A program made the translations under genes and the position numbers. From Burkholderiaceae bacterium (GTDB taxonomy: Bacteria > Pseudomonadota > Gammaproteobacteria > Burkholderiales > Burkholderiaceae_E): a DNA stretch of 64,000 nucleotides. Position 1 is the first letter of the stretch. Every line of letters starts with the position of its first letter. Below are positions 1 through 64,000 of the stretch, piece by piece. The notes under the pieces are model-generated. The model made no database searches. It was given only the letters and a program-made list of their open reading frames with translations, and was not told the DNA's origin. Where the stretch lies: contig JAOSJU010000001.1 in NCBI GenBank assembly GCA_027493945.1, positions 1-64,000 on the forward strand, given 5' to 3'.

Positions 1-618
1 ATGCTCCACGGGCAACTGGTGGGCGATGATCGTCGCCCGGTGACCGGCCCGGTCGTCGATGATCTCGAGCAGGTCGTTGCGCGTCGTCGCATCGATGTTG
101 CCGGTGCCCCAGTCGTCGAGGATCAGCACGTCGGTGCGGGCGAGCTGCGCGAGCCACTTGCCGAAGCCCCCGGCGCCGTGCAGCACGCGCAGCTCCTCGG
201 GCAGGCGCGGAGCGCGCAGGTACAGCGCGCTGTGCCCGCGCCGGCAGGCGTACTGCGCAAGCGCGCAGGCCAGCCACGTCTTGCCCAGGCCCGTGGCGCC
301 GCCGAACAGGACCGTGTCGCCGCGCTCGACCCAACCCGAGAGCGCCAGACTCGTGAGCGTCTTGCGATCGATGCCGCGCACCTCGCCGAACGCGGCGTCC
401 TCGACGGTGGCGTTGGGGTACTTCAGCTGCGCGCGCTGCAGCAGCCGCGCACGCTTGCGATCGCTGCGTGCGTTGAGCTCGCGATCCACGAGCAGGGCGA
501 GCCGCTCCTCGAAGCTCATGGCGAGCGTCTCGGGTTGGCCCATCTGTTCGAGCAGTCCCTCGGCGAAGCCGGTCAGTTTGAGCGTGCGCAGGTGGGCGAC
601 GGTGGCGTGATCGAGCAT
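1..618 (-). CDS. istB: IS21-family helper ATPase IstB (partial, runs off the window)
   Basis: This is the AAA+ ATPase that assists the IstA transposase in target capture. The 206 visible residues start at ATG 618-616. They contain an N-terminal region rich in basic and hydrophobic residues, a Walker A motif (GGATGLGKT, about residues 106-114) and a Walker B motif (VLILDDWG, about 165). Family members are about 250 residues, so roughly the last 45 are outside the window. It lies 26 bp downstream of the istA stop on the same strand. The visible frame is intact. Confidence 0.93.
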   Translation of the reverse strand, partial: MLDHATVAHLRTLKLTGFAEGLLEQMGQPETLAMSFEERLALLVDRELNARSDRKRARLLQRAQLKYPNATVEDAAFGEVRGIDRKTLTSLALSGWVERGDTVLFGGATGLGKTWLACALAQYACRRGHSALYLRAPRLPEELRVLHGAGGFGKWLAQLARTDVLILDDWGTGNIDATTRNDLLEIIDDRAGHRATIIAHQLPVEH

Positions 619-644
619 GGTCGGTGTCCTCGGTGGATTCGATG

Positions 645-1957
645 TCATTGGTAGTAGCCGGGGCCGCGCACGTGGGCGTGCAGCGGGCTCGTCCAGCCGG
701 AGTCGGTGCCTTGGGGGTCGAGCCGGTCGCGGTTGTTCGCGAGCACGTCGCGCACGTGGCGGTACTTGAAGGCGCCCAGTGCCAGCGTGCGCTCGCAGGC
801 CGCCTCGAGCCGCGCGTTGCCGTAGCGCTTGGCAAGCCCCAGCAGCCCCAAGCAGGCGCGGTAGCCGTGCTCGGGGTGCTTGTTGTGCGCGAGCAGCCGC
901 GTGACGACCTCGCCCGTGGCCACGCCGATGCGCCGGCCCCATTCGATCAGGCGCTGCGGGGTCCACTCGAGGTGCGCGCGGTGCGCCGCCGGCATGTGCG
1001 CCTCGATGGTCGTGAAGCCGCCGCGGCGAGCCGAGCGCGCGTGGCTGGCCACGCGGTTGCCGCGCAGCAGCAGCTCCACGGCGCGCTGGGTCAGGCGGGC
1101 TTCCAGTTGCTGGCCCACGAGCGCGTGCGGCACGCTGTAGCGGTGGCCGTCGATCTCGACGTGGTAGTCGATGTGCACCTTCACCGTCTTGAAGCGGGCG
1201 AGCTCATAGCGAGTAGGCGGCAAGGGCATGAGCGCCGGACGATCGAGCTCAGTGAACACGCTCGCGCGCGAGCCGGGCAGCTTCTGGTACGCCCGATCGT
1301 TCACCGACGGCAGCAGCGCTGCGATGGCCGCATCGGCCTGCGCGACGCTCTCGAAGCGCTCATGGCGCAGGCGCGCAAGGATCCAGCGGGTCACCACCTG
1401 CACCGAGCTCTCCGCGGTGGCCTTGTCCCTGGGCGAACGGGGCCCGGCCGGCAGGACCGAGGTGCCGTAGTGGCGGGCAAGGTCGCGCACGGTGTCGGCA
1501 GCGCGTGGCTCGTAGCGGTTCGGATCGACGATGACCGCACGCGCGTTGTCGGGCACGATCAGCTGCGGCACGCCGCCGTAGAAGGCGAGCGCGCGCACCA
1601 TGCACTCGACCCAGTCCTCGAGCTTCTGCGCGCCCGTGGCGCAGGCGAAGGTGTAGCTCGAGGCGCCCAGCGCCGCGACGAACACCTGGGCACGCCCGCC
1701 GCCGTGCAGCGCAACGGTGGGGCCGGCGAAGTCGATGAACAGCTTCTCTCCGGCGCGCCGGTGCTGGCGCATCGAACGCTTCAGGCGCCGTGCGAACGCC
1801 TTGTAGTGCTCGCAGAACTGCGTGTAGCGCCACGTGCGCTCGTGCGGGTGGGCGGCAACATACTCCTCCCATAGCAGCATCAGCGTCACGCCCTTGCGGT
1901 CGAGTTCGCGGTGCACCCGGCCCCAGTCGGGCTCGACGAAGGGCGAGGTGGCCGGCG
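645..1957 (-). pseudogene. istA: IstA transposase, C-terminal part (split by IS66 insertion)
   Basis: This part holds the DDE catalytic core and C-terminal region of an IS21 transposase. Visible are LFIDFAGPTV (first catalytic Asp), LIVPDNARAV (second Asp) and the region SPRDKATAESSV with the Glu. The reading frame is open from the IS66 junction at 1957 to the stop at 645. Residues before HRELDRKG match the linker that should follow the N-terminal half found at 5051-5265. The gene has no start of its own here, so this half is probably silent. Confidence 0.88.
1950..1957. repeat. Target-site duplication, left copy (GGCCGGCG)
   Basis: This 8-bp direct repeat lies immediately outside the left IS66 inverted repeat. 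It is identical to 5043-5050 beyond the right end. Deleting one copy together with the element restores the istA reading frame. Confidence 0.93.
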
Positions 1958-1980
1958 GTAATTGTCCGGGAATCCCCGTT
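1958..1980 (+). repeat. IS66 left terminal inverted repeat
   Basis: The 23-bp end begins GTAATTGTCC and ends TCCCCGTT. It differs from the reverse complement of 5020-5042 at only three positions. Confidence 0.92.
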
Positions 1981-2073
1981 GCGCTCGATGTCGTCGATTC
2001 GACATAGAGTTCGCGGATGTGGATTTCGAGTTTCGAGATCGCGTCGCGCCGTCACGATGCGAGGTGCGGCGCA

Positions 2074-2481
2074 CTACGTCGGCGGCATGCGCGCATCGCA
2101 GTGCAGGTTCCACTTCCCGGCTGCCGTTTCGCGCAGCTCCCAGTGCCCGACGGCACGGGGGTCGTCCGCGAACGGCGAGTGCTGACGCCGCGCGCTGAGC
2201 GCCTCGAACGCTTCGAGTGCGTCGATCGGCAGGACACCTTCGGCGAGCGCATTCCGAATCGTGTCTTCGAGAGCGGCCAGATGCTGCGGCTCGCCCCAGA
2301 AGCGCGACATCGTGTGCGCGTTCCAGATCAGGATGATCAACTCGAAGGTCTGCTCGCACAGTTGCCGGGAGGGTCCAGGCGGCAACTGCGCGATCAAGGG
2401 CAGGCCGAACTCAACGATGGTACTCGAGATCTTCGTGCCGACCCAAGGCTTCGGCGCGCCCTTGCGCCGCGCGCGCACCAT
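2074..2481 (-). CDS. IS66-associated passenger protein, unknown function
   Basis: This is an intact 135-residue frame directly downstream of tnpC and inside the IS66 ends. It starts with a basic segment (MVRARRKGAPK), followed by a hydrophobic segment around IAQLPPG and EQTFELIILIWNAH. There are no cysteine motifs, signal peptide or recognisable catalytic residues. Some IS66 elements carry an extra short reading frame at this position, and I infer that this is one. It is the only undamaged reading frame in the element. Function unknown. Confidence 0.6.
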   Translation of the reverse strand: MVRARRKGAPKPWVGTKISSTIVEFGLPLIAQLPPGPSRQLCEQTFELIILIWNAHTMSRFWGEPQHLAALEDTIRNALAEGVLPIDALEAFEALSARRQHSPFADDPRAVGHWELRETAAGKWNLHCDARMPPT

Positions 2482-2487
2482 CGGCGT

Positions 2488-4080
2488 CTACGCCGGCTGC
2501 GATGCAGGCAGCGGCGTCCAGTGAAACGGCAGCAGCTCCGCGAGCCGATCGGTGCGATGCCCGCCGATGCGGGCCAGCACGTCGCGCAGGTACGCGTAGG
2601 GATCGATACCGTTGAGCTTGCAACTCTCGATCAGGCTCAGGGCCGTTGCGGCCGCCTCGCCCCCGCGCTTCGATCCCGCAAAAAGCCGGGCCTTCCGACC
2701 CACCGCGACCGGGCGCATGCAACGCTCGACGAGGTTGGAGTCGGCCTCGAGCATTCCGACGCGGGTGAAACGCAGCAGCGCGCGCCAGTTCGGAGCACGT
2801 AGCGCACGGCGATCGCCATCGGCCCGCGGGGCAACAGATCGCGCTCGATGCCGGTGAGCCACTGCCGGAACCGATCCAGCAGCGGCCGGGTGCGTTGCTG
2901 ACGCTCGCGTTGTCGTTCGTCGGGCGGACGCCCTCGAATCTCGCGCTCGACGCGGTAGATCTGCCGGATCCAGTCCAGCGCCTGTTGTGCCAGTCCGGGC
3001 GTTGCGTCCTTGCGCGCGATGTCGAAAAACCCTCTCCGGGCATGCGCCCAGCATGCAGCGTGATAGACGCGCCTGCTGCGGAACAACCCGTGGTAGCCCG
3101 CGTAGTCGTCGGCCTGCAGGTAGCCGCGGTAGCGGGCGAGAAAGCGCTGCGGATGCTCGCCGCGCCGATCCTCGGTGAACTCGTAGAGCACCGCCTTGGG
3201 GTAATCGACCCGGGCATCCGATTCGTTGCGTTGCCAGCCTGCACTGACGTAGCCCCACAGGCGCGCCGTCACGCTGCGGCCCCGGACCTCCTCGGTACGC
3301 AGTTTGAGCGTCGTGTCGTCGCTGAACACCACGGGCGCCCCGAGGATGTGCTGGTGCAGCGGTGCGCGCAGCCGTCCGAGCAACTCGCAGGCCGCCAGCA
3401 CCCAGTCGCACAGCGTCTTGCGCGAGAGCACCGCGCCGTGCCGGGTGAAGATGCGCTCCTGGCGCGCCAGCGGCAGGCCGTCGCCGTACTTGGAGACGAG
3501 AACGTGCGCGAGCAGCCCCGGTCCGGCGTTGGATCGCGGCAGGGGCGACGGGTGCGCCGTGGCCGTGCGCACGGTGCTCGCGCCTTCGAAGTCCTCGCAG
3601 CGGTACTTCAGCCGGGCGTGCTCGAGCACGACCCGGGCGTGCCGGGGTGAATTCGAGCGTCTCGCTCGTCTCCTCGCCGATCGGCTGCACGCGGGCGAAC
3701 TGCGCGCGCTCGACTTCCGAGAGTTCGTACTCGATGCGAACGCGCGGCAGATTCTCCGGCAACGCAGGCCGGCCACCGCCGCGGTGGCGACGCTCGTAGG
3801 TGATGGTGAGATTGTTCTCCGGGGGTAGCGGCAGCGCGACCTTCTCGTCGAACAGATCGGCACGGCCCGCGATGCGCTCGGAGCGTACGCCGAACACCGT
3901 GCGACGCAGCGTCACCAGTTGCAGCTCGAGTCGTTCGATCGCGCCTCTGGCATCGAGCGCTGCGACCTGCGCGCGTTGCACCGTCTCGATCAGCAGGTCC
4001 TTCAACGCCTCGACATCATCGGGCAGCGGGAGCGATCGGGCAGCGCGAGAAGCATGCCCGAATCGTATCGCATCCTCCAT
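2488..4080 (-). pseudogene. tnpC: IS66-family transposase TnpC, two apparent frameshifts
   Basis: The product should be the large IS66 transposase. The N-terminal part is in frame from 4080 (coiled region, then VFGVRSERIAGRADLF). The reading then moves to a second frame near 3645 for the catalytic core (PVVFSDDTTLKL and YLQADDYAGYHGL, followed by HACWAHARRGFFD-like residues). It returns to the first frame near 2800 for the C-terminal part (ADSNLVERCMRPVAVGRKA, LFAGSKRGGEAAATALSLI). All expected blocks are present and conserved. The damage is therefore recent or a sequence error rather than old decay. Confidence 0.85.
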
Positions 4081-4147
4081 GCAATACGAAGCTCTTTACC
4101 GCATCACGTTGTACTGCGATGACGATCGTCGAGGTACGTGTTCTCCT

Positions 4148-4494
4148 TCATGCGACAAGGCGCGCCTTCACCTCTGCAAGTGTGCGAGTGCGGTGCGTAT
4201 CGATGCCTTCGAGCCACGCGCTGAGCTCGCCCATCGCGATGCCGCGAAGAGCGATCGCCTGCGGATCGGGAAGACGGCCGCGTTCGATGCGCTTGTACAG
4301 GCACCAGAACCCGGTGCGATCCCACAGCAGGCACTTGACGCGGTCGCGCCGCCGCCCGATGAACACGAACACTGGCCGGAGAACGGGTCGCACCCGAGCA
4401 TCGGCCGCACGAGCGCTGCCAGTCCGTCGATCGACTTGCGCATGTCGATCGGCTCGGAGCACACGTAGGCGCGAATCGCCGACGACAGGATCAT
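4148..4494 (-). pseudogene. tnpB: IS66 accessory protein TnpB, one frameshift
   Basis: The small IS66 Orf2 protein has a conserved N-terminal block (ICSEPIDMRKSIDGLAALV-like) that ends at DPFSG. It continues in another frame near 4375 as VFVFIGRRRDRVKCLLWD and FWCLYKRIERGR, the typical TnpB core. One missing G in the codon after DPFSGQ would restore the frame. It overlaps the end of tnpA by four bases, as is usual for coupled IS66 genes. Confidence 0.85.
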
Positions 4495-4954
4495 CGCTGC
4501 CCGGCGAGCTCTGACATCACGACCTGCATCACGCGCTCGGCCGTCTCACCGAACAGGCGAACGCGAGCGCCGCTTCGCGTGAGCACCTCGATTCGAGGGC
4601 ACGCATCATGCGCGTTCACACTACTGCCGGAATCGTTCGGCGCGGGCACGATCGGCACCGGCAGAAAGCCCGCCGAACTCTCGGGCGCCTTCGCCTCACG
4701 CGGCGAACTCGCCGTGCGCCGGCACCTCGTCCTTGAAGCCGCGCACTCCAGCGCCGCAGCGTCGACAGCGCCAAGCCGTGCTGCTCGCAGTACTGCGAAA
4801 TCGACAGCCCGCTCGCAGCGCGTCGACGTTCGTGCTCCTCCCAGAACGAGCGCGGATGACACAGCGTCTGCTTGCCCGTTCGCCAATCGATCCGCCTTCG
4901 CGGCGGCGGCGTCTCGGCCGGCGCCGGCTCGACTATCTCGGTTGCTTCTCCCAT
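4491..4954 (-). pseudogene. tnpA: IS66 accessory protein TnpA (Orf1), one frameshift
   Basis: The N-terminal part includes a helix-turn-helix-like segment (GLSISQYCEQHGLALSTLRRW) that fits the DNA-binding IS66 Orf1 protein. Around 4700-4760 the reading moves to another frame, whose C-terminus (IEVLTRSGARVRLFGETAERVMQ) is typical of the family. The start is uncertain. The ATG at 4954 gives the usual length, and another ATG lies at 4990. Confidence 0.75.
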
Positions 4955-5019
4955 CGGTGCGCATCCTCGCTTCGTCCATCTTGCGTGCAAGGATCGTCGA
5001 AATGACGACGGCGCGATAG

Positions 5020-5042
5020 AACGGGGACTCTCGGACAGTTAC
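5020..5042 (-). repeat. IS66 right terminal inverted repeat
   Basis: Read on the minus strand the end begins GTAACTGTCC and ends TCCCCGTT, mirroring the left end at 1958-1980. Confidence 0.92.
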
Positions 5043-5050
5043 GGCCGGCG
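5043..5050. repeat. Target-site duplication, right copy (GGCCGGCG)
   Basis: Right partner of the duplication at 1950-1957, directly outside the IS66 right inverted repeat. Confidence 0.93.
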
Positions 5051-5265
5051 CGCGCGGCAGAAGCCGCGCGGCGAGCTGGCGCTCGTCCCACTCGCGCACC
5101 GTCTCCCAGTCCAAGGCCGGCGGCGCTGGCCAACCCCAGGTACTTGGTCACCGCGCCCTTCGAGACACCGAGCGCGGCGGCAATGCTCTCGTGGGAGAGC
5201 TGCGCCTCCCACTTCAATCGAATCACGTCCTTGATCATGCGTAGAGCCATCCGTGGTTTCGGCAC
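5051..5265 (-). pseudogene. istA: IstA transposase, N-terminal part (separated by IS66)
   Basis: A GTG at 5265 gives VPKPRMALRMIKDV, followed by a helix-turn-helix (LSHESIAAALGVSKGAVTKYL) characteristic of IstA. After ASAAGL one extra base near 5117 shifts the frame. The next frame reads DWETVREWDERQLAARLLPRAPA and runs into the IS66 junction. Joining codon 5045-5043 to 1949 keeps the frame and gives TSPFVEPDWGRVHREL, so the IS66 insertion split one gene. Confidence 0.85.
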
Positions 5266-5349
5266 CGTCTCCCTCCTGTGGGCAAAACCGCCGAGGGTAC
5301 GGGCCAGGATCCAGATCTCTACGCAATGCCACAGCCGACGCCGAGGCAC

Positions 5350-5480
5350 CGGTCACGATCGCCGAAACGTTCGGTCACGTTGCCGAAACGGCCGGTCACG
5401 ATGCGCCGAAACGCGCGGTCACATTCGGCCGAAATGCGCGGTCACATTGCCGAAACGGGCGGTCACGATGGGCCGAAATA
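5350..5480. repeat. Six imperfect ~20-bp terminal repeats of the IS21 element
   Basis: Six adjacent copies of a CGGTCACrttgCCGAAACG-like unit occur at about 5350-5369, 5371-5390, 5391-5413, 5414-5435, 5436-5457 and 5458-5480. IS21 elements are known to carry several terminal copies of the transposase site, and these fit that role. They lie between istA and the interrupted host gene. Six copies is more than the two or three commonly described. Confidence 0.75.
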
Positions 5481-5482
5481 CG

Positions 5483-5802
5483 CACGCAAGCGCCTCGTCG
5501 ATCATCTCGGCGGCCACGTCGCCGGGATCCGAATAGCCGTCGCGCCGGGGCCCGGCGCGGTCCCACACGTCCTCGACACTCAACGACTCCAGTTCGGCCA
5601 GGACTTCCGCCGCCACATCATCGGCATCGACCGCGCCGAGCAGGTCCCTCGCCATGGTCTCGATGACCTTGGCCCATTTCGGATCGCGATCGGCAAGCCG
5701 GCGCAGGATGACGAGCGCGTCGTCGCCGCGCAGCGCTTGCAGGATGCTGTCGAGATCCAGGGGGTCTTGTGCCGGCGGGCCACGACGAGTCTTGCGTACC
5801 AT
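5483..5802 (-). pseudogene. Hypothetical protein, 3' end lost to IS21 insertion
   Basis: The protein starts at 5802 (MVRKTRRGPPAQDPLD) and is acidic and helical (ALRGDDALVILRRLADRDPK, VDADDVAAEVLAELESL). About 106 native residues remain, up to AAEMIDEALA. After that the reading enters the IS21 terminal repeats and stops at 5419. I recognise no family. It follows the gene ending at 5825 by 22 bp on the same strand, so the two were probably cotranscribed. Confidence 0.6.
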
Positions 5803-5824
5803 TGCTGATCCCCTTGCGCAACGC

Positions 5825-6328
5825 TCAGATATCGTCGCTGAGGTCGCGCAGTTCGAGCTTGAACTGGAAGCCCGTGTAGGTCGCCACCATGCGGCCGAAC
5901 TCGTCCCAGGAGATGTTGCGGCCGTCGATCACGACCACTGGCATATCGGTCTTGCCATCGGCGTCGCTCTCGATTCTGGCGCGAACGATGCCACGGTCGT
6001 TGATTTGCAGTCCGTACGCGTCCTCTTCGAGGTGCGTGCGTGCGAGTCCTTGGCGCATCCTGGTGACGAGCCGAGCGAGCAACTCGAACAGGTCTCCTTT
6101 CTCGTGCCCGATGACCTTGAACCAATAGCCCTCAGACTGGTCTTTGTTGAGTTCGATCGCATCGATCGTGACGCCGCCAGCGACCAAGTGAGTGCGGTTC
6201 GGGGCTCCAATCGTCTTCGAACCTGCGCGGCGAACAACGCCAGCACGCAGCGGGTCGTCGCGACCATTTTCGATCGACGCAGGGATGTGCGCCTGCTCGC
6301 GGAGACGATCTGACCGTGCGATCAGCAT
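5825..6328 (-). CDS. Conserved hypothetical protein
   Basis: The C-terminal ~120 residues look like a real folded domain. They include DAIELNKDQSEGYWFKVIG, DLFELLARLVTRMRQGLART and VVVIDGRNISWDEFGRMVAT. The N-terminal part is less convincing. I placed the start at ATG 6328, but the open frame extends to 6823 without conserved-looking sequence, and a frameshift near 6200 is possible. There is no signal peptide or membrane segment. Function unknown. Confidence 0.5.
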   Translation of the reverse strand: MLIARSDRLREQAHIPASIENGRDDPLRAGVVRRAGSKTIGAPNRTHLVAGGVTIDAIELNKDQSEGYWFKVIGHEKGDLFELLARLVTRMRQGLARTHLEEDAYGLQINDRGIVRARIESDADGKTDMPVVVIDGRNISWDEFGRMVATYTGFQFKLELRDLSDDI

Positions 6329-6529
6329 ATGGCATTTGTGGGGTCGGGCGCGCCACTTGGCGCCTTTGAGCGGCAGACATTTGCTCGGCGGCTCCACGCG
6401 GGACGGCGTCGGCAGCGATTGCCTTGGCGGTCCTGAAGCAACTGTCGTCGTGCCCCGGCGACGTTTTGTGTCGGCCGTTCCGCAAGACCGGTCGTTGGTG
6501 CCGCGGGCTCTTGGATTCCTGAATGACCG

Positions 6530-6718
6530 GTCGGTGGCCGACACCGTACCGGACGACAACCGGGCAATCTGTCGCGCACCTTGAAGACGATGTCGCGCTA
6601 CGGGCTGGTGGAGCTTCGACGCGAGAGGACCCACGTCAGGCCGGTCGTGAAGGCGACCGAGTTCAAGATCCTGGCAGTTGCTCGAGATCGCGTGCTCGCC
6701 TATTTCGCAGAAGAGTGA
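6530..6718 (+). pseudogene. C-terminal piece of a winged-helix DNA-binding protein
   Basis: The frame reads GNLSRTLKTMSRYGLVELRR, then THVRPVVKATEFKI and a stop at 6716-6718. This is the recognition helix and wing of a small family of HTH regulators (HVO_A0114-like) often paired with a toxin or methyltransferase gene. A stop immediately upstream (about 6527) means the N-terminal half is missing or frameshifted. No partner gene is visible. Confidence 0.5.
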
Positions 6719-6911
6719 GTACTCTGCGTCTGGGCAGGGCGGAGCAGGCAGGGCAGCCGCAGGCCAATCTTGGCTACGCCGGGCGATCCGGCCCCGCCAG
6801 ATCGTTCGCCGAGAGTTGTGCAAGTCAGCTGATCTTGATGGAGACCCTCAATCGCGCCGCTTGTGCGGCACCGTGACGGTAAAGACATGGGCGAAAACGT
6901 TCTGCGGGACA

Positions 6912-7277
6912 ATGATCAAGCCAGATCAACAGCTTAGAAGGCTCGTTGATGATCGCGTGGGTGGTTCGCGATCTATCGGCGACTATCGCAGACGGCTGAT
7001 TACCGGGCAAGTCACCGGACAAGTCCTCGAGGAAGTCGAACGGCTGGTCCTCGAGGTGGGCGGCCCGATGAAGCGAGCGCAGATCCAGCAGGCGCTGGGC
7101 TTGAGGCACGAAGACCATTTCCGCGATGCCTACCTGCCTCTGGCGCTTGCTACAGAACTGCTCGCGATGACGGTTCTGGAAAAACCGGGCAGCAGCCGCC
7201 AGCCTTATCGTCTGACCGACAAGAGGCAGGAACTTCGTACCGATCTCTTGCGCCGGAGAAGACTTCGATGGGGCTGA
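6912..7277 (+). CDS. Winged-helix protein resembling the C-terminus of Fic/RecG-like regulators
   Basis: The 121-residue product begins MIKPDQQLRRL. It contains TGQVTGQVLEEVERLV and a winged-helix segment (MKRAQIQQALGLRHEDHFRDAY and SSRQPYRLTDKRQE). Such TGQVT repeats plus a winged helix normally form the C-terminal tail of larger Fic-domain or AlbA/RecG-like proteins, so this is probably a detached fragment. It ends 81 bp before cas3 on the same strand. Whether it is expressed is unknown. Confidence 0.5.
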   Translation: MIKPDQQLRRLVDDRVGGSRSIGDYRRRLITGQVTGQVLEEVERLVLEVGGPMKRAQIQQALGLRHEDHFRDAYLPLALATELLAMTVLEKPGSSRQPYRLTDKRQELRTDLLRRRRLRWG

Positions 7278-7358
7278 GCCTCCCGGATGCGGTGCGTGTC
7301 TTCCTGACACGGGTCTCCGGCCCTCGCCGAGCAAAAGCCCCTTTCCTGAGCCCGCGCC

Positions 7359-10126
7359 ATGTCTTGCTTTAGCTTATTGCATCCAGCCGTTCGCCGTATC
7401 TGGGCCAAGAGCGGAGAAGCGGGAGGGCACGGACTGCTGGCCCATCTGCTGGACGTCGCTGCCGTCGCCGAGGTCATTCTCAGGTTGGAGCCACCGGCCA
7501 CCCATCGGATGGCGGCTCGCTCGATGGGATTGCGCGAAGCGGACGTGCTGCGCTGGGTCGCGGCATTGGTTGGCCTGCACGATTTCGGCAAGGCCATACC
7601 CGGCTTTCAAGCCAAGTGGCCAGCTGGCCACTTGGCAGACCGGCAGGCCGGGCTGAGCTTCGAGCCGGCGGCGTCGCTGGAGTGCGACCAGCATTCCAGA
7701 GCAACCGCGGCGCTGCTGAGCCCGATGCTGCAAACGCTGTGCGGTGCCGAGTTCCTCTGGTGCCTGCACGCGGTGCAGGCGGTCAGTGCTCATCATGGTT
7801 ACCACTTCAGCGCGCACGAAGTGGCGAACGGCGCACCGCGGCGTGAGCCGCCTGCATGGCGTCAGGCGCGATCCGAACTGCTGGAGGCCTACTGGGCCGT
7901 GCTGGCACCGCAAGGATGCCCCGAGGCCGAAGCCATGAACCTGCCTCTGGTCAACTGGCTGGCGGGGCTGACCAGCGCGGCCGACTGGATCGCATCGAAT
8001 CCGACATGGTTCCCGCCGGGCGAGCGTCGCGACGATCTCGCCATGTATCACCAGCATGCGCTGCAACTGGCAGCGCAGGCATTGCGAAGCGTGGGCTGGC
8101 GCGCCTGGCGGCCGCTGCTCGCCGAGGCGCCGGACGTGGCCGAGTTGCTCCCGCGGATGATCGGGCGCGCGGACGTGACGGTCAGGCCGCTCCAGCGAGA
8201 GGGCGACGTGCTGTTGCGCAGCGCCCGGGGACCCTCGCTGCTGCTGGTGGAAGCGCCGATGGGAGAGGGCAAGACCGAGCTTGCCTTCCTCGCTCACCTG
8301 CACTTGCAGGCTGCCAATGAGCACCGGGGCCTGTACCGGCCTTGCCGACCCAGGCGACGGGCAACGCGCTGTTCAAGCGCGCGCAGACTTTTCTCGAGGC
8401 GTTCGCGACGGCGGGGCTCGATCTGCAGCTGGTGCATGGTGGCGCCGAGATGAACGAAGACCTGGCGACCCTGCGCGGCATCGATCACTCACCGAGCGAA
8501 ACCTTGTCGGCCAGTACGTGGTTCGGCCAGCGTCGGCGCCCGCTGCTCTCACCCCATGGTGTCGGTACGGTCGACCAGGCCCTGTATGCCGTGCTCAACG
8601 TGAAGCACCATTTCGTTCGGCTGTGGGGCTTGAGCAACCGAGTGATCGTGCTCGACGAGGTGCATGCCTACGACACTTATACCAGTGGCCTGATCGTCGC
8701 GCTGCTGCGTTGGCTGAGGTCCCTGGATTGCTCGGTCGTGCTGATGAGCGCCACCTTGCCGCATGCTCGTCGCCGTGACCTGTTGGCCGCGTGGGGCGTG
8801 GATCAGATTCTTCCGGAGCCGGCCTATCCGCGCCTGATGCTGGCCGATGCGACTGGAGTGAAGGGCGTGCATGTCGATGCCCGGCCGCTGGCGCCGATCG
8901 AGGTGCGAGGTATGGACTGCGACATCGACAGCCTGGCTGATGTCGCGATCGCGCAGCTGCGCGAAGGCGGCTGTGGCGCGTCGATCGTCAACACCGTGGC
9001 GCGTGCACAAGCCCTGTATCGCGCCTTGCAGGAGCGGCTGCGTGATGCCGGTTTGGCCGGGGGCACGTCGCTGCTGCTGTTCCATGCTCGTTTCCCGGCC
9101 GATGAGCGTCGGGTGCTGGAGGAGCGTGTGCTGTCGCTCTTCGGTCCTCACGGACAGCGTCCGCCTCGAGCGCTGCTGGTCGCGACGCAGGTGGCCGAGC
9201 AATCGTTGGACATCGACTTCGACTTCATGCTCAGCGATCTGGCGCCGATTGATCTGTTGCTGCAGCGCGCAGGTCGGCTGCATCGCCACCTGCGTGACTC
9301 GAGGCCGACCGCGCATGCCGTCGCCAGGTTGTGGGTGGCAGGACTGCAGCCGGACCAGTTGCCCGAGCTGGAGCAGACCGCATGGGGCTTCGTCTACGAA
9401 CCGTACCTGCTCTGCCGCACCTGGGCGCTCCTGACTCAGGAGCCCGTGCTGAACCTGCCGCATGACATCGACCGTCTGGTCCAGGCTGTCTACGACGATG
9501 ACCATGAATTGCCGGACGAGGTGGAAGCGGCGATGCGTCGCTTCATCGAGATCGATGCCTATGGGGAATACCTTGCCGATCGCAAGACCCAAGAGCAGTT
9601 GGCGCAGAACATCGCCATTCATCCGGCGGAAGAGGCGCAGCTCGCCTATGACCACAAGCCCCGAGGCCATGAGGAGGACGAGCAGGGGTTGGGGCTGACC
9701 AACGTCACCCGCCTGGGCCAGCCGTCCATCACGCTGATCCCGGTAATGGTCGACGCCGAGGGTCGCTGGCACGTCCGTGAAGGCGATTCCGGATTCGACC
9801 CCAACTCGCCTGTTGATTCGCCGACAGCTCGCGCTCTGTATGGTCGGCAGATCAAGGCCAGCCGCCGATGGGTGTTCGAGCACTTCAATGGCCAGGAACC
9901 GCCCGTCGCGTTCGCACAGCACGCGCTGCTGCGTCATGCCCGTGCCGTGCCGTTGACGGCGCGGACTTTCTCCCTCGGGAACCGCTCTTTGAACCTGTCT
10001 GCCGAACTCGGGCTCGTGTATGGGGATGAGGGAGGGGAAGCCGACCCCCGCACTACCCCTGCGGATTGCACCAGCGCTACTGCAACGCCTGCAGGACAGC
10101 CAGCGGATCGCGATCGATCAGGTTGA
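7359..10126 (+). CDS. cas3: Type I-E Cas3 nuclease-helicase (one apparent frameshift near 8336)
   Basis: Cas3 is recruited by target-bound Cascade to unwind and degrade DNA. The N-terminal HD nuclease domain shows LLAHLLD (about residues 26-32), the HD pair in [10 protein letters not shown] (residues 74-75) and SAHHGYH. The helicase part shows Walker [15 protein letters not shown] in [16 protein letters not shown], and motif VI in [11 protein letters not shown]. The frame breaks after HRGLY and resumes at [11 protein letters not shown]. One extra G in the CGG/CC stretch near 8336 restores GLYRALPTQAT. The last ~30 codons after [10 protein letters not shown] look non-native and overlap the convergent antitoxin gene by 50 bp. 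It lies 1.4 kb from the Cascade operon, separated by an inserted block. Confidence 0.92.
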
Positions 10127-10361
10127 GCAGCACCAGCGCGGGACCCGCAGGATGCCGGTCGCCTCGCTCCCAATGGCGCAACGTCGCCACCGACACGCCG
10201 AAGCGCGCTGCAAACTGCTCCTGGGTCATGCCGATGCGCTGACGAACGCCTGCGACATCCACCGGCACGGGCGAATACACCTTCACGCCGGCGCCCTTGC
10301 CCTTCGCATGTTCGACCGCCTGCCGCAGACCCGAAGCGATGCTGTCGAAAGCCTTGCCCAT
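10077..10361 (-). CDS. HTH antitoxin of a RelE/HigB-type pair (NadS-like)
   Basis: The 94-residue protein has an XRE-type helix-turn-helix (IGMTQEQFAARFGVSVATLRHWERG) after a variable N-terminal region (SPVPVDVAGVRQR), as in NadS/HigA-type antitoxins. It starts 3 bp after the upstream toxin gene stop, so the two are one toxin-first operon. By family it should neutralise the toxin and repress the operon through the palindrome at 10708-10726. Its 3' end overlaps the convergent end of cas3. Confidence 0.85.
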   Translation of the reverse strand: MGKAFDSIASGLRQAVEHAKGKGAGVKVYSPVPVDVAGVRQRIGMTQEQFAARFGVSVATLRHWERGDRHPAGPALVLLNLIDRDPLAVLQALQ

Positions 10362-10364
10362 GTC

Positions 10365-10700
10365 CTACCTCTCCAACCAATGCGTTACAAGTTCGTCCAC
10401 GAGCACCGACAGCGCATTGCGCTCGGCCGCCGACAGGTTCGCCCGATCGTTCTTGGCGAACAGCGTCAGCAGATACAGCGGCATCGCATCGCTGTGCACG
10501 TAGTAGATCACCCGCACCCCGGAACTCTTGCCCCGAGACCCGTAGGCCCATCGCAGCTTTCGCACGCCTCCGGTGCCGCGGATCAAGTCACCTGCCTTCG
10601 GATTGGCCGCTAGGTAGTCGATCAGCGCCCGATGCTCGTCCGGCGCGAGAAGCGCGGCCGCGGCGCGCTGGAATTCCGGGACTTCGGCGATCGTGATCAC
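10365..10700 (-). CDS. RelE/ParE-superfamily toxin
   Basis: The 111-residue toxin reads MITIAEVPEFQRAAAALLAPDEH, then PKAGDLIRGTGGVRKLRWA and GVRVIYYVHSDAMPLYLLTLFAKNDR. This is the compact fold of RelE-like mRNA interferases, including the Arg of KLRWA and the YLLTLFAKND strand. It is the first gene of a toxin-antitoxin operon lodged between cas3 and cas8e. An 8-3-8 palindrome lies 7 bp upstream of its start. Whether it serves the CRISPR locus or is only a passenger is unknown. Confidence 0.87.
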   Translation of the reverse strand: MITIAEVPEFQRAAAALLAPDEHRALIDYLAANPKAGDLIRGTGGVRKLRWAYGSRGKSSGVRVIYYVHSDAMPLYLLTLFAKNDRANLSAAERNALSVLVDELVTHWLER

Positions 10701-10707
10701 GGCGTAT

Positions 10708-10726
10708 TCTAATCCATTGGATTAGA
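10708..10726 (-). promoter_or_regulatory. Palindromic operator of the toxin-antitoxin operon
   Basis: TCTAATCC-ATT-GGATTAGA is a perfect inverted repeat of 8-bp arms and 3-bp centre, just upstream of the toxin start at 10700. This is the usual place for antitoxin autoregulation. Its AT content stands out against the flanking GC-rich sequence. Confidence 0.7.
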
Positions 10727-10738
10727 TCTGAGAAGACT

Positions 10739-10933
10739 CTAACCTTGGACGGGCCACGAAGATGATCGCCAGTTGTCCGAGCGAAAAAAGCCGCCCGTAG
10801 GCGGCTTCTCGTGGCGGGCGTTCCAACGTTCGGACTCCTGGTCGCCTTCGCGCTCGTTGATTTCGTCGATTTTGTCCAGCGTCCGCTGGGCAGCGTCCCG
10901 ATACATCACTGCATGGGCGCGAACCATGCGCAA
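10739..10933 (-). CDS. Small open frame of doubtful status
   Basis: A 64-residue frame (MYRDAAQRTLDKIDEINERE inside) runs on the minus strand and passes through an intrinsic terminator hairpin at 10784-10807, giving the KPPTGGFF residues typical of translated terminators. The helical part may be the tail of a small phage-type protein. I see no family resemblance. Confidence 0.25.
   Translation of the reverse strand: MRMVRAHAVMYRDAAQRTLDKIDEINEREGDQESERWNARHEKPPTGGFFRSDNWRSSSWPVQG
10784..10807 (-). terminator. Intrinsic terminator for minus-strand transcription
   Basis: On the minus strand, AAGCCGCC pairs with GGCGGCTT across the loop TACG and runs into six U residues (10789-10784). It lies downstream of the integrase relic and of the mini-CRISPR on the same strand, and upstream of the toxin operon. 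It could stop transcripts coming from 11298. Confidence 0.7.
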
Positions 10934-10984
10934 CCAAAGTAAGCGTGTGCCAGAGCTTCACCCAGGTCGCCCTCCTCGGCGCCA

Positions 10985-11175
10985 GTGAGGGACTTCCCGG
11001 CCGCGGCGAGAGCAGTGCGAATCAGTCGCCCAGGCCGAGCTCACGACGCCGGCCGGCCGGCGAGGTGTAGCGAAAGCACCAGGAGCCCATCCCTTGACGA
11101 CGCGCAGGAACAGCCCGCCGCCGTCCGGATGATCGCCATCGGCTGCCGTTTGTACCTGTCCGGCAGTGCATGATG
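10985..11175 (-). pseudogene. Relic of a tyrosine integrase N-terminal domain
   Basis: Two minus-strand frames together give TAADGDHPDGGGLFLRVV followed by SWCFRYTSPAGRRRELGLGD. This is the arm-binding domain of P4-type prophage and island integrases (ADGGGLYL...WxFRYxxxGKRRxxxLG). The rest of the enzyme is absent. It marks a past island insertion between cas3 and cas8e. Confidence 0.65.
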
Positions 11176-11185
11176 ATACTGACGG

Positions 11186-11209
11186 AGGGAAGGGCATCCG
11201 CCCCTCCCT
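11186..11209 (-). terminator. Stem-loop at the 3' end of the mini-CRISPR RNA
   Basis: Arms 11186-11195 and 11200-11209 pair over ten positions (one G-U) around an ATCC loop, directly abutting the second degenerate repeat. There is no U-tract, so termination is possible but not certain. It could instead protect the 3' end of the guide RNA. Confidence 0.45.
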
Positions 11210-11296
11210 GGACATCCCCGCGGTGGCGGGGAACTTGTGAGGTGGTCCACAAAGCGGACCGATCAACCGGTTCATCCCCACCATGGTGGGGGCATC
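11208..11296 (-). ncRNA. Two-repeat mini-CRISPR: CreR/CreA-like guide RNA gene
   Basis: Read on the minus strand, a degenerate repeat (11296-11268) is followed by a 31-nt pseudo-spacer (11267-11237) and a second degenerate repeat (11236-11208). Each matches the consensus of the 66-repeat array at 21 of 29 positions. The first keeps the last 12 positions exactly, including the handle ATGAACCG. Its stem is kept by a compensatory change (positions 10 and 17, G-C to A-T). The second keeps the whole CCCCGC/GCGGGG stem, but its handle has diverged. Only one guide can therefore be produced, with Cas6e cutting after each hairpin. Self-regulating (CreR) and toxin-controlling (CreA) RNAs of type I systems are built this way. 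Assignment is by architecture plus the self-target at 11313-11346. The RNA itself is inferred. Confidence 0.78.
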
Positions 11297-11304
11297 AGTT
11301 TACA

Positions 11305-11333
11305 ATTAAATAGTGTGTGTTGCATTAAAGCAA
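11305..11333 (-). promoter_or_regulatory. Predicted sigma70 promoter of the mini-CRISPR RNA
   Basis: On the minus strand TTGCTT (11333-11328) and TTTAAT (11310-11305) are separated by exactly 17 bp. TTTAAT matches the -10 consensus at five of six positions. The expected start, about 11298, lies just before the first degenerate repeat at 11296. This spacing leaves almost no leader, as in known CreA/CreR genes. Confidence 0.65.
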
Positions 11334-11346
11334 ACAGATCAACCTT
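11313..11346 (-). promoter_or_regulatory. Partial protospacer with AAG PAM for the mini-CRISPR guide
   Basis: On the minus strand AAG (11346-11344) precedes GTTGATCTGTTTGCTTT. The guide begins GTTGATCGGTCCGCTTT. Positions 1-7, 9-10 and 13-17 match, and 19 of 31 match overall. Mismatches at 12 and 18 fall on flipped-out positions that type I-E Cascade ignores. AAG is an established I-E PAM. The site covers the -35 element of the guide promoter and lies in the AT-rich region upstream of cas8e. Partial pairing of this kind supports binding without Cas3 cleavage. Confidence 0.78.
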
Positions 11347-11545
11347 GAAAAATTAAACTGGAGCGGTTAAGCTTTTTATCGATCGACGTTTCCGCCCTGC
11401 GCCGTAGCAGTCAGGGTGACGATCGAGGCCTTGTGCGCTGTTCGACTCGGTAATCAAGAACGGGCTTGTGGCGTGAGCGAAAGAAGCGATCGACGGTTTC
11501 GCCGGGGTCGCGCTCGGCACGGCATGGGGATGATGGAGGGAAAGC

Positions 11546-13123
11546 ATGCGGAGCGAGTACAGCCTCCTCGACGAGCCTTGGCTGGCCGTGCAACTGGCAG
11601 ACGGCACGGTGCGGTGGGTGGGGTTGCTCGAGGCGTTCCGTCGCAGCGGCGAGATCGTGGCCCTGGCGGAAACCGAGCCGCCAAGCCTGATCGCTCAGTA
11701 CCGGATGCTGCTGGCCATCGTGCAACGGGCACTGGTGCGTTCGCGCGGCACGTGGAAGGACTCCGAGCGCGTGACCTGGTTCCGGCAGGGGCTGCCGGTG
11801 GACGACATCTGCGCCTACCCGGAATCTCTGCGAGAGCGCTTCTGGCTTTTCGATGCGGAGCATCCCTTCATGCAGGTTCCCGCATTGGCCACGGCGGAGG
11901 AAACGCGCGACAAGCGCAAGCCTTGGACGCAGATCTCGTTGGCCAGTGCCAACGGCAACGCGCCGGTGGTGTTCGACCACGCGGTGGATTGCGTGCCCGC
12001 ATCCATCAGCCGTCAGGCGGCGATCACCCATCTGCTGGGCTTTCTTCAGTTCACGCCGGGTGGCCTGGTCAAGACGCTGCGGGACGCCGACAAGGCGGGG
12101 GCGTTGGTCAACACGGCTGCCGTGTTGACCGTGGGCAGCACCCTGGCGCAGACCTTGTGCTTGGCGCTGCATCCTCCACCGTTGCCCGGGCAATCACAAC
12201 CCGATCTGCCGGCCTGGGAGCGCGCCCCGCTGACCCTGGCCGAGCTGCGTGGCGATCCCGTGCTGGCCACCGGTCCCAACGACCGCTACACGCGCCAGAG
12301 CCGCGCGGTGCTGCTGGAATCCGAACCAGATGGCCAAGTGCGCTGGTTGCGCTTCGCGGCCGGCTGGGCCTTGGGCGAGGACCCTCAGCGGCCCGACCCG
12401 ATGGCCTGCTACCGCGCCGGCAGCAACGGACTCGTCCGCGTGAGCTTCACCGAGGGGCGAGCCGTCTGGCGCGATTTGCCGGCGCTCGTGCCTGCGCCCC
12501 AAGCCGCAGGCCATGAAGGGGCTCGGGTTGCAGCGGTCGTGAATTGGGCTGCTGGACTGCATCGTCTGATGGGCGTCGCTGCCGGACACCTGCAGCGGCT
12601 GCTGGTGGCGGGCTTGGCCAGTGACCAGGCCAAGCTGTTGCGTTGGCGTCTGGAGCAGTTCGCGCTGCCTCAGGCTCTGCTGGTCGAGCCGGATCGCGCG
12701 CGCGAGCTGCATGCGCACGTTGCGCTGGCCGAAGAGCTGCACCGGCAGCTTCGTGCCATCGCCACCGATCTGGTCGCCATGACGCTGCCGGATCCGCGCA
12801 GCAAGGATTCGCGCAGTCGCGCCCGGGAGCTGGTCGAGCGCGGGCCACTGTCCCCTGCCTACTTCGCTACCGCCGAGCGCGAGCTGTGGGCGCTGATGAC
12901 CTGCATCGCACGGGACGAACCGGACGAGGCCGATGCGTTGTGGCACCGGGCTTTGCGAGATGCGGCCTGTCTCGCATGGAAACCGCTGGTGGACGGCTTG
13001 GGATTCTCCCCGCGGGCATTGCAGGCCGAGGCGCGCTGTGGACCCCGTTTGAATCGCCTGCTGCGCCAACGCTTGCCGGCCGCGTTTGCAGTCACTGCCG
13101 ATACCCAGACCGAAGAGGCCTGA
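11546..13123 (+). CDS. cas8e: Type I-E Cascade large subunit Cas8e (Cse1/CasA)
   Basis: The 525-residue protein matches the usual Cse1 length. It begins with the typical YSLLDEPWLAVQLADGTVRWVGLLEAF. Further family blocks include FWLFDAEHPFMQVP, ISRQAAITHLLGFLQFTPGG and LAWKPLVDGL. It recognises the PAM and recruits Cas3. A GGAGG ribosome site lies just before the ATG. It is the first gene of the tightly packed Cascade operon, and its stop is followed after one base by the cse2 start. The frame is intact. Confidence 0.94.
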   Translation: MRSEYSLLDEPWLAVQLADGTVRWVGLLEAFRRSGEIVALAETEPPSLIAQYRMLLAIVQRALVRSRGTWKDSERVTWFRQGLPVDDICAYPESLRERFWLFDAEHPFMQVPALATAEETRDKRKPWTQISLASANGNAPVVFDHAVDCVPASISRQAAITHLLGFLQFTPGGLVKTLRDADKAGALVNTAAVLTVGSTLAQTLCLALHPPPLPGQSQPDLPAWERAPLTLAELRGDPVLATGPNDRYTRQSRAVLLESEPDGQVRWLRFAAGWALGEDPQRPDPMACYRAGSNGLVRVSFTEGRAVWRDLPALVPAPQAAGHEGARVAAVVNWAAGLHRLMGVAAGHLQRLLVAGLASDQAKLLRWRLEQFALPQALLVEPDRARELHAHVALAEELHRQLRAIATDLVAMTLPDPRSKDSRSRARELVERGPLSPAYFATAERELWALMTCIARDEPDEADALWHRALRDAACLAWKPLVDGLGFSPRALQAEARCGPRLNRLLRQRLPAAFAVTADTQTEEA

Positions 13124-13124
13124 C

Positions 13125-14862
<1,738 letters not shown>

Positions 14863-14865
14863 AGC

Positions 14866-15534
14866 ATGGCTACCTTGCTGCTGCGGCTGCGGGGCCCAAT
14901 GCAATCCTGGGGCACGACCAGCCGCTTCGATGAGCGCGACACGCAGTTGGAGCCGTCGAAATCAGGCGTGCTCGGCCTGCTGTGCGCGGCACTCGGTCGG
15001 GATCGGGCCGAGCCGGTGGATGACCTGGCAGCGCTGCGCATGGGGGTGCGCGTCGACCGGGAGGGCGTGCCGATGCGCGACTACCAGACGGCCACGGGGG
15101 TCCTGATCGCCAGCAACGCCAAGGCCGACGCCGATCGGACGGTGGTCAGTCCGCGCTTCTATCTGGCGGATGCCGTGTTCCTGGTCGGACTGGAAGGCAC
15201 GGACGAGGCACTGCTGTCGCGGCTGCATCAGGCCCTTCGTCAGCCCGTCTGGCCGTTGGCGCTGGGGCGCAAGAGCTTCGCGCCTTCGTGCCCCGTGTGG
15301 TTGCCCGACGGCTTGGTGTCCGAGCCCCCGGAGGCGGCACTGCGGGGCTACGACTCGCAGCATCATCGTTGCCCCGATCGTCGGCTCCGCCTGCTGCTGG
15401 AGCATCCCACCGAAGGGGCGATCCGCTTCGATCAACCTGTGGCGCCATTCGCGCAGCGGCGCTTCGGACCTCGCTTCGTCCATACCGAGTTCTTCAACGG
15501 GACCGCGCATGTACCTGACCCAGCTGCGGCTTGA
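14866..15534 (+). CDS. cas5e: Type I-E Cascade subunit Cas5e (CasD)
   Basis: The 222-residue RAMP protein begins MATLLLRLRGPMQSWGTTSRF, the hallmark of Cas5e. LEPSKSGVLGLLCAALGRDR and PMRDYQTATG follow. Cas5e caps the 5' handle of the crRNA. It starts 3 bp after cas7e and overlaps cas6e by 26 bp. The frame is intact. Confidence 0.94.
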   Translation: MATLLLRLRGPMQSWGTTSRFDERDTQLEPSKSGVLGLLCAALGRDRAEPVDDLAALRMGVRVDREGVPMRDYQTATGVLIASNAKADADRTVVSPRFYLADAVFLVGLEGTDEALLSRLHQALRQPVWPLALGRKSFAPSCPVWLPDGLVSEPPEAALRGYDSQHHRCPDRRLRLLLEHPTEGAIRFDQPVAPFAQRRFGPRFVHTEFFNGTAHVPDPAAA

Positions 15535-16128
15535 TCCCCACAGCGCCCGGGCCCGCCGGGACCTGGCCGATCCCTACGACATGCACCGCACCCTGGTGCG
15601 CGCTTTCGTTCGCGACGAGACGGAGTCGCCGCCGCGCTTTCTGTGGCGGCTCGAGGCGGGCCGCGCCCGGGACCAACCCGTGGTGCTGGTGCAATCGCCA
15701 CGGGCGGGGAATTGGTCGTTTCTCGCCGCGTCGCCGAGTTATCTGAAGACGGATGACGCCGAGCCTCCTGCCAAGCACTTCGATCCGGCCGCGTTGTCGG
15801 TTCAGGATGGGCGCTACCGTTTTCGGCTCGCCGCCAATCCGACCGTTACGCGCGAGGGCAAACGCCATGGTCTGGTCGGAGAAGATGCCCAGCTGACCTG
15901 GCTGCAGCGGCAGGGCGAGCGCAACGGCTTCGATGTGCAGGCCGCGCTGGTCAGCGGCAGCGATACGCTGCGCGGTCGCAAGGCCGCTATGCGCGTGAGC
16001 CTGCTGTGCGTGGTGTTCGAGGGAATTCTGGTCGCGCGTGATCCGGTGATGTTGGCCAGCGCCGTTGCCAACGGCATCGGCCCGGGCAAGGCGTTCGGCT
16101 GTGGTCTGTTGAGTCTGGCGCGCTGCGC

Positions 16129-16132
<4 letters not shown>
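15509..16132 (+). CDS. cas6e: Type I-E crRNA endoribonuclease Cas6e (Cse3/CasE)
   Basis: The 207-residue protein starts MYLTQLRLDPHSARARRDL. It has DPYDMHRTLVRAF, in which the His is the expected catalytic residue, and a C-terminal glycine-rich RAMP loop (NGIGPGKAFGCGLLSLAR). It cuts pre-crRNA below each repeat hairpin, leaving the 8-nt handle ATGAACCG. The same activity should release the guide from the mini-CRISPR at 11208-11296, whose stems are intact. It overlaps cas1 by four bases. Confidence 0.94.
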
Positions 16133-17354
<1,222 letters not shown>

Positions 17355-17422
17355 CAACGCGATAATTCGGTAGATCAGCGCAGCCCGGATTTCTCTTCGG
17401 GGAACAAGGGCTTGCGTTTGGT
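17355..17422 (+). promoter_or_regulatory. Short CRISPR leader
   Basis: Only 68 bp lie between the cas2 stop and the first repeat. The region is moderately AT-rich at its start (AACAACGCGATAATTCGG). I see no clear IHF site and no convincing -35/-10 pair. Array transcription may depend partly on the cas operon. The leader side is set by repeat orientation (handle ATGAACCG at the 3' end) and by the mutated last repeat at the far end. Confidence 0.6.
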
Positions 17423-17939
17423 GTGGTCCCCGCGAACGCGGGGATGAACCGTCGGCGTGATCCTTGCTCACGCGCAGGATGTGGTGGTCCCCGCGAACGC
17501 GGGGATGAACCGGATCTGACGGCCGAGAGCGAACGCCTGCGCGCGTGGTCCCCGCGAACGCGGGGATGAACCGTCGAACCAGTCCATTCGAATACCTCCC
17601 GTGCGGTGGTCCCCGCGAACGCGGGGATGAACCGATTCGGCCCCGCTTCTAGTAGGACAATCAACCGTGGTCCCCGCGAACGCGGGGATGAACCGTCCAG
17701 TAGCAAATCCTTCGGCGAGGCACGTAAGTGGTCCCCGCGAACGCGGGGATGAACCGCTCGTCGTGGGCCACGAAGCGCGGGGAGAATCGTGGTCCCCGCG
17801 AACGCGGGGATGAACCGGGCATGGGCAAGGTCTATGAGTCGATGGTCAAGTGGTCCCCGCGAACGCGGGGATGAACCGCGGACGCGCTTACCGTGGCCGG
17901 TGCTGTGATCGTGGTCCCCGCGAACGCGGGGATGAACCG

Positions 17940-17971
17940 GTGGTGGCGATGCCATCGGTGGCGGGTTGTGC
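17940..17971 (+). repeat. Spacer 9, identical to spacer 23
   Basis: The 32-bp spacer beginning GTGGTGGCGATGCCATCGGT is repeated exactly at 18795-18826. Flanking spacers differ, so it is not part of a larger block duplication. Confidence 0.95.
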
Positions 17972-18794
17972 GTGGTCCCCGCGAACGCGGGGATGAACCG
18001 GCCGCGTGATGAGCGCGGTCGCGTCGCCGAGTGTGGTCCCCGCGAACGCGGGGATGAACCGTTCGTCATCACCGCCGAGGATCGTGCGACCGCGTGGTCC
18101 CCGCGAACGCGGGGATGAACCGCCGTTGACCGCGCGCACGCCAATGTTGATGACGTGGTCCCCGCGAACGCGGGGATGAACCGTGCCCGCTAGCCACGAG
18201 CGCATGCGGCGTCGAGTGGTCCCCGCGAACGCGGGGATGAACCGCGTGGCTGCAGGTGCAGTCGCTGTTCAACTGGGTGGTCCCCGCGAACGCGGGGATG
18301 AACCGACCCATTGCGACGAGGCGCGTCATCTACCTGCGTGGTCCCCGCGAACGCGGGGATGAACCGTAGAACGTGCGCCGCGCCGCATTGGATTCGCTTG
18401 TGGTCCCCGCGAACGCGGGATGAACCGGCGAGGCAGTTGGGTTACTCGACGCTGCTGTGGTGGTCCCCGCGAACGCGGGGATGAACCGTGCAGCCGAAAA
18501 TCCAACGGCGTGAGCACCCTGGTGGTCCCCGCGAACGCGGGGATGAACCGGGCGACGACCTCGGCAAGCTGCTGGCGTTACTGTGGTCCCCGCGAACGCG
18601 GGGATGAACCGACGGCAGCCGCGATGCAACCTCGCTACCCGGCGTGGTCCCCGCGAACGCGGGGATGAACCCAGTTCATGTACCGCCTGCCAACCACCAC
18701 GCCGGTGGTCCCCGCGAACGCGGGGATGAACCGACTGCCTATGCGGTTGCGAAGCTGGCTGAGGAGTGGTCCCCGCGAACGCGGGGATGAACCG

Positions 18795-18826
18795 GTGGTG
18801 GCGATGCCATCGGTGGCGGGTTGTGC
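18795..18826 (+). repeat. Spacer 23, identical to spacer 9
   Basis: Second copy of the spacer at 17940-17971, fourteen repeat units further from the leader. Confidence 0.95.
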
Positions 18827-21578
18827 GTGGTCCCCGCGAACGCGGGGATGAACCGGTTGCATCGCCCGAGGATGCCTCGTTGATGGAGTGGTCCCCGCGA
18901 ACGCGGGATGAACCGATTTGTGCCAAGTTCCCCGAACGCGCGAAGGAGTGGTCCCCGCGAACGCGGGGATGAACCGCGCCGGAACCTCTGGCCAACCGAG
19001 TGCCGTGGGTGGTCCCCGCGAACGCGGGGATGAACCGTTGTTTCGTACAAAGATTAGATTCGCATGGGAGTGGTCCCCGCGAACGCGGGGATGAACCGCA
19101 CCACCTGGCCGGTGAGGATCGACTTGCCATGTGGTCCCCGCGAACGCGGGGATGAACCGTGCCGGTTGTAGCTCGGCGCCATGACCGTGTTGTGGTCCCC
19201 GCGAACGCGGGGATGAACCGGTAGAGGGTGCGATGACCTACGTTCTCGGCCAGTGGTCCCCGCGAACGCGGGGATGAACCGCAGATCGAGCAGCGCGGCT
19301 CGATTTCCCACCCGTGGTCCCCGCGAACGCGGGGATGAACCGTACCGCGCCATGTCCGGGGTGATCGGCACGCCGTGGTCCCCGCGAACGCGGGGATGAA
19401 CCGTAGCAAGGGTCGACCAGATCAACCGCGAGGCCGTGGTCCCCGCGAACGCGGGGATGAACCGCAACGGCACTCCGCGCCGTCAAGTCAGTGGGCGTGG
19501 TCCCCGCGAACGCGGGGATGAACCGCTCGGGACGTATCGGACACGCGACCTAGTGTCGTGGTCCCCGCGAACGCGGGGATGAACCGGCGGCGCCCCTCTG
19601 GTCGCCTCGCGCACGATCGTGGTCCCCGCGAACGCGGGGATGAACCGGGCTTGCCAGATGATTACTGGGAGCAACTCACGTGGTCCCCGCGAACGCGGGG
19701 ATGAACCGGACTTGCTCTGCCGCACCGTGATTGTTTCATAGTGGTCCCCGCGAACGCGGGGATGAACCGCACTTTCCATCGTCGCTCTTCGTCGAGTCGA
19801 TGTGGTCCCCGCGAACGCGGGGATGAACCGTCGCGCTGCCGCCGCTCGCATACGCCGTATAGGTGGTCCCCGCGAACGCGGGGATGAACCGGTGTCCCTC
19901 GCCGGGTCGATCCCCGTGCGTCCGTGGTCCCCGCGAACGCGGGGATGAACCGCTGCTGCAGGGGTGGGGCTACGAGGTCATGCCGTGGTCCCCGCGAACG
20001 CGGGGATGAACCGCTGCTCAATCTGGACTTCGCTGGCGTTTCGTCGTGGTCCCCGCGAACGCGGGGATGAACCGCAAAAGGCGGCAGCGCGCGCCGTGGC
20101 TGCTGCGTGGTCCCCGCGAACGCGGGGATGAACCGCAGTACCGGCCTATCACCGGCAAGTTGGAGAAGTGGTCCCCGCGAACGCGGGGATGAACCTGGTT
20201 CGACGGTCAGGCCGGGCAGGTCGCGGACGTGGTCCCCGCGAACGCGGGGATGAACCGGAGGGGCGCTGCTCGTTGGCGCTGGCTTTGCGGTGGTCCCCGC
20301 GAACGCGGGGATGAACCGGAGGTCGAAACGACATGACTGCTTCCGACGTCGTGGTCCCCGCGAACGCGGGGATGAACCGCCGAACCTGCGCTGCCCGCAG
20401 ATCGTCGGCCCGTGGTCCCCGCGAACGCGGGGATGAACCGCGCACGCGACGATTTGGACGCCGGCTGAAGAGGTGGTCCCCGCGAACGCGGGGATGAACC
20501 GGATGGGTGCTGGTGAATGCCGGGCGGATTCTCGTGGTCCCCGCGAACGCGGGGATGAACCGCCGACGGCCACCTTCATGCTCACCGAGTCGCCGTGGTC
20601 CCCGCGAACGCGGGGATGAACCGGTCCGGGAGCTGCTGCACATAGGCGGTCAGGCCGTGGTCCCCGCGAACGCGGGGATGAACCGCTGATTTCGTTCATC
20701 ATGCGCGTGCCAGACGAGTGGTCCCCGCGAACGCGGGGATGAACCGGTGCTGATCCTGCGGCCGTTGAAGTCGAACCGGTGGTCCCCGCGAACGCGGGGA
20801 TGAACCGCCCGCCGCCGCGCGCGCCTGATCCGCAGTGCGGTGGTCCCCGCGAACGCGGGGATGAACCGTTCGTCCGCGCAAAATGGCCGGACTGGCAATC
20901 GTGGTCCCCGCGAACGCGGGGATGAACCGCAGAACACACGCATGACGCCAGTGCCGAGAGAGGTGGTCCCCGCGAACGCGGGGATGAACCGTCAGCCATG
21001 AACCGCACATCGGCGCGCACCGCGTGGTCCCCGCGAACGCGGGGATGAACCGACGTCTGGACGTACCACGCCAAGACCGGGCGCGTGGTCCCCGCGAACG
21101 CGGGGATGAACCGTTGGGCTGGTGACGTAAACGTCCCGGGCGATAGTGGTCCCCGCGAACGCGGGGATGAACCGAGCGTCGTGCGCTTCCTGTTCGGCGC
21201 GCCGCGGTGGTCCCCGCGAACGCGGGGATGAACCGAAACACGTCGCTGCGCCGAGGTAGGCATTCGGGTGGTCCCCGCGAACGCGGGGATGAACCGCACC
21301 GAATACGCGCGCGCATGTTCGTGATTTGCGTGGTCCCCGCGAACGCGGGGATGAACCGTTCGTGTGCGAGCGTGTCTCGCGTGGTGACATGTGGTCCCCG
21401 CGAACGCGGGGATGAGCCGCTCACTCATGCGAAGGGCGAGGCTCGGTTTCGCTCACGTCGGCGAGCGGGCGCACGACGGCGGGCCGATGGCCCATCTGTG
21501 GTGGCACCTGCAGGCGACCAGTCGCCCCGGCCGGAGGTGCGAGTTGCCGCGGAATTTTCGTCCGCGGGATTGAATTCG

Positions 21579-21593
21579 CTCCCAAAATGGGAG
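21579..21593 (+). promoter_or_regulatory. Inverted repeat upstream of higB
   Basis: CTCCC-AAAAT-GGGAG lies 13 bp before the higB start, where HigA-type antitoxins normally bind. The arms are short (5 bp), so the assignment rests mainly on position. Confidence 0.5.
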
Positions 21594-21605
21594 ATACTCA
21601 TTCTG

Positions 21606-21902
21606 ATGAGGGTCATCGCCAAGCGAAGCCTGCAGAAGTTCTGGGAGCGCCCGAGCTGCGCCGATGCAAGAGGTCCTCTTCACAGCTGGTACGCCGAGGC
21701 GCTCAAGGCGACCTGGCGCAGCCCGCAGGACATCAAGGACCGGTACGCCGGTGCGAGCATCTGCGGCAATAACCACGTGGTGTTCAACGACGGCGGCAAC
21801 AAGTACCGGTTGGTGGTGGAGGTGCAGTACCAGGCGGGCATCGTGTGGGTGAAGTTTGTCGGGACGCACGCGCAGTACGACCGCATCGACGTGGAGACCG
21901 TG
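21606..21902 (+). CDS. higB: HigB-family mRNA interferase toxin, stop codon missing at the expected place
   Basis: The protein MRVIAKRSLQKFWERP, then LHSWYAEALKATWRSPQDIK, NNHVVFNDGGNKYRLVVEVQY and VKFVGTHAQYDRIDVETV, is a full HigB toxin, which degrades mRNA on the ribosome. It should end at the TGA at 21901-21903, which is one base out of frame. As written, the frame runs on to 22517. Because the next gene starts at 21904, a normal higB stop would fit tightly. A one-base indel near the end, real or from sequencing, is likely. Confidence 0.85.
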
Positions 21903-21903
21903 A

Positions 21904-22263
21904 ATGACTATCAAGCCGATTCGCAGCGACGAGGACCTGCGACGCGCCTTCCGCCGCCTCGAGAAGGTCTTCCAGGCCGAGGAGGGCACGCCACAGGCGG
22001 ACGAGCGCGACGTGCTGGTTACGCTGATCGAAGCCTACGAGAACAAGCACCACGACTTCGGTCCGCTCGATCCGGTGGAGGCAATCAAGTTCCGCATGGA
22101 GCAGGAGGGACTGTCGCCACGCGATCTGGAGCCATACATCGGGCAGAGCGGCCGTGTCTCCGAAGTATTGAACCGCAAGCGTCCGCTGAGCCTGCGGATG
22201 GTCAAGCGGCTGCACGACGGGTTGAAGATCCCGTACGAGAGCCTGATGGCGGGGGTTCAGTAG
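21904..22263 (+). CDS. higA: HigA-family antitoxin
   Basis: The 119-residue protein reads MTIKPIRSDEDLRRAFRRLE, DERDVLVTLIEAYENKHHDF, then an HTH part (MEQEGLSPRDLEPYIGQSGRVSEVLNRKRPLSLRMVKRLHDGL). This is the standard HigA of HigB-type pairs. It should bind HigB and repress the operon. It directly follows higB. Its stop overlaps by one base a GTG for a second toxin fragment. Confidence 0.92.
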   Translation: MTIKPIRSDEDLRRAFRRLEKVFQAEEGTPQADERDVLVTLIEAYENKHHDFGPLDPVEAIKFRMEQEGLSPRDLEPYIGQSGRVSEVLNRKRPLSLRMVKRLHDGLKIPYESLMAGVQ

Positions 22264-22517
22264 TGGGCTACCAACTCGATCAGGTGCAGCGCGGCAAACA
22301 GCCGAGTGACTTCAAACCGATGCCCACCGTGGGAAAGGGGATCGAGGAACTGCGGGTGTGGGATGAGACAGGGACGTATCGGGTGATCCACATCGCCCGA
22401 TTCGAGGAGGCGGTGTACGTCCTCCATGCGTTCCAGAAGAAGACCCGGACCACGAGCAGACACGACGTCGAAGTCGCGAAGCTCAGGCATGTGGAACTGA
22501 TGCGAGGACGCCGATGA
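22263..22517 (+). CDS. Gp49-like (RelE/ParE) toxin lacking its N-terminus
   Basis: The visible 84 residues GYQLDQVQRGKQPSDFKPM, GIEELRVWDETGTYRVIHIARFEEAVYVLHAFQKKT match the core of phage Gp49-like toxins. Family members carry about 20 more N-terminal residues ahead of GYQLDQVQ. Those are absent, and the sequence joins directly to the higA stop. A GTG at 22263 may serve as start. It is followed by its own antitoxin with a 4-bp overlap. It may be inactive, leaving the antitoxin as the useful part. Confidence 0.75.
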   Translation: MGYQLDQVQRGKQPSDFKPMPTVGKGIEELRVWDETGTYRVIHIARFEEAVYVLHAFQKKTRTTSRHDVEVAKLRHVELMRGRR

Positions 22518-22798
22518 AGAAGCGCAGCGACACCTATGCAAGCGTCTGGGACGCGATCGCCGACACGCCCGAGCAGGCGGCGAACCTGCGCGCACGGGCC
22601 GAGCGGATGCAGCGGATTGCAGAGCTGATTCAGGCCGAGGGCTGGAAGCAGGTCGAAGCGGCCGAGCGCTGCGGCGTCACTCAGCCGCGGATGAACGACT
22701 TGCTGCGCGGCCGTGTGTCGCGTTTCTCGCTCGACGCCCGGGCCAACATCGCGAGTGCACTGGGACGGCGGGTGAGCTTCGATCTCGAGACGGCATAG
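22514..22798 (+). CDS. XRE-family antitoxin partner of the Gp49-like toxin
   Basis: The 94-residue protein has a helix-turn-helix (AEGWKQVEAAERCGVTQPRMNDLLRGRVSRFSLD) after the lead MKKRSDTYASVWDAIADTPEQAANL. This is the usual partner of Gp49/HigB-1 toxins. It overlaps the toxin stop (ATGA). It is intact even though the toxin is shortened. Confidence 0.88.
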   Translation: MKKRSDTYASVWDAIADTPEQAANLRARAERMQRIAELIQAEGWKQVEAAERCGVTQPRMNDLLRGRVSRFSLDARANIASALGRRVSFDLETA

Positions 22799-22912
22799 GC
22801 CAGTTGCAGGCTTGCGCTCGACGGTCGCCTTGACGTCGGGTTTTGCTGGCGTTTCGGCAACCGTCGCGGCCGGACTCCCGCTCAGTCGCGCACTTCAGAC
22901 GAGGAATCAACA

Positions 22913-25398
22913 GTGAAATCGCAGCGTGCTCCCGACCGATCGGTCAAGGAACCAAGGCTTTCTCGCACCCATCCACCGGTCCACCTCGCCCCCGCCGACT
23001 GGCAGCGCGCGTTGCGCCGTCAGTTCGGGCGCGACCAGACATTCGGGTTGGAGAATCGGGGCGACCAACCGTTCTTTTCGGAGTTCGTCGTCGTCAACCC
23101 GCAGTCGAAGACCAGCTACCGCGTGGCGATACGCGGCCTGAATGCCGGCGACAACTACTGCTCCTGCCCGGACTACGCCACCAACGAACTCGGCACCTGC
23201 AAGCACATCGAATTCGTCCTCGCCCGGCTCGAGAAGAAGCGCGGGGCAAAGACCGCCTTCGCCGGGGGTGGCGTCCGCCGTTTTCCGAGCTCTACCTGCG
23301 CAACGACGGCGCACGCGCGGTGTACTTCCGCGCCGGATCGGACTGCCCGCCGACCGTGATGAAAGCGGCTTCGAGGCTGTTCGACACCTCCCGCAGAGGC
23401 ATCCTGCCGGAGGACCGCTTCGGCGAACTGGATCACTTCCTCGCGACGGCGTCGAAAAGCGGCCACGAACTGCGCGCCTACGACGATGCGCTCGACTTCA
23501 TCGCCGGCCGGCGCGATGCGGCGCGGCGGGCGGAAGTCCTCGACGGTCTCTTCCCGCGCGGAGCGTCCGACAGGAAGCTGGCAAAGCTGCTCGAGGCGAC
23601 GCTGTATCCGTACCAGGCCGAGGGCGCGCTCTTTGCGGTACGCGCCGGCCGCGCCCTGATTGGCGACGAGATGGGGCTGGGCAAGACCATCCAGGCCATT
23701 GCGGCGATGGAGATCCTGGCGCGACACTTCGGCGTCTCGCGCGTGCTGCTGGTGTGCCCGACCTCGCTCAAGTACCAGTGGCAAAGCGAAATCAGCCGCT
23801 TTTCCGGCCGCGCGGCGCGGGTGATGGCCGGTGGCCGGGCGCAGCGGCAGAAGGATTTCGGCGCCGACGAATTCTGCAGGATCACCAACTACGAGAAGCT
23901 CGAGCCCGATCTCGACCTGATCGCTGCCTGGGCGCCGGAACTGGTGATCGTCGACGAGGCGCAGCGCATCAAGAACTGGAACACGATTGCCGCGCGGGCG
24001 CTCAAGCGCATCGACAGCCCATACGCCTTTGTGCTCACCGGCACGCCGCTCGAAAACAAGCTCGAGGAACTGATCTCGATCGTGCAGTTCGTCGACCAGC
24101 ATCGGCTGGGACCGACCTGGAAGCTGCTGCACGAGCATCAGGTCAAGGATGAGTTCGGCCGCGTCACCGGCTACACGGGGCTGGAGAAGATCGGCCAGAC
24201 GCTGGCGCCGATCCTGATCCGCCGGCGCCGGGCCGAGGTCCTGACGCAACTGCCCAGCCGCACCGACCAGAACCTGCTGGTGCCGATGACCGAGATGCAA
24301 CTGGCGCATCACCAGGAGAACGCCGACATCGTGGCGAAGATCGTCGCACGCTGGCGGCGGACGAAGTTCCTGTCGGAGACGGATCAGCGGCGGTTGACCT
24401 GCGCGCTGCAGAACATGCGCATGTCCTGCAACAGCACCTGGCTGCTGGACCAGGAAACCGACCACGGAGTCAAGGCCGACGAACTGGCGGCGCTGCTCGA
24501 CGGCGTCTTCGTCCAGCCCGACGCGAAGGCGGTGGTGTTCAGCCAGTGGACGCGCACGCACGATATCGTCATCCGCAGACTGGAAGATCGCGGCATCGGC
24601 TACGTCAGTTTCCATGGCGGCGTGCCTTCGGAGAAGCGCCCGGCGCTGGTCGAGCGCTTTCGCACCGATCCGCATTGCCGTGTCTTTCTGTCCACGGATT
24701 CGGGCGCGGCGGGACTGAACCTGCAGCACGCCTCGACGCTTGTGAACATGGACTTGCCGTGGAACCCGGCGCTCCTGGAGCAGCGCATCGGGCGCATTCA
24801 CCGCATGGGCCAGACGCGTCCGGTGCAGATCGTCAATTTCGTCTCCAAGGGCACCATCGAGGAAGGCATGCTCTCGGTGCTCGCCTTCAAGCGCTCGCTT
24901 TCGGCGGGCATCCTCGACGGCGGCGAGGGCGAGATCTCGCTCGGCGGTTCGCGCCTGAGCCGATTCATGAAGGACGTCGAGAGCGTTACGGGACGCATGG
25001 GCGAGGGCGAGGCGATGGCACCGGCCGAAGAGGCCGCGAGCGTGGCCAGCGCACCGGCGGAATCGCCGATCGAGGCGGCCGTGGGCGACAGGTCCGCGGT
25101 GGCGAACGAAGTTGCCTCGGCGGCCGATGCGTCCGCGCCGGAGGCAGCCGCGCCGGTGGCCGGGGAGACGGGCGTCGATCCCTGGGGCGTGCTGCTGCAG
25201 GCCGGCACGCAGTTGATTTCCGCGTTGCGCGCGGCCGGCGACGCCGAGGCAGCCTCGCATCCCTGGGTCGAGCGCGACCCCGCGACCGGCGCATGCAGCC
25301 TTCGCCTGCCAATGCCCGCCCCGGAGCAGGCACGTCGATTGGCTGGCACCCTCGCCGCGATTGCAGATTCGCTGCGAGGTGCGAGAGGGAGCGAATGA
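22913..25398 (+). CDS. SWIM zinc-finger SNF2-type helicase, apparent frameshift near 23268
   Basis: From GTG 22913 the protein has a SWIM zinc finger (CSCPDYATNELGTCKHIEF) near residue 85, then a SNF2/RapA-like motor: IGDEMGLGKTIQAIAAMEIL, VIVDEAQRIKNW, VLTGTPLENKLEE, VVFSQWTRTHD, STDSGAAGLNLQHA and IGRIHRMGQTRPVQIVNF. A C-terminal low-complexity Ala/Glu tail follows. The frame breaks at KTAFAGG. A sixth G in the G-run gives AGGWRPPFSELYLRNDG and restores about 828 residues. Its role is unknown. Such helicases are frequent in defence islands, and it sits between toxin-antitoxin pairs next to CRISPR. Confidence 0.88.
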
Positions 25399-25670
25399 GT
25401 GCCCGGCCTGGCGGCAGCCAGAGTGCTCGAAGATTCATCCGGGCGGGATCCTGCTGGAGGATTTCATGAAGTGAGAGCCGTCCCGCGTTCGCATCGAGGG
25501 CGCCTCCGATCTTCAGTGAAAACCCGGAGCCCTGGGCTGCGGGGCGGTTGGCGACTGCCGGTCTGCGCCGAAGGGCCGACAAGGCTGTGCTGTCGAACCT
25601 CACTTGTCGGGGGGGTGCCCCGAACTCGCCCGACGCACGTCACCAGCGCAGAAGTCATGACAGGTCGGTT
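25399..25670. other. Intergenic, no recognisable gene
   Basis: Between the helicase stop and the vapBC operator I see no reading frame with family-like sequence and no repeat or structured RNA. Confidence 0.5.
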
Positions 25671-25689
25671 GTGCTATCATTGATAGCAC
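25671..25689 (+). promoter_or_regulatory. Palindromic operator of vapBC
   Basis: GTGCTATC-ATT-GATAGCAC is a perfect inverted repeat with 8-bp arms and 3-bp centre, 19 bp before vapB. It has the same 8-3-8 layout and ATT centre as the operator at 10708-10726, although the arms differ. Confidence 0.75.
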
Positions 25690-25708
25690 GCTTTCCGGAG
25701 ATGCCGAC

Positions 25709-25945
25709 ATGCCTGACTTGCTCGTTCGCGGTGTCGACAAGGCCCTCGTCAAGGCGCTCAAGGAGCGCGCTGGCGCGCACGGCCGAAGCGCCGAGGCGGA
25801 ACATCGGGCGATCCTGGCCGAGGCGCTCGCGCGCCCGCGCAAGCGCGCGCTGGCGGAGCTGCTGGCTTCTATCCCTGACGTCGGCGCCGACGCGGACTTC
25901 GAGCGCGTCGAGTCCGAAGGGAGGGCGCCCCGTGTATTTGATTGA
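25709..25945 (+). CDS. vapB: FitA/VapB-type antitoxin
   Basis: The 78-residue protein starts MPDLLVRGVDKALVKALKERAGAHGRSAEAEHRAILAEAL, the ribbon-helix-helix DNA-binding fold of FitA-type antitoxins. An acidic tail (DADFERVESEG) follows and would occupy the toxin active site. It overlaps vapC by 14 bp. It is preceded by a palindromic operator. Confidence 0.92.
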   Translation: MPDLLVRGVDKALVKALKERAGAHGRSAEAEHRAILAEALARPRKRALAELLASIPDVGADADFERVESEGRAPRVFD

Positions 25946-26366
25946 CACGAATGTCATCAGCGAGGCCCGCAAGAAGTCCAGGGCGAACGCCGGCGTGATC
26001 GAGTTCTTCGATCGCATCGCCCGCGCTGGCGACCCGGTCTACCTGTCGGTCATTACGATCGGCGAGCTTCGTCGCGGTGTCGAACTCATCCGGCTGCGCG
26101 GCGATACCGAACAGGCGGGCTTGTTGGCGGATTGGCTCTCCGCCGTGCTCGGGCAGTACGCGGACAAAGTGCTCGCCTTCGACGCCGACGCCGCGCAGGT
26201 GTGGGGACGGCTCCGAGCTCCGAATCCGGAGCACGCCCTGGACAAGCAGATTGCGGCCACCGCGCTGGTCCACGATCTGACGGTGGTCACGCGCAATGCG
26301 GTGGACTTCGCAGGCACCGGCGTGAAGGTCATGAACCCGTTCGTGGCGCCAGTGCCCCCGCAATGA
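25932..26366 (+). CDS. vapC: VapC/FitB-type PIN-domain ribonuclease toxin
   Basis: The 144-residue PIN protein starts at GTG 25932 (MYLIDTNVISEARKKSR). It shows the acidic residues expected of the active site: Asp in LIDTNVISE, Glu in TIGELRRGVEL, Asp in ALDKQIAATAL, and the Asp of TRNAVDFAGTG. VapC toxins cleave tRNA or rRNA. Translation is coupled to vapB by overlap. The frame is intact. Confidence 0.92.
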   Translation: MYLIDTNVISEARKKSRANAGVIEFFDRIARAGDPVYLSVITIGELRRGVELIRLRGDTEQAGLLADWLSAVLGQYADKVLAFDADAAQVWGRLRAPNPEHALDKQIAATALVHDLTVVTRNAVDFAGTGVKVMNPFVAPVPPQ

Positions 26367-26375
26367 TGTCCATGG

Positions 26376-26540
26376 CGCTCGGTCGTGGAGCGTGGTCGAG
26401 ATGCCATTCCAGGCTCGGCGAAGTTCGTCGGGGCGCAGGCACAGCACGAACGCATCGACGTAGGGCGTGAATGACCATCGACCCGATCCGCGACGACGAG
26501 GACCTGCGACGCGCCTTCCGCCGTCCAGGAGGCCGTTGAA
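26376..26540 (+). pseudogene. Relic of a second higBA pair (end of higB, start of higA)
   Basis: Residues KFVGAQAQHERIDV correspond to KFVGTHAQYDRIDV of the HigB at 21606. They are followed by MTIDPIRDDEDLRRAFRR, matching HigA MTIKPIRSDEDLRRAFRR. Both genes are cut off: higB lacks its first ~70 residues and higA breaks after ~18. Confidence 0.8.
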
Positions 26541-26622
26541 CTACGCGGAGGCTGATCCTTGAATGAGTGACTGCATTTGTCTCTTATTGCAGTCATCGAA
26601 AGCGGATTAGAGGTTTTGAATC

Positions 26623-26877
26623 GTGGCGATCCTGACTGTAAGAAATGCGCCAGATGACGTGCATCGCGCTTTGCGCGTGCGCGCGGCTCGGCATGGCCGC
26701 AGCACGGAAGCGGAGGTGCGCGAGATCCTGGCGGCCGTGGTCAAGCCGGAGAAGCGCGTGCGTGTGGGTGAAGCCTTGGCCGCCATCGACCGCAAGATCG
26801 GTCTGACCAATGAAGACTTCGCCGTTTTCGAGAGTGTGAGCGACAAGAGGCCGGCCAAACCGCTGAGCTTCGACTGA
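26623..26877 (+). CDS. Orphan FitA/VapB-type antitoxin
   Basis: The 84-residue protein (start GTG 26623) reads AILTVRNAPDDVHRALRVRA and ARHGRSTEAEVREILAAVV, a ribbon-helix-helix antitoxin distinct from the one at 25709. It ends with the toxin-binding tail AVFESVSDKRPAKPLSFD. Directly after it only an 18-codon stub of a vapC gene remains. An antitoxin without a toxin may act as a leftover or an anti-addiction factor. Confidence 0.85.
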   Translation: MAILTVRNAPDDVHRALRVRAARHGRSTEAEVREILAAVVKPEKRVRVGEALAAIDRKIGLTNEDFAVFESVSDKRPAKPLSFD

Positions 26878-26934
26878 ATGATCGTCCCGGATACGAAGGC
26901 ACGACAGATCTCGATGGATGCCGATCGATGGTGA
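26878..26934 (+). pseudogene. Stub of a vapC toxin gene
   Basis: Right after the antitoxin stop, ATG begins MIVPDTKARQISMDADRW and stops. The first residues resemble the PIN start MIVLDTNV. The rest of the toxin is gone. Confidence 0.6.
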
Positions 26935-27009
26935 AAGCTGCGCTCGAGGCCGCGGGGCATACGGCCGACTGGTTCGTTCGGTGGCTGTCCTGATGCGCTC
27001 GGTGAACGA

Positions 27010-27843
27010 ATGCTCTCGGTGAACCTCGGCCCGCTGGGCCTGTCGGTCGACCGTCTCATAGTCGTCTTCGCGTTCCTCGCGGCCTTGGTGGTCGGCTGGT
27101 TGGCGGGCCGGCGCCGAAGCGTCGGTCGCGGCGAGGGCGTGGGCGCGGTGCTGCCCGACATGCTGCTGGTCGGCCTGCTCGTGGGGCGCGTCGCTTTCGT
27201 GGCCCGCTGGTTCGAGTCCTATCGCGAGCAGCCCTGGTCGATGTTCGACATCCGCGACGGCGGCTTCGATGTCTGGGCCGGCCTTGCTGCCGCGCTGCTG
27301 CTCGCGGCCTGGCAAAGCTGGCGCCGGCCGAAGCTGCGCGTGCCGCTCGCGGCAGGGCTTGCCGCCGGCGCGCTCGCCTGGGGCGGCCTGACGGTCGGCG
27401 TCTACCAGATCCGGGAATCGATGCCGGGCGTGCCCGACACGACGCTGCAATCGATGGCCGGCGAAAGTACCCGGCTGGCCGCCCTGGCGCAGGGCAGGCC
27501 GATGGTCGTGAACCTGTGGGCGACCTGGTGCCCGCCCTGCGTGCGCGAGATGCCGGTGCTGGCTGCCGCGCAACAGCGCGAACGCGGCATCATCTTCGTG
27601 TTCGTGAACCAGAGCGAAGGTGCGCCGCGCGTGGAGCGCTTCATGGCGGAACGGAAGCTCGCGCTGGACAACATGCTGCTCGACCCGGGCGGCGAGTTGG
27701 CTCGGGCGGTGGGCTCGCGCGCTATGCCCACCACGCTCTTCTACGACGCCCAAGGCAGGCTGGTCGACGTGCACCTGGGCGCGGTGTCCGACGCGTCGCT
27801 GGCGGCGAAGCTCGGGCGGATCCGCTCGGGGGCATCCCGATGA
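27010..27843 (+). CDS. Membrane-anchored TlpA-like thioredoxin
   Basis: The 277-residue protein has four N-terminal hydrophobic segments (from LSVDRLIVVFAFLAALVVGWLAG to about residue 125), resembling the first part of Lgt-like membrane proteins. A periplasmic thioredoxin domain with WATWCPPCVREMPVL (CPPC) and a cis-Pro MPTTLFYD follows. Such proteins reduce disulfides, for example during cytochrome c maturation. A cytochrome c gene lies 1.2 kb away. A partial copy occurs at 28747-28960. Confidence 0.87.
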   Translation: MLSVNLGPLGLSVDRLIVVFAFLAALVVGWLAGRRRSVGRGEGVGAVLPDMLLVGLLVGRVAFVARWFESYREQPWSMFDIRDGGFDVWAGLAAALLLAAWQSWRRPKLRVPLAAGLAAGALAWGGLTVGVYQIRESMPGVPDTTLQSMAGESTRLAALAQGRPMVVNLWATWCPPCVREMPVLAAAQQRERGIIFVFVNQSEGAPRVERFMAERKLALDNMLLDPGGELARAVGSRAMPTTLFYDAQGRLVDVHLGAVSDASLAAKLGRIRSGASR

Positions 27844-28283
27844 TCCTGGAGGGCAGTGCCAGGAGCGAAGTGGCATTCGCAGGCCACGATCTACCCCGAC
27901 GTGATCGAATCGGCCGGCGGCAAATGCCGGACACACCACCTGCCGTCATCGCACCATGCGCGTCGGCCCGTACATGGATCGATAACGGCGTCGCGCAGGA
28001 ACGTTCGCCGAGACGGAAGGGCTGCAGCGACTTGAACAGCGTGTTCTGCTGGGTCTGCCCGAAGGGCGGATTCGCCGGATGCCATGCAGCTCGTGCGTTG
28101 CCCGCTGCCAGCGCGATGCTGCCCAGCGCCGCTCCGAACAGCTTCAGCGCATCGCGCCATTGGCGGATCGGCGAGCTGCGTGCCGATGTTGCGCTGACAC
28201 GCCGGCCGGCAATCGCCGCACGGCTCTGCAGGCTGGAACATCACGGCGAAGCGAGTGCGTTATGCTGCGCGTCGGAGGAGCCC
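27844..28283. other. Intergenic, 440 bp, possible relic on the minus strand
   Basis: No convincing gene is present. On the minus strand near 28160-27960 a frame reads LKLFGAALGSIALAAGNA, followed by PANPPFGQTQQN. It looks like a signal peptide with the start of a secreted protein, but it is not continued. Confidence 0.4.
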
Positions 28284-28652
28284 ATGCCGCGCAGCGTTCT
28301 CGACGAGTCACGGATCCATCCGGCCATACGCGAGCGCGTTGCCGGCCACCATGCAGCCATCGTCCACGAAGTGCAGGCCGCAATGCACGAGCATCCGGTG
28401 CTCGTCGTGGGGATGGCGCAGAACCCGTTTCCGCGCAGGGCGCGTCGCATGCTCGATGCCGCCGCCGTGCCGTACCGCTATCTGTCCTACGGCAATTACT
28501 TTGGCGGCTGGCGCCGGCGCAACGCGCTGAAGATGTGGACCGGCTGGCCGACCTTTCCAATGGTGTTCGTCAACGGCACGCTGATCGGCGGCGCCGACGA
28601 ACTCGGGCGGCTGGTCGCCAGCGGCGAACTGAAGCGCTTGCTGGATGCATGA
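28284..28652 (+). CDS. Glutaredoxin-like protein without active-site cysteines
   Basis: The 122-residue protein has a glutaredoxin fold signature: PVLVVGMAQNPFPRRARRMLDAAAVPY, WTGWPTFPMVFVNGTLIGGADEL (cis-Pro TFP and the GG-D glutathione-binding turn). The position of the CPYC/CGFS motif reads NPFP, and the protein contains no cysteine. It cannot act as a redox enzyme in the usual way. A binding or scaffold role is possible. An ATG at 28284 follows GGAGGAG. The family may be conserved in this form. Confidence 0.82.
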   Translation: MPRSVLDESRIHPAIRERVAGHHAAIVHEVQAAMHEHPVLVVGMAQNPFPRRARRMLDAAAVPYRYLSYGNYFGGWRRRNALKMWTGWPTFPMVFVNGTLIGGADELGRLVASGELKRLLDA

Positions 28653-28746
28653 AGGCGCGGGTTCTCGTTGCGTTACGGCGCTCACGCCCGTCGAACTGAC
28701 AGAGAAGGGTAACGACCGTCACCTTTCGGCGATGACGCAGAATGCT

Positions 28747-28960
28747 GCCGACTGGTTTGCTCGGTGGCTGTCCTGATGCTCTCGGTGAACGAATGCTCTC
28801 GGTGAATCTCTGCCCGCTGGGCCTGTCGGTCGACCGTCTCGCAGTCGTCTTCGCGTTCCTTGCGGCCCTGGTGGTCGGCTGGTTGGTGGGCCGGCGCCGA
28901 AGCGTCGGCCGCGGCGGGGGCACGGTGTCCGACGCGTCGCTGGCGGCGGAGGCCGTCGAG
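28747..28960 (+). pseudogene. Internally deleted copy of the TlpA-like gene
   Basis: The first ~43 codons (LSVNLCPLGLSVDRLAVVFA...GWLVGRRRSVGRG) and ~30 bp upstream repeat 26964-27140 closely. The sequence then jumps to TVSDASLAA, corresponding to codons near 27781-27810. About 0.64 kb between is missing. The thioredoxin domain is lost, so no function is expected. Confidence 0.85.
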
Positions 28961-29033
28961 TACCGGATCGACGGATCGTCCGATCGACCCGGAGTGCGTG
29001 GTTCGCTCTCGGGCCGATCGGCAACGTCGGCCA

Positions 29034-29492
29034 TCAGCGTTTCGTCTGGAAGTGCTCCATGAACGACTTGCGGAACCCCTGATGACAACCCAGGCAGGCT
29101 TGCTGCACCCTGGCGAACGCGTTGATGACCGCCAGGCCGTCGCCGCGCATTGCCGCGTCTCCCATGCTGTTCGCTGCGTCGTGTACCTGCGTATCGAAGC
29201 TCCGGAACTTTCCGAGATCGGTTCCGAGCCGGGCGAGGATTCGCATCTTTTCCGTGAATGGTGGCTCGTCACGGCGTACAAGCTTCGGTGCCAGATCTTC
29301 CACACGGCTCCAGTCTTCTCTCGAAATCGCCCCGGTCACCGCTTGCATGTCTCGTCCGAGCTGTTTCATCACGGCGCCCAGGACCATGGGCGTCGTCGGC
29401 TCCTCGGCCCGGCTCCCGGGACTCGTGACAAGGGCCATCATGGCCGCGGCCAGGGCGACGGCATGAATCGAAGGTTGTTTCGCGCGATACAC
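29034..29492 (-). CDS. Periplasmic c-type cytochrome (c'-like)
   Basis: A signal peptide (IHAVALAAAMMALVTSPGSRA) is followed by a ~125-residue helical domain with a single C-terminal heme site CLGCHQGFRKSFMEHF. The C-terminal CXXCH and four-helix pattern fit the cytochrome c'/c556 group. I chose the GTG at 29492, which puts the signal peptide at the start; an ATG at 29546 is in frame further upstream. Electron carrier or gas-binding role is not resolved. Confidence 0.82.
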   Translation of the reverse strand: MYRAKQPSIHAVALAAAMMALVTSPGSRAEEPTTPMVLGAVMKQLGRDMQAVTGAISREDWSRVEDLAPKLVRRDEPPFTEKMRILARLGTDLGKFRSFDTQVHDAANSMGDAAMRGDGLAVINAFARVQQACLGCHQGFRKSFMEHFQTKR

Positions 29493-29561
29493 CGTCTGCT
29501 CCCTGCGTGAGATCGAGAAGCGGTCGACCATCGGTCCCTGTTGCACCGCACCTGTCCAGGG

Positions 29562-30653
29562 TCATCTCTGCAATACGTACGCGCCGGGCGCGTCTTGGAG
29601 AGGCCTGTAGCCTCTCTTCGCCGCGCCCATGACCGCTGGTGGCGCCACGCGCTTGGCGCCCGAGTGCGCGGCGAGCCACTCGGCCCACGCTTCCCACCAC
29701 GATCCATGCCGGGCTTCGGCGTTCCTGGTCCATTCGTCCGGACCCTGGCAGAGATCGTCGGTGCGCTTGACGGCGACACGGTAGCGACGATTGGGTCTAC
29801 CCGGTTCGCTGACGATGCCGGCGTTGTGGCCACCGCTGGTGAGCACGAAGGTGACGTCGGCACCTGCGAGATAGTGGATCTTGTAGACCGATCGCCAGGG
29901 AGCCACGTGATCGCGTTCGGTGCCGACGGCGAAGATCGGGACGCGGATGTTCTGCAGCGCGGCCGGACGCCCATCGACCAGGAGCCGGCCCGCGGCCAGC
30001 TCGTTGTCGAGATACAGTCTTTGCAGGTACTCGGTGTGCATGCGATACGGCATGCGCGTGGAGTCGGCATTCCACGCCATCAGGTACTCGCGTACCCGCC
30101 GCGACCAGATCAGGTCGTTCGAGCGCAGAAGCTGGAAGGCCCCGGCCATCTGGTCCGCCGACAGGTAGCCGCGGTTCCACATCATGCTGGCCAGGTAGTG
30201 CATCTGGCTGTGGTCGATGAACAGCGCCAGTTCGCCCGGTTCGGTGAAGTCGGTCTGTGCGGCGAGCAGGGTGAGCGACGCCAGCCGATCGTCGCTGCGG
30301 CAAGCCATCGCGGCGGCGGCGATTGCCAGCAGCGTGCCGCCCGGGCAATAGCCGGTGGCATGCACTTTCCGCCCGGGCACGACGGCGCCAATGACCTCCA
30401 GCGCATCCATGACGCCCAGCCGGCGATAGTCGTCCATTCCCAGATCGCGATCCTCGGCGGTCGGGTTGCGCCAGGAGACGCAGAAGACGGTGTGCCCCTT
30501 GTCCACCAGGTAGCGGATCAACGAGTTGTGCGGCGACAGATCGAGGATGTAGTACTTCATGATCCAGGCCGGCACGATCAGCACCGGTTCGGCGTACACG
30601 GACTGCGTTGTCGGTGCGTACTGGATCAGTTCGATGAGATCGTTGCGGTACAC
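29562..30653 (-). CDS. PHA synthase-like protein lacking the N-terminal domain
   Basis: The 363 residues cover the catalytic half of poly(3-hydroxyalkanoate) synthase: VVYRNDLIELIQYAPTT, PAWIMKYYILDLSPHNSLIRYL, the nucleophile box GYCPGGTLLA (Cys), the Asp in GTERDHVAPW, the His in TSGGHNAGI, and a C-terminal APGAYVLQR. Class I enzymes have ~200 more N-terminal residues. Here the frame meets the end of lpxR instead. A GTG at 30653 with AAGGAG upstream might serve as a start. It could be a truncated gene, or a short PhaC-like enzyme. Confidence 0.78.
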   Translation of the reverse strand: MYRNDLIELIQYAPTTQSVYAEPVLIVPAWIMKYYILDLSPHNSLIRYLVDKGHTVFCVSWRNPTAEDRDLGMDDYRRLGVMDALEVIGAVVPGRKVHATGYCPGGTLLAIAAAAMACRSDDRLASLTLLAAQTDFTEPGELALFIDHSQMHYLASMMWNRGYLSADQMAGAFQLLRSNDLIWSRRVREYLMAWNADSTRMPYRMHTEYLQRLYLDNELAAGRLLVDGRPAALQNIRVPIFAVGTERDHVAPWRSVYKIHYLAGADVTFVLTSGGHNAGIVSEPGRPNRRYRVAVKRTDDLCQGPDEWTRNAEARHGSWWEAWAEWLAAHSGAKRVAPPAVMGAAKRGYRPLQDAPGAYVLQR

Positions 30654-30673
30654 GACATGTGATGGCTCCTTCG

Positions 30674-31873
30674 TCAGAACTCCGGGCTCAATGCGATCGA
30701 ACCGAAGGTATGGCCGCCCGCCTGTTCGTCGAACTCGCGCGTGCGCCAGACGCGCATCAGCGCCAGCCGGATTCCGTGGCCCGCGACGAGCCATTGGCTG
30801 CTGACGCCGATCGCCGCTTGCGCGACCGCGGGACGGCGGCTGACGTGATGGCTGTCGCGAAACAGGTTGCCGTCGAGCGAAAAATCCCAGGCAACGGCCT
30901 TCGCTTCCAGATTCGCGAAGACATGCGCGCCGGACCGTGGAGCCAGCGTGGATTGCGGTCGCGTCGTGCGCAGCGCCGATGCTGTCGATGGCGGCCGGTT
31001 CTCGGAACCCGGACGAATCGGATAGCTGCCGAAGTCGTTCGGCATGTTCCAGCCCGCGCGCAGCTCGACACCGGCACTGGCAGCGGTCTCGATGTTGCCC
31101 AGGCGCAGGGCGTAGCTGCCGATCATGTCGCCGCCCCATCCCGGCTGGATGGCGCCGTCGGCCCAAGGCTTGAACTTGCGCTCCATCGCCATCTGGAAGG
31201 CCGGTTCGTTGCGCAACTGATGGTCCCAACCGCGGAAGCGCTCGATACCGCGCACGTTGTGCACCGGGTTCTGCGACTGCTCGGCCAGCGACCACGGGCC
31301 GATCACGCCAAGGGTCAGCTCGCGCGTGTCGAGCATCTCGTAGCCGGCGCTCTGCGGAAGTACGCGCCGGTTCCAGGCCAGGCCCACGTACAGCAGCCCC
31401 GCATACGGACGGTCGTTGCGGATCAACTCGGTGCGGGTCTTGTCTTCTGGTGTATACATGGCCTGGCCCACCCGCATCACGACATTCTGCGACGCCGACG
31501 CGGCACCGGCGTTGCGCCAGAACGCAGGGTCCGCCCAGCCAATGAAGCGGGCGTAGAGGCCGAGCGGTTGGGGCAGACACTCTGGGTGCAGCCGGCCGCC
31601 CATGTCGCGAGAGACCATGGTGAGCGCCACGCCGTTCGTGTAGTTGCGGTCGGTGCCGGCGAACAGGTCGTTTTCCAGGCGCAGGGTGCCGCCGCGCCAG
31701 CGCAGTGTCTGGTCGGGCGCGCACGGCTCCGGCCCGATCGTCGGTGCCGGTTCGGACGCATGGCCCGGGACCGGGCCGAGCGTCGAGCAGGCCAGCAGCA
31801 GCGCGGGAAGGCAGCGCGCCGCCGTCCACCGACGGGCGCGCCTGCCCGGATGATGGTGGCGGTGGCGCATCAT
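30674..31873 (-). CDS. lpxR: Outer-membrane lipid A deacylase LpxR-like protein
   Basis: The 399-residue protein has a signal peptide (AARCLPALLLACSTLGPVPGHA). DUF2219/LpxR motifs follow: LRLENDLFAGTDRNYTNGVALTMVS, RNDRPYAGLLYVGLAW, GWDHQLRNEP. The barrel ends in SIALSPEF with a terminal Phe. LpxR removes a 3' acyloxyacyl chain from lipid A. Its ATG overlaps the stop of the efflux outer-membrane gene, so it is the last gene of that operon. Linking an exporter to lipid A change is notable. Confidence 0.87.
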   Translation of the reverse strand: MMRHRHHHPGRRARRWTAARCLPALLLACSTLGPVPGHASEPAPTIGPEPCAPDQTLRWRGGTLRLENDLFAGTDRNYTNGVALTMVSRDMGGRLHPECLPQPLGLYARFIGWADPAFWRNAGAASASQNVVMRVGQAMYTPEDKTRTELIRNDRPYAGLLYVGLAWNRRVLPQSAGYEMLDTRELTLGVIGPWSLAEQSQNPVHNVRGIERFRGWDHQLRNEPAFQMAMERKFKPWADGAIQPGWGGDMIGSYALRLGNIETAASAGVELRAGWNMPNDFGSYPIRPGSENRPPSTASALRTTRPQSTLAPRSGAHVFANLEAKAVAWDFSLDGNLFRDSHHVSRRPAVAQAAIGVSSQWLVAGHGIRLALMRVWRTREFDEQAGGHTFGSIALSPEF

Positions 31874-33407
31874 CGTCGATCGACCGCTCCGGTTTGCGCC
31901 ACGATGCCGTGGCTCGGCCCGGAGGACGTCGCGGCAGGCGCCTCCCAGCCGCCGCCGAGCGCCTTGTAGAGCGCCACCAGTTGAACGGCGGCAGTCGTAT
32001 GCGCGCGAACGCTTGCGCTTTCCGCCTCATGCAATAGCCGCTGCGCCGCCAGCAGTTCGACCAGCGCGATGTCGCCCGCCGCGTACCGCGCGCGGGCGTG
32101 ATCGTGGCTGCGACGATTGGAGTCCAGTGCTGCGGCACGCCGGACCAGTGTGTCGAGGCCGGCGTGATAGTCGCCGAGCGCCCGCTCCGCGTCGCCCAGC
32201 GCGGCGAGCACGGCCTGTACGTACGCCAGTGCGGCCTGGCGCTCGGCCGCCTCCCTGGCACGGATCTCGGCGCGAACGCGCCCGCCATCGAACAGCCGCC
32301 ACGAAACCAGCGGCAGGATGGAGAACCGCGTGCTGGACGAGTCGAACCATTTGCCGGTGTCGAGCGCCCGGAAGCCGCCGCCGACGCCGATCGACAGCTT
32401 CGGAAACAGCTCGGCCGTCGCCACGCCGATGTCGGCCGTGCTGGCCGCCGGGCGTCGTTCGGCAGCCGGGACATCCGGCCGACGGCGCAGCACCTCGACG
32501 CGCTCGCCGACCGGCAGCGCTCTCAGCGTGATCGACTCCGGCGCGGTCTCGAGCAGCGACAGTGCGCGCTCGGGGGCGCACCCAGCAGCACGCCGAGGCT
32601 CAGTACCGCGGCGCGCTGGCGCGCCTGGATGTCCGGCAGCGCAGCGCTGGCTGCGGCCCACTGGCCGTAGGCTGCCTGCACGTCCGCGACGGAGGCATCG
32701 CCCGCCGCCCGGCGCTTGCGCACCAGTTCGAGCGTCTGCTCCAGCGTGGCCAGCATCGCCTGCTGCGCACGCCACTCGTACGCGGTACCGACTGCGGTGA
32801 ACCATGCCCGGGCGACTTCGGCGACGATGCGCATGCGCATGCCCTGCGCATCGGCTTCGGTCGCCTGAACCCTGGCGTCGGCGCTTTCCAGTGCTCGCCG
32901 GTTGGCGCCGAAGAGATCGACTTCCCAGGCAGCGTCGAAGCCGGCGTCGTAGATCGTCTGCGTTGCATCCAGGCCCGGAATTGCGCCGATCGGCAAGGGG
33001 CCGTTTTCGCTCTGGCGCCGCCGGTTGACGCTGGCCCCGGTCGTCGCGACGGGCGCTTGCGCACCGGCCACCCGATCACGCAGCGCTCGCGCCTCGTCGA
33101 TGCGCGCGGCGGCCTGCCGCAAGTCGAGGTTCTGGGCCAGCGCGGTGTCGATCAGGCGCTCGAGCACCGGATCGCCCAGGTTGGCCCACCAGCGCGCCAG
33201 ATCCACCGGCCCCGGCGCGACCACGACCGGTTGACTCCAGTCGCCGTCCGCCGCCACGGGCGGCGGCGCGTGATAGTCCGGGCCGACTGCCGCGCACGCC
33301 GTCAGCAGGGCGCTGCCGAGAACGAGCAGGGCGGGGCGCAGTCGTCGGCGTGCCCGCAGGCCCGGCGCTTGCGCCGGAAGGGCTTCGATGCGATCGGTGC
33401 TTGTCAT
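31870..33407 (-). CDS. NodT-family outer-membrane efflux lipoprotein (frameshift near 32575)
   Basis: The protein begins at 33407 with a lipoprotein signal (LGSALLTACAAVGPDY, Cys lipobox). It has the repeated OEP helices (DLRQAAARIDEARALRDRVAGAQ, LFGANRRALESADARVQA, DVQAAYGQWAAASAALPDIQARQ). The frame breaks after LGVLLGAPP and resumes at ERALSLLETAPESI. A sixth C in the C-run repairs it. About 512 residues in total. It forms the outer channel for the exporter encoded upstream, with ATGA overlaps to both neighbours. Confidence 0.88.
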
Positions 33408-34528
33408 TGCAGGCGTCCTCGAACGAATACGGTGGCCATCGTGAGCGTCACCACGGCGATCGCCGCCAGCGGCCACAGGCTCGCCAGGATGTCGCTCGGC
33501 GGCAGTGCCTTGAGGAAACTGCCTTCCACGATGATCAGGAAGTGCGTGAGCGGAATCGCCTGGGCCAGCCATTGCAGCAGCGTCGGCATGTTTTCCACCG
33601 GGGTCGCGAAGCCCGACATCAGGACGGCCGGCACGCCAATGGCGAATGCGCCGAGAATGGCCTGCTGCTGGGTCGCGCTGACCGCGGAAATCATCAGGCC
33701 GATGCCCACGACCGACAGGATGAACAGCATCAGGCTGAACAGCAGCAGCCAGAACGAGCCGCTGAAAGGGATCCGGAACAGCACGATCGCCGCCGCGATC
33801 ATCAGCAAGCCGAGCACGGTGCCGATCGCCAGCGCCGGCAGCGATTTCGAAATGATGATTTCCGGCGTGGAGGTGGGGGAAACGAGCAACTGGTCGAAGG
33901 TGCCCAGTTCACGTTCACGGGCGATCGACAGCGAGGTGATCAGCAGCGCGCTGAAAAGCGCCAGGATGCCGGTGAGGCCGGGGACGATGTACCAGCGGTA
34001 GATCAGGTTCGGATTGAACCAGTTGCGCACCACGACCGGCGCAGCCGTTCCCGCTTCGGGCATGGCCTCGGCACCGACGTCCGCGGCAATGGCGGACAGG
34101 TAACCGACGGCGATCTGCCCGGAATTGCTGCGCCTGCCGCCGACGAGCACCTGAACCCGGCCGGTTCCGCCGGCGGCAATGGTGCGAGAGAAGTCTGCCG
34201 GAATGTCGATCGCGGCGATCACCTGGCCGCGATCGATCAGGTCACGAAGCGCCAGATTGCTGTCGACACGGCGCAGCGTCGTGATGAACTCCGCGCTGTC
34301 GAGCCGTTGAATCAGTTCGTGCGACCAGCGACCCGCATCCTGGTTGCGCACCGCGACGCCGACATTGCGTACTTCCAGGGTCGCGGCGAAGGCGAAGACC
34401 AGCAGCTGCATCAGTGGCGGCACGAACACCACCATCCGGCTGCGCGGGTCGCGCAGGATGCTGAGCACTTCCTTGACGAACTGCGCGCGCAGTCGGGACA
34501 TGGCAAAGTAGCCGGAGCGGGACGACAC
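33404..34528 (-). CDS. ABC-2 type permease (YbhR-like)
   Basis: The 374-residue membrane protein has an N-terminal anchor (VVFVPPLMQLLVFAFAATLEV), a large periplasmic domain, and five C-terminal membrane segments with the ABC-2 hallmark SIARERELGTFDQLLVSPTSTPEIIISK. It pairs with the second permease (34532-35697) and the double ATPase. Its stop overlaps the start of the outer-membrane gene. An ATG at 34501 is an alternative start. Confidence 0.9.
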   Translation of the reverse strand: MSSRSGYFAMSRLRAQFVKEVLSILRDPRSRMVVFVPPLMQLLVFAFAATLEVRNVGVAVRNQDAGRWSHELIQRLDSAEFITTLRRVDSNLALRDLIDRGQVIAAIDIPADFSRTIAAGGTGRVQVLVGGRRSNSGQIAVGYLSAIAADVGAEAMPEAGTAAPVVVRNWFNPNLIYRWYIVPGLTGILALFSALLITSLSIARERELGTFDQLLVSPTSTPEIIISKSLPALAIGTVLGLLMIAAAIVLFRIPFSGSFWLLLFSLMLFILSVVGIGLMISAVSATQQQAILGAFAIGVPAVLMSGFATPVENMPTLLQWLAQAIPLTHFLIIVEGSFLKALPPSDILASLWPLAAIAVVTLTMATVFVRGRLQ

Positions 34529-34531
34529 GAT

Positions 34532-35693
34532 TCACGCCTCGAGGTTCTTGCGCGTCGCGCGCTTGGCTGCCACGAAGAAGAACACGCCGATCGCCGCCAT
34601 GGCCGCGATGTCCGGGATGAATACCGCCCAGATGTCGCCGGCCAGAAACACCGTCTTTAGCGACGAGACGAAATAGCGCGCCGGAATCACCCGGTGAGGG
34701 TCCGGATCGGCGCCGGCATCGCGTCGATCTCGAACAGGAAGTCCGACAGGATGAACGCGGGCAGGAAGCCGGAGAAGAGGGCGATCTGAGAGGCCAGGAA
34801 CTGATTGCGCGCCAACGACGAGATCAGCAGCCCCTGACCCAGTGCGGGCACCATGAACATCGCGGACAGCGTCAGCAGCGCCGGAAGCGAACCGCGTAGC
34901 GGCACGCCAAAGACGAAAACCGCGAGCGCCGCCGCCATCAACGTGGACAACATGCCCAGCACGAAGTACGGCAGCAGTTTTCCGATCAGGATTTCGACGA
35001 CCGAGGCGGGCGTGGACAGTACCGCCTCCATGGTGCCGCGCTCCCATTCGCGCGCCACCACCAGCGCGGTGAGCATGGTGCCGATGATCGTCATGACGAT
35101 CGCGATGGCGCCGGGCACCAGCGAGCGGCGGCTCTCGAGTTCGGCGTTGAACCAGTAGCGCGGCTCCAGCGCCACGGCCGGCGACGGCGCCTCGGCGCCC
35201 AGGCCGGCGCGCCAGGTCTGCACCACGCCCTGGCTGTAGTTGGCCACGAAGTTGGCGGTATTGGGTTGCGAGCCATCGGCGATGACCTGCGCCAGCGGTT
35301 CGCCGCGGCGCTCGGCCAGGCGACGCTCGAAGTCTTGTGGAATCACCACGAAGCCGCGCAGCGCACCCGAGACGACCTGTTCGGCGACCTCGCGCCGGTC
35401 GTGCGCGAACGTCACGTCCAGATAGCTCGTGTTGGCGAACGCGGCCGCCAGCGCCCGCGCCGAGGCGCCCGGCGATTCGAGCACCACTGCGATGCGCACC
35501 TGGCGTGCGTCCAGCGAGACGGCATAGGCGAACAGGAACAGCAGCACGACGGGCAGCACGAAGGCGATCAGCAGCGTGGACGGGTCGCGCAGTGCCTGAA
35601 GGCTTTCCTTGTGCACCAGCGCGACCAGGCGCTGCGTATCGAAGCGGCGCACGTTCGCGGCCCATGGGCGATCGGTACGGTGCGAAGGGCTGC

Positions 35694-35697
<4 letters not shown>
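34532..35697 (-). CDS. ABC-2 type permease (YbhS-like), frameshift near 34690
   Basis: It has an N-terminal membrane segment (LIAFVLPVVLLFLFAYAV), a periplasmic domain, and REWERGTMEAVLSTPASVVEILIGKL. The frame stops after IRTLTG but continues in another frame as VIPARYFVSSLKTVFLAGDIW. One extra G (GGG to GGGG) restores 388 residues. ATGA overlap with the ATPase gene. It is a partner of the 33404-34528 permease. Confidence 0.88.
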
Positions 35698-37466
<1,769 letters not shown>

Positions 37467-37467
37467 G

Positions 37468-38496
37468 TCAGCTGCCTTCCGGGCGCGTTGCGGCCGCAGG
37501 TGGACTGTCGACTTCGACGGTGACCGGCATACCCTGGCGCAATGCGGAATCGGCATCTTCGACCACGATACGCAGGCGATAGACCAGGTCGGTGCGAAGA
37601 TCGGTCGTCTCCACGGTCTTCGGCGTGAACTCGGCGCGCGGCGAGACGAAGCCGATCTGTCCGCGATAAACCTTCACCGACGAGTCGGTGCGAACGCGTA
37701 CCTGTGTTCCGGGCGCAATGCGCCCGAGATCGGGTTCGCCCACGTAGGCACGCACGTACACCGGTGCGTCGAGGCTCAGGCTGTACACCGTGCTCTGGCT
37801 GGCGACCATGCTGCCCGGCTCGCGCACCCGGGCGATCACGGTGCCGGCGCTGGGCGCGAAGAGCTCCGCATCGGCCAGCGCAGTGGCGGCCTGCGCTCGC
37901 GCCGCCTCCGCGGCCGCCAGGCGCGCCTCACCGGCGGCGATGTCTTCCTTGCGGTAGCCTTCGGTGGCCTGCGACAAGGCGGCTTGCGCCGATTTCACCG
38001 CGGCTACCGCCTGCTCGTGCGCGGCACGCGCGGCATCCACCGTACGCTGGCTGCTGGCGCCCGACGCGAGCAGCGAGCTCTGGCGGCGAAAGTTGCGTTC
38101 GGTGTCGCCGGCGACTGCCAACGCCTTGTTCACGGCCTCTCTGGTCTGGGCGACCTCCTGTGGGCGCAGGCCGCGGCGCAGTTTCGCCAACTCCGCCTGC
38201 GCGACGCGCATCGCTGCGTCGGCCGCTGCGAGTGCTTCGAGGTAGGGTTGCGCGTCGAGCGTTGCCATCCGCGCGCCGGCCGTGACGGCGTCGCCTTCGT
38301 CGAACGCCATCTGCGCCACCCGTCCCGGCTGCCTGAAGGCCAGTTGGACCTCGCGGATATCGACGTTGCCGTACAGACGCAACAGGCCGTCGTCACTGCC
38401 CTTGCTCTGCATCCACAGGAACCCGGCACCCGCCGCAACGATGACGACGGTGGCAACGCCGAAGGCGCGCTTCGCGCTGGTCGAAGGCCGCTTCAT
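37468..38496 (-). CDS. HlyD-family membrane fusion protein (YbhG-like)
   Basis: The 342-residue protein has an N-terminal signal-anchor (AFGVATVVIVAAGAGFLWM), a lipoyl half-motif (GRVAQMAFDEGDAVTAGARMATLD), a long coiled coil of Ala-rich helices (residues ~90-190) and the second lipoyl half (LFAPSAGTVIARVREPGSMV). It links the inner-membrane ABC complex to the outer-membrane channel. The start overlaps the TetR gene stop by four bases. Confidence 0.92.
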   Translation of the reverse strand: MKRPSTSAKRAFGVATVVIVAAGAGFLWMQSKGSDDGLLRLYGNVDIREVQLAFRQPGRVAQMAFDEGDAVTAGARMATLDAQPYLEALAAADAAMRVAQAELAKLRRGLRPQEVAQTREAVNKALAVAGDTERNFRRQSSLLASGASSQRTVDAARAAHEQAVAAVKSAQAALSQATEGYRKEDIAAGEARLAAAEAARAQAATALADAELFAPSAGTVIARVREPGSMVASQSTVYSLSLDAPVYVRAYVGEPDLGRIAPGTQVRVRTDSSVKVYRGQIGFVSPRAEFTPKTVETTDLRTDLVYRLRIVVEDADSALRQGMPVTVEVDSPPAAATRPEGS

Positions 38497-39102
38497 TGCG
38501 TCGCTCCGATGCCGCGGCGATAGATTGCGAACACCGCGGGCGCATCGCGGCGGATCTGTCCGACCTTGCTCGCCAGGAGCGACTGCAATACCAGCCCCTG
38601 GATGACCCCGATGTAGAGCACGGCGCCGGCATCGACGTCGAGCGTGGCGTCCAGCTCGCCTCGTGCTTTCCCCGCCTCGAGCAGGCCGTGCAGGCGCTCA
38701 CGATATCGGCGAAGCAGCGTCTGCACCATTTTCTTGGCCAGTGTCTTGCCCGGGCGCTGCAGTTCGCTGATGAGCATGCGTGGCACGCCGGGGTGCCGCG
38801 CCACGAAATCGATGTGGGTCATGAACATGGCTTCGAGCGCCCGGAGCGGCGATCCGGCGCCTTCTGCCGCCTTCTCCACACGGGCGAGGAGCCGTTCGCT
38901 CACCCGAGGACATCGCAGCCTCCAGGATCGCGTCCTTGTTCGGAAAGTGGCGGAACAGCGCGCCTTGCGTGAGCCCCATTCGCTCGGCGATCGCGGTCGT
39001 GGTGATCTCGGTGGGATTCTGCTCGGCGGCCAGATCGACCATTGCCTCCACCGTAGCGGCACGGCGCTCTTCGGCAGGCAACGGTTGAGAACGTCCAGTC
39101 AT
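38493..39102 (-). CDS. TetR-family regulator (CecR-like), frameshift near 38905
   Basis: The HTH reads TEITTTAIAERMGLTQGALFRHFPNKDAILEAAM, in frame from 39102. The ligand domain (VSERLLARVEKAAEG...FVARHPGVPRMLISELQRPGK) is in a second frame. One missing G in the TCGGGTGAGC stretch explains the break. In E. coli, CecR heads the ybhGFSR exporter operon and represses it. The same order here supports that role. An effector is not deducible. Confidence 0.88.
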
Positions 39103-39190
39103 TGCGCGGTGCTCCTGCAGTGAGTGATCTATTACTATCTTAGCGCGTCGATTCGGCTCGTGCAACGAGGGACGTTCCGACTACGACTCG

Positions 39191-39685
39191 GTGCAGGAAC
39201 TTGCGCGCCGCATTCACGCCGATGGCCGGCAGGTCGATATCCTCACCGCGGCATCGCTGATGCAGGAGCCTGGGCGCGTTGCGCCGGCTCTCGATTTGGG
39301 AGACGCTTCCGCAGTGAGGGTTATTGCTGGGCGCGTCCCGACGGACACCAGATCCATTCGTATCCCCCGTGGCCCGGAGGGGCCCGACACGTGGATGCTC
39401 GAGATCGGCCCGGACGGGCGCTATCTGGGCATGACGAATGCGCTGTCCGCGAAGAATCTCGCCAGGGTGCAGCCCGGGATGAGCCGCGAAGAGCTGCTGA
39501 GAATGCTGGGCAGGCCTGGCTCGGAGCAGGCCCTGCGCCGGGCGGGCGAGGTGGTGTTGACCTGGCGCGTACGCACCGCCGACGGGGCGAACACGACCGA
39601 GATGTTCAATGTGCACCTGGGACCGGACAGGCGCGTGCGGCGTACCAGCCGCAGCGCCGATCCGGAACGGATCATGGGCGGCTGA
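39191..39685 (+). CDS. Protein with SmpA/OmlA(BamE)-like C-terminal domain
   Basis: The C-terminal half reads LARVQPGMSREELLRMLGRPG and EVVLTWRVRTADGANTTEMFNVHLGPDRRVRRT, the BamE/OmlA-type fold in which V/I-x-x-G-M-S-x-x-x-V precedes a strand pair. The N-terminal half (GPEGPDTWMLEIGPDGRYLGMTNAL) is unfamiliar. No signal peptide is visible at the GTG start 39191, so the true start may be missing. It lies divergent from the TetR gene. Confidence 0.6.
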   Translation: MQELARRIHADGRQVDILTAASLMQEPGRVAPALDLGDASAVRVIAGRVPTDTRSIRIPRGPEGPDTWMLEIGPDGRYLGMTNALSAKNLARVQPGMSREELLRMLGRPGSEQALRRAGEVVLTWRVRTADGANTTEMFNVHLGPDRRVRRTSRSADPERIMGG

Positions 39686-39750
39686 GCAGACTGTGGTGTT
39701 CAGCTTGGTGACCCGGTGCAGCTCGGGCACCACCACGTCGCGCCCGCGCG

Positions 39751-40260
39751 TCAGCTTCCGAGGATGTTGATGGCGCGCGCGCCGACCAGCACGATCGTGA
39801 CCAGCGAGATCGTGCTCTGGACCATCATCATCATCTTGGCGCGCGGGGTCAGTGGCAGCGTGTCGGTGGGGCTGAACGCGGTCGCCGTCGAAAACCCCAG
39901 GAACAGGTAATCGGCGAACACCGGTCGCCAGCCAGGCGGTCGCTGATCGGCGGGCAGGCCGTCCTGCGGAAACAACCAGTGGGTCTGCGCGGTCGCGCCA
40001 CTCCAGCGCGGGCCCGGACCGCCGCGATCGACCTGCCAGTACAACAGCGAGAACATCAACACGTTCATGACCCAGACCGCGATGCTCGAGGTCAGCAGCT
40101 GCAGGCCATGGATGCCGGAACCCCCGCGCACCATCGCGACGACCAGGTAGGCCAGGGTCGCGACCGTGCCGGCCCCCACGAGCAGCACATAGACCAGCGT
40201 GACGCGTCTTTCGATGCGCAGCCAACGGGTGCTGGCGCGGCTCAGTCCGACGCCCGCCAT
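39751..40260 (-). CDS. Integral membrane protein, unknown function
   Basis: The 169-residue protein has about four hydrophobic helices (VTLVYVLLVGAGTVATLAYLVV, LTSSIAVWVMNVLMFSLLYW, FADYLFLGFSTATAFSPT, MMVQSTISLVTIVLVGARAIN). The F-S-T-A-T-A-F-S-P-T-D segment between the last two resembles a pore or re-entrant loop, but I would not assign a channel family. Confidence 0.65.
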   Translation of the reverse strand: MAGVGLSRASTRWLRIERRVTLVYVLLVGAGTVATLAYLVVAMVRGGSGIHGLQLLTSSIAVWVMNVLMFSLLYWQVDRGGPGPRWSGATAQTHWLFPQDGLPADQRPPGWRPVFADYLFLGFSTATAFSPTDTLPLTPRAKMMMMVQSTISLVTIVLVGARAINILGS

Positions 40261-40303
40261 CGGGGCCAGCGCGGCTCGACATCCGCGGCCGCTGTCGGTC
40301 GTT

Positions 40304-41950
40304 TCATGCGAGTTCGCGCAGGCGGTAGCGCTGGATCTTGCCCGTCGCGGTGCGCGGCAGCTCGTCGACGAACTTCACTTCGCGCGGATACTTGTACGGC
40401 GCGAGCATCGATTTCACGTGGCTCTGGATCTCGGCTGCCGTTGCCTCGCTCGCCTGGCGCGGGTCGTGCAGCACGACGCAGGCACGCACGATGTTGCCGC
40501 GCGTTTCGCTCGGCACGCCGATCACCGCGCAGGTGTACACCTTGGGGTGCTCGAGGACGGCGCGCTCGACTTCCTGCGGCGAGATGTTGTAGCCCGCGGA
40601 GACGATCATGTCGTCGGCACGGTCGACGTACCAGAAGCAGCCCTCCGCGTCGCGCTCGCAGATGTCGCCGGTGAGGTTCCATCCGTGCTGCACCGCGAGC
40701 GCCTGGCGCGCCGGGTCGCCGATATAGCGACAGCCGGTCGGGCCGATCACGGCGAGCCGGCCGCGCTCCCCGGGCGGCAGCGGCCGGCCTTCGTCGTCGA
40801 GGATCTCCACCGTGTAGCCGGGTACCGCGCGCCCCATCGAACCCACGCATGCCACCTGCATCGATTCGGAGACGAAATGGCCGAGCATCTCGGTGGTGCC
40901 GAGTCCGTTCACGACGCGCGTTCCGGTGGCCGAACGCCACTGCTCCCACAGGTCGGTACGCAGGTTTTCGCCCGCCGACGCGCACTTGCGCAGGCTCGAG
41001 AGATCGCGGGCGCCCACGAGCGGCAGCATGCCCTGATACAGCGTGGGCACCGTGTACAGGCTGGTTGCGCGGTAGCGCTGGATCGCGTCGAGCAGCGCCT
41101 CGGGTGTCGGTCGCGGGATCAGCACCGAAGTGGCGCGGTGGCGCAGCGGAAAGAGAAGCGAAGTGCCGAGCCCGTAGGTGAACGCCAGCGTGGACGAGCC
41201 GACGACCACCTCGTCGGGCTCGACCGTGTAGACCTGCGGCCAGCAATCGGTCACCGCGACGATGTCGCGGTGAAAGACGGCCGCGCCTTTCGGGTTGCCG
41301 GTGGTTCCCGAGGTGAAGCTGATCAGCGCCACGTCGTCGGCCGCGGTCGCCACCGCGCCGCCGCCCGCGGGTTTCGCAGCGACGCGCCGGTCGAGGTCGG
41401 CATCCGGATGGCTCGCGTCGCAGCAGGGCGTGAAACACGCGATGCGCTCGAGCACCGGCGCACGCGGGGCGGCGAGCCCGAGTTCTTCGGCAAGCGAGAC
41501 CTCGCAGAGCGCGAATCGCGCCTGCGCTTTCTCGAGGATGTAGGCGAGTTCGCGCGCGCGCAGCATCGCCATCGTGTTGATCACGACTCCACCCGCGCGC
41601 AGCACCGCGAGCCAGCAGGCCGCGACCATCGGCGTGTTTGCCGAGCGCAGCGGCACGCGCTCGCCGGGCACGAGACCGAAATCCTCCACGAGCACGCGTG
41701 CGATGCGCTGCACGCGGTCGAGAAGGTGCCGGTAGGTCCAGGTGGTCGCCTCGTAGTGGAACACCGGCTTGTCGCCGGCGCCGCCTTCGACCGCCGCGTC
41801 GAGCAGCGCGACGCAGGCGTTCAGCCGATCCGGGTAATGATTCAGGTGCGCTCCCGAATAATCGAATCGTGGCCACAGACCCCGTGGCGGAAGCTGCGAG
41901 CCGATGAACGGGTCGACGTGGGCCGAAGGGGCACCGCCGGGCAGATGCAT
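40304..41950 (-). CDS. AMP-forming acyl-CoA synthetase (aromatic/2-aminobenzoate-CoA ligase-like)
   Basis: The 548-residue enzyme shows A3 ISFTSGTTGNPKGAAVFHRD, A5 NGLGTTEMLGHF, A8 WYVDRADDMIVSAGYNISPQEVE, and the A10 Lys in PRTATGKIQRYRL. The start HLPGGAPSAHVDPFIGSQLPP and overall pattern resemble benzoate/2-aminobenzoate-CoA ligases, which activate aromatic acids with ATP and CoA. The exact substrate cannot be read from sequence. It is 34 bp downstream of ilvD on the same strand. Confidence 0.87.
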   Translation of the reverse strand: MHLPGGAPSAHVDPFIGSQLPPRGLWPRFDYSGAHLNHYPDRLNACVALLDAAVEGGAGDKPVFHYEATTWTYRHLLDRVQRIARVLVEDFGLVPGERVPLRSANTPMVAACWLAVLRAGGVVINTMAMLRARELAYILEKAQARFALCEVSLAEELGLAAPRAPVLERIACFTPCCDASHPDADLDRRVAAKPAGGGAVATAADDVALISFTSGTTGNPKGAAVFHRDIVAVTDCWPQVYTVEPDEVVVGSSTLAFTYGLGTSLLFPLRHRATSVLIPRPTPEALLDAIQRYRATSLYTVPTLYQGMLPLVGARDLSSLRKCASAGENLRTDLWEQWRSATGTRVVNGLGTTEMLGHFVSESMQVACVGSMGRAVPGYTVEILDDEGRPLPPGERGRLAVIGPTGCRYIGDPARQALAVQHGWNLTGDICERDAEGCFWYVDRADDMIVSAGYNISPQEVERAVLEHPKVYTCAVIGVPSETRGNIVRACVVLHDPRQASEATAAEIQSHVKSMLAPYKYPREVKFVDELPRTATGKIQRYRLRELA

Positions 41951-41984
41951 GGCGCTCCAGGTTCCCTGTGGGCAAGTCGGGCGC

Positions 41985-43817
41985 TCAGTCGAGCAGCGAC
42001 AGATCGCGCACCGCCCCCTTGTCCGCCGACATCGCCAGCTTCGCATAGGCCTTCAGCGCCGCCGACACCGCGCGCCTGCGCGGCTCGGCCGGCTTCCATC
42101 CCTTCTCGTGCTGCGCGGCGCGGCGCCGCTCGAGCTCGTCGTCGGCGACCAGCACGTCGATGCGGCGATTCGGAATGTCGATGCGGATGCGGTCGCCGTT
42201 TCGCACGAGGCCGATCGCGCCGCCCGCCGCCGCCTCGGGCGACACGTGGCCGATCGACAGGCCCGAGGTGCCGCCCGAGAAGCGGCCGTCGGTGAGCAGC
42301 GCGCAGGCTTTGCCCAGGCCTTTCGACTTGATGTACGAGGTCGGATACAGCATCTCCTGCATGCCCGGGCCGCCCTTCGGGCCCTCGTAGCGGATCACGA
42401 CCACGTCGCCGGGCCTGACCTGGTTGCCGAGGATCTTCTCGACCGCTTCGTCCTGCGATTCGAACACGCAGGCCGGCCCCTCGAACACCAGCAGCGCGTC
42501 GTCGACGCCGGCGGTCTTCACCACGCAGCCGTCCTGCGCGATGTTGCCGTGCAGGACCGCGAGGCCGCCTTCGAGCGAGTAGGCGTGCGCGATCGAGCGG
42601 ATGCAGCCGCCGGCGCGGTCGGCGTCGAGCGACGGCCAGCGCGCGTCCTGGCTGAAGGCCACCTGAGACGGCACGCCGGCCGGGCCCGCGCGGTAGAAGG
42701 TCTTCACGTCGTCGGACGGGCTGCGCATGATGTCCCACTGCGCGAGCGCGTCGGCAAGCGTCGCGCTGTGCACGGTCGGCACGCCGGTGTGAAGCCGGCC
42801 GGCGCGGTCGAGCTCGCCCAGGATCGCCATGATGCCGCCGGCGCGGTGCACGTCCTCGACGTGGTACTCGGGCGTGTTCGGCGCTACCTTGCACAACTGC
42901 GGCACGACGCGCGACAGGCGGTCGATGTCCTTCATCGTGAAGTCGATGCCCGCTTCCTGCGCGATTGCAAGCAGGTGCAGGATGGTATTGGTCGAGCCGC
43001 CCATCGCGATGTCGAGCGTCATCGCGTTCTCGAAGGCCTGGAACCCCATCGCGCGCGGCAGCACGCGCTCGTCGCCTTGCTCGTAGTAGCGCTTCGCCAG
43101 TTCGACGATCTGGCGGCCCGCGCGCCGGAACAGCCGTTCGCGGTCGGCGTGCGTGGCCACCAGCGTGCCGTTGCCCGGCAGCGCCAGGCCGAGCGCCTCG
43201 GCCAGGCAGTTCATCGAGTTGGCGGTGAACATGCCCGAGCACGAGCCGCAGGTCGGACAGGCCGAGCGCTCGACCTCGGCCACCTGCTCGTCCGACACGT
43301 TCTCGTCGGCCGCCATCACCATCGCGTCGATCAGGTCGAGCTTGTGCGCGGAGAGCTTTGTCTTGCCGGCCTCCATCGGGCCGCCGGAGACGAACACCAC
43401 CGGGATGTTCAGCCGCATCGCGGCCATCAGCATGCCCGGGGTGATCTTGTCGCAGTTCGAGATGCACACCAGCGCGTCGGCGCAGTGCCCGTTGACCATG
43501 TACTCGACCGAGTCGGCGATCAGCTCGCGACTGGGCAGCGAGTAGAGCATGCCGTCGTGGCCCATCGCGATGCCGTCGTCGATCGCGATGGTGTTGAACT
43601 CCTTCGCGACGCCGCCCGCCGCCTCGATCTCGCGCGCCACCAGCTGGCCGAGATCCTTCAGGTGCACGTGGCCGGGCACGAACTGCGTGAACGAGTTGGC
43701 GACCGCGATGATCGGCTTGCGGAAGTCCGCGTCCTTCATGCCGGTCGCGCGCCACAGTGCGCGGGCGCCGGCCATGTTGCGACCGGCGGTGGAGGTACGG
43801 GAGCGGTAGGCGGGCAT
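41985..43817 (-). CDS. ilvD: Dihydroxy-acid dehydratase
   Basis: The 610-residue enzyme makes 2-keto acids for valine, leucine and isoleucine. Cluster-binding cysteines lie in [12 protein letters not shown] and [20 protein letters not shown]. The start [27 protein letters not shown] matches E. coli-type IlvD (4Fe-4S, ~615 residues). The frame is intact. It is preceded by a 141-bp intergenic region that probably holds its promoter. Confidence 0.96.
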
Positions 43818-43958
43818 GGGCGATCCTCGCGGGGGAGTCGGAACGGGCCGTGATCCGGCGTTTCCGTGATTTTCGCTCAGAAGGGCGGCTGGCCGCTGGC
43901 TCACGTACGTGATCCGAACCGGTGAGGTGCTAACCGGTCCGGTCACTCATCGGATTTG

Positions 43959-45224
43959 CTATCCCAGCATCGCGTTCCAGATGTTCTTGCCCCAGTCCAT
44001 CGCGCCCTTGCTCGAAGCCGCGTTGGCGGCCTGATCGACCTGGAACTTGATACTGGGCGGATCGCCGATGGAGATGCTGGAGGTCACGTTGATCATGATG
44101 GCCAGCGATGTGGACACCTTGCCCCAGCAGATCGCCGCCGGCAGGGGTGACCTGGTCGCCCAGTCCGGCTTCCTTGTACTTGCCGGCGATGGTCGCGAGG
44201 ATCTGCTCGCCGACCTGCTGGCCGGTGCCGAAGGCGAGGTGGCCGCTCTTCGGCAACGGCGAGCCCCGGAGTCGCCGATGATGAAGATGCTCTTGTCCGC
44301 CTTGCTCTGGAAACTGGGCAACTCGACGGCGGCGAAACGCTCGCCGAGACCGGCCTTGCGGATCAGCCCGGGCGCGCGCATCGGCAGGATGATATTGGCG
44401 TGACTGAAGGGAATGTCGCCCTTGCTGGTCGACAGCACCTTCCTGCCGGCATCGATGGACTTCGGGTCGGCTTCGGTGATGTATTCGATCTGGCTGCCGT
44501 ACATCTCGCGCATCGCCGTCTGCATCGGCTTGGCCAGCGGCGGCGGCATCGGATGCTTGTTGGCGTCGACGACGATGAGCTTGCCCTTCGTTCCCTTTTC
44601 CTTCATGCGCTGGGCGATCATGCAGGCGCGCTCGTAGGGCGCCGGCGGGCAGCGATAGGGCGGTTTGGGCACGGTGATGACGAAGTTGCCGCCCTGCTCC
44701 ACGAAAGCGGCGACCTGGCGCTGCACGGCGGCCTGCTCGAAGGCGCGGAAGCCGACGGGGAATTGATCCCGCGCTGCCGCGTAGCCCGGCAGTGCTTCCT
44801 CCATGTATTCGAGGCCGGTGGACAGCACGAGGAAATCATAGGGGATGCTTTGCGTGGCGGTCTTCACCGTGCGCCCGGCGCGATCGATGTCGACGACGCG
44901 GTCCTTCACCCGGCGCACGCCGAGCGCGTCGACGGCGCCGTAGCTGCGCTGGAAGTCGCTGCTCTGGGCGTATCCGGCGATGTACAGGATACTGAGCGGA
45001 CAGGACATGAAGTCGTCGTTGGGCTCGATCAGCGTGATGTCGACCTTGCCGCCGGTCGCCAGCGCGCGCACCGCGCCAAGGCCGCCCCAGCCGCCTCCCA
45101 CCACTACCACGCGCGGCCGGGAACTGGTGGTCAGCGGGCTGGCGCAGCCCACGACGGAAACCGCAGTGGCCGCCGCCGTTCCCTTCAGCAAGGTGCGACG
45201 CCTGGTCGAGTTGATCTCTTTCAT
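43959..45224 (-). CDS. Exported FAD oxidoreductase, flavocytochrome c sulfide dehydrogenase/SQR-like
   Basis: The N-terminus has a twin-arginine signal (STRRRTLLKGTAAATAVSVVGCA). A Rossmann motif VVVVGGGWGGLGAVRAL and SCPLSILYIAGY follow, as in FCSD/sulfide:quinone-type flavoproteins. Near 44262 and 44150 two one-base breaks move a ~37-residue stretch (PKSGHLAFGTGQQVGEQILA) into another frame. Both breaks lie at C-runs. The Cys pair of true sulfide oxidoreductases is not all visible (one at SCPLS, one at RCPPAPYERAC), so the substrate is uncertain. It is divergent from the hydroxylase at 45358. Confidence 0.82.
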   Translation of the reverse strand: MKEINSTRRRTLLKGTAAATAVSVVGCASPLTTSSRPRVVVVGGGWGGLGAVRALATGGKVDITLIEPNDDFMSCPLSILYIAGYAQSSDFQRSYGAVDALGVRRVKDRVVDIDRAGRTVKTATQSIPYDFLVLSTGLEYMEEALPGYAAARDQFPVGFRAFEQAAVQRQVAAFVEQGGNFVITVPKPPYRCPPAPYERACMIAQRMKEKGTKGKLIVVDANKHPMPPPLAKPMQTAMREMYGSQIEYITEADPKSIDAGRKVLSTSKGDIPFSHANIILPMRAPGLIRKAGLGERFAAVELPSFQSKADKSIFIIGDSGARRCRRAATSPSAPASRSASRSSRPSPASTRKPDWATRSPLPAAICWGKVSTSLAIMINVTSSISIGDPPSIKFQVDQAANAASSKGAMDWGKNIWNAMLG

Positions 45225-45357
45225 GTGTCTCCGTCTTTGGTCTGGGGTTATTGCAGGAAATACCCATGTCAGTATGCTGGTCTTTTTCTTGCGGGCGAAT
45301 TGATCTGGGTTGAGAAAATCGGGCCATTTCGGAAGCGCGCCCCTCCCAGGAGACACC

Positions 45358-47265
45358 ATGCAATACCACGTGAACGGCTTCCAGCCCGGTGATCCCGACG
45401 TGCAGCCGGCCGCGCCGGGCCACCGCCGCGCGGGCGACCCGTTGCCGCAGGCGGTGGACGTGCTGATTGCCGGTTCCGGACCCGCAGGCCTGTGCCTGGC
45501 CGCCCAGCTGGCCCGCGTGCCGCAGATCCGCACGATGCTGGTCGAGCCCAAGCTCGAACCGATGGTGAAGGGCCAGGCCGACGGCATCAGCGTGCGCTCG
45601 ATGGAGATGTTCCAGGCCTTCGGTTTCGGCGAGAAGGTGATGCGCGAGGCGGTCTGGATCGCCGAGACGACCTTCTGGGCCCCCGGTGCGGACGCGCCGC
45701 TCGAGCGTGTCGCCCGCGTGCAGGACGTTCCCGACGGCATCTCCGAGATGCCGCACGTGCTCATCAACCGGGCGCGGGTGCATGACATGTTCCTGGACAT
45801 CATGCGTCGCTCGCCGACCCGGCTCGAGCCTGACTACGGCCTGAAGGTGGTGGATCTCGCGATCGACCCCGCCGCGGCGCAGTACCCGGTCACCGTCACG
45901 TTCGAGCACACCGCCCCCGGCCGCGAAGGCCAGACCACCTCGGTGCGTGCGAACTACGTGATCGGCTGCGACGGCGCGCGCTCCAACGTGCGCAGCGCCA
46001 TCGGCGGCAAGCTGCACGGCGATGCGGCGCACCAGGCCTGGGGCGTGATGGACATGCTGGCCGTCACCGACTTCCCCGACTGGCGCAAGAAGTCGTTCGT
46101 GCGCTCGCAGGAGGAGGGCATCCTGATGGTGCTGCCGCGCGAGGGCGGGCACCTGGTGCGGCTATACGTCGAGCTCGACCGCCTGGGCGACGACGAGCGG
46201 GTCGCCGACCGCGGCATGGGCGAGCAGGACATCATCGCCAAGGCCCAGCGCATCTTCCGGCCGTTCACGCTCGACGTGAAGGAAGTGGTCTGGTGGTCGA
46301 TCTACGAGATCGGCCATCGCCTGACCGACAAGTTCGACGACGTGCCCGACAGCGAGGTGGCCACTCGCGCACCGCGCGTGATGCTGGCGGGCGACGCCTG
46401 CCACACGCACAGCCCCAAGGCCGGGCAGGGCATGAACGTGTCGATGGGCGACACCTTCAACCTGGGCTGGAAGCTGATCGCGGTGCTCACCGGCCGCGCC
46501 GACGCGTCGCTGCTGCACAGCTACTCCGGCGAGCGTCGCGCTGCCGCCAGGGGCCTGGTGGAGTTCGACCACAAATGGGCGCGCGTGGTGGGTGCGCGCG
46601 CCGAGGACGACGCTCCGGGCGGCCTGCCGCGCGTGGCGCGCGAGTTCGTCGCCAACCTGCCCTTTACCTGCGGCCTGACCATCCAGTACGAGCGCAGCGC
46701 GCTGACCGGCGCGGCCACGCACCAGGCGCTGGCCACGGGCTTCGACATCGGCAAGCGTTTCCATTCCGCGCCGGTCGTCCGACTGGCCGACGCGCGACCC
46801 ATGCACCTGGGCCACTGCATCCAGGCCGACGCGCGCTGGCGCCTGTTCCTCTTCGCTGCCGCCCACGATGCGGGCGGCTCCGGTGGCGCCGTCGCGACGC
46901 TGTGCGACTGGCTCGAGCACGATGGGGCCTCGCCGCTGCGGCGCCATACCGCGTCGGGCGAAGACGTGGATGCCGTGATCGACACCCGCGCCGTGTTCCA
47001 GCAGGGCTCGCACGAGCTCGACTACGCGGCCATGCCGACGCTGCTGCGCCCGCGCGTGGGGCGCTACGGGCTGTGCGACTACGAAAAGGTGTTCTGCGCC
47101 GATCTCGAACGCGGCGAGGACATCTTCGCGATGCGCGGCATCGACCGCGCCGCGGGCTGCATGGTCGTCGTGCGGCCCGACCAGTACGTCGGCCACATCC
47201 TGCCGCTGTCGGCGCGCGACGAACTGGCGGCGTACTTCGCGGGCGCGCTGCGCGTGCGCGACTGA
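45358..47265 (+). CDS. FAD-dependent aromatic hydroxylase (3-hydroxybenzoate 4-monooxygenase/phenol 2-monooxygenase type)
   Basis: The 635-residue protein has the group A flavin monooxygenase motifs GSGPAGLCLAAQL (FAD), YVIGCDGARSNVR (DG), and VMLAGDACHTHSPKAGQGMN (GD). A C-terminal thioredoxin-like dimerisation domain (FCADLERGEDIFAMRGID, CMVVVRPDQYVGH) is typical of PheA/MobA enzymes. It hydroxylates a phenolic ring ortho to OH. It resembles MobA more than PheA in length. AGGAGA precedes the ATG. The frame is intact. Confidence 0.9.
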   Translation: MQYHVNGFQPGDPDVQPAAPGHRRAGDPLPQAVDVLIAGSGPAGLCLAAQLARVPQIRTMLVEPKLEPMVKGQADGISVRSMEMFQAFGFGEKVMREAVWIAETTFWAPGADAPLERVARVQDVPDGISEMPHVLINRARVHDMFLDIMRRSPTRLEPDYGLKVVDLAIDPAAAQYPVTVTFEHTAPGREGQTTSVRANYVIGCDGARSNVRSAIGGKLHGDAAHQAWGVMDMLAVTDFPDWRKKSFVRSQEEGILMVLPREGGHLVRLYVELDRLGDDERVADRGMGEQDIIAKAQRIFRPFTLDVKEVVWWSIYEIGHRLTDKFDDVPDSEVATRAPRVMLAGDACHTHSPKAGQGMNVSMGDTFNLGWKLIAVLTGRADASLLHSYSGERRAAARGLVEFDHKWARVVGARAEDDAPGGLPRVAREFVANLPFTCGLTIQYERSALTGAATHQALATGFDIGKRFHSAPVVRLADARPMHLGHCIQADARWRLFLFAAAHDAGGSGGAVATLCDWLEHDGASPLRRHTASGEDVDAVIDTRAVFQQGSHELDYAAMPTLLRPRVGRYGLCDYEKVFCADLERGEDIFAMRGIDRAAGCMVVVRPDQYVGHILPLSARDELAAYFAGALRVRD

Positions 47266-47281
47266 GCCTGCGGGTGAACGA

Positions 47282-47612
47282 TCAGTCCGGCGTCTGCTTC
47301 ATGAAGTGCGCGACGCCCACCAGCTTCTCGACCGGGACCACGAACGCGATACCCTTGCCGGTGTCGTTCAGCTCCGCGGTGCGGACGATCTCGTCGAGGA
47401 TCGTGTCGATCAGCTCCGAGCGGGCGACCGTCAGCACGATCTCCTTTTTCCGGCTCGATCGACATGCCGAAGATCTTTTCCTGCTCGTTGATGCCCGCGC
47501 CGCGCCCGAACAGCACGGTCCCGCCGCGTGCCCCCGATTTCAGCGTCGCCTGGAGCACCAGGCTGCCCCAGCCCTTGCGGACGATGCTCACGATGAGAGC
47601 GCTATTCGGCAT
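47282..47612 (-). CDS. PII-family signal protein, frameshift near 47448
   Basis: The frame starts MPNSALIVSIVRKGWGSLVLQATLKSGARGGTVLFGRGAG and, after one missing A in an A-run, continues KEIVLTVARSELIDTILDEIV and KGIAFVVPVEKLVGVAHF, a GlnB-like fold of ~110 residues. It follows two DUF1538 transporter genes by 3 bp. Such noncanonical PII proteins often regulate the neighbouring transporter. The uridylylated Tyr of classical GlnB is not seen in the T-loop. Confidence 0.82.
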
Positions 47613-47614
47613 GT

Positions 47615-48348
47615 TCACGACTCCTTCCGGATTTCCTTCCGGCGAACGATCAGACCCAGCGTCATCACCGACAGGATGGGCGCAAGCGCGATCAACGCGA
47701 CCAAGGCCGAGCCCGTGCACCATGGGATCTTGCCCATCCATGGCGGAGGATGCGCCAAAGGCAAGCGCCAGCAGAAAGGTGTTGGCGAGCGGCCCTGTGG
47801 CCACGCCCCCTGCGTCGATGGCGATGCCGATGAAGTCCCTGGCGGTGAATCGCAGCACGACGAGCACCAGCAGATAGCCCGGCACGACCAGGTACGAAAG
47901 GGGGATCCCGTAGACGATCCGGGCCATCCCGACGCCGACCGACACGGCCACGCCGGCGCAGATCGTCACGAGCACCAGCGAGCGCCGGATCGATCCGGCC
48001 GAGGCTTCCTCGACCTGGTCCGCCAGGATCCGCACCGCGGGCTCGCCCCGGTGGTCGCGAAGCCCAGCAGAAGGCCGAACGGCACCACCAGCCATTGCCG
48101 GGGCAGCGCGCCGAGGGCTTCGCCGATCGCCCGCCCGAAAGGCAGGAACGCGATGCTCACGCCCAGCAGGAACAGGAACAGCCCCGCCGATGCCACGAGC
48201 GTCCCCGTCAGGATGCGCGAGACTTCCTTCACCGGCAATTGCAGGAACAACACCGGAACAGCAGGAACAGGGCGGCGAGCGGGAGCACCGCCCAGATGAC
48301 GCTCCAGGCCGTGTTGACGAGTTGCTCCAGCGCCAGCGCGAGACTCAT
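47615..48348 (-). CDS. DUF1538 membrane protein B (UmpB-like), three frameshifts
   Basis: Pieces in three frames give SLALALEQLVNTAWSVIW, then FLQLPVKEVSRILTGTLVA and LGVSIAFLPFGRAIGEALG, then SIRRSLVLVTICAGVAVSVGVGMAR and DFIGIAIDAGGVATGPLANTFLLALAFG. These match DUF1538 transporter halves. Breaks at ~48250 and ~48050 are missing G's in G-runs. The one near 47700 is an extra G. It overlaps the first DUF1538 gene by 4 bp. DUF1538 pairs have been described as Na+/K+/H+ antiporters (UmpAB). Confidence 0.8.
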
Positions 48349-49040
48349 GGCAGCAGCCATCCCAGCAGCAGGACGGTAATGATCGGCCCTATCGACGCCA
48401 GTCCCAGCAGGCCGAAACCGTCCGAGATGGCCGAGCGCCCGGCCAGCACGGCGCTCAACCCGAGCGACAGGGCGAGCAGCACCGGCGTGGTCAGCACCCC
48501 GGTCGTCACGCTTCCGGCGTCGTACGCCATGGGGACGAAGTGCACGGGCGCGAGCAGCGTCAGGACGAGCATCAGCGAGTAGGCGATCGCCAGCAGCCAG
48601 CGCATCGAAAAACCATGGACGACGCGCAGCAGCGCGACGGCGGCGAACAACCCGACGCCCGCCGCGATGACGTAAGTCAGCATCTGCGCCCGCAAGGCGC
48701 CCTGCGAGACCGATGCGACCTGGCTCGAGAGGACCAGGACGTCGGGCTCCGCGACGGTCGTGGCGAAGCCCATGGCGAAGGCGACCGCGACGATCAGCCA
48801 CAGCGAGCCCTTCTTCGGCAGCTCGGCGCCGATGAATCGGCCCATCGGCAGGATCCCCATGTCGACCCCGGCGAGGAGCAGCAGCATCCCGGCGATCACC
48901 AGGACCGACCCCGCGAGGAACTGCAGGAACAGCGCGAGCGGCGCGTGGACGATGGTCACCTGCAGCACGCAGCCCAGCACGACCAGCGGCGCAATGGCCC
49001 TGAGCACTTCGGGCAGCCTCTGTCGAAGGAGGGCAAGCAT
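48345..49040 (-). CDS. DUF1538 membrane protein A (UmpA-like)
   Basis: The 231-residue protein is intact. It has about six hydrophobic helices and the DUF1538 pattern VDMGILPMGRFIGAELPKKGSLWLIV, ATTVAEPDVLVLSSQVA and AYDAGSVTTGVLTTPVLLAL. It resembles the second protein (47615-48348), suggesting a heterodimeric antiporter. Upstream on the same strand is a cation ATPase. Confidence 0.87.
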   Translation of the reverse strand: MLALLRQRLPEVLRAIAPLVVLGCVLQVTIVHAPLALFLQFLAGSVLVIAGMLLLLAGVDMGILPMGRFIGAELPKKGSLWLIVAVAFAMGFATTVAEPDVLVLSSQVASVSQGALRAQMLTYVIAAGVGLFAAVALLRVVHGFSMRWLLAIAYSLMLVLTLLAPVHFVPMAYDAGSVTTGVLTTPVLLALSLGLSAVLAGRSAISDGFGLLGLASIGPIITVLLLGWLLP

Positions 49041-49054
49041 GGCCGCGCTCGCGG

Positions 49055-51943
49055 TTATCGAAGATCGCGCCGGCGTGCGCGCCGCACGAGCTTGCGCAGC
49101 TCGTCGAACCAGAGCACCACGCTGGCCATCGCCACGCAGACCAGCCACTGCTCGGGGGCCAGCGGCACCGTGCCGAATGCGACGTTCAGGAAGCCGGCAT
49201 GGACCACGCCCGCCTGCAGCACGACCGACAGCGCGATCGCTCCCCAGAGCCACGGATTGACGAACAGGTGCCGGAACGCGCTCACCGAATCGGAACGGGC
49301 GTTGAAGCAGTTGAACAGCTGGGCGAAGACCAGCGTCGTGAACGCGGCGGTGCGCGCATTGGCCAGCTCATGCGTGCCCTCGATCAGTCCGCCCGGCAGG
49401 TACAGGTCGAGCGTCAGCAGCGTGACCAGCGCCATTGCCGCGCCGATCTCCAGCACGTCGGTCCACATCCGTGCATCGATGACCCGCTCGTCCGGCGAGC
49501 GCGGCTTGCGCGCCATGACATCGTCGGTTTCGGGATCGACACCCATGGCCAGCGCCGGTCCGGAGTCGGTGATCAGGTTGATCCACAGGATCTGCGTGGC
49601 CAGCAGCGGCAGCACCACGGCACCGCCGGAATCCGGTCCGCCCAGGCCGATCACACCGGCCAGCACGACGCCGAGGAAGACGGTGAGCACCTCGCCCATG
49701 TTCGACGACAGCAGGTAACGCAGGAACTTCCTGATGTTGTCGAAGATGGCGCGGCCCTCGCGCACGGCCTGCACGATGGTCGCGAAGTTGTCGTCGGCGA
49801 GGATCATCCGGGCGGCTTCCTTCGTGACTTCGGTGCCGGCGACGCCCATCGCTACGCCGATGTCGGCCGATTTCAGTGCCGGCGCGTCGTTCACGCCGTC
49901 GCCGGTCATCGCGACGATATTGCCGTCGGCCTGCAACGCGTCGACGATCCGCAGCTTGTGGGCTGGCGCCACGCGGGCGAATACCGAGGTGTCGCGCACC
50001 GCCTCGGCAAAGCCCGCGTCGTCGAGCCGGTCGAGTTCGTCTCCGGTCACGGCCTCGGCACCGACCTCGACGATCCCGAGGTCGGCGGCGATCCGCGCGG
50101 CCGTGCGCGGATGATCGCCGGTGATCATGATCACGCGGATCCCGGCGCGGTGCGCTTCGAAGATCGCCTGCGCCGCTTCCTCTCGCGGCGGGTCGATGAT
50201 GCCGACGGTTCCCGCGAAGACGAGGTCGCGCTCGAGTCCGGCGGCATCTGGCGGTTCGGTGTCCTCGTCGTCGCGCAGCGGGCGATAGGCCACTGCCAGC
50301 GCGCGCAACGCGGCGTCGGTCATCGCGTCGACGTCGGCCAGGATGCGCTGGCGCAGCGCGTCGTCGAGCGGCACCACTTCCATCCCGATGCGCGCGCGCG
50401 TGCACCGCCCGAGCAGCACGTCGGGCGCGCCCTTGGAAATCAGCATGCGCTCGTCGCCGTGCTCGTGGTCCACTTCGATCGTGGACATCATCTTGCGTTC
50501 GGACGTGAAGGGAACCTCGCCGACGCGTTCGAAGCGCTGTGCGCGCCGTTCGTGCACGCCGAGCTTGCGTTCGGCGACCAGGAACGCGGCTTCGGTCGGA
50601 TCGCCCTGGATCTCCCAGTCGCCGTCGGCCGTTCGCTGCAATCGCGCGTTGCCGGCCAGGCTGCCGCCGCTCAGCACCAGGATCGCCTCGGCGCGCTGCG
50701 CTTCGTCCTGCAGCGCCGCGCCGTCGACCTCGACGCTGCCTTGCGGCACGTAGCCCACGCCGGTGAGGCGTGCTGCGCCCGAAGCGGTCATCAGCCGCTC
50801 GATCGTCATCTCCGAGCGCGTCAGCGTGCCGGTCTTGTCCGAGCAGATGACCGAGGTCGAGCCCAGTGTCTCGACCGACGACAGGTTCTTGACGATCGCG
50901 TTGCGCCGGGCCATGCGCTGCACGCCGAGCGCGAGCACCACGGACAGGATCGCGGGCAGCCCCTCGGGCACGGCGGCCACGGCCAGCGAGACGCCGAGCA
51001 GCAGCACGTTGATGACGTCGCCGGTGCTGCGCACTTCGAAGACCAGGAACACCGTCGCGACGACGATCAGCGCGATGCCGACGACGGCGATGCCGAGCAT
51101 GCGCCCGATCCTCGCGACCTCCTTCTGCAGCGGCGTCGACTCCTCCTCGGTCGCCTCGAGCATCTCGGCGATCGCGCCCATCTGGCTGGCCATGCCGGTC
51201 GCGTTGACGACCGCGCGGCCGGTGCCCTGGACGACCGCCGTACCCTTGAAGACCAGATTCACCCGGTCGCCGAGCGCGACGGGGCCGGGCAGGGTGGCCG
51301 CGTCCTTCAGCACGGCTTCGCTCTCGCCGGTCAGCGAGGCCTCCTGCACGCGCAACGAGGCCGCCTGGAGCAGCCGCGCATCGGCGCCGACCGCGTCGCC
51401 TTCGCCGAGCACGAGCAGGTCGCCGCGCACCAGTTGCGCGCTCGGGATCCGCTGCAGCTGGCCGTCGCGCAGCACGGCCGACGTGACCGCGGTCATGCGC
51501 GACAGCGCGGCCACGGCGTTGCGCGCCTTCGCTTCCTGCGCATAGCCGAGCAGGCCGTTCAGCACCACGATGATCGCGATCACGATCGCGTCGACGGGCA
51601 CGCCGATGCGTCCCTCGATCAGCCAGGCGAGCAGCGCAATGGCGATCGCCCCCAGCAGCAGGTAGATCAGCGGGTCCTGGAACTGGGCCAACAGGCGTTG
51701 CCAGCGGGGAATCGGCAGCGTCGCGCGCAACTCGTTCGGGCCGTTTCGTGCCAGACGGCGGGCGGCCTCGTGCGTGCTCAACCCGTTTTCAGGGTCGGTG
51801 TCCAGCATCCGGGCGACGTCGTCCGCGTCCAGCGTGGACGGGTCGCCGAGTGCGGGCGCAGGGCCGGCGCCCCCGGATGCCGTGCTCGACAGGGCCGATC
51901 GCCGATCCATGCGCTCCGGTTCAGTGGGCTGTCTGGCCTTCAT
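49055..51943 (-). CDS. P2-type cation-transporting ATPase (Ca2+ ATPase-like)
   Basis: The 962-residue pump has an N-terminal cation domain (NGLSTHEAARRLARNGPNEL), TGES (SLTGESEAVLKD), PEGLP in M4 (VAAVPEGLPAILSVVLALG), the phosphorylation site CSDKTGTLTRSEM, KGAPD, TGD and MTGDGVNDAPALKSADIG, and six C-terminal helices. PEGLP plus overall length fits SERCA/PMCA-like calcium or Na+ pumps. The start is uncertain between 51943 and the ATG 11 codons downstream. The frame is intact. Confidence 0.92.
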   Translation of the reverse strand: MKARQPTEPERMDRRSALSSTASGGAGPAPALGDPSTLDADDVARMLDTDPENGLSTHEAARRLARNGPNELRATLPIPRWQRLLAQFQDPLIYLLLGAIAIALLAWLIEGRIGVPVDAIVIAIIVVLNGLLGYAQEAKARNAVAALSRMTAVTSAVLRDGQLQRIPSAQLVRGDLLVLGEGDAVGADARLLQAASLRVQEASLTGESEAVLKDAATLPGPVALGDRVNLVFKGTAVVQGTGRAVVNATGMASQMGAIAEMLEATEEESTPLQKEVARIGRMLGIAVVGIALIVVATVFLVFEVRSTGDVINVLLLGVSLAVAAVPEGLPAILSVVLALGVQRMARRNAIVKNLSSVETLGSTSVICSDKTGTLTRSEMTIERLMTASGAARLTGVGYVPQGSVEVDGAALQDEAQRAEAILVLSGGSLAGNARLQRTADGDWEIQGDPTEAAFLVAERKLGVHERRAQRFERVGEVPFTSERKMMSTIEVDHEHGDERMLISKGAPDVLLGRCTRARIGMEVVPLDDALRQRILADVDAMTDAALRALAVAYRPLRDDEDTEPPDAAGLERDLVFAGTVGIIDPPREEAAQAIFEAHRAGIRVIMITGDHPRTAARIAADLGIVEVGAEAVTGDELDRLDDAGFAEAVRDTSVFARVAPAHKLRIVDALQADGNIVAMTGDGVNDAPALKSADIGVAMGVAGTEVTKEAARMILADDNFATIVQAVREGRAIFDNIRKFLRYLLSSNMGEVLTVFLGVVLAGVIGLGGPDSGGAVVLPLLATQILWINLITDSGPALAMGVDPETDDVMARKPRSPDERVIDARMWTDVLEIGAAMALVTLLTLDLYLPGGLIEGTHELANARTAAFTTLVFAQLFNCFNARSDSVSAFRHLFVNPWLWGAIALSVVLQAGVVHAGFLNVAFGTVPLAPEQWLVCVAMASVVLWFDELRKLVRRARRRDLR

Positions 51944-52017
51944 CCGGAGATCCCGGAGACGCACCCTATCATGCGACACTCGCGGCCGTCATGGACCGCG
52001 TCGCGGCACGCGGCCGG

Positions 52018-52749
52018 TCAAGCGTTCCGCTGCTTCATCAGGTCGAGGAACTCGCGCCGCAGGTTCGCATCCTTCAGGAAAGCCCCGCGCATCACCGAGT
52101 TCGTCATCGTCGATCGATCGTCCTTGACCCCGCGCCAGTGCATGCAGAAGTGGTCGGCCTGCATGACGACCGCCAGTCCGTCGGGGCGGACTCGCCGCTC
52201 GATTTCGTCGGCCAGCATCACCACGGCTTCTTCCTGGATCTGCGGCCGGCTCATGACCCAGTCGCACAGGCGTGCGTATTTCGACAGGCCGATCAGCTCC
52301 GATTCTGCGTTCGGCAGCACCCCGATCCAGACCTTGCCCATGATCGGGCACAGGTGATGCGAGCAGGCGCTGCGCACCGTGATCGGGCCCACGATCATCA
52401 GCTCGTTCAGGTGCGCAACATTGGGAAAGCTCGTCACCCGGGGCGGCTCTTCGTAGCGGCCGCGAAACACCTCGTCGACGAACATCTTCGCGACGCGGCG
52501 CGCAGTCTCGGCGGTGTTGTGGTCGCTCACGGTGTCGATCACCAGCGCGTGCAGCACCTCGTGCATCCGTGCTTCGACTTCGCTTCGAAGCTCGTCGCGC
52601 TCGCCCGGCTGCAGGAAGGCGGCGATGTTGTCGTTGGCGTTGAAACGTTGCCCGGCTTCGCGCAGGCGCCGGCGGATGCGGTCCGAGGCCGGCATCCTGG
52701 CCGTGGCACCTTCCTTGCGGAAGACGGGCATGGCGACATTGCTGGTCAT
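52018..52749 (-). CDS. folE: GTP cyclohydrolase I
   Basis: The 243-residue enzyme opens GTP to 7,8-dihydroneopterin triphosphate for folate/pterin synthesis. It shows the zinc site CSHHLCPIMGKVWIGVLP, the substrate region ELIGLSKYARLCDWVMSRPQIQEE, and CMHWRGVKD. The N-terminal 55 residues are longer than in E. coli FolE. It is divergent from the HAD gene. Confidence 0.95.
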   Translation of the reverse strand: MTSNVAMPVFRKEGATARMPASDRIRRRLREAGQRFNANDNIAAFLQPGERDELRSEVEARMHEVLHALVIDTVSDHNTAETARRVAKMFVDEVFRGRYEEPPRVTSFPNVAHLNELMIVGPITVRSACSHHLCPIMGKVWIGVLPNAESELIGLSKYARLCDWVMSRPQIQEEAVVMLADEIERRVRPDGLAVVMQADHFCMHWRGVKDDRSTMTNSVMRGAFLKDANLRREFLDLMKQRNA

Positions 52750-52864
52750 TTTCGGTTCTCCCGTGCCGGCGTGGGTTCACGCACTATTGGATGCGGCCGG
52801 TTCGCGCGGCGTTCCCGGCGAGCGGTATGCTCTGGTTCCGGTTCCTGCTGCACTCCCGGGCAAC

Positions 52865-53539
52865 GTGAGCGACATGAGCGGCAACGTCGAGGCGGTGGTG
52901 TTCGATTTCGAGGGCACCCTGGTGGACTTCCAGTGGCGCCTGGCACAGGCCGAGGCCGAGTTGCGCCACAGCTTCGCCGCGGCCGGTTATGCCGCAGCGG
53001 GCAACTACGCCGAAATGTGGAACACGGCGGCCGATCTCGCCGCGCCGCAAGGTCGGCTGGCGCAGTTGCGTGGCGCACTGTGTCGGGTCTACGACCGCTG
53101 GGATGCGGATGCGCTGACGCGCTGGGAGCCGCGCCCCGGCGCGGCGGAATTGCTGTCTCGCCTGCAGCGGCGCGGTATCGGGACGGCGATGGTCAGCAAC
53201 ATCGGCCGCGCCGCCCTGGCTGCCGCCCTCGGCCGCTTCGGTTTCGAGCGCTGGCTCTCGCCGGTGGTGAGCCGCGATGAGGTCACCTGGATGAAGCCGC
53301 GCACGGAAGGGGTCCGACATGTGCTGGCGACGCTGGGGGTGGCGCCGTCTGCAGCGCTTTTCGTCGGCGACAGCCGTGCCGACGTGCTTGCGGCGCGCGC
53401 TGCCGGCATGCGGGTTGCGATCATTCGCGGGGGTGAATGCGAAGAGGCCGCCTTCGATGCGCTACCGCCCGATCACCTGATCACGCAGCTCGACGAAGTC
53501 ATCTTCCTGGTCGGCAGGAGTGCGTCGTCATCGTTGTAG
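52865..53539 (+). CDS. HAD-superfamily phosphatase with variant motif I
   Basis: The 224-residue protein has motif I VVFDFEGTLVDF, motif II MVSNIG, a Lys in WMKPRTEGV, and motif IV ALFVGDSRADVLAARAAGM. This is the phosphoglycolate phosphatase-like subgroup. The usual second Asp of DxDxT is Glu (DFEGT), which may slow or change the activity. A GTG at 52865 and an ATG at 52874 are both possible starts. Confidence 0.85.
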   Translation: MSDMSGNVEAVVFDFEGTLVDFQWRLAQAEAELRHSFAAAGYAAAGNYAEMWNTAADLAAPQGRLAQLRGALCRVYDRWDADALTRWEPRPGAAELLSRLQRRGIGTAMVSNIGRAALAAALGRFGFERWLSPVVSRDEVTWMKPRTEGVRHVLATLGVAPSAALFVGDSRADVLAARAAGMRVAIIRGGECEEAAFDALPPDHLITQLDEVIFLVGRSASSSL

Positions 53540-53571
53540 CGCGCACTGCCACGATCAGGCATGAGTGCATC

Positions 53572-53885
53572 ATGCCGAGCAAGCCGGCCGTGAGGAAGAG
53601 AGCCGCCGCTTTGTGGCGGACTGTACGTAGTTTTCGCATCTTTCTGCTGCTGCTGACCGCGATGGGACTCGCCGGCTGCCTCGAGCGCCTGTTCTTCTAC
53701 CCCGACTCGGCCACGTACGCACGACCGGAACAGTACGGGCTGCGGCACGACGACGTGTTCATCGACACGGCCGACGGCGCGCGCCTGCACGGCTGGTGGC
53801 TGCCGGCCAGGGGTCCGGCGCTCGGCAGCGTGCTGCACCTGCACGGCAACGCCGCGAACGTGAGCAACCATCTGCCGCTGGTGGC
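53572..53885 (+). pseudogene. Truncated alpha/beta hydrolase lipoprotein
   Basis: It starts MPSKPAVRKRAA, then a lipoprotein-like signal (IFLLLLTAMGLAGCLERLFFY) and the start of an alpha/beta hydrolase (ADGARLHGWWLPARGPALGSVLHLHGNAANVSNHLPLVA). It should continue into the strand and nucleophile elbow. Instead, at about 53886 it meets the inverted 3' part of the neighbouring gene. Only the first ~105 residues remain. Confidence 0.82.
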
Positions 53886-54915
53886 GTCGGCCTCGATGAC
53901 CGGCACCGCGGCTGCCTCGGCGATGTTCGCGCGAAAGACTTCCTTCTCGGCTTGCGAGACGAGGTCGATCTTGGTCACGACGGCGAGGTCGGCGAGCGAG
54001 AGCATCGCGCCGATCTTGCGCGGCAGGTTCATGCCGCTGGTCGCTTCGAGCACCACCAGGCCGAACGCGCCCACGATGTAGGGCGCGCACCGCAGGCACA
54101 ACCCCGCTGTCTCGACGAACAGCGTGTCGGCACCCTCGGCCTGCGCCCACTTCACGGCGTCGCCGAGCACGAGCACGCTCGCGTGGTCGGGGCAGAGCTC
54201 GCCTGAGTAGATCTTGCGTGCCGGCCGGCCCGAATGCGCTCGCGCAGGTCGAGCAGCACGGTGTCGAGCTCGCGCAGCCGCTCGGCGAGCCGCGTCTCCT
54301 CGGCGCTCGTGGCGATCCAGTCCTGCATCGCACCGCGGTGCATGATCACCCGGGCGTTGGAGGCGAGCGCGATCCGCGGGTCGTGGGTCACGAAGACGAA
54401 GATCTTGCGGTAGCGGCGCAGCAACTCGAGCGCACGCGCGCGGTCGATTCCGGCGTTCTCGATCTCGTCGAGCAGCACGATCGGCGCATTGCCGATCACC
54501 ACCGCGTCGGCCACGAGCAGCGAGCGCGTCTGCCCGCCCGAGAGCTCGGTCATCGCCGCATCGAGAATGATCGGCTCGCCGGTGAGCGGGTTGGCGAACT
54601 CGATCGTCTCGGCGACGACGTCGTCGGGCCGGGCCGCGCCGCGCACGCGCGCGTGGATCGCCGAGGAACCGATGCACCGGCAAGTCGGACAGGAAGGTGG
54701 TGTGCTGGGTGATCAGCGCAATCGGATTGGAAGCCGGATCGTCCTCGAACCCCTCGGGCGGCACCGCGTCGTTGATCAGCACCTGCCGGCCCGACGGGGT
54801 GTTCCGGTTCGCGAGCAGGGCGATGTCGTTGATCAGCGCGGTCTTGCCCGATTCCGTCGGACCGACATCCCCGATGATCGGGGCGCGGCGTGCGATCGTG
54901 GTTGATCTGGGTCAT
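53886..54915 (-). pseudogene. ABC-ATPase/HypB-like GTPase gene, truncated and frameshifted
   Basis: Minus-strand pieces give an ABC-type ATPase (GPTESGKTALINDIALLAN, MTELSGGQTRSLLVADAVVIG, IVLLDEIENAGIDRAR, IFVFVTHDPRIAL). A CobW/HypB-type GTPase part follows (YSGELCPDHASVLVLGDAVKW, TLFVETAGLCLRCAPY, LADLAVVTKIDLVSQAE). Breaks occur near 54887, 54680 and 54230, and the 3' end is cut at 53886. SGELCPDHA and ETAGLCLRCAP supply Cys residues suited to metal or Fe-S work. The two parts may be separate genes or one fused protein. Confidence 0.75.
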
Positions 54916-55059
54916 CCCGCGTCGGCGTTTGCCAAGCGCCCCTTCCGTGGCCAGCGTGCAGGTTGCGCGGACTCCGGACGGTTTCCGATCGAGAGAGGGC
55001 ATCTGGCGCCGGCGCTATCATCTTCCGCGCGAGCCCGTCGCTCGGGCTCGGAGCGACGC

Positions 55060-57376
55060 ATGACATCAGTGGAACCCGCTCACGCCGTCCGCGTACATGC
55101 GGATGCGGCCACCGGCCTCACTGCCACCGAGGCAGGGGCGAGGCTGGCACGCGAGGGGCCGAACGAGGTCACTGTGCCGCCCGCGCATCCGCTCATGCGC
55201 TTCGCCACCGGGTTCTGGGGGCTCTCGGCGTGGATGCTCGAACTGATCTGCCTGCTGTCGCTGGCGCTCGGCAAGTGGGCCGACCTGTGGGTTGCGACAG
55301 CGCTCCTTGTAGTCAATGCCGTGCTGGGCTTCGTGCAGGAGCAGCGCGCCACGGCGGCGGTGAACGCACTGCGCTCCCGCATGCAGGTGACCGCACGTGT
55401 GTTGCGTGACGGCGTCTGGCAGGCGGCAGCGGCACGCGAACTCGTGCGCGACGACCTCGTGCGCGTGCGCGCCGGCGACTTCGTGCCGGCCGATATTCGC
55501 ATCGTCGACGGCGCGCTGCGCATCGATCAGTCTGCGCTGACCGGCGAGTCCGCCGAAGTCGCACGCGCGGCCGGCGAGACGCTGTATGCCGGCTCGGTCG
55601 TGCGGCGCGGCGAGGCCAGTGGCGTGGTCGTCGCCACCGGGGCCGGCACCTACTACGGGAAAACGACGCAGCTCGTCGATGTCGCCCGTCCGCGGCTGCA
55701 CGTCGAAGAAATGGTCACGCGGGTGGTGCGGTGGCTGTTCCTGATCGTCGGTGTCCGGGTAGCTGCGGTGCTCGTCCTGTCGATCCCCGCGCATGTTCGC
55801 CTGGTGGAGATCCTTCCCCTTGCACTGGTTCTGCTGATGAGCGCCATCCCCGTGGCGCTGCCGGTGATGTTCACGGTCAGCATGGCGATCGGTTCGATCG
55901 AGCTCTCCCGGCAAGGCGTCGTGGTGACGCGCCTCTCGGCGGCCGAGGACGCGGCCAACATGGACACGCTGTGCGCCGACAAGACCGGGACGCTGACCCG
56001 GAACCGCTTGTCGCTGGTCGATGCGCTGCCGCAGCCGGGTTTCGGCCACGACGACGTCGTTCGCGACGGCGCGCTGGCGTCCCGGGAGGCAAACCAGGAC
56101 CCGATCGACCTCGCGTTCATCGGTGCGGCGCGAGAGCGCGGATTGCTCGCCGCACCGGCGCGAATGCTGGCCTTCGTCCCGTTTTCGGCGGACACGCGCC
56201 GGACCGAGGCGCGCGTCGAGATCGAAGGGGCGGTCGTTCGCGTGATGAAAGGTGCCTGGCGCGTCGTCGCCGATGCGTGCGGGCTGCCGCCGGCCGCGAG
56301 ACAGCAACTTCAGGAGAGCGTCAAGGCCGCTTCCGCCAGGGGACGCCGCGTGCTCGCGGTCGCGCGCGCGACAGGCGACGCGCCGCTGCAGTTCGTCGGC
56401 TTCGCCTTTCTCAGCGATCCGCTGCGCCCGGACTCCCGCCAACTGATCGCCGAACTGCGCTCGCTCGGCATCGGGGTCAAGATGCTGACCGGCGATGCAA
56501 CGGCTGTCGCACGCGAGGTTGCCCGCGAGCTGGACGTCGCCGATGTCTCCGCGGAGGTCTTCCCGGAGCAGAAGTTCGACATCGTGAAGCAGTTGCAGGC
56601 CGCTGGCCACGTTGTCGGGATGACGGGCGACGGCGTGAACGATGCGCCGGCGCTCAGGCAGGCCGAAGTCGGAATCGCGGTCAGCGGCGCAACCGACGTG
56701 GCGAAGTCGGCGGCGAGCGTCGTCCTGGCCACCGAAGGACTGGCCGGCATCATCGAACTGGTGAAGGGCGGTCGCGCGATCTACCAGCGCGTGCTGACGT
56801 GGATCGTCAACAAGGTGAGCCGCACGATCCTGAAGTCGGGCTTTGTCGTGATCCCGTTTCTCGCGACGGGGAAGTTCGTGATCTCGGCGCTCGGCATGGT
56901 GCTGCTGGTGTTCATGACCGACTTCGTGAAGATCACGCTGTCCACCGACCGGGTGCGTCCGTCTGCGAAGCCCGAGACCTGGAACATCGCACCCCTGGTC
57001 AGGGTCGCCGTGGTTCTCGGGCTTCTGATGCTCGTCGAGGCGCTGGCGCTGCTCGCCTTCGGCTGGCATCGCTTCGGGCTCGGGAACGACGCCGGCGCGC
57101 GGCAGACGTTCGCATTCCAGACGCTGCTCTTCTTCGCATTGTTTTCGCTGGTGTCGATCAGGGAGCGGCGCCCCTTCTGGGCATCGCGACCAGGACGCGC
57201 CCTGACGATCGCGATGATTGCCGACGCCTGCATCGGGGGTGCTGATCGGAATCCACGGCCTGAGCGACCTGCGACCGTTGCCGTTGTGGCTGACGGCAAC
57301 GATCGTGACCTTTGCCGGTGCCTGTTCCCTGACACTCAACGATCGTGTCAAAGTGGCGTTGCTGGCGCGCAGTTGA
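55060..57376 (+). CDS. P3A-type proton-pumping ATPase, C-terminal frameshift near 57237
   Basis: The ~770-residue pump has LTGESAEV, the M4 motif SAIPVALPVMFTVSMAIG, the phosphorylation site CADKTGTLTRNRL, MLTGDATAVAREVA, MTGDGVNDAPALRQAEVGIAVSGATDVAKSAA, and a C-terminal segment KSGFVVIPFLATGKFVISALG. IPVALP with short C-terminal helices fits plasma-membrane H+-ATPases (PmA/Pma1-like). One extra G in a G-run shifts the end. The native end is LTATIVTFAGACSLTLNDRV...LARS with stop at 57374-57376. Confidence 0.9.
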
Positions 57377-57413
57377 CCGGCTCCCGTCCCTTCCCGGCTT
57401 CGGTTACCCCATC

Positions 57414-58035
57414 ATGTACGTCCCCGCACACTTCGCCGAAACCCGGCCCGAAGAACTCCACCGCATCATCCGCGAGCACCCGCTCGGCGTGCTGGTCACG
57501 CAGGGCAGTGCCGGACTGGACGCGGATCACATCCCGTTCGAGTTCGATTCCGGCGCGGGAACGCACGGAGTGCTCTTGGCTCACGTGGCCCGGGCGAACA
57601 CGCTGTGGCAGCGATGCCCCACCGGCACGCCGGTGATGGTCGTCTTTCGCGGCGCCGAGGCCTATGTCTCGCCCAACTGGTACCCGAGCAAGCACGAGGC
57701 GCACCGCCAGTGCCCACCGGAACTACGAGGTGGTGCACGCGCACGGCACGATCACCGTGCACGACGACGAGAGCTTCGTGCGCCGCATCGTCGCGCGCCT
57801 GACGCGGCGGCACGAGGCGGCCGAGCCCGTCCCCTGGAAGATGGGGGACTCCGCGCCCGAGTTCATCGACGGCATGCTGCGCAACATCGTGGGCATCGAG
57901 ATCGCGGTCACCTCGCTGACGGGCAAGGCCAAGCTCAGCCAGAACAAGGATGCGCGCGATCGGCTCGGCGCGGCCGCCACGCTCGATTCGCGCGGGCACC
58001 ACGAACTGGCGGCATCGATGCGCAGGGCCGGATGA
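57414..58035 (+). CDS. PaiB-family FMN-binding protein (frameshift near 57715)
   Basis: It starts MYVPAHFAETRPEELHRIIREHPLGVLVTQGSAGLDADHIPFEF, then GPEAYVSPNWYPSKHE-like residues. After a break at HRQ it continues NYEVVHAHGTITVHDDESF and PWKMGDSAPEFIDGMLRNIVGIEI. This is the PaiB/negative regulator fold with flavin-reductase-like binding. Two missing bases (around CAG/TGCCC and ACC/GG) would rejoin HRQVPTWNYEVVH. It lies downstream of the P-type ATPase. Confidence 0.87.
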
Positions 58036-58075
58036 GCGGCAGTGGCACTCTCGCCGCGTCGTTTCCGGCTGGCGC

Positions 58076-59041
58076 TCAGTTCACCTTGATCCCGCGCTCG
58101 CGGATGATCCGTCCCCAGCGGTCGTACTCCTCGCTGATGTAGGCGCCGAATTCCTCCGGCGTGTTGCCGCCCGGTTCGGCGCCGCTCGCGATCCACTGCT
58201 CGACGATCTCGGGCGACTTCAGGATCCGGGCAAATTCGCCGTGCAGCCGGCGAATCACCGGCTCCGGCGTGCCCAGCGGCACCATGACGCCCATCCAGCC
58301 CTTGCCTTCGACCCCCGGGTAGCCGGCTTCGGCGAACGTCGGCAGGTCGGGCAAGGCCGCCAGTCGCTGCTGCGAGGCGACCGCCAGCGCGCGCACGCGA
58401 CCCGACTTCAGGTGCGGCGCGAGCACGGGGTAGTAGGCGAACGACACCGCGATCTGGCCCGAAATCAGGTCCGGGAGCTCGAGGGCCTGCGACTTGTACG
58501 GCACTTCGAGCATCGAGATGCCGGCCGCCTTCTCGAGCGCCGCAGCGACCAGTTGCTGCATGCTTCCCGGCCCGGCCGTTGCGTACGAAACCTTGCCCGG
58601 AGCGGCGCGCGCCATCCCGATCAGGTCGCCCAGCGTGCGCACCGGGAGCGTGGCGCTCACCGCGATGATCACCGGCCCCGCCGACACCGACGTGACGGGC
58701 GCAAAAGCGCGCATGCCGGCGAAGTTCGGATCCGGCGCCAGGATGTCGTTCATCAGCAGCAGGCTGCCGTTCATGATCAACGTGTGGCCGTCGGGGTCGG
58801 TGCGGGCGACCTCCCGGGCCGCGATGACGCCCAGCGCGCCCGGGCGGTTCTCGACCGTCACCGGCTGGCCGAGCGCCTGGGCGAGCTTCGGCGCGATCGC
58901 GCGCGCCCGGATGTCGGGCGCGCTCCCTGCGGCCCCGGGGATGACGAAACGGATCGGCTTGGTGGGGTAGGGCGATTCGGCTGCCTGCGCCACGCCGAGC
59001 ACCAGCGGCGCGGCCGTCACCCAGATCCTGAATCTCGCCAT
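58076..59041 (-). CDS. Bug-family (TctC) periplasmic substrate-binding protein
   Basis: The 321-residue protein has a signal peptide (FRIWVTAAPLVLGVAQAAE). The Bug hallmarks YPTKPIRFVIPGAAGSAPDIRARAIAPKL and PVTVENRPGALGVIAAREVAR follow, then PYKSQALELPDLISGQIAVSF and DLPTFAEAGYPGVEGKGWMGV. It is the solute receptor of tripartite tricarboxylate transporters. No TctA/TctB genes are nearby, so it is an orphan receptor as is common in Burkholderiales. Confidence 0.93.
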   Translation of the reverse strand: MARFRIWVTAAPLVLGVAQAAESPYPTKPIRFVIPGAAGSAPDIRARAIAPKLAQALGQPVTVENRPGALGVIAAREVARTDPDGHTLIMNGSLLLMNDILAPDPNFAGMRAFAPVTSVSAGPVIIAVSATLPVRTLGDLIGMARAAPGKVSYATAGPGSMQQLVAAALEKAAGISMLEVPYKSQALELPDLISGQIAVSFAYYPVLAPHLKSGRVRALAVASQQRLAALPDLPTFAEAGYPGVEGKGWMGVMVPLGTPEPVIRRLHGEFARILKSPEIVEQWIASGAEPGGNTPEEFGAYISEEYDRWGRIIRERGIKVN

Positions 59042-59166
59042 GGCGTTCTCCTCCTCGAAGAGCCGACGTCGGACCGACCCGACGATTGCAGCATCGCGGT
59101 CCGGGGCTGTCGTGGGGAAGGACCCCCATTCCTGCGGTTGGGGGCGGTCGCAGTGGGGGCGCGGCC

Positions 59167-60240
59167 CTAATGCAGCGAACGCGCCTGTCCGAAACCGACC
59201 TCGCGCGCGCGGACGATCGCCTGCGCGCGGCTGCCGACGCCGGTTTTCGCGAAGATGTGGGTGATGTGGTTGCCGACCGTCTTTGCGCTCAGGCGCAGCG
59301 TCTGCGCGATCTGCTCGTTGTCGAGGCCGCGCGCGATCAGCTCGAGCACTTGGCACTCGCGGTCGGTGAGCTCGTCGAACGCGCGGTGCTCCTCGGCCTC
59401 GCCCCCCATGAAGCGGCGGAACTCGGCCACGAGCTGTTGCCAGCCCGGTTCGTCGGGAAGCAGGATGTGGTTGACGCTGTCGAGCGCGACGAATTCGGCG
59501 TTCGGAACCAGCGTCGCCGTGAGCTTGCCTTCCTCGTAGGGATTGCGCGCCTCGTGGCGCGAGTGCAGCACCAGCGTCGGGCAGCGCACCTGCCGTGCCA
59601 GATCCTGCACGTCGATCTGCTCCATCATCGCGAGGAACCGGGCGGCGTTGCGGCCGGTGCAGCACAAGCGCATCCGGTCGGCGAACCACAGCCACTGCTC
59701 CTTCGTCGCGCCGGGAACCAGCAGGGAGGCGAACACCTGACGAAACGCCGGCTCCTCGCTGCCCCAGCCGATCTCGGCCAGCCTGCGCAGCATCTGCGCT
59801 TGCTCGAGCCGTTCCGGCGACGGTTCGCCGCGCCTGAGCGAGCCGCGGCAGTAGGACCCCCAGAGGAACAGCCGGGTCACACGCTCCGGATGGCGTGCGG
59901 CATAGGCGATCGCCACTGCCGCGCCGCCGGAGTTGCCGACCATCTCGAAGCTGCGCAGTCCGGCCGCGTCGACCGCCGCCTCGACGTCGCGGACCAGGCC
60001 GTCGAACGACAGGTCCTCCACGTCCCACTGCGACATGCCGATGCCGCGCGGATCGACGCGCAGCAGTGTGTGGCTCCGGGTGAACTCGGTGATCCAGTGC
60101 CGCGAAACCGGGCTTTGCCAGTCGTATTCGATGTGCGACAGCCAAGTGGGCGCGCGTACCAGTGCCGGGCCGCGGCCGGACAGCGCCCAGGCGATGCGGG
60201 TGCCGTCGGAACTGGCGGTGAAGTGAATCGACTGGCGCAT
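59167..60240 (-). CDS. LuxR-type regulator fused to an alpha/beta hydrolase
   Basis: The 357-residue protein has an alpha/beta hydrolase core (VDPRGIGMSQWDVED, nucleophile region VGNSGGAAVAIAYAARHP, CPTLVLHSRHEARNPYEEG, a C-terminal His in DSVNHILLPDEP). A LuxR-like HTH follows (LTDRECQVLELIARGLDNEQIAQTLRLSAKTVGNHITHIFAKTGV). The hydrolase part probably senses or modifies a small ligand. It is transcribed on the minus strand toward the Bug receptor gene 126 bp downstream and may regulate it. Confidence 0.88.
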   Translation of the reverse strand: MRQSIHFTASSDGTRIAWALSGRGPALVRAPTWLSHIEYDWQSPVSRHWITEFTRSHTLLRVDPRGIGMSQWDVEDLSFDGLVRDVEAAVDAAGLRSFEMVGNSGGAAVAIAYAARHPERVTRLFLWGSYCRGSLRRGEPSPERLEQAQMLRRLAEIGWGSEEPAFRQVFASLLVPGATKEQWLWFADRMRLCCTGRNAARFLAMMEQIDVQDLARQVRCPTLVLHSRHEARNPYEEGKLTATLVPNAEFVALDSVNHILLPDEPGWQQLVAEFRRFMGGEAEEHRAFDELTDRECQVLELIARGLDNEQIAQTLRLSAKTVGNHITHIFAKTGVGSRAQAIVRAREVGFGQARSLH

Positions 60241-60385
60241 GGCCAACGCAACTCGCGGGCGTTCCCGATCCTGTAGCCAATCCCGGCACCGGCATTCGCC
60301 GTGCTGCTGGCTAGGATAGTCGCGCCGACGATGCCCCCGCAAGTACCCTCCGTCCGTGGCGGCCGACGCCGCCGCTGCCGCGAGG

Positions 60386-60757
60386 TCATCGCGGTTGCGT
60401 CCCGCTTTCCTTCGGGAGCGGCGGTCGCCATGGCCAGCGGCCTTCGACCTCGACCGTCAGGCTCCAGCTCAGAGCGGTCCTTACCACGACCAGTGCGCCC
60501 AGCGCGGCGATGCCGGCGAGCGTCGCGTCGAGCGTCACGGTGCGGATGATGTCGGCGGCAACCAGCAACTCGAGTCCGACGAGCAGAGACTTGCCGAGCA
60601 TCACCCGGTAGCGCTCGTAGCCATACTCGATGCCGTGTCGCGATTTCGCCAGCCAGCGAAGCGTGCCGGCCACGATGAAGGTGACCATCACGGCCACGGC
60701 AAGCAGCTCGACCGCCTGCGCGATCGACTCGATCGCCTCGCGAACCTGTTCGTTCAT
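60386..60757 (-). CDS. DUF1622 membrane protein
   Basis: The 123-residue protein MNEQVREAIESIAQAVELLAVAVMVTFIVAGTLRWL, YRVMLGKSLLVGLELLVAADIIRTVTLD, LGALVVVRTALSWSLTVEVEGRWPW has three membrane helices and matches the DUF1622 pattern. Function unknown. Confidence 0.85.
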   Translation of the reverse strand: MNEQVREAIESIAQAVELLAVAVMVTFIVAGTLRWLAKSRHGIEYGYERYRVMLGKSLLVGLELLVAADIIRTVTLDATLAGIAALGALVVVRTALSWSLTVEVEGRWPWRPPLPKESGTQPR

Positions 60758-60914
60758 CGCAGTCCTCTCACAGAAACATGCGGAAGAAGGTCCGGCGCCA
60801 GCACAATTCCCGGGCCTCGTCCCGGCGCAGCCGCACCCGTGAGCCCCGGGCGCGAACCCCAAACAGGCACCCCGGACAGGCACCCCGGGCAGGCGCTAGA
60901 ATGGCCACGCGACG

Positions 60915-61172
60915 TTGCCCGTGGCGCCTCCCGTTCGTGCGCTCCGAATGGTCCCCGAAGCCGTGAACCCGCTCGTTGTCGTCTGTGGGGCGATGGTCGT
61001 AGTGTGCCTCGCTCTCGCGCTGCCGAACCCCGGAATCCGGTTGCGCCGGCGCGACAGCCCGAGCCTCCAGATCGTTTCTCCAGCGCTGAACAGGACGCTC
61101 GACTCGAGCGGCAACTTCAAGAACATGGACACGGCGTACCTGCTCGGCGTGCGCGTCGGCATCCGCTTCTGA
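60915..61172 (+). CDS. Small hypothetical protein, uncertain
   Basis: An 85-residue frame has one hydrophobic segment (NPLVVVCGAMVVVCLALAL) and ends AYLLGVRVGIRF, with a terminal Phe like outer-membrane strands. No conserved domain is recognised. It might be a gene end whose start was lost. Confidence 0.35.
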   Translation: MPVAPPVRALRMVPEAVNPLVVVCGAMVVVCLALALPNPGIRLRRRDSPSLQIVSPALNRTLDSSGNFKNMDTAYLLGVRVGIRF

Positions 61173-61215
61173 TCGAAGCCGGCCGCAAACCGGCTTCCGG
61201 CAGGGAGGATCGCTG

Positions 61216-61590
61216 ATGGACGATATCTGGATGCGCTTCGTGGAGAACCTGAACGATCGCATCGGCGGGCCGATGAAGTTCCGGGGGTTGCTGCAGCCGC
61301 TGATGGCCTGCTTCTTCGCGATTCGGTCCGGACTGAAGGATGCGTGCGAAGGCAAGCCGCCGTATTTCTGGGCGCTGTTCACGCAACCCGCTCACCGAGC
61401 CGAGATGCTCCGGGACGGTTGGAAGAGCGTCGGAAGAGTCTTCCTGCTGGCGCTTCTCCTCGATGTCGTCTACCAACTCATCGTCCAGCGGTTCGTGTAT
61501 CCGGGAGAGGCTCTCTGGGTCGCGTTCGTACTGGCGATCGTGCCCTACCTGGTCGTGCGGGGGCTGGTGAACCGGCTATGGTCCAGGTAA
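61216..61590 (+). CDS. Small inner-membrane protein
   Basis: The 124-residue protein has two or three hydrophobic helices (VGRVFLLALLLDVVYQLIVQRFVY, EALWVAFVLAIVPYLVVRGLV) after an amphipathic N-terminal half (RGLLQPLMACFFAIRSGLKDACEGKPPYFWALF). GGAGG lies before the ATG. It ends 26 bp before the patatin gene and is probably cotranscribed with it. Function unknown. Confidence 0.75.
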   Translation: MDDIWMRFVENLNDRIGGPMKFRGLLQPLMACFFAIRSGLKDACEGKPPYFWALFTQPAHRAEMLRDGWKSVGRVFLLALLLDVVYQLIVQRFVYPGEALWVAFVLAIVPYLVVRGLVNRLWSR

Positions 61591-61616
61591 CCCCCGGCAG
61601 GCATACCGACGAGATC

Positions 61617-63857
61617 ATGACCGGATCAATGCGTGCCTTGGTTGCGCTCTTGACAGTGGCCGGCCTCGGCCTGCCGGCCGGGGCCTCGGCTGCCGGGCCC
61701 GATCCGGCGGGACAGGCCACCGGCAATGCCTCGCGGCCGAAGATCTGCCTGGCGCTTTCAGGCGGCGGCGCGCGCGGCGCGGCACACATCGGCGTGCTCA
61801 AGGTGCTCGAGGAGATGCACATCCCGATCGACTGCATCGCGGGAACCAGCATGGGCGCGCTGGTGGGCGGCGCCTACGCGTCGGGCATGAGCGTCGACGA
61901 GATGGACACCATCACCACGTCCATCACCCGCGAGCTGCTGTTCAAAGAGAACCCGCCGCGCCGGGAACGGTCGATGCGGCGCAAGCAGGACGACTACGAC
62001 ATCTACATCGGGCCGGAAATCGCCTACAAGGCCGGCAGCTTCGGCTTTGCAAAAGGGTTGGTCAGCGGCGTGCAGCTCGAAACCGTGTTGCGTGGCCTGT
62101 CCAGGGTGAAGGGCAACTACCGGTTCGACGACCTGCCCATCCCGTATCGCGCCGTCGCCACCGATCTGGTGACGGGCAAGGCGGTGGTGTTCGAGGAAGG
62201 CGAACTCGCCAACGTCATGCGGGCGAGCATGGCCGTGCCGGGCGCCGTCGCTCCCGCCGAGTTCGGCGGCATGATGCTGGTCGACGGCATGCTGACCGAG
62301 AACCTCCCCGTGCAGACCGCGCGCGCGATGGGCGCCGACATCGTGATTGCGGTCAACGTGGGCACCCCGCTGCTCGAGCGTGAACAGCTCAGCGGGATCA
62401 TCGGCGTGACCGCCCAGATGCTGAGCATCCTGACCGAGCAGAACGTGCAGACCTCGCTGGCGACGCTGCAACCGCAGGACATCCTGATCGCGCCGGAGCT
62501 GGGCGACTACACGACGGGCGATTTCGACGAGCTCGCGAAGATCGCCCCCTTGGGCGAGGCGGCTGCGCGCAAGGTGGCGGACCGCCTCTCACGGCTCGCG
62601 ATTCCCGCTGACCAGTACGCCGAGCTGCGCAGGCGGCAGCAGGTGCTGATCGAGCCCGACGTGCGCCCGGTCGACGAGATCCGGTTCACCGACCTGAAAG
62701 AGGTCAATCCGGAGACCGTGCGCGCGGCGATGGACACCCAACCCGGACGCCCGATCGACCAGCAGACGCTCGATCGGGACATGCGTCGTATCTACGGGAT
62801 GGGTTACTTCGAGCACGTGAACTACAGGTTCCTGGAGGAGCCGGGCAGGCGGGTGCTCGTGGTCGATGCGGCGGAAAAAACCTGGGGCCAGAATTCCTTG
62901 CGCTTCGGGCTCGGGCTGGTCACCGACCTGAAGGGCGATGCGTTCTTCAACGTGATCGGCAGTTACCGGAAAGCGTGGCTGAACCCGCTCGGTGGAGAGT
63001 GGCGTTCGACGCTGCAGTTCGGGCGCACCAGCAGCTTCACGACCGAGTTTTATCAGCCGATCCGGGCCCAGGGGGATTTCTTCGTCGCGCCGAACTTCAG
63101 CTACGAGCGCCGCACCTCGGACCTGTACCGGGGCGACCAGCGCATAGCGACCTATGACACGGCCTCTGCGCTCGCGGGCGTCGACGCGGGCGGACTCTTC
63201 GGGCGCTACGGCGAGGCGCGGCTCGGCCTCGAGTGGGGCACGATGAAACCGAAGCTCGACACGGGGCCGGTGGTGCTGACGCCGGCGGCCGGGGACGTCG
63301 CCGTGGGGGCAGCGACCCTGCGCATCGTGCTCGACCGGTTCGACAGCGTGCATTTCCCACGCGACGGCTGGCGCGCCGGCCTGAAGGTGTTCGACTCGAT
63401 CGGCAGCCCGGGTGCCGACGTCGACTATACGAAGTGGGATTTCGACGGCGCGATCGCGCACTCGTTCGGCGATCACACCTTCAACCTGGGCTGGAAATTC
63501 GGCGGCAAGCTCGGCAACGACCCGCTGCCGCGATACGACCTGTTCCAGTGGGGCGGCTTCCTGCAGCAGTCGGGCTATGCCACGGGCCAGTTGCTCGGAG
63601 AGAAGATGTCGTTCGGGCGCCTGATGTACTACCACCGGATCATGAGGGGAGGCCTGCTCGAAGGCGCGTACAGCGGGCTGTCGCTGGAGGCCGGCAAGGT
63701 CGGCAACCCGCTGGTGCCCGGTGCGCCGACCGGGACGCTGCATTCGGCCTCGCTGTTCATCGGCGCCGACACGCCCCTCGGCCCGGCGTATTTCGGCTAC
63801 GGCCGGGCGAGCGACGGCAACAGCAGCTGGTACCTCTTCCTCGGGCGGATCTACTGA
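61617..63857 (+). CDS. Type Vd patatin autotransporter (PlpD-like phospholipase)
   Basis: The 746-residue protein has a signal peptide (ALVALLTVAGLGLPAGASA), then a patatin domain: ICLALSGGGARGAAHIGVLKVLEE (oxyanion), nucleophile GTSMGALVGG and the DG dyad MMLVDGMLTENLPV. A POTRA-like domain (RPVDEIRFTDLKEVNPETVRAAM, MGYFEHVNYRFLEE) and a 16-strand barrel ending WYLFLGRIY follow. This is the type Vd (PlpD) plan in which the lipase is exposed or released at the surface. The frame is intact. Confidence 0.9.
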   Translation: MTGSMRALVALLTVAGLGLPAGASAAGPDPAGQATGNASRPKICLALSGGGARGAAHIGVLKVLEEMHIPIDCIAGTSMGALVGGAYASGMSVDEMDTITTSITRELLFKENPPRRERSMRRKQDDYDIYIGPEIAYKAGSFGFAKGLVSGVQLETVLRGLSRVKGNYRFDDLPIPYRAVATDLVTGKAVVFEEGELANVMRASMAVPGAVAPAEFGGMMLVDGMLTENLPVQTARAMGADIVIAVNVGTPLLEREQLSGIIGVTAQMLSILTEQNVQTSLATLQPQDILIAPELGDYTTGDFDELAKIAPLGEAAARKVADRLSRLAIPADQYAELRRRQQVLIEPDVRPVDEIRFTDLKEVNPETVRAAMDTQPGRPIDQQTLDRDMRRIYGMGYFEHVNYRFLEEPGRRVLVVDAAEKTWGQNSLRFGLGLVTDLKGDAFFNVIGSYRKAWLNPLGGEWRSTLQFGRTSSFTTEFYQPIRAQGDFFVAPNFSYERRTSDLYRGDQRIATYDTASALAGVDAGGLFGRYGEARLGLEWGTMKPKLDTGPVVLTPAAGDVAVGAATLRIVLDRFDSVHFPRDGWRAGLKVFDSIGSPGADVDYTKWDFDGAIAHSFGDHTFNLGWKFGGKLGNDPLPRYDLFQWGGFLQQSGYATGQLLGEKMSFGRLMYYHRIMRGGLLEGAYSGLSLEAGKVGNPLVPGAPTGTLHSASLFIGADTPLGPAYFGYGRASDGNSSWYLFLGRIY

Positions 63858-63906
63858 AGGCGCCCGTTTCTCCCGAGCGCCGATCACCGGTCCGACGAGA
63901 CGCCGC

Positions 63907-64000
63907 TCAGCGTCCCGATACGGCCCTGGCGACGAAGTCGGCGACCGCCTCGATCTGCTGCGCGCTCAACTGGTCGGCGAACCTCGGCATCACGCCGATC
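63907..64000 (-). CDS. Class I cytochrome c C-terminus (partial)
   Basis: The last 30 residues, VMPRFADQLSAQQIEAVADFVARAVSGR, contain the distal Met (MPRF/MPxF) and C-terminal helix of a class I cytochrome c. The heme site lies outside the window. Confidence 0.75.
   Translation of the reverse strand, partial: IGVMPRFADQLSAQQIEAVADFVARAVSGR

Follow-up and report, generated by a model that had tools for sequence, protein, structure and literature searches.

A degenerate mini-CRISPR with a matching target ahead of cas8e: a probable CreR-type regulator in a type I-E locus of the Burkholderiales

The window, meaning the whole 64,000-nucleotide stretch of Burkholderiaceae DNA analysed here (contig JAOSJU010000001.1), carries the type I-E genes cas3, cas8e, cse2, cas7, cas5, cas6e, cas1 and cas2 together with a main CRISPR array of 61 exact repeat copies and five variants. 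The nearest named relative is Burkholderiales bacterium 70-64 (L003; contig MKUQ01000053.1), whose cas8e is 96% identical and whose array repeat is the same as that of the window. On the minus strand between cas3 and cas8e, two degenerate repeats, PsiR1 and PsiR2, flank a single 31-nt guide (11208-11296), and about 1.15 kb of extra DNA (10038-11184), which sits at the very end of cas3 and is absent from L003, parts this element from the rest of cas3. The extra DNA, which the original prediction overlooked, holds a RelE-like protein and an HTH protein that likely form a toxin-antitoxin pair downstream of the mini-CRISPR. A scrap at 11025-11198 (minus strand) has a weak match, below the cut-off (E 0.03), to an integrase-type arm DNA-binding domain and is possibly a relic of the event that inserted this DNA. 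A tRNA scan of positions 5000-17400 found none. The features on which the argument rests are as follows.

7359..10126, plus strand: cas3, in two frames, with a one-base difference from L003 near 8338
10080-10364, minus strand: HTH protein (PF01381; NadS-like below the cut-off), within the extra DNA
10368-10721, minus strand: RelE-like protein (PF06296, just over the cut-off), within the extra DNA
11184..11207, no strand assigned: G/C-rich inverted repeat adjoining PsiR2, read from the sequence; a possible terminator without a T run
11208..11236, minus strand: PsiR2, second degenerate repeat, AAGTTCCCCGCCACCGCGGGGATGTCCAG; 21/29 positions; predicted 3' hairpin
11237..11267, minus strand: guide (spacer), 31 nt, GTTGATCGGTCCGCTTTGTGGACCACCTCAC
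11268..11296, minus strand: PsiR1, first degenerate repeat, GATGCCCCCACCATGGTGGGGATGAACCG; 21/29 positions against the array repeat; predicted 8-nt 5' handle ATGAACCG
11313-11343, minus strand: protospacer-like target, 19/31 identical to the guide; positions 1-7, 9-10 and 13-17 match
11344..11346, minus strand: AAG PAM adjoining the target
11345..11373, plus strand: TTGAAA-17-TAAGCT, a weak candidate promoter for cas8e that overlaps the PAM (8/12, equalled by 31 of 100 shuffles)
11546..13123, plus strand: cas8e (Cse1/CasA; TIGR02547, PF09481), the gene downstream of the target
17423..21419, plus strand: main CRISPR array, repeat GTGGTCCCCGCGAACGCGGGGATGAACCG

The original prediction had described two minus-strand copies of a mutated array repeat, each agreeing at 21 of 29 positions, around one spacer between cas3 and cas8e. 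Both flanking genes are as it stated, and PsiR1 and PsiR2 proved to be the two best matches to the array repeat on either strand of the 64-kb window when the array (positions 17300-21500) was omitted, the runner-up reaching 19/29. The finer anatomy is borne out as well. The mini-CRISPR unit measures 60 bp, against mostly 61 bp in the main array; PsiR1, the copy predicted to supply the handle, keeps the last 12 positions exactly; and its stem carries a real paired change, G10 to A with C17 to T, that can be read from the sequence. The second copy was said to have kept its hairpin and lost its handle: the stem of PsiR2 is indeed present, and 5 of the 8 handle positions remain. When each element was folded as a single RNA, the repeats of the window element paired with each other instead of forming two local hairpins (z -2.65), and the L003 element formed two local hairpins (z -3.66). 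The guide also contains an inverted repeat, GGTCC-7-GGACC (11244-11260, minus strand); in its L003 counterpart one pair has switched from C-G to T-A and another has been lost. An Rfam search of 9900-11700 gave no match up to E 0.1, the best matches of the element to phages and plasmids (E 0.5 and 0.4) were not significant, and a promoter and terminator scan of 11100-11600 in the window called none.

The original prediction proposed a CreR- or CreA-like guide without naming a target, having overlooked the guide match toward cas8e. The proposal gains support from an AAG-flanked protospacer ahead of that gene. The target reads AAG and then GTTGATCTGTTTGCTTTAATG, against GTTGATCGGTCCGCTTTGTGG at the start of the guide, with all 7 seed positions and 14 of the first 17 matching. 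It lies on the same strand as PsiR1, starting 47 nt upstream of it and about 200 bases (202 nt) ahead of cas8e; the 31-nt protospacer itself is separated from the repeat by 16 bp. When the 4.28-Mb assembly (88.76% complete) was searched for the 20-base guide-target pattern with at most two mismatches, two sites were found, the target and the guide itself. The window guide mismatches at positions 8 and 11, both within 7-11, and may be a weak copy; for the CreA of a halophile, the available text of PMC8501985 gives a loss of function of about 10^4-fold when any of positions 1-5 or 7-11 is changed.

In L003 the element stands in the same place (4662-4751), its first and second repeats matching the array repeat at 23/29 and 19/29 positions. 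The guide begins GCTGGTCGGTTCGCTTTG and the target is AAG-GCTGGAAGGTTAGCTTTG, which again starts 47 nt upstream. Comparison of the window with L003 over positions 1-18 shows guide differences at 2, 5 and 11 and target differences at 2, 5, 6, 7, 8, 12 and 18. The seed changes at 2 and 5 are thus mirrored between guide and target, and those at guide position 11 and at target positions 6, 7, 8, 12 and 18 are not. The surrounding intergenic DNA of L003 has diverged, yet most of the seed pairing is retained. L036, L046 and L047, three loci of a single genus in a different family of the window's class, have three unlike guides, each of which matches its own upstream site. The original prediction had named random decay of the repeats in related genomes as the finding that would count against it; guide and target were found instead to change together between species.

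A wider census covered the regions upstream of cas8e in 59 type I-E loci. Cse1 homologues were taken from overlapping sample sets covering the genus (2/18 genomes), family (6/74), order (6/399 at E <= 1e-20), class (30/369) and phylum (18/398), and the surroundings of genomes G629 (3/17 and 5/85) and G515 (2/2). Two duplicates (L002 and L037, of L003 and the window) and five fragments or very weak matches (L005, L008, L009, L045 and L066) were removed from 66 loci, and L042 and L050 were retained despite failing the open-frame orientation check. The set was not blind: two of its members, the window and L003, had been known from the outset, and L036, drawn from the class sample, prompted a search of its relatives that supplied L046 and L047. 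The class and phylum samples also yielded L019, L020, L024, L026, L027, L034 and L051. To pass the scan, an element needed a stem, matches at all of positions 1-5 and at least three of the five positions 7-11. The strict form of the scan returned 11 matches, of which nine were accepted after L014 (PAM CGG) and a second match in L019 (PAM TCG) were dropped, and a relaxed form demanding AAG returned 11, of which ten were accepted after removal of L006 (handle 4/8, 240 nt away). The ten relaxed AAG matches, with L019 and L036 from the strict scan, make up the 12 accepted loci.

An element with hairpin, handle and a guide matching its own region beside a motif at the PAM position was therefore found in 12 of 59 upstream regions: the window (L001), L003, L019, L020, L024, L026, L027, L034, L036, L046, L047 and L051. 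The guides number 11, since L027 and L034 share one, and the PAM is AAG in all loci except L036 (AAT) and L019 (AAA). Where at least 120 nt precede cas8e, 10 of 16 regions have an element and none was called in six. One of these six, L021, has repeats and a guide that by eye matches AAG-flanked DNA on the opposite strand with a mismatch at position 6; it seems to be a thirteenth case, aimed at the other strand, and is left uncounted. A scan for opposite-strand targets gave chance-like matches only. Neither Roseateles oligotrophus (L004; gap below 120 nt) nor Ideonella dechloratans (L015; annotated cas3 overlapping casA) has an element ahead of cas8e or a scan match there. As controls, the strict scan gave one match on the opposite strand, one in 56 downstream regions read on both strands and 0.53 per set in 30 shuffled sets. 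The relaxed AAG scan gave 0.43 per shuffled set; its opposite-strand set and two downstream sets, with roughly threefold the sequence, together gave seven matches, and the scan is weak by itself. When guides were compared with the regions of other loci, 0 of 694 pairs matched.

The accepted loci share a pattern of mismatches like that of an R-loop. Positions 7-11 each match in 10-11 of the 12 loci, positions 1-5 and most of 7-11 having been selected for. Positions 6 and 12-16 played no part in selection; there, the target matches at position 6 in 2/12 loci, at 12 in 2/12, at 13 in 11/12, at 14 in 10/12, at 15 in 8/12 and at 16 in 7/12. Matching continues to fall at positions 17 (4/12) and 18 (3/12), and the pattern is the same without L027. 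Positions 6 and 12 differ from 13 and 14 with P = 1.4e-6 (Fisher test, loci treated as independent). For CreA, positions 6 and 12 lie outside the pairing and 1-5 and 7-11 are required, according to the part of PMC8501985 that was available. The natural loci show, in their sequences, the same 6/12 rule and a pairing that fades past about 16 nt, as would be expected of Cascade R-loops. In the PsiR1 stems of 10 loci (the count leaves out L020 and L046), 58 of 60 cells pair, G-U being allowed, with several pair types per position; because the scan required a stem, this pairing is partly by construction, and what is informative is how varied the pair types are.

In L003 the promoter scan did call a site, TTGATA-17-TAGACT, at the place equivalent to the window's candidate; it scores 9/12, a value equalled in 1 of 100 shuffles. 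In 5 of 12 loci the -35 with the best score begins at this PAM-overlapping place. Among the 12, promoter scores stand clearly above shuffles only in L003 and L020 and are poor elsewhere.

The anatomy, the guide-target match, the co-change between species and the R-loop-like mismatches point to a regulatory RNA. The product of the mini-CRISPR is probably a CreR: by guiding Cascade, such a crRNA-like RNA would repress cas8e and the cas operon of its own locus. CreR is preferred over CreA because the target position precedes cas8e. Several observations weigh on the other side: the window mismatches at 8 and 11, the unmirrored changes relative to L003, the generally poor promoter scores, the AAT and AAA PAMs, the weakness of the relaxed scan alone, the fold of the window RNA and the six regions with room but no called element. 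A minus-strand transcript would be cut by Cas6e at both degenerate repeats to give an RNA of about 60 nt starting ATGAACCGGTTGATC, which would be loaded into Cascade and pair over about 16 nt with the site ahead of cas8e. Judging by type I-E biochemistry, such pairing should suffice for binding and be insufficient for cleavage by Cas3. Array crRNAs or anti-CRISPRs that draw Cascade away would then ease the repression, and expression of the cas genes would rise. This mechanism follows the available portions of reviews that discuss CreR in terms of crRNA sensing, competition between crRNAs and relief by anti-CRISPRs.

An alternative explanation is that the element has no current role in this genome, being either the remains of a decaying array or a self-targeting spacer. 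Repeats reduced to 21/29, one degenerate handle and the window mismatches at positions 8 and 11 would all fit such a history. The co-change of guide and target and the retention of the handle over 12 loci speak against it, as does the seed pairing that L003 has largely kept amid diverged intergenic DNA, and decay is improbable.

Another possibility is that the RNA is a CreA-type antitoxin guide, for which a toxin gene or toxin RNA, in place of cas8e, would be the only or the main object of repression. The anatomy is the same as that of CreA, and the RelE-like/HTH pair is encoded on the element's strand, downstream of it; the extra DNA in which that pair sits is, however, absent from L003, which retains the element. 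A minimal CreT can be a six-codon frame, as given in the available text of PMC8501985, and could be accommodated in the 202 nt that precede cas8e. In the corresponding stretch, 3 of 12 loci (L003, L046 and L051) do have small frames with tandem rare codons, but at unlike places, and no such frame was found in the window or the eight other loci. On the element side there is little room for a toxin, the target starting 26-63 nt from the first repeat in 9/12 loci. A CreA-type role seems very unlikely. Still less credible is a similarity that stems from two copies of a transcription-factor operator or from an antisense RNA pair: the inverted repeat in the guide, partly retained in L003, might suggest it, but the match starts exactly at the handle/spacer border beside AAG, the guides vary between loci and match their own region only, and the 6/12 pattern is unexpected of an operator.

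If the element acts as CreR, its effect may extend to itself. With just 47 nt from PsiR1 to the target start, Cascade bound there would probably lie over the promoter of the guide as well. In 9 of 12 loci that distance is 26-63 nt, which would place a nearby guide promoter under bound Cascade. Self-repression of the guide by Cascade is likely. More tentatively, and with rather less confidence, Cascade and CreR might form one switch on two opposed promoters that silences both the cas operon and its own guide, so that the guide level would be held by Cascade. In each species guide and operator would be rewritten jointly (the seeds of three loci from one genus are all unlike), so that the two could be viewed less as a fixed regulator than as an RNA-operator pair that renews itself.

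Reportedly, CreR was described as a cas-regulating RNA by Liu et al. in Cell Host Microbe in 2023 (doi 10.1016/j.chom.2023.08.005). The element resembles CreR in being a mini-CRISPR with degenerate repeats that adjoins cas genes, here of type I-E, in having a guide with limited complementarity to DNA ahead of a cas gene and beside a PAM, and in keeping the guide-target pairing through sequence change in its loci. As summarized in the accessible parts of the reviews, CreR is a mini-CRISPR whose crRNA-like RNA is partly complementary to cas promoters (PMC13131331, PMC12948488, PMC12737573), and one of the three assigns it to types I-B, I-E and V-A. As CreR has been reported for type I-E in that material, the element would be a further CreR, from a Burkholderiales lineage. 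What differs from CreR as covered there is the locus and lineage; the 12-locus comparison of guides and targets and the mismatch pattern come from the present analysis. The original remark that no description of this element was known stands for this locus in the literature searched, which covered CreR through review passages; CreR in type I-E, as those review portions indicate, has been described.

The likeness to CreA of CreTA, as far as the consulted portions of the CreTA papers go, is drawn at the level of sequence: two degenerate repeats that would give 5' and 3' handles, and a target beside a PAM (for CreA, in a promoter). The pairing rule of CreA, in which 1-5 and 7-11 form the seed and 6 and 12 stay free, is approached by the 12 loci taken together, and the window guide pairs at 1-7, 9 and 10 with mismatches at 8 and 11. 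What CreA represses is a toxin RNA; the gene behind the target here is cas8e. The first repeat of CreTA is the more diverged in the available text of PMC9458426, whereas both are at 21/29 here and the first is the closer in L003. With its own type I-E array the element shares the origin of the repeat and presumably Cas6e and Cascade; it differs in its opposite strand, single guide, degenerate repeats and a guide that only partly matches the locus itself.

Judging from sequence, a fair number of type I-E loci probably use CRISPR guides for regulation, and the matched guide and target changes found in nature do the work of a mutational test. The combination of handle, hairpin and an own-upstream match beside AAG offers a search rule for CreR in unannotated loci, and the element itself may serve as a compact natural reporter of how much Cascade is available and of anti-CRISPR action.

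Two minor observations concern the rest of the locus. The main array contains a duplicated spacer, with identical repeat-spacer-repeat units at 17911-18001 and 18766-18856. The frames of cas3 (8338) and cas7 (13905) are each broken by a one-base difference from L003 inside CCTGG, and because the same motif occurs at both breaks, these may be methylation-linked sequencing errors.
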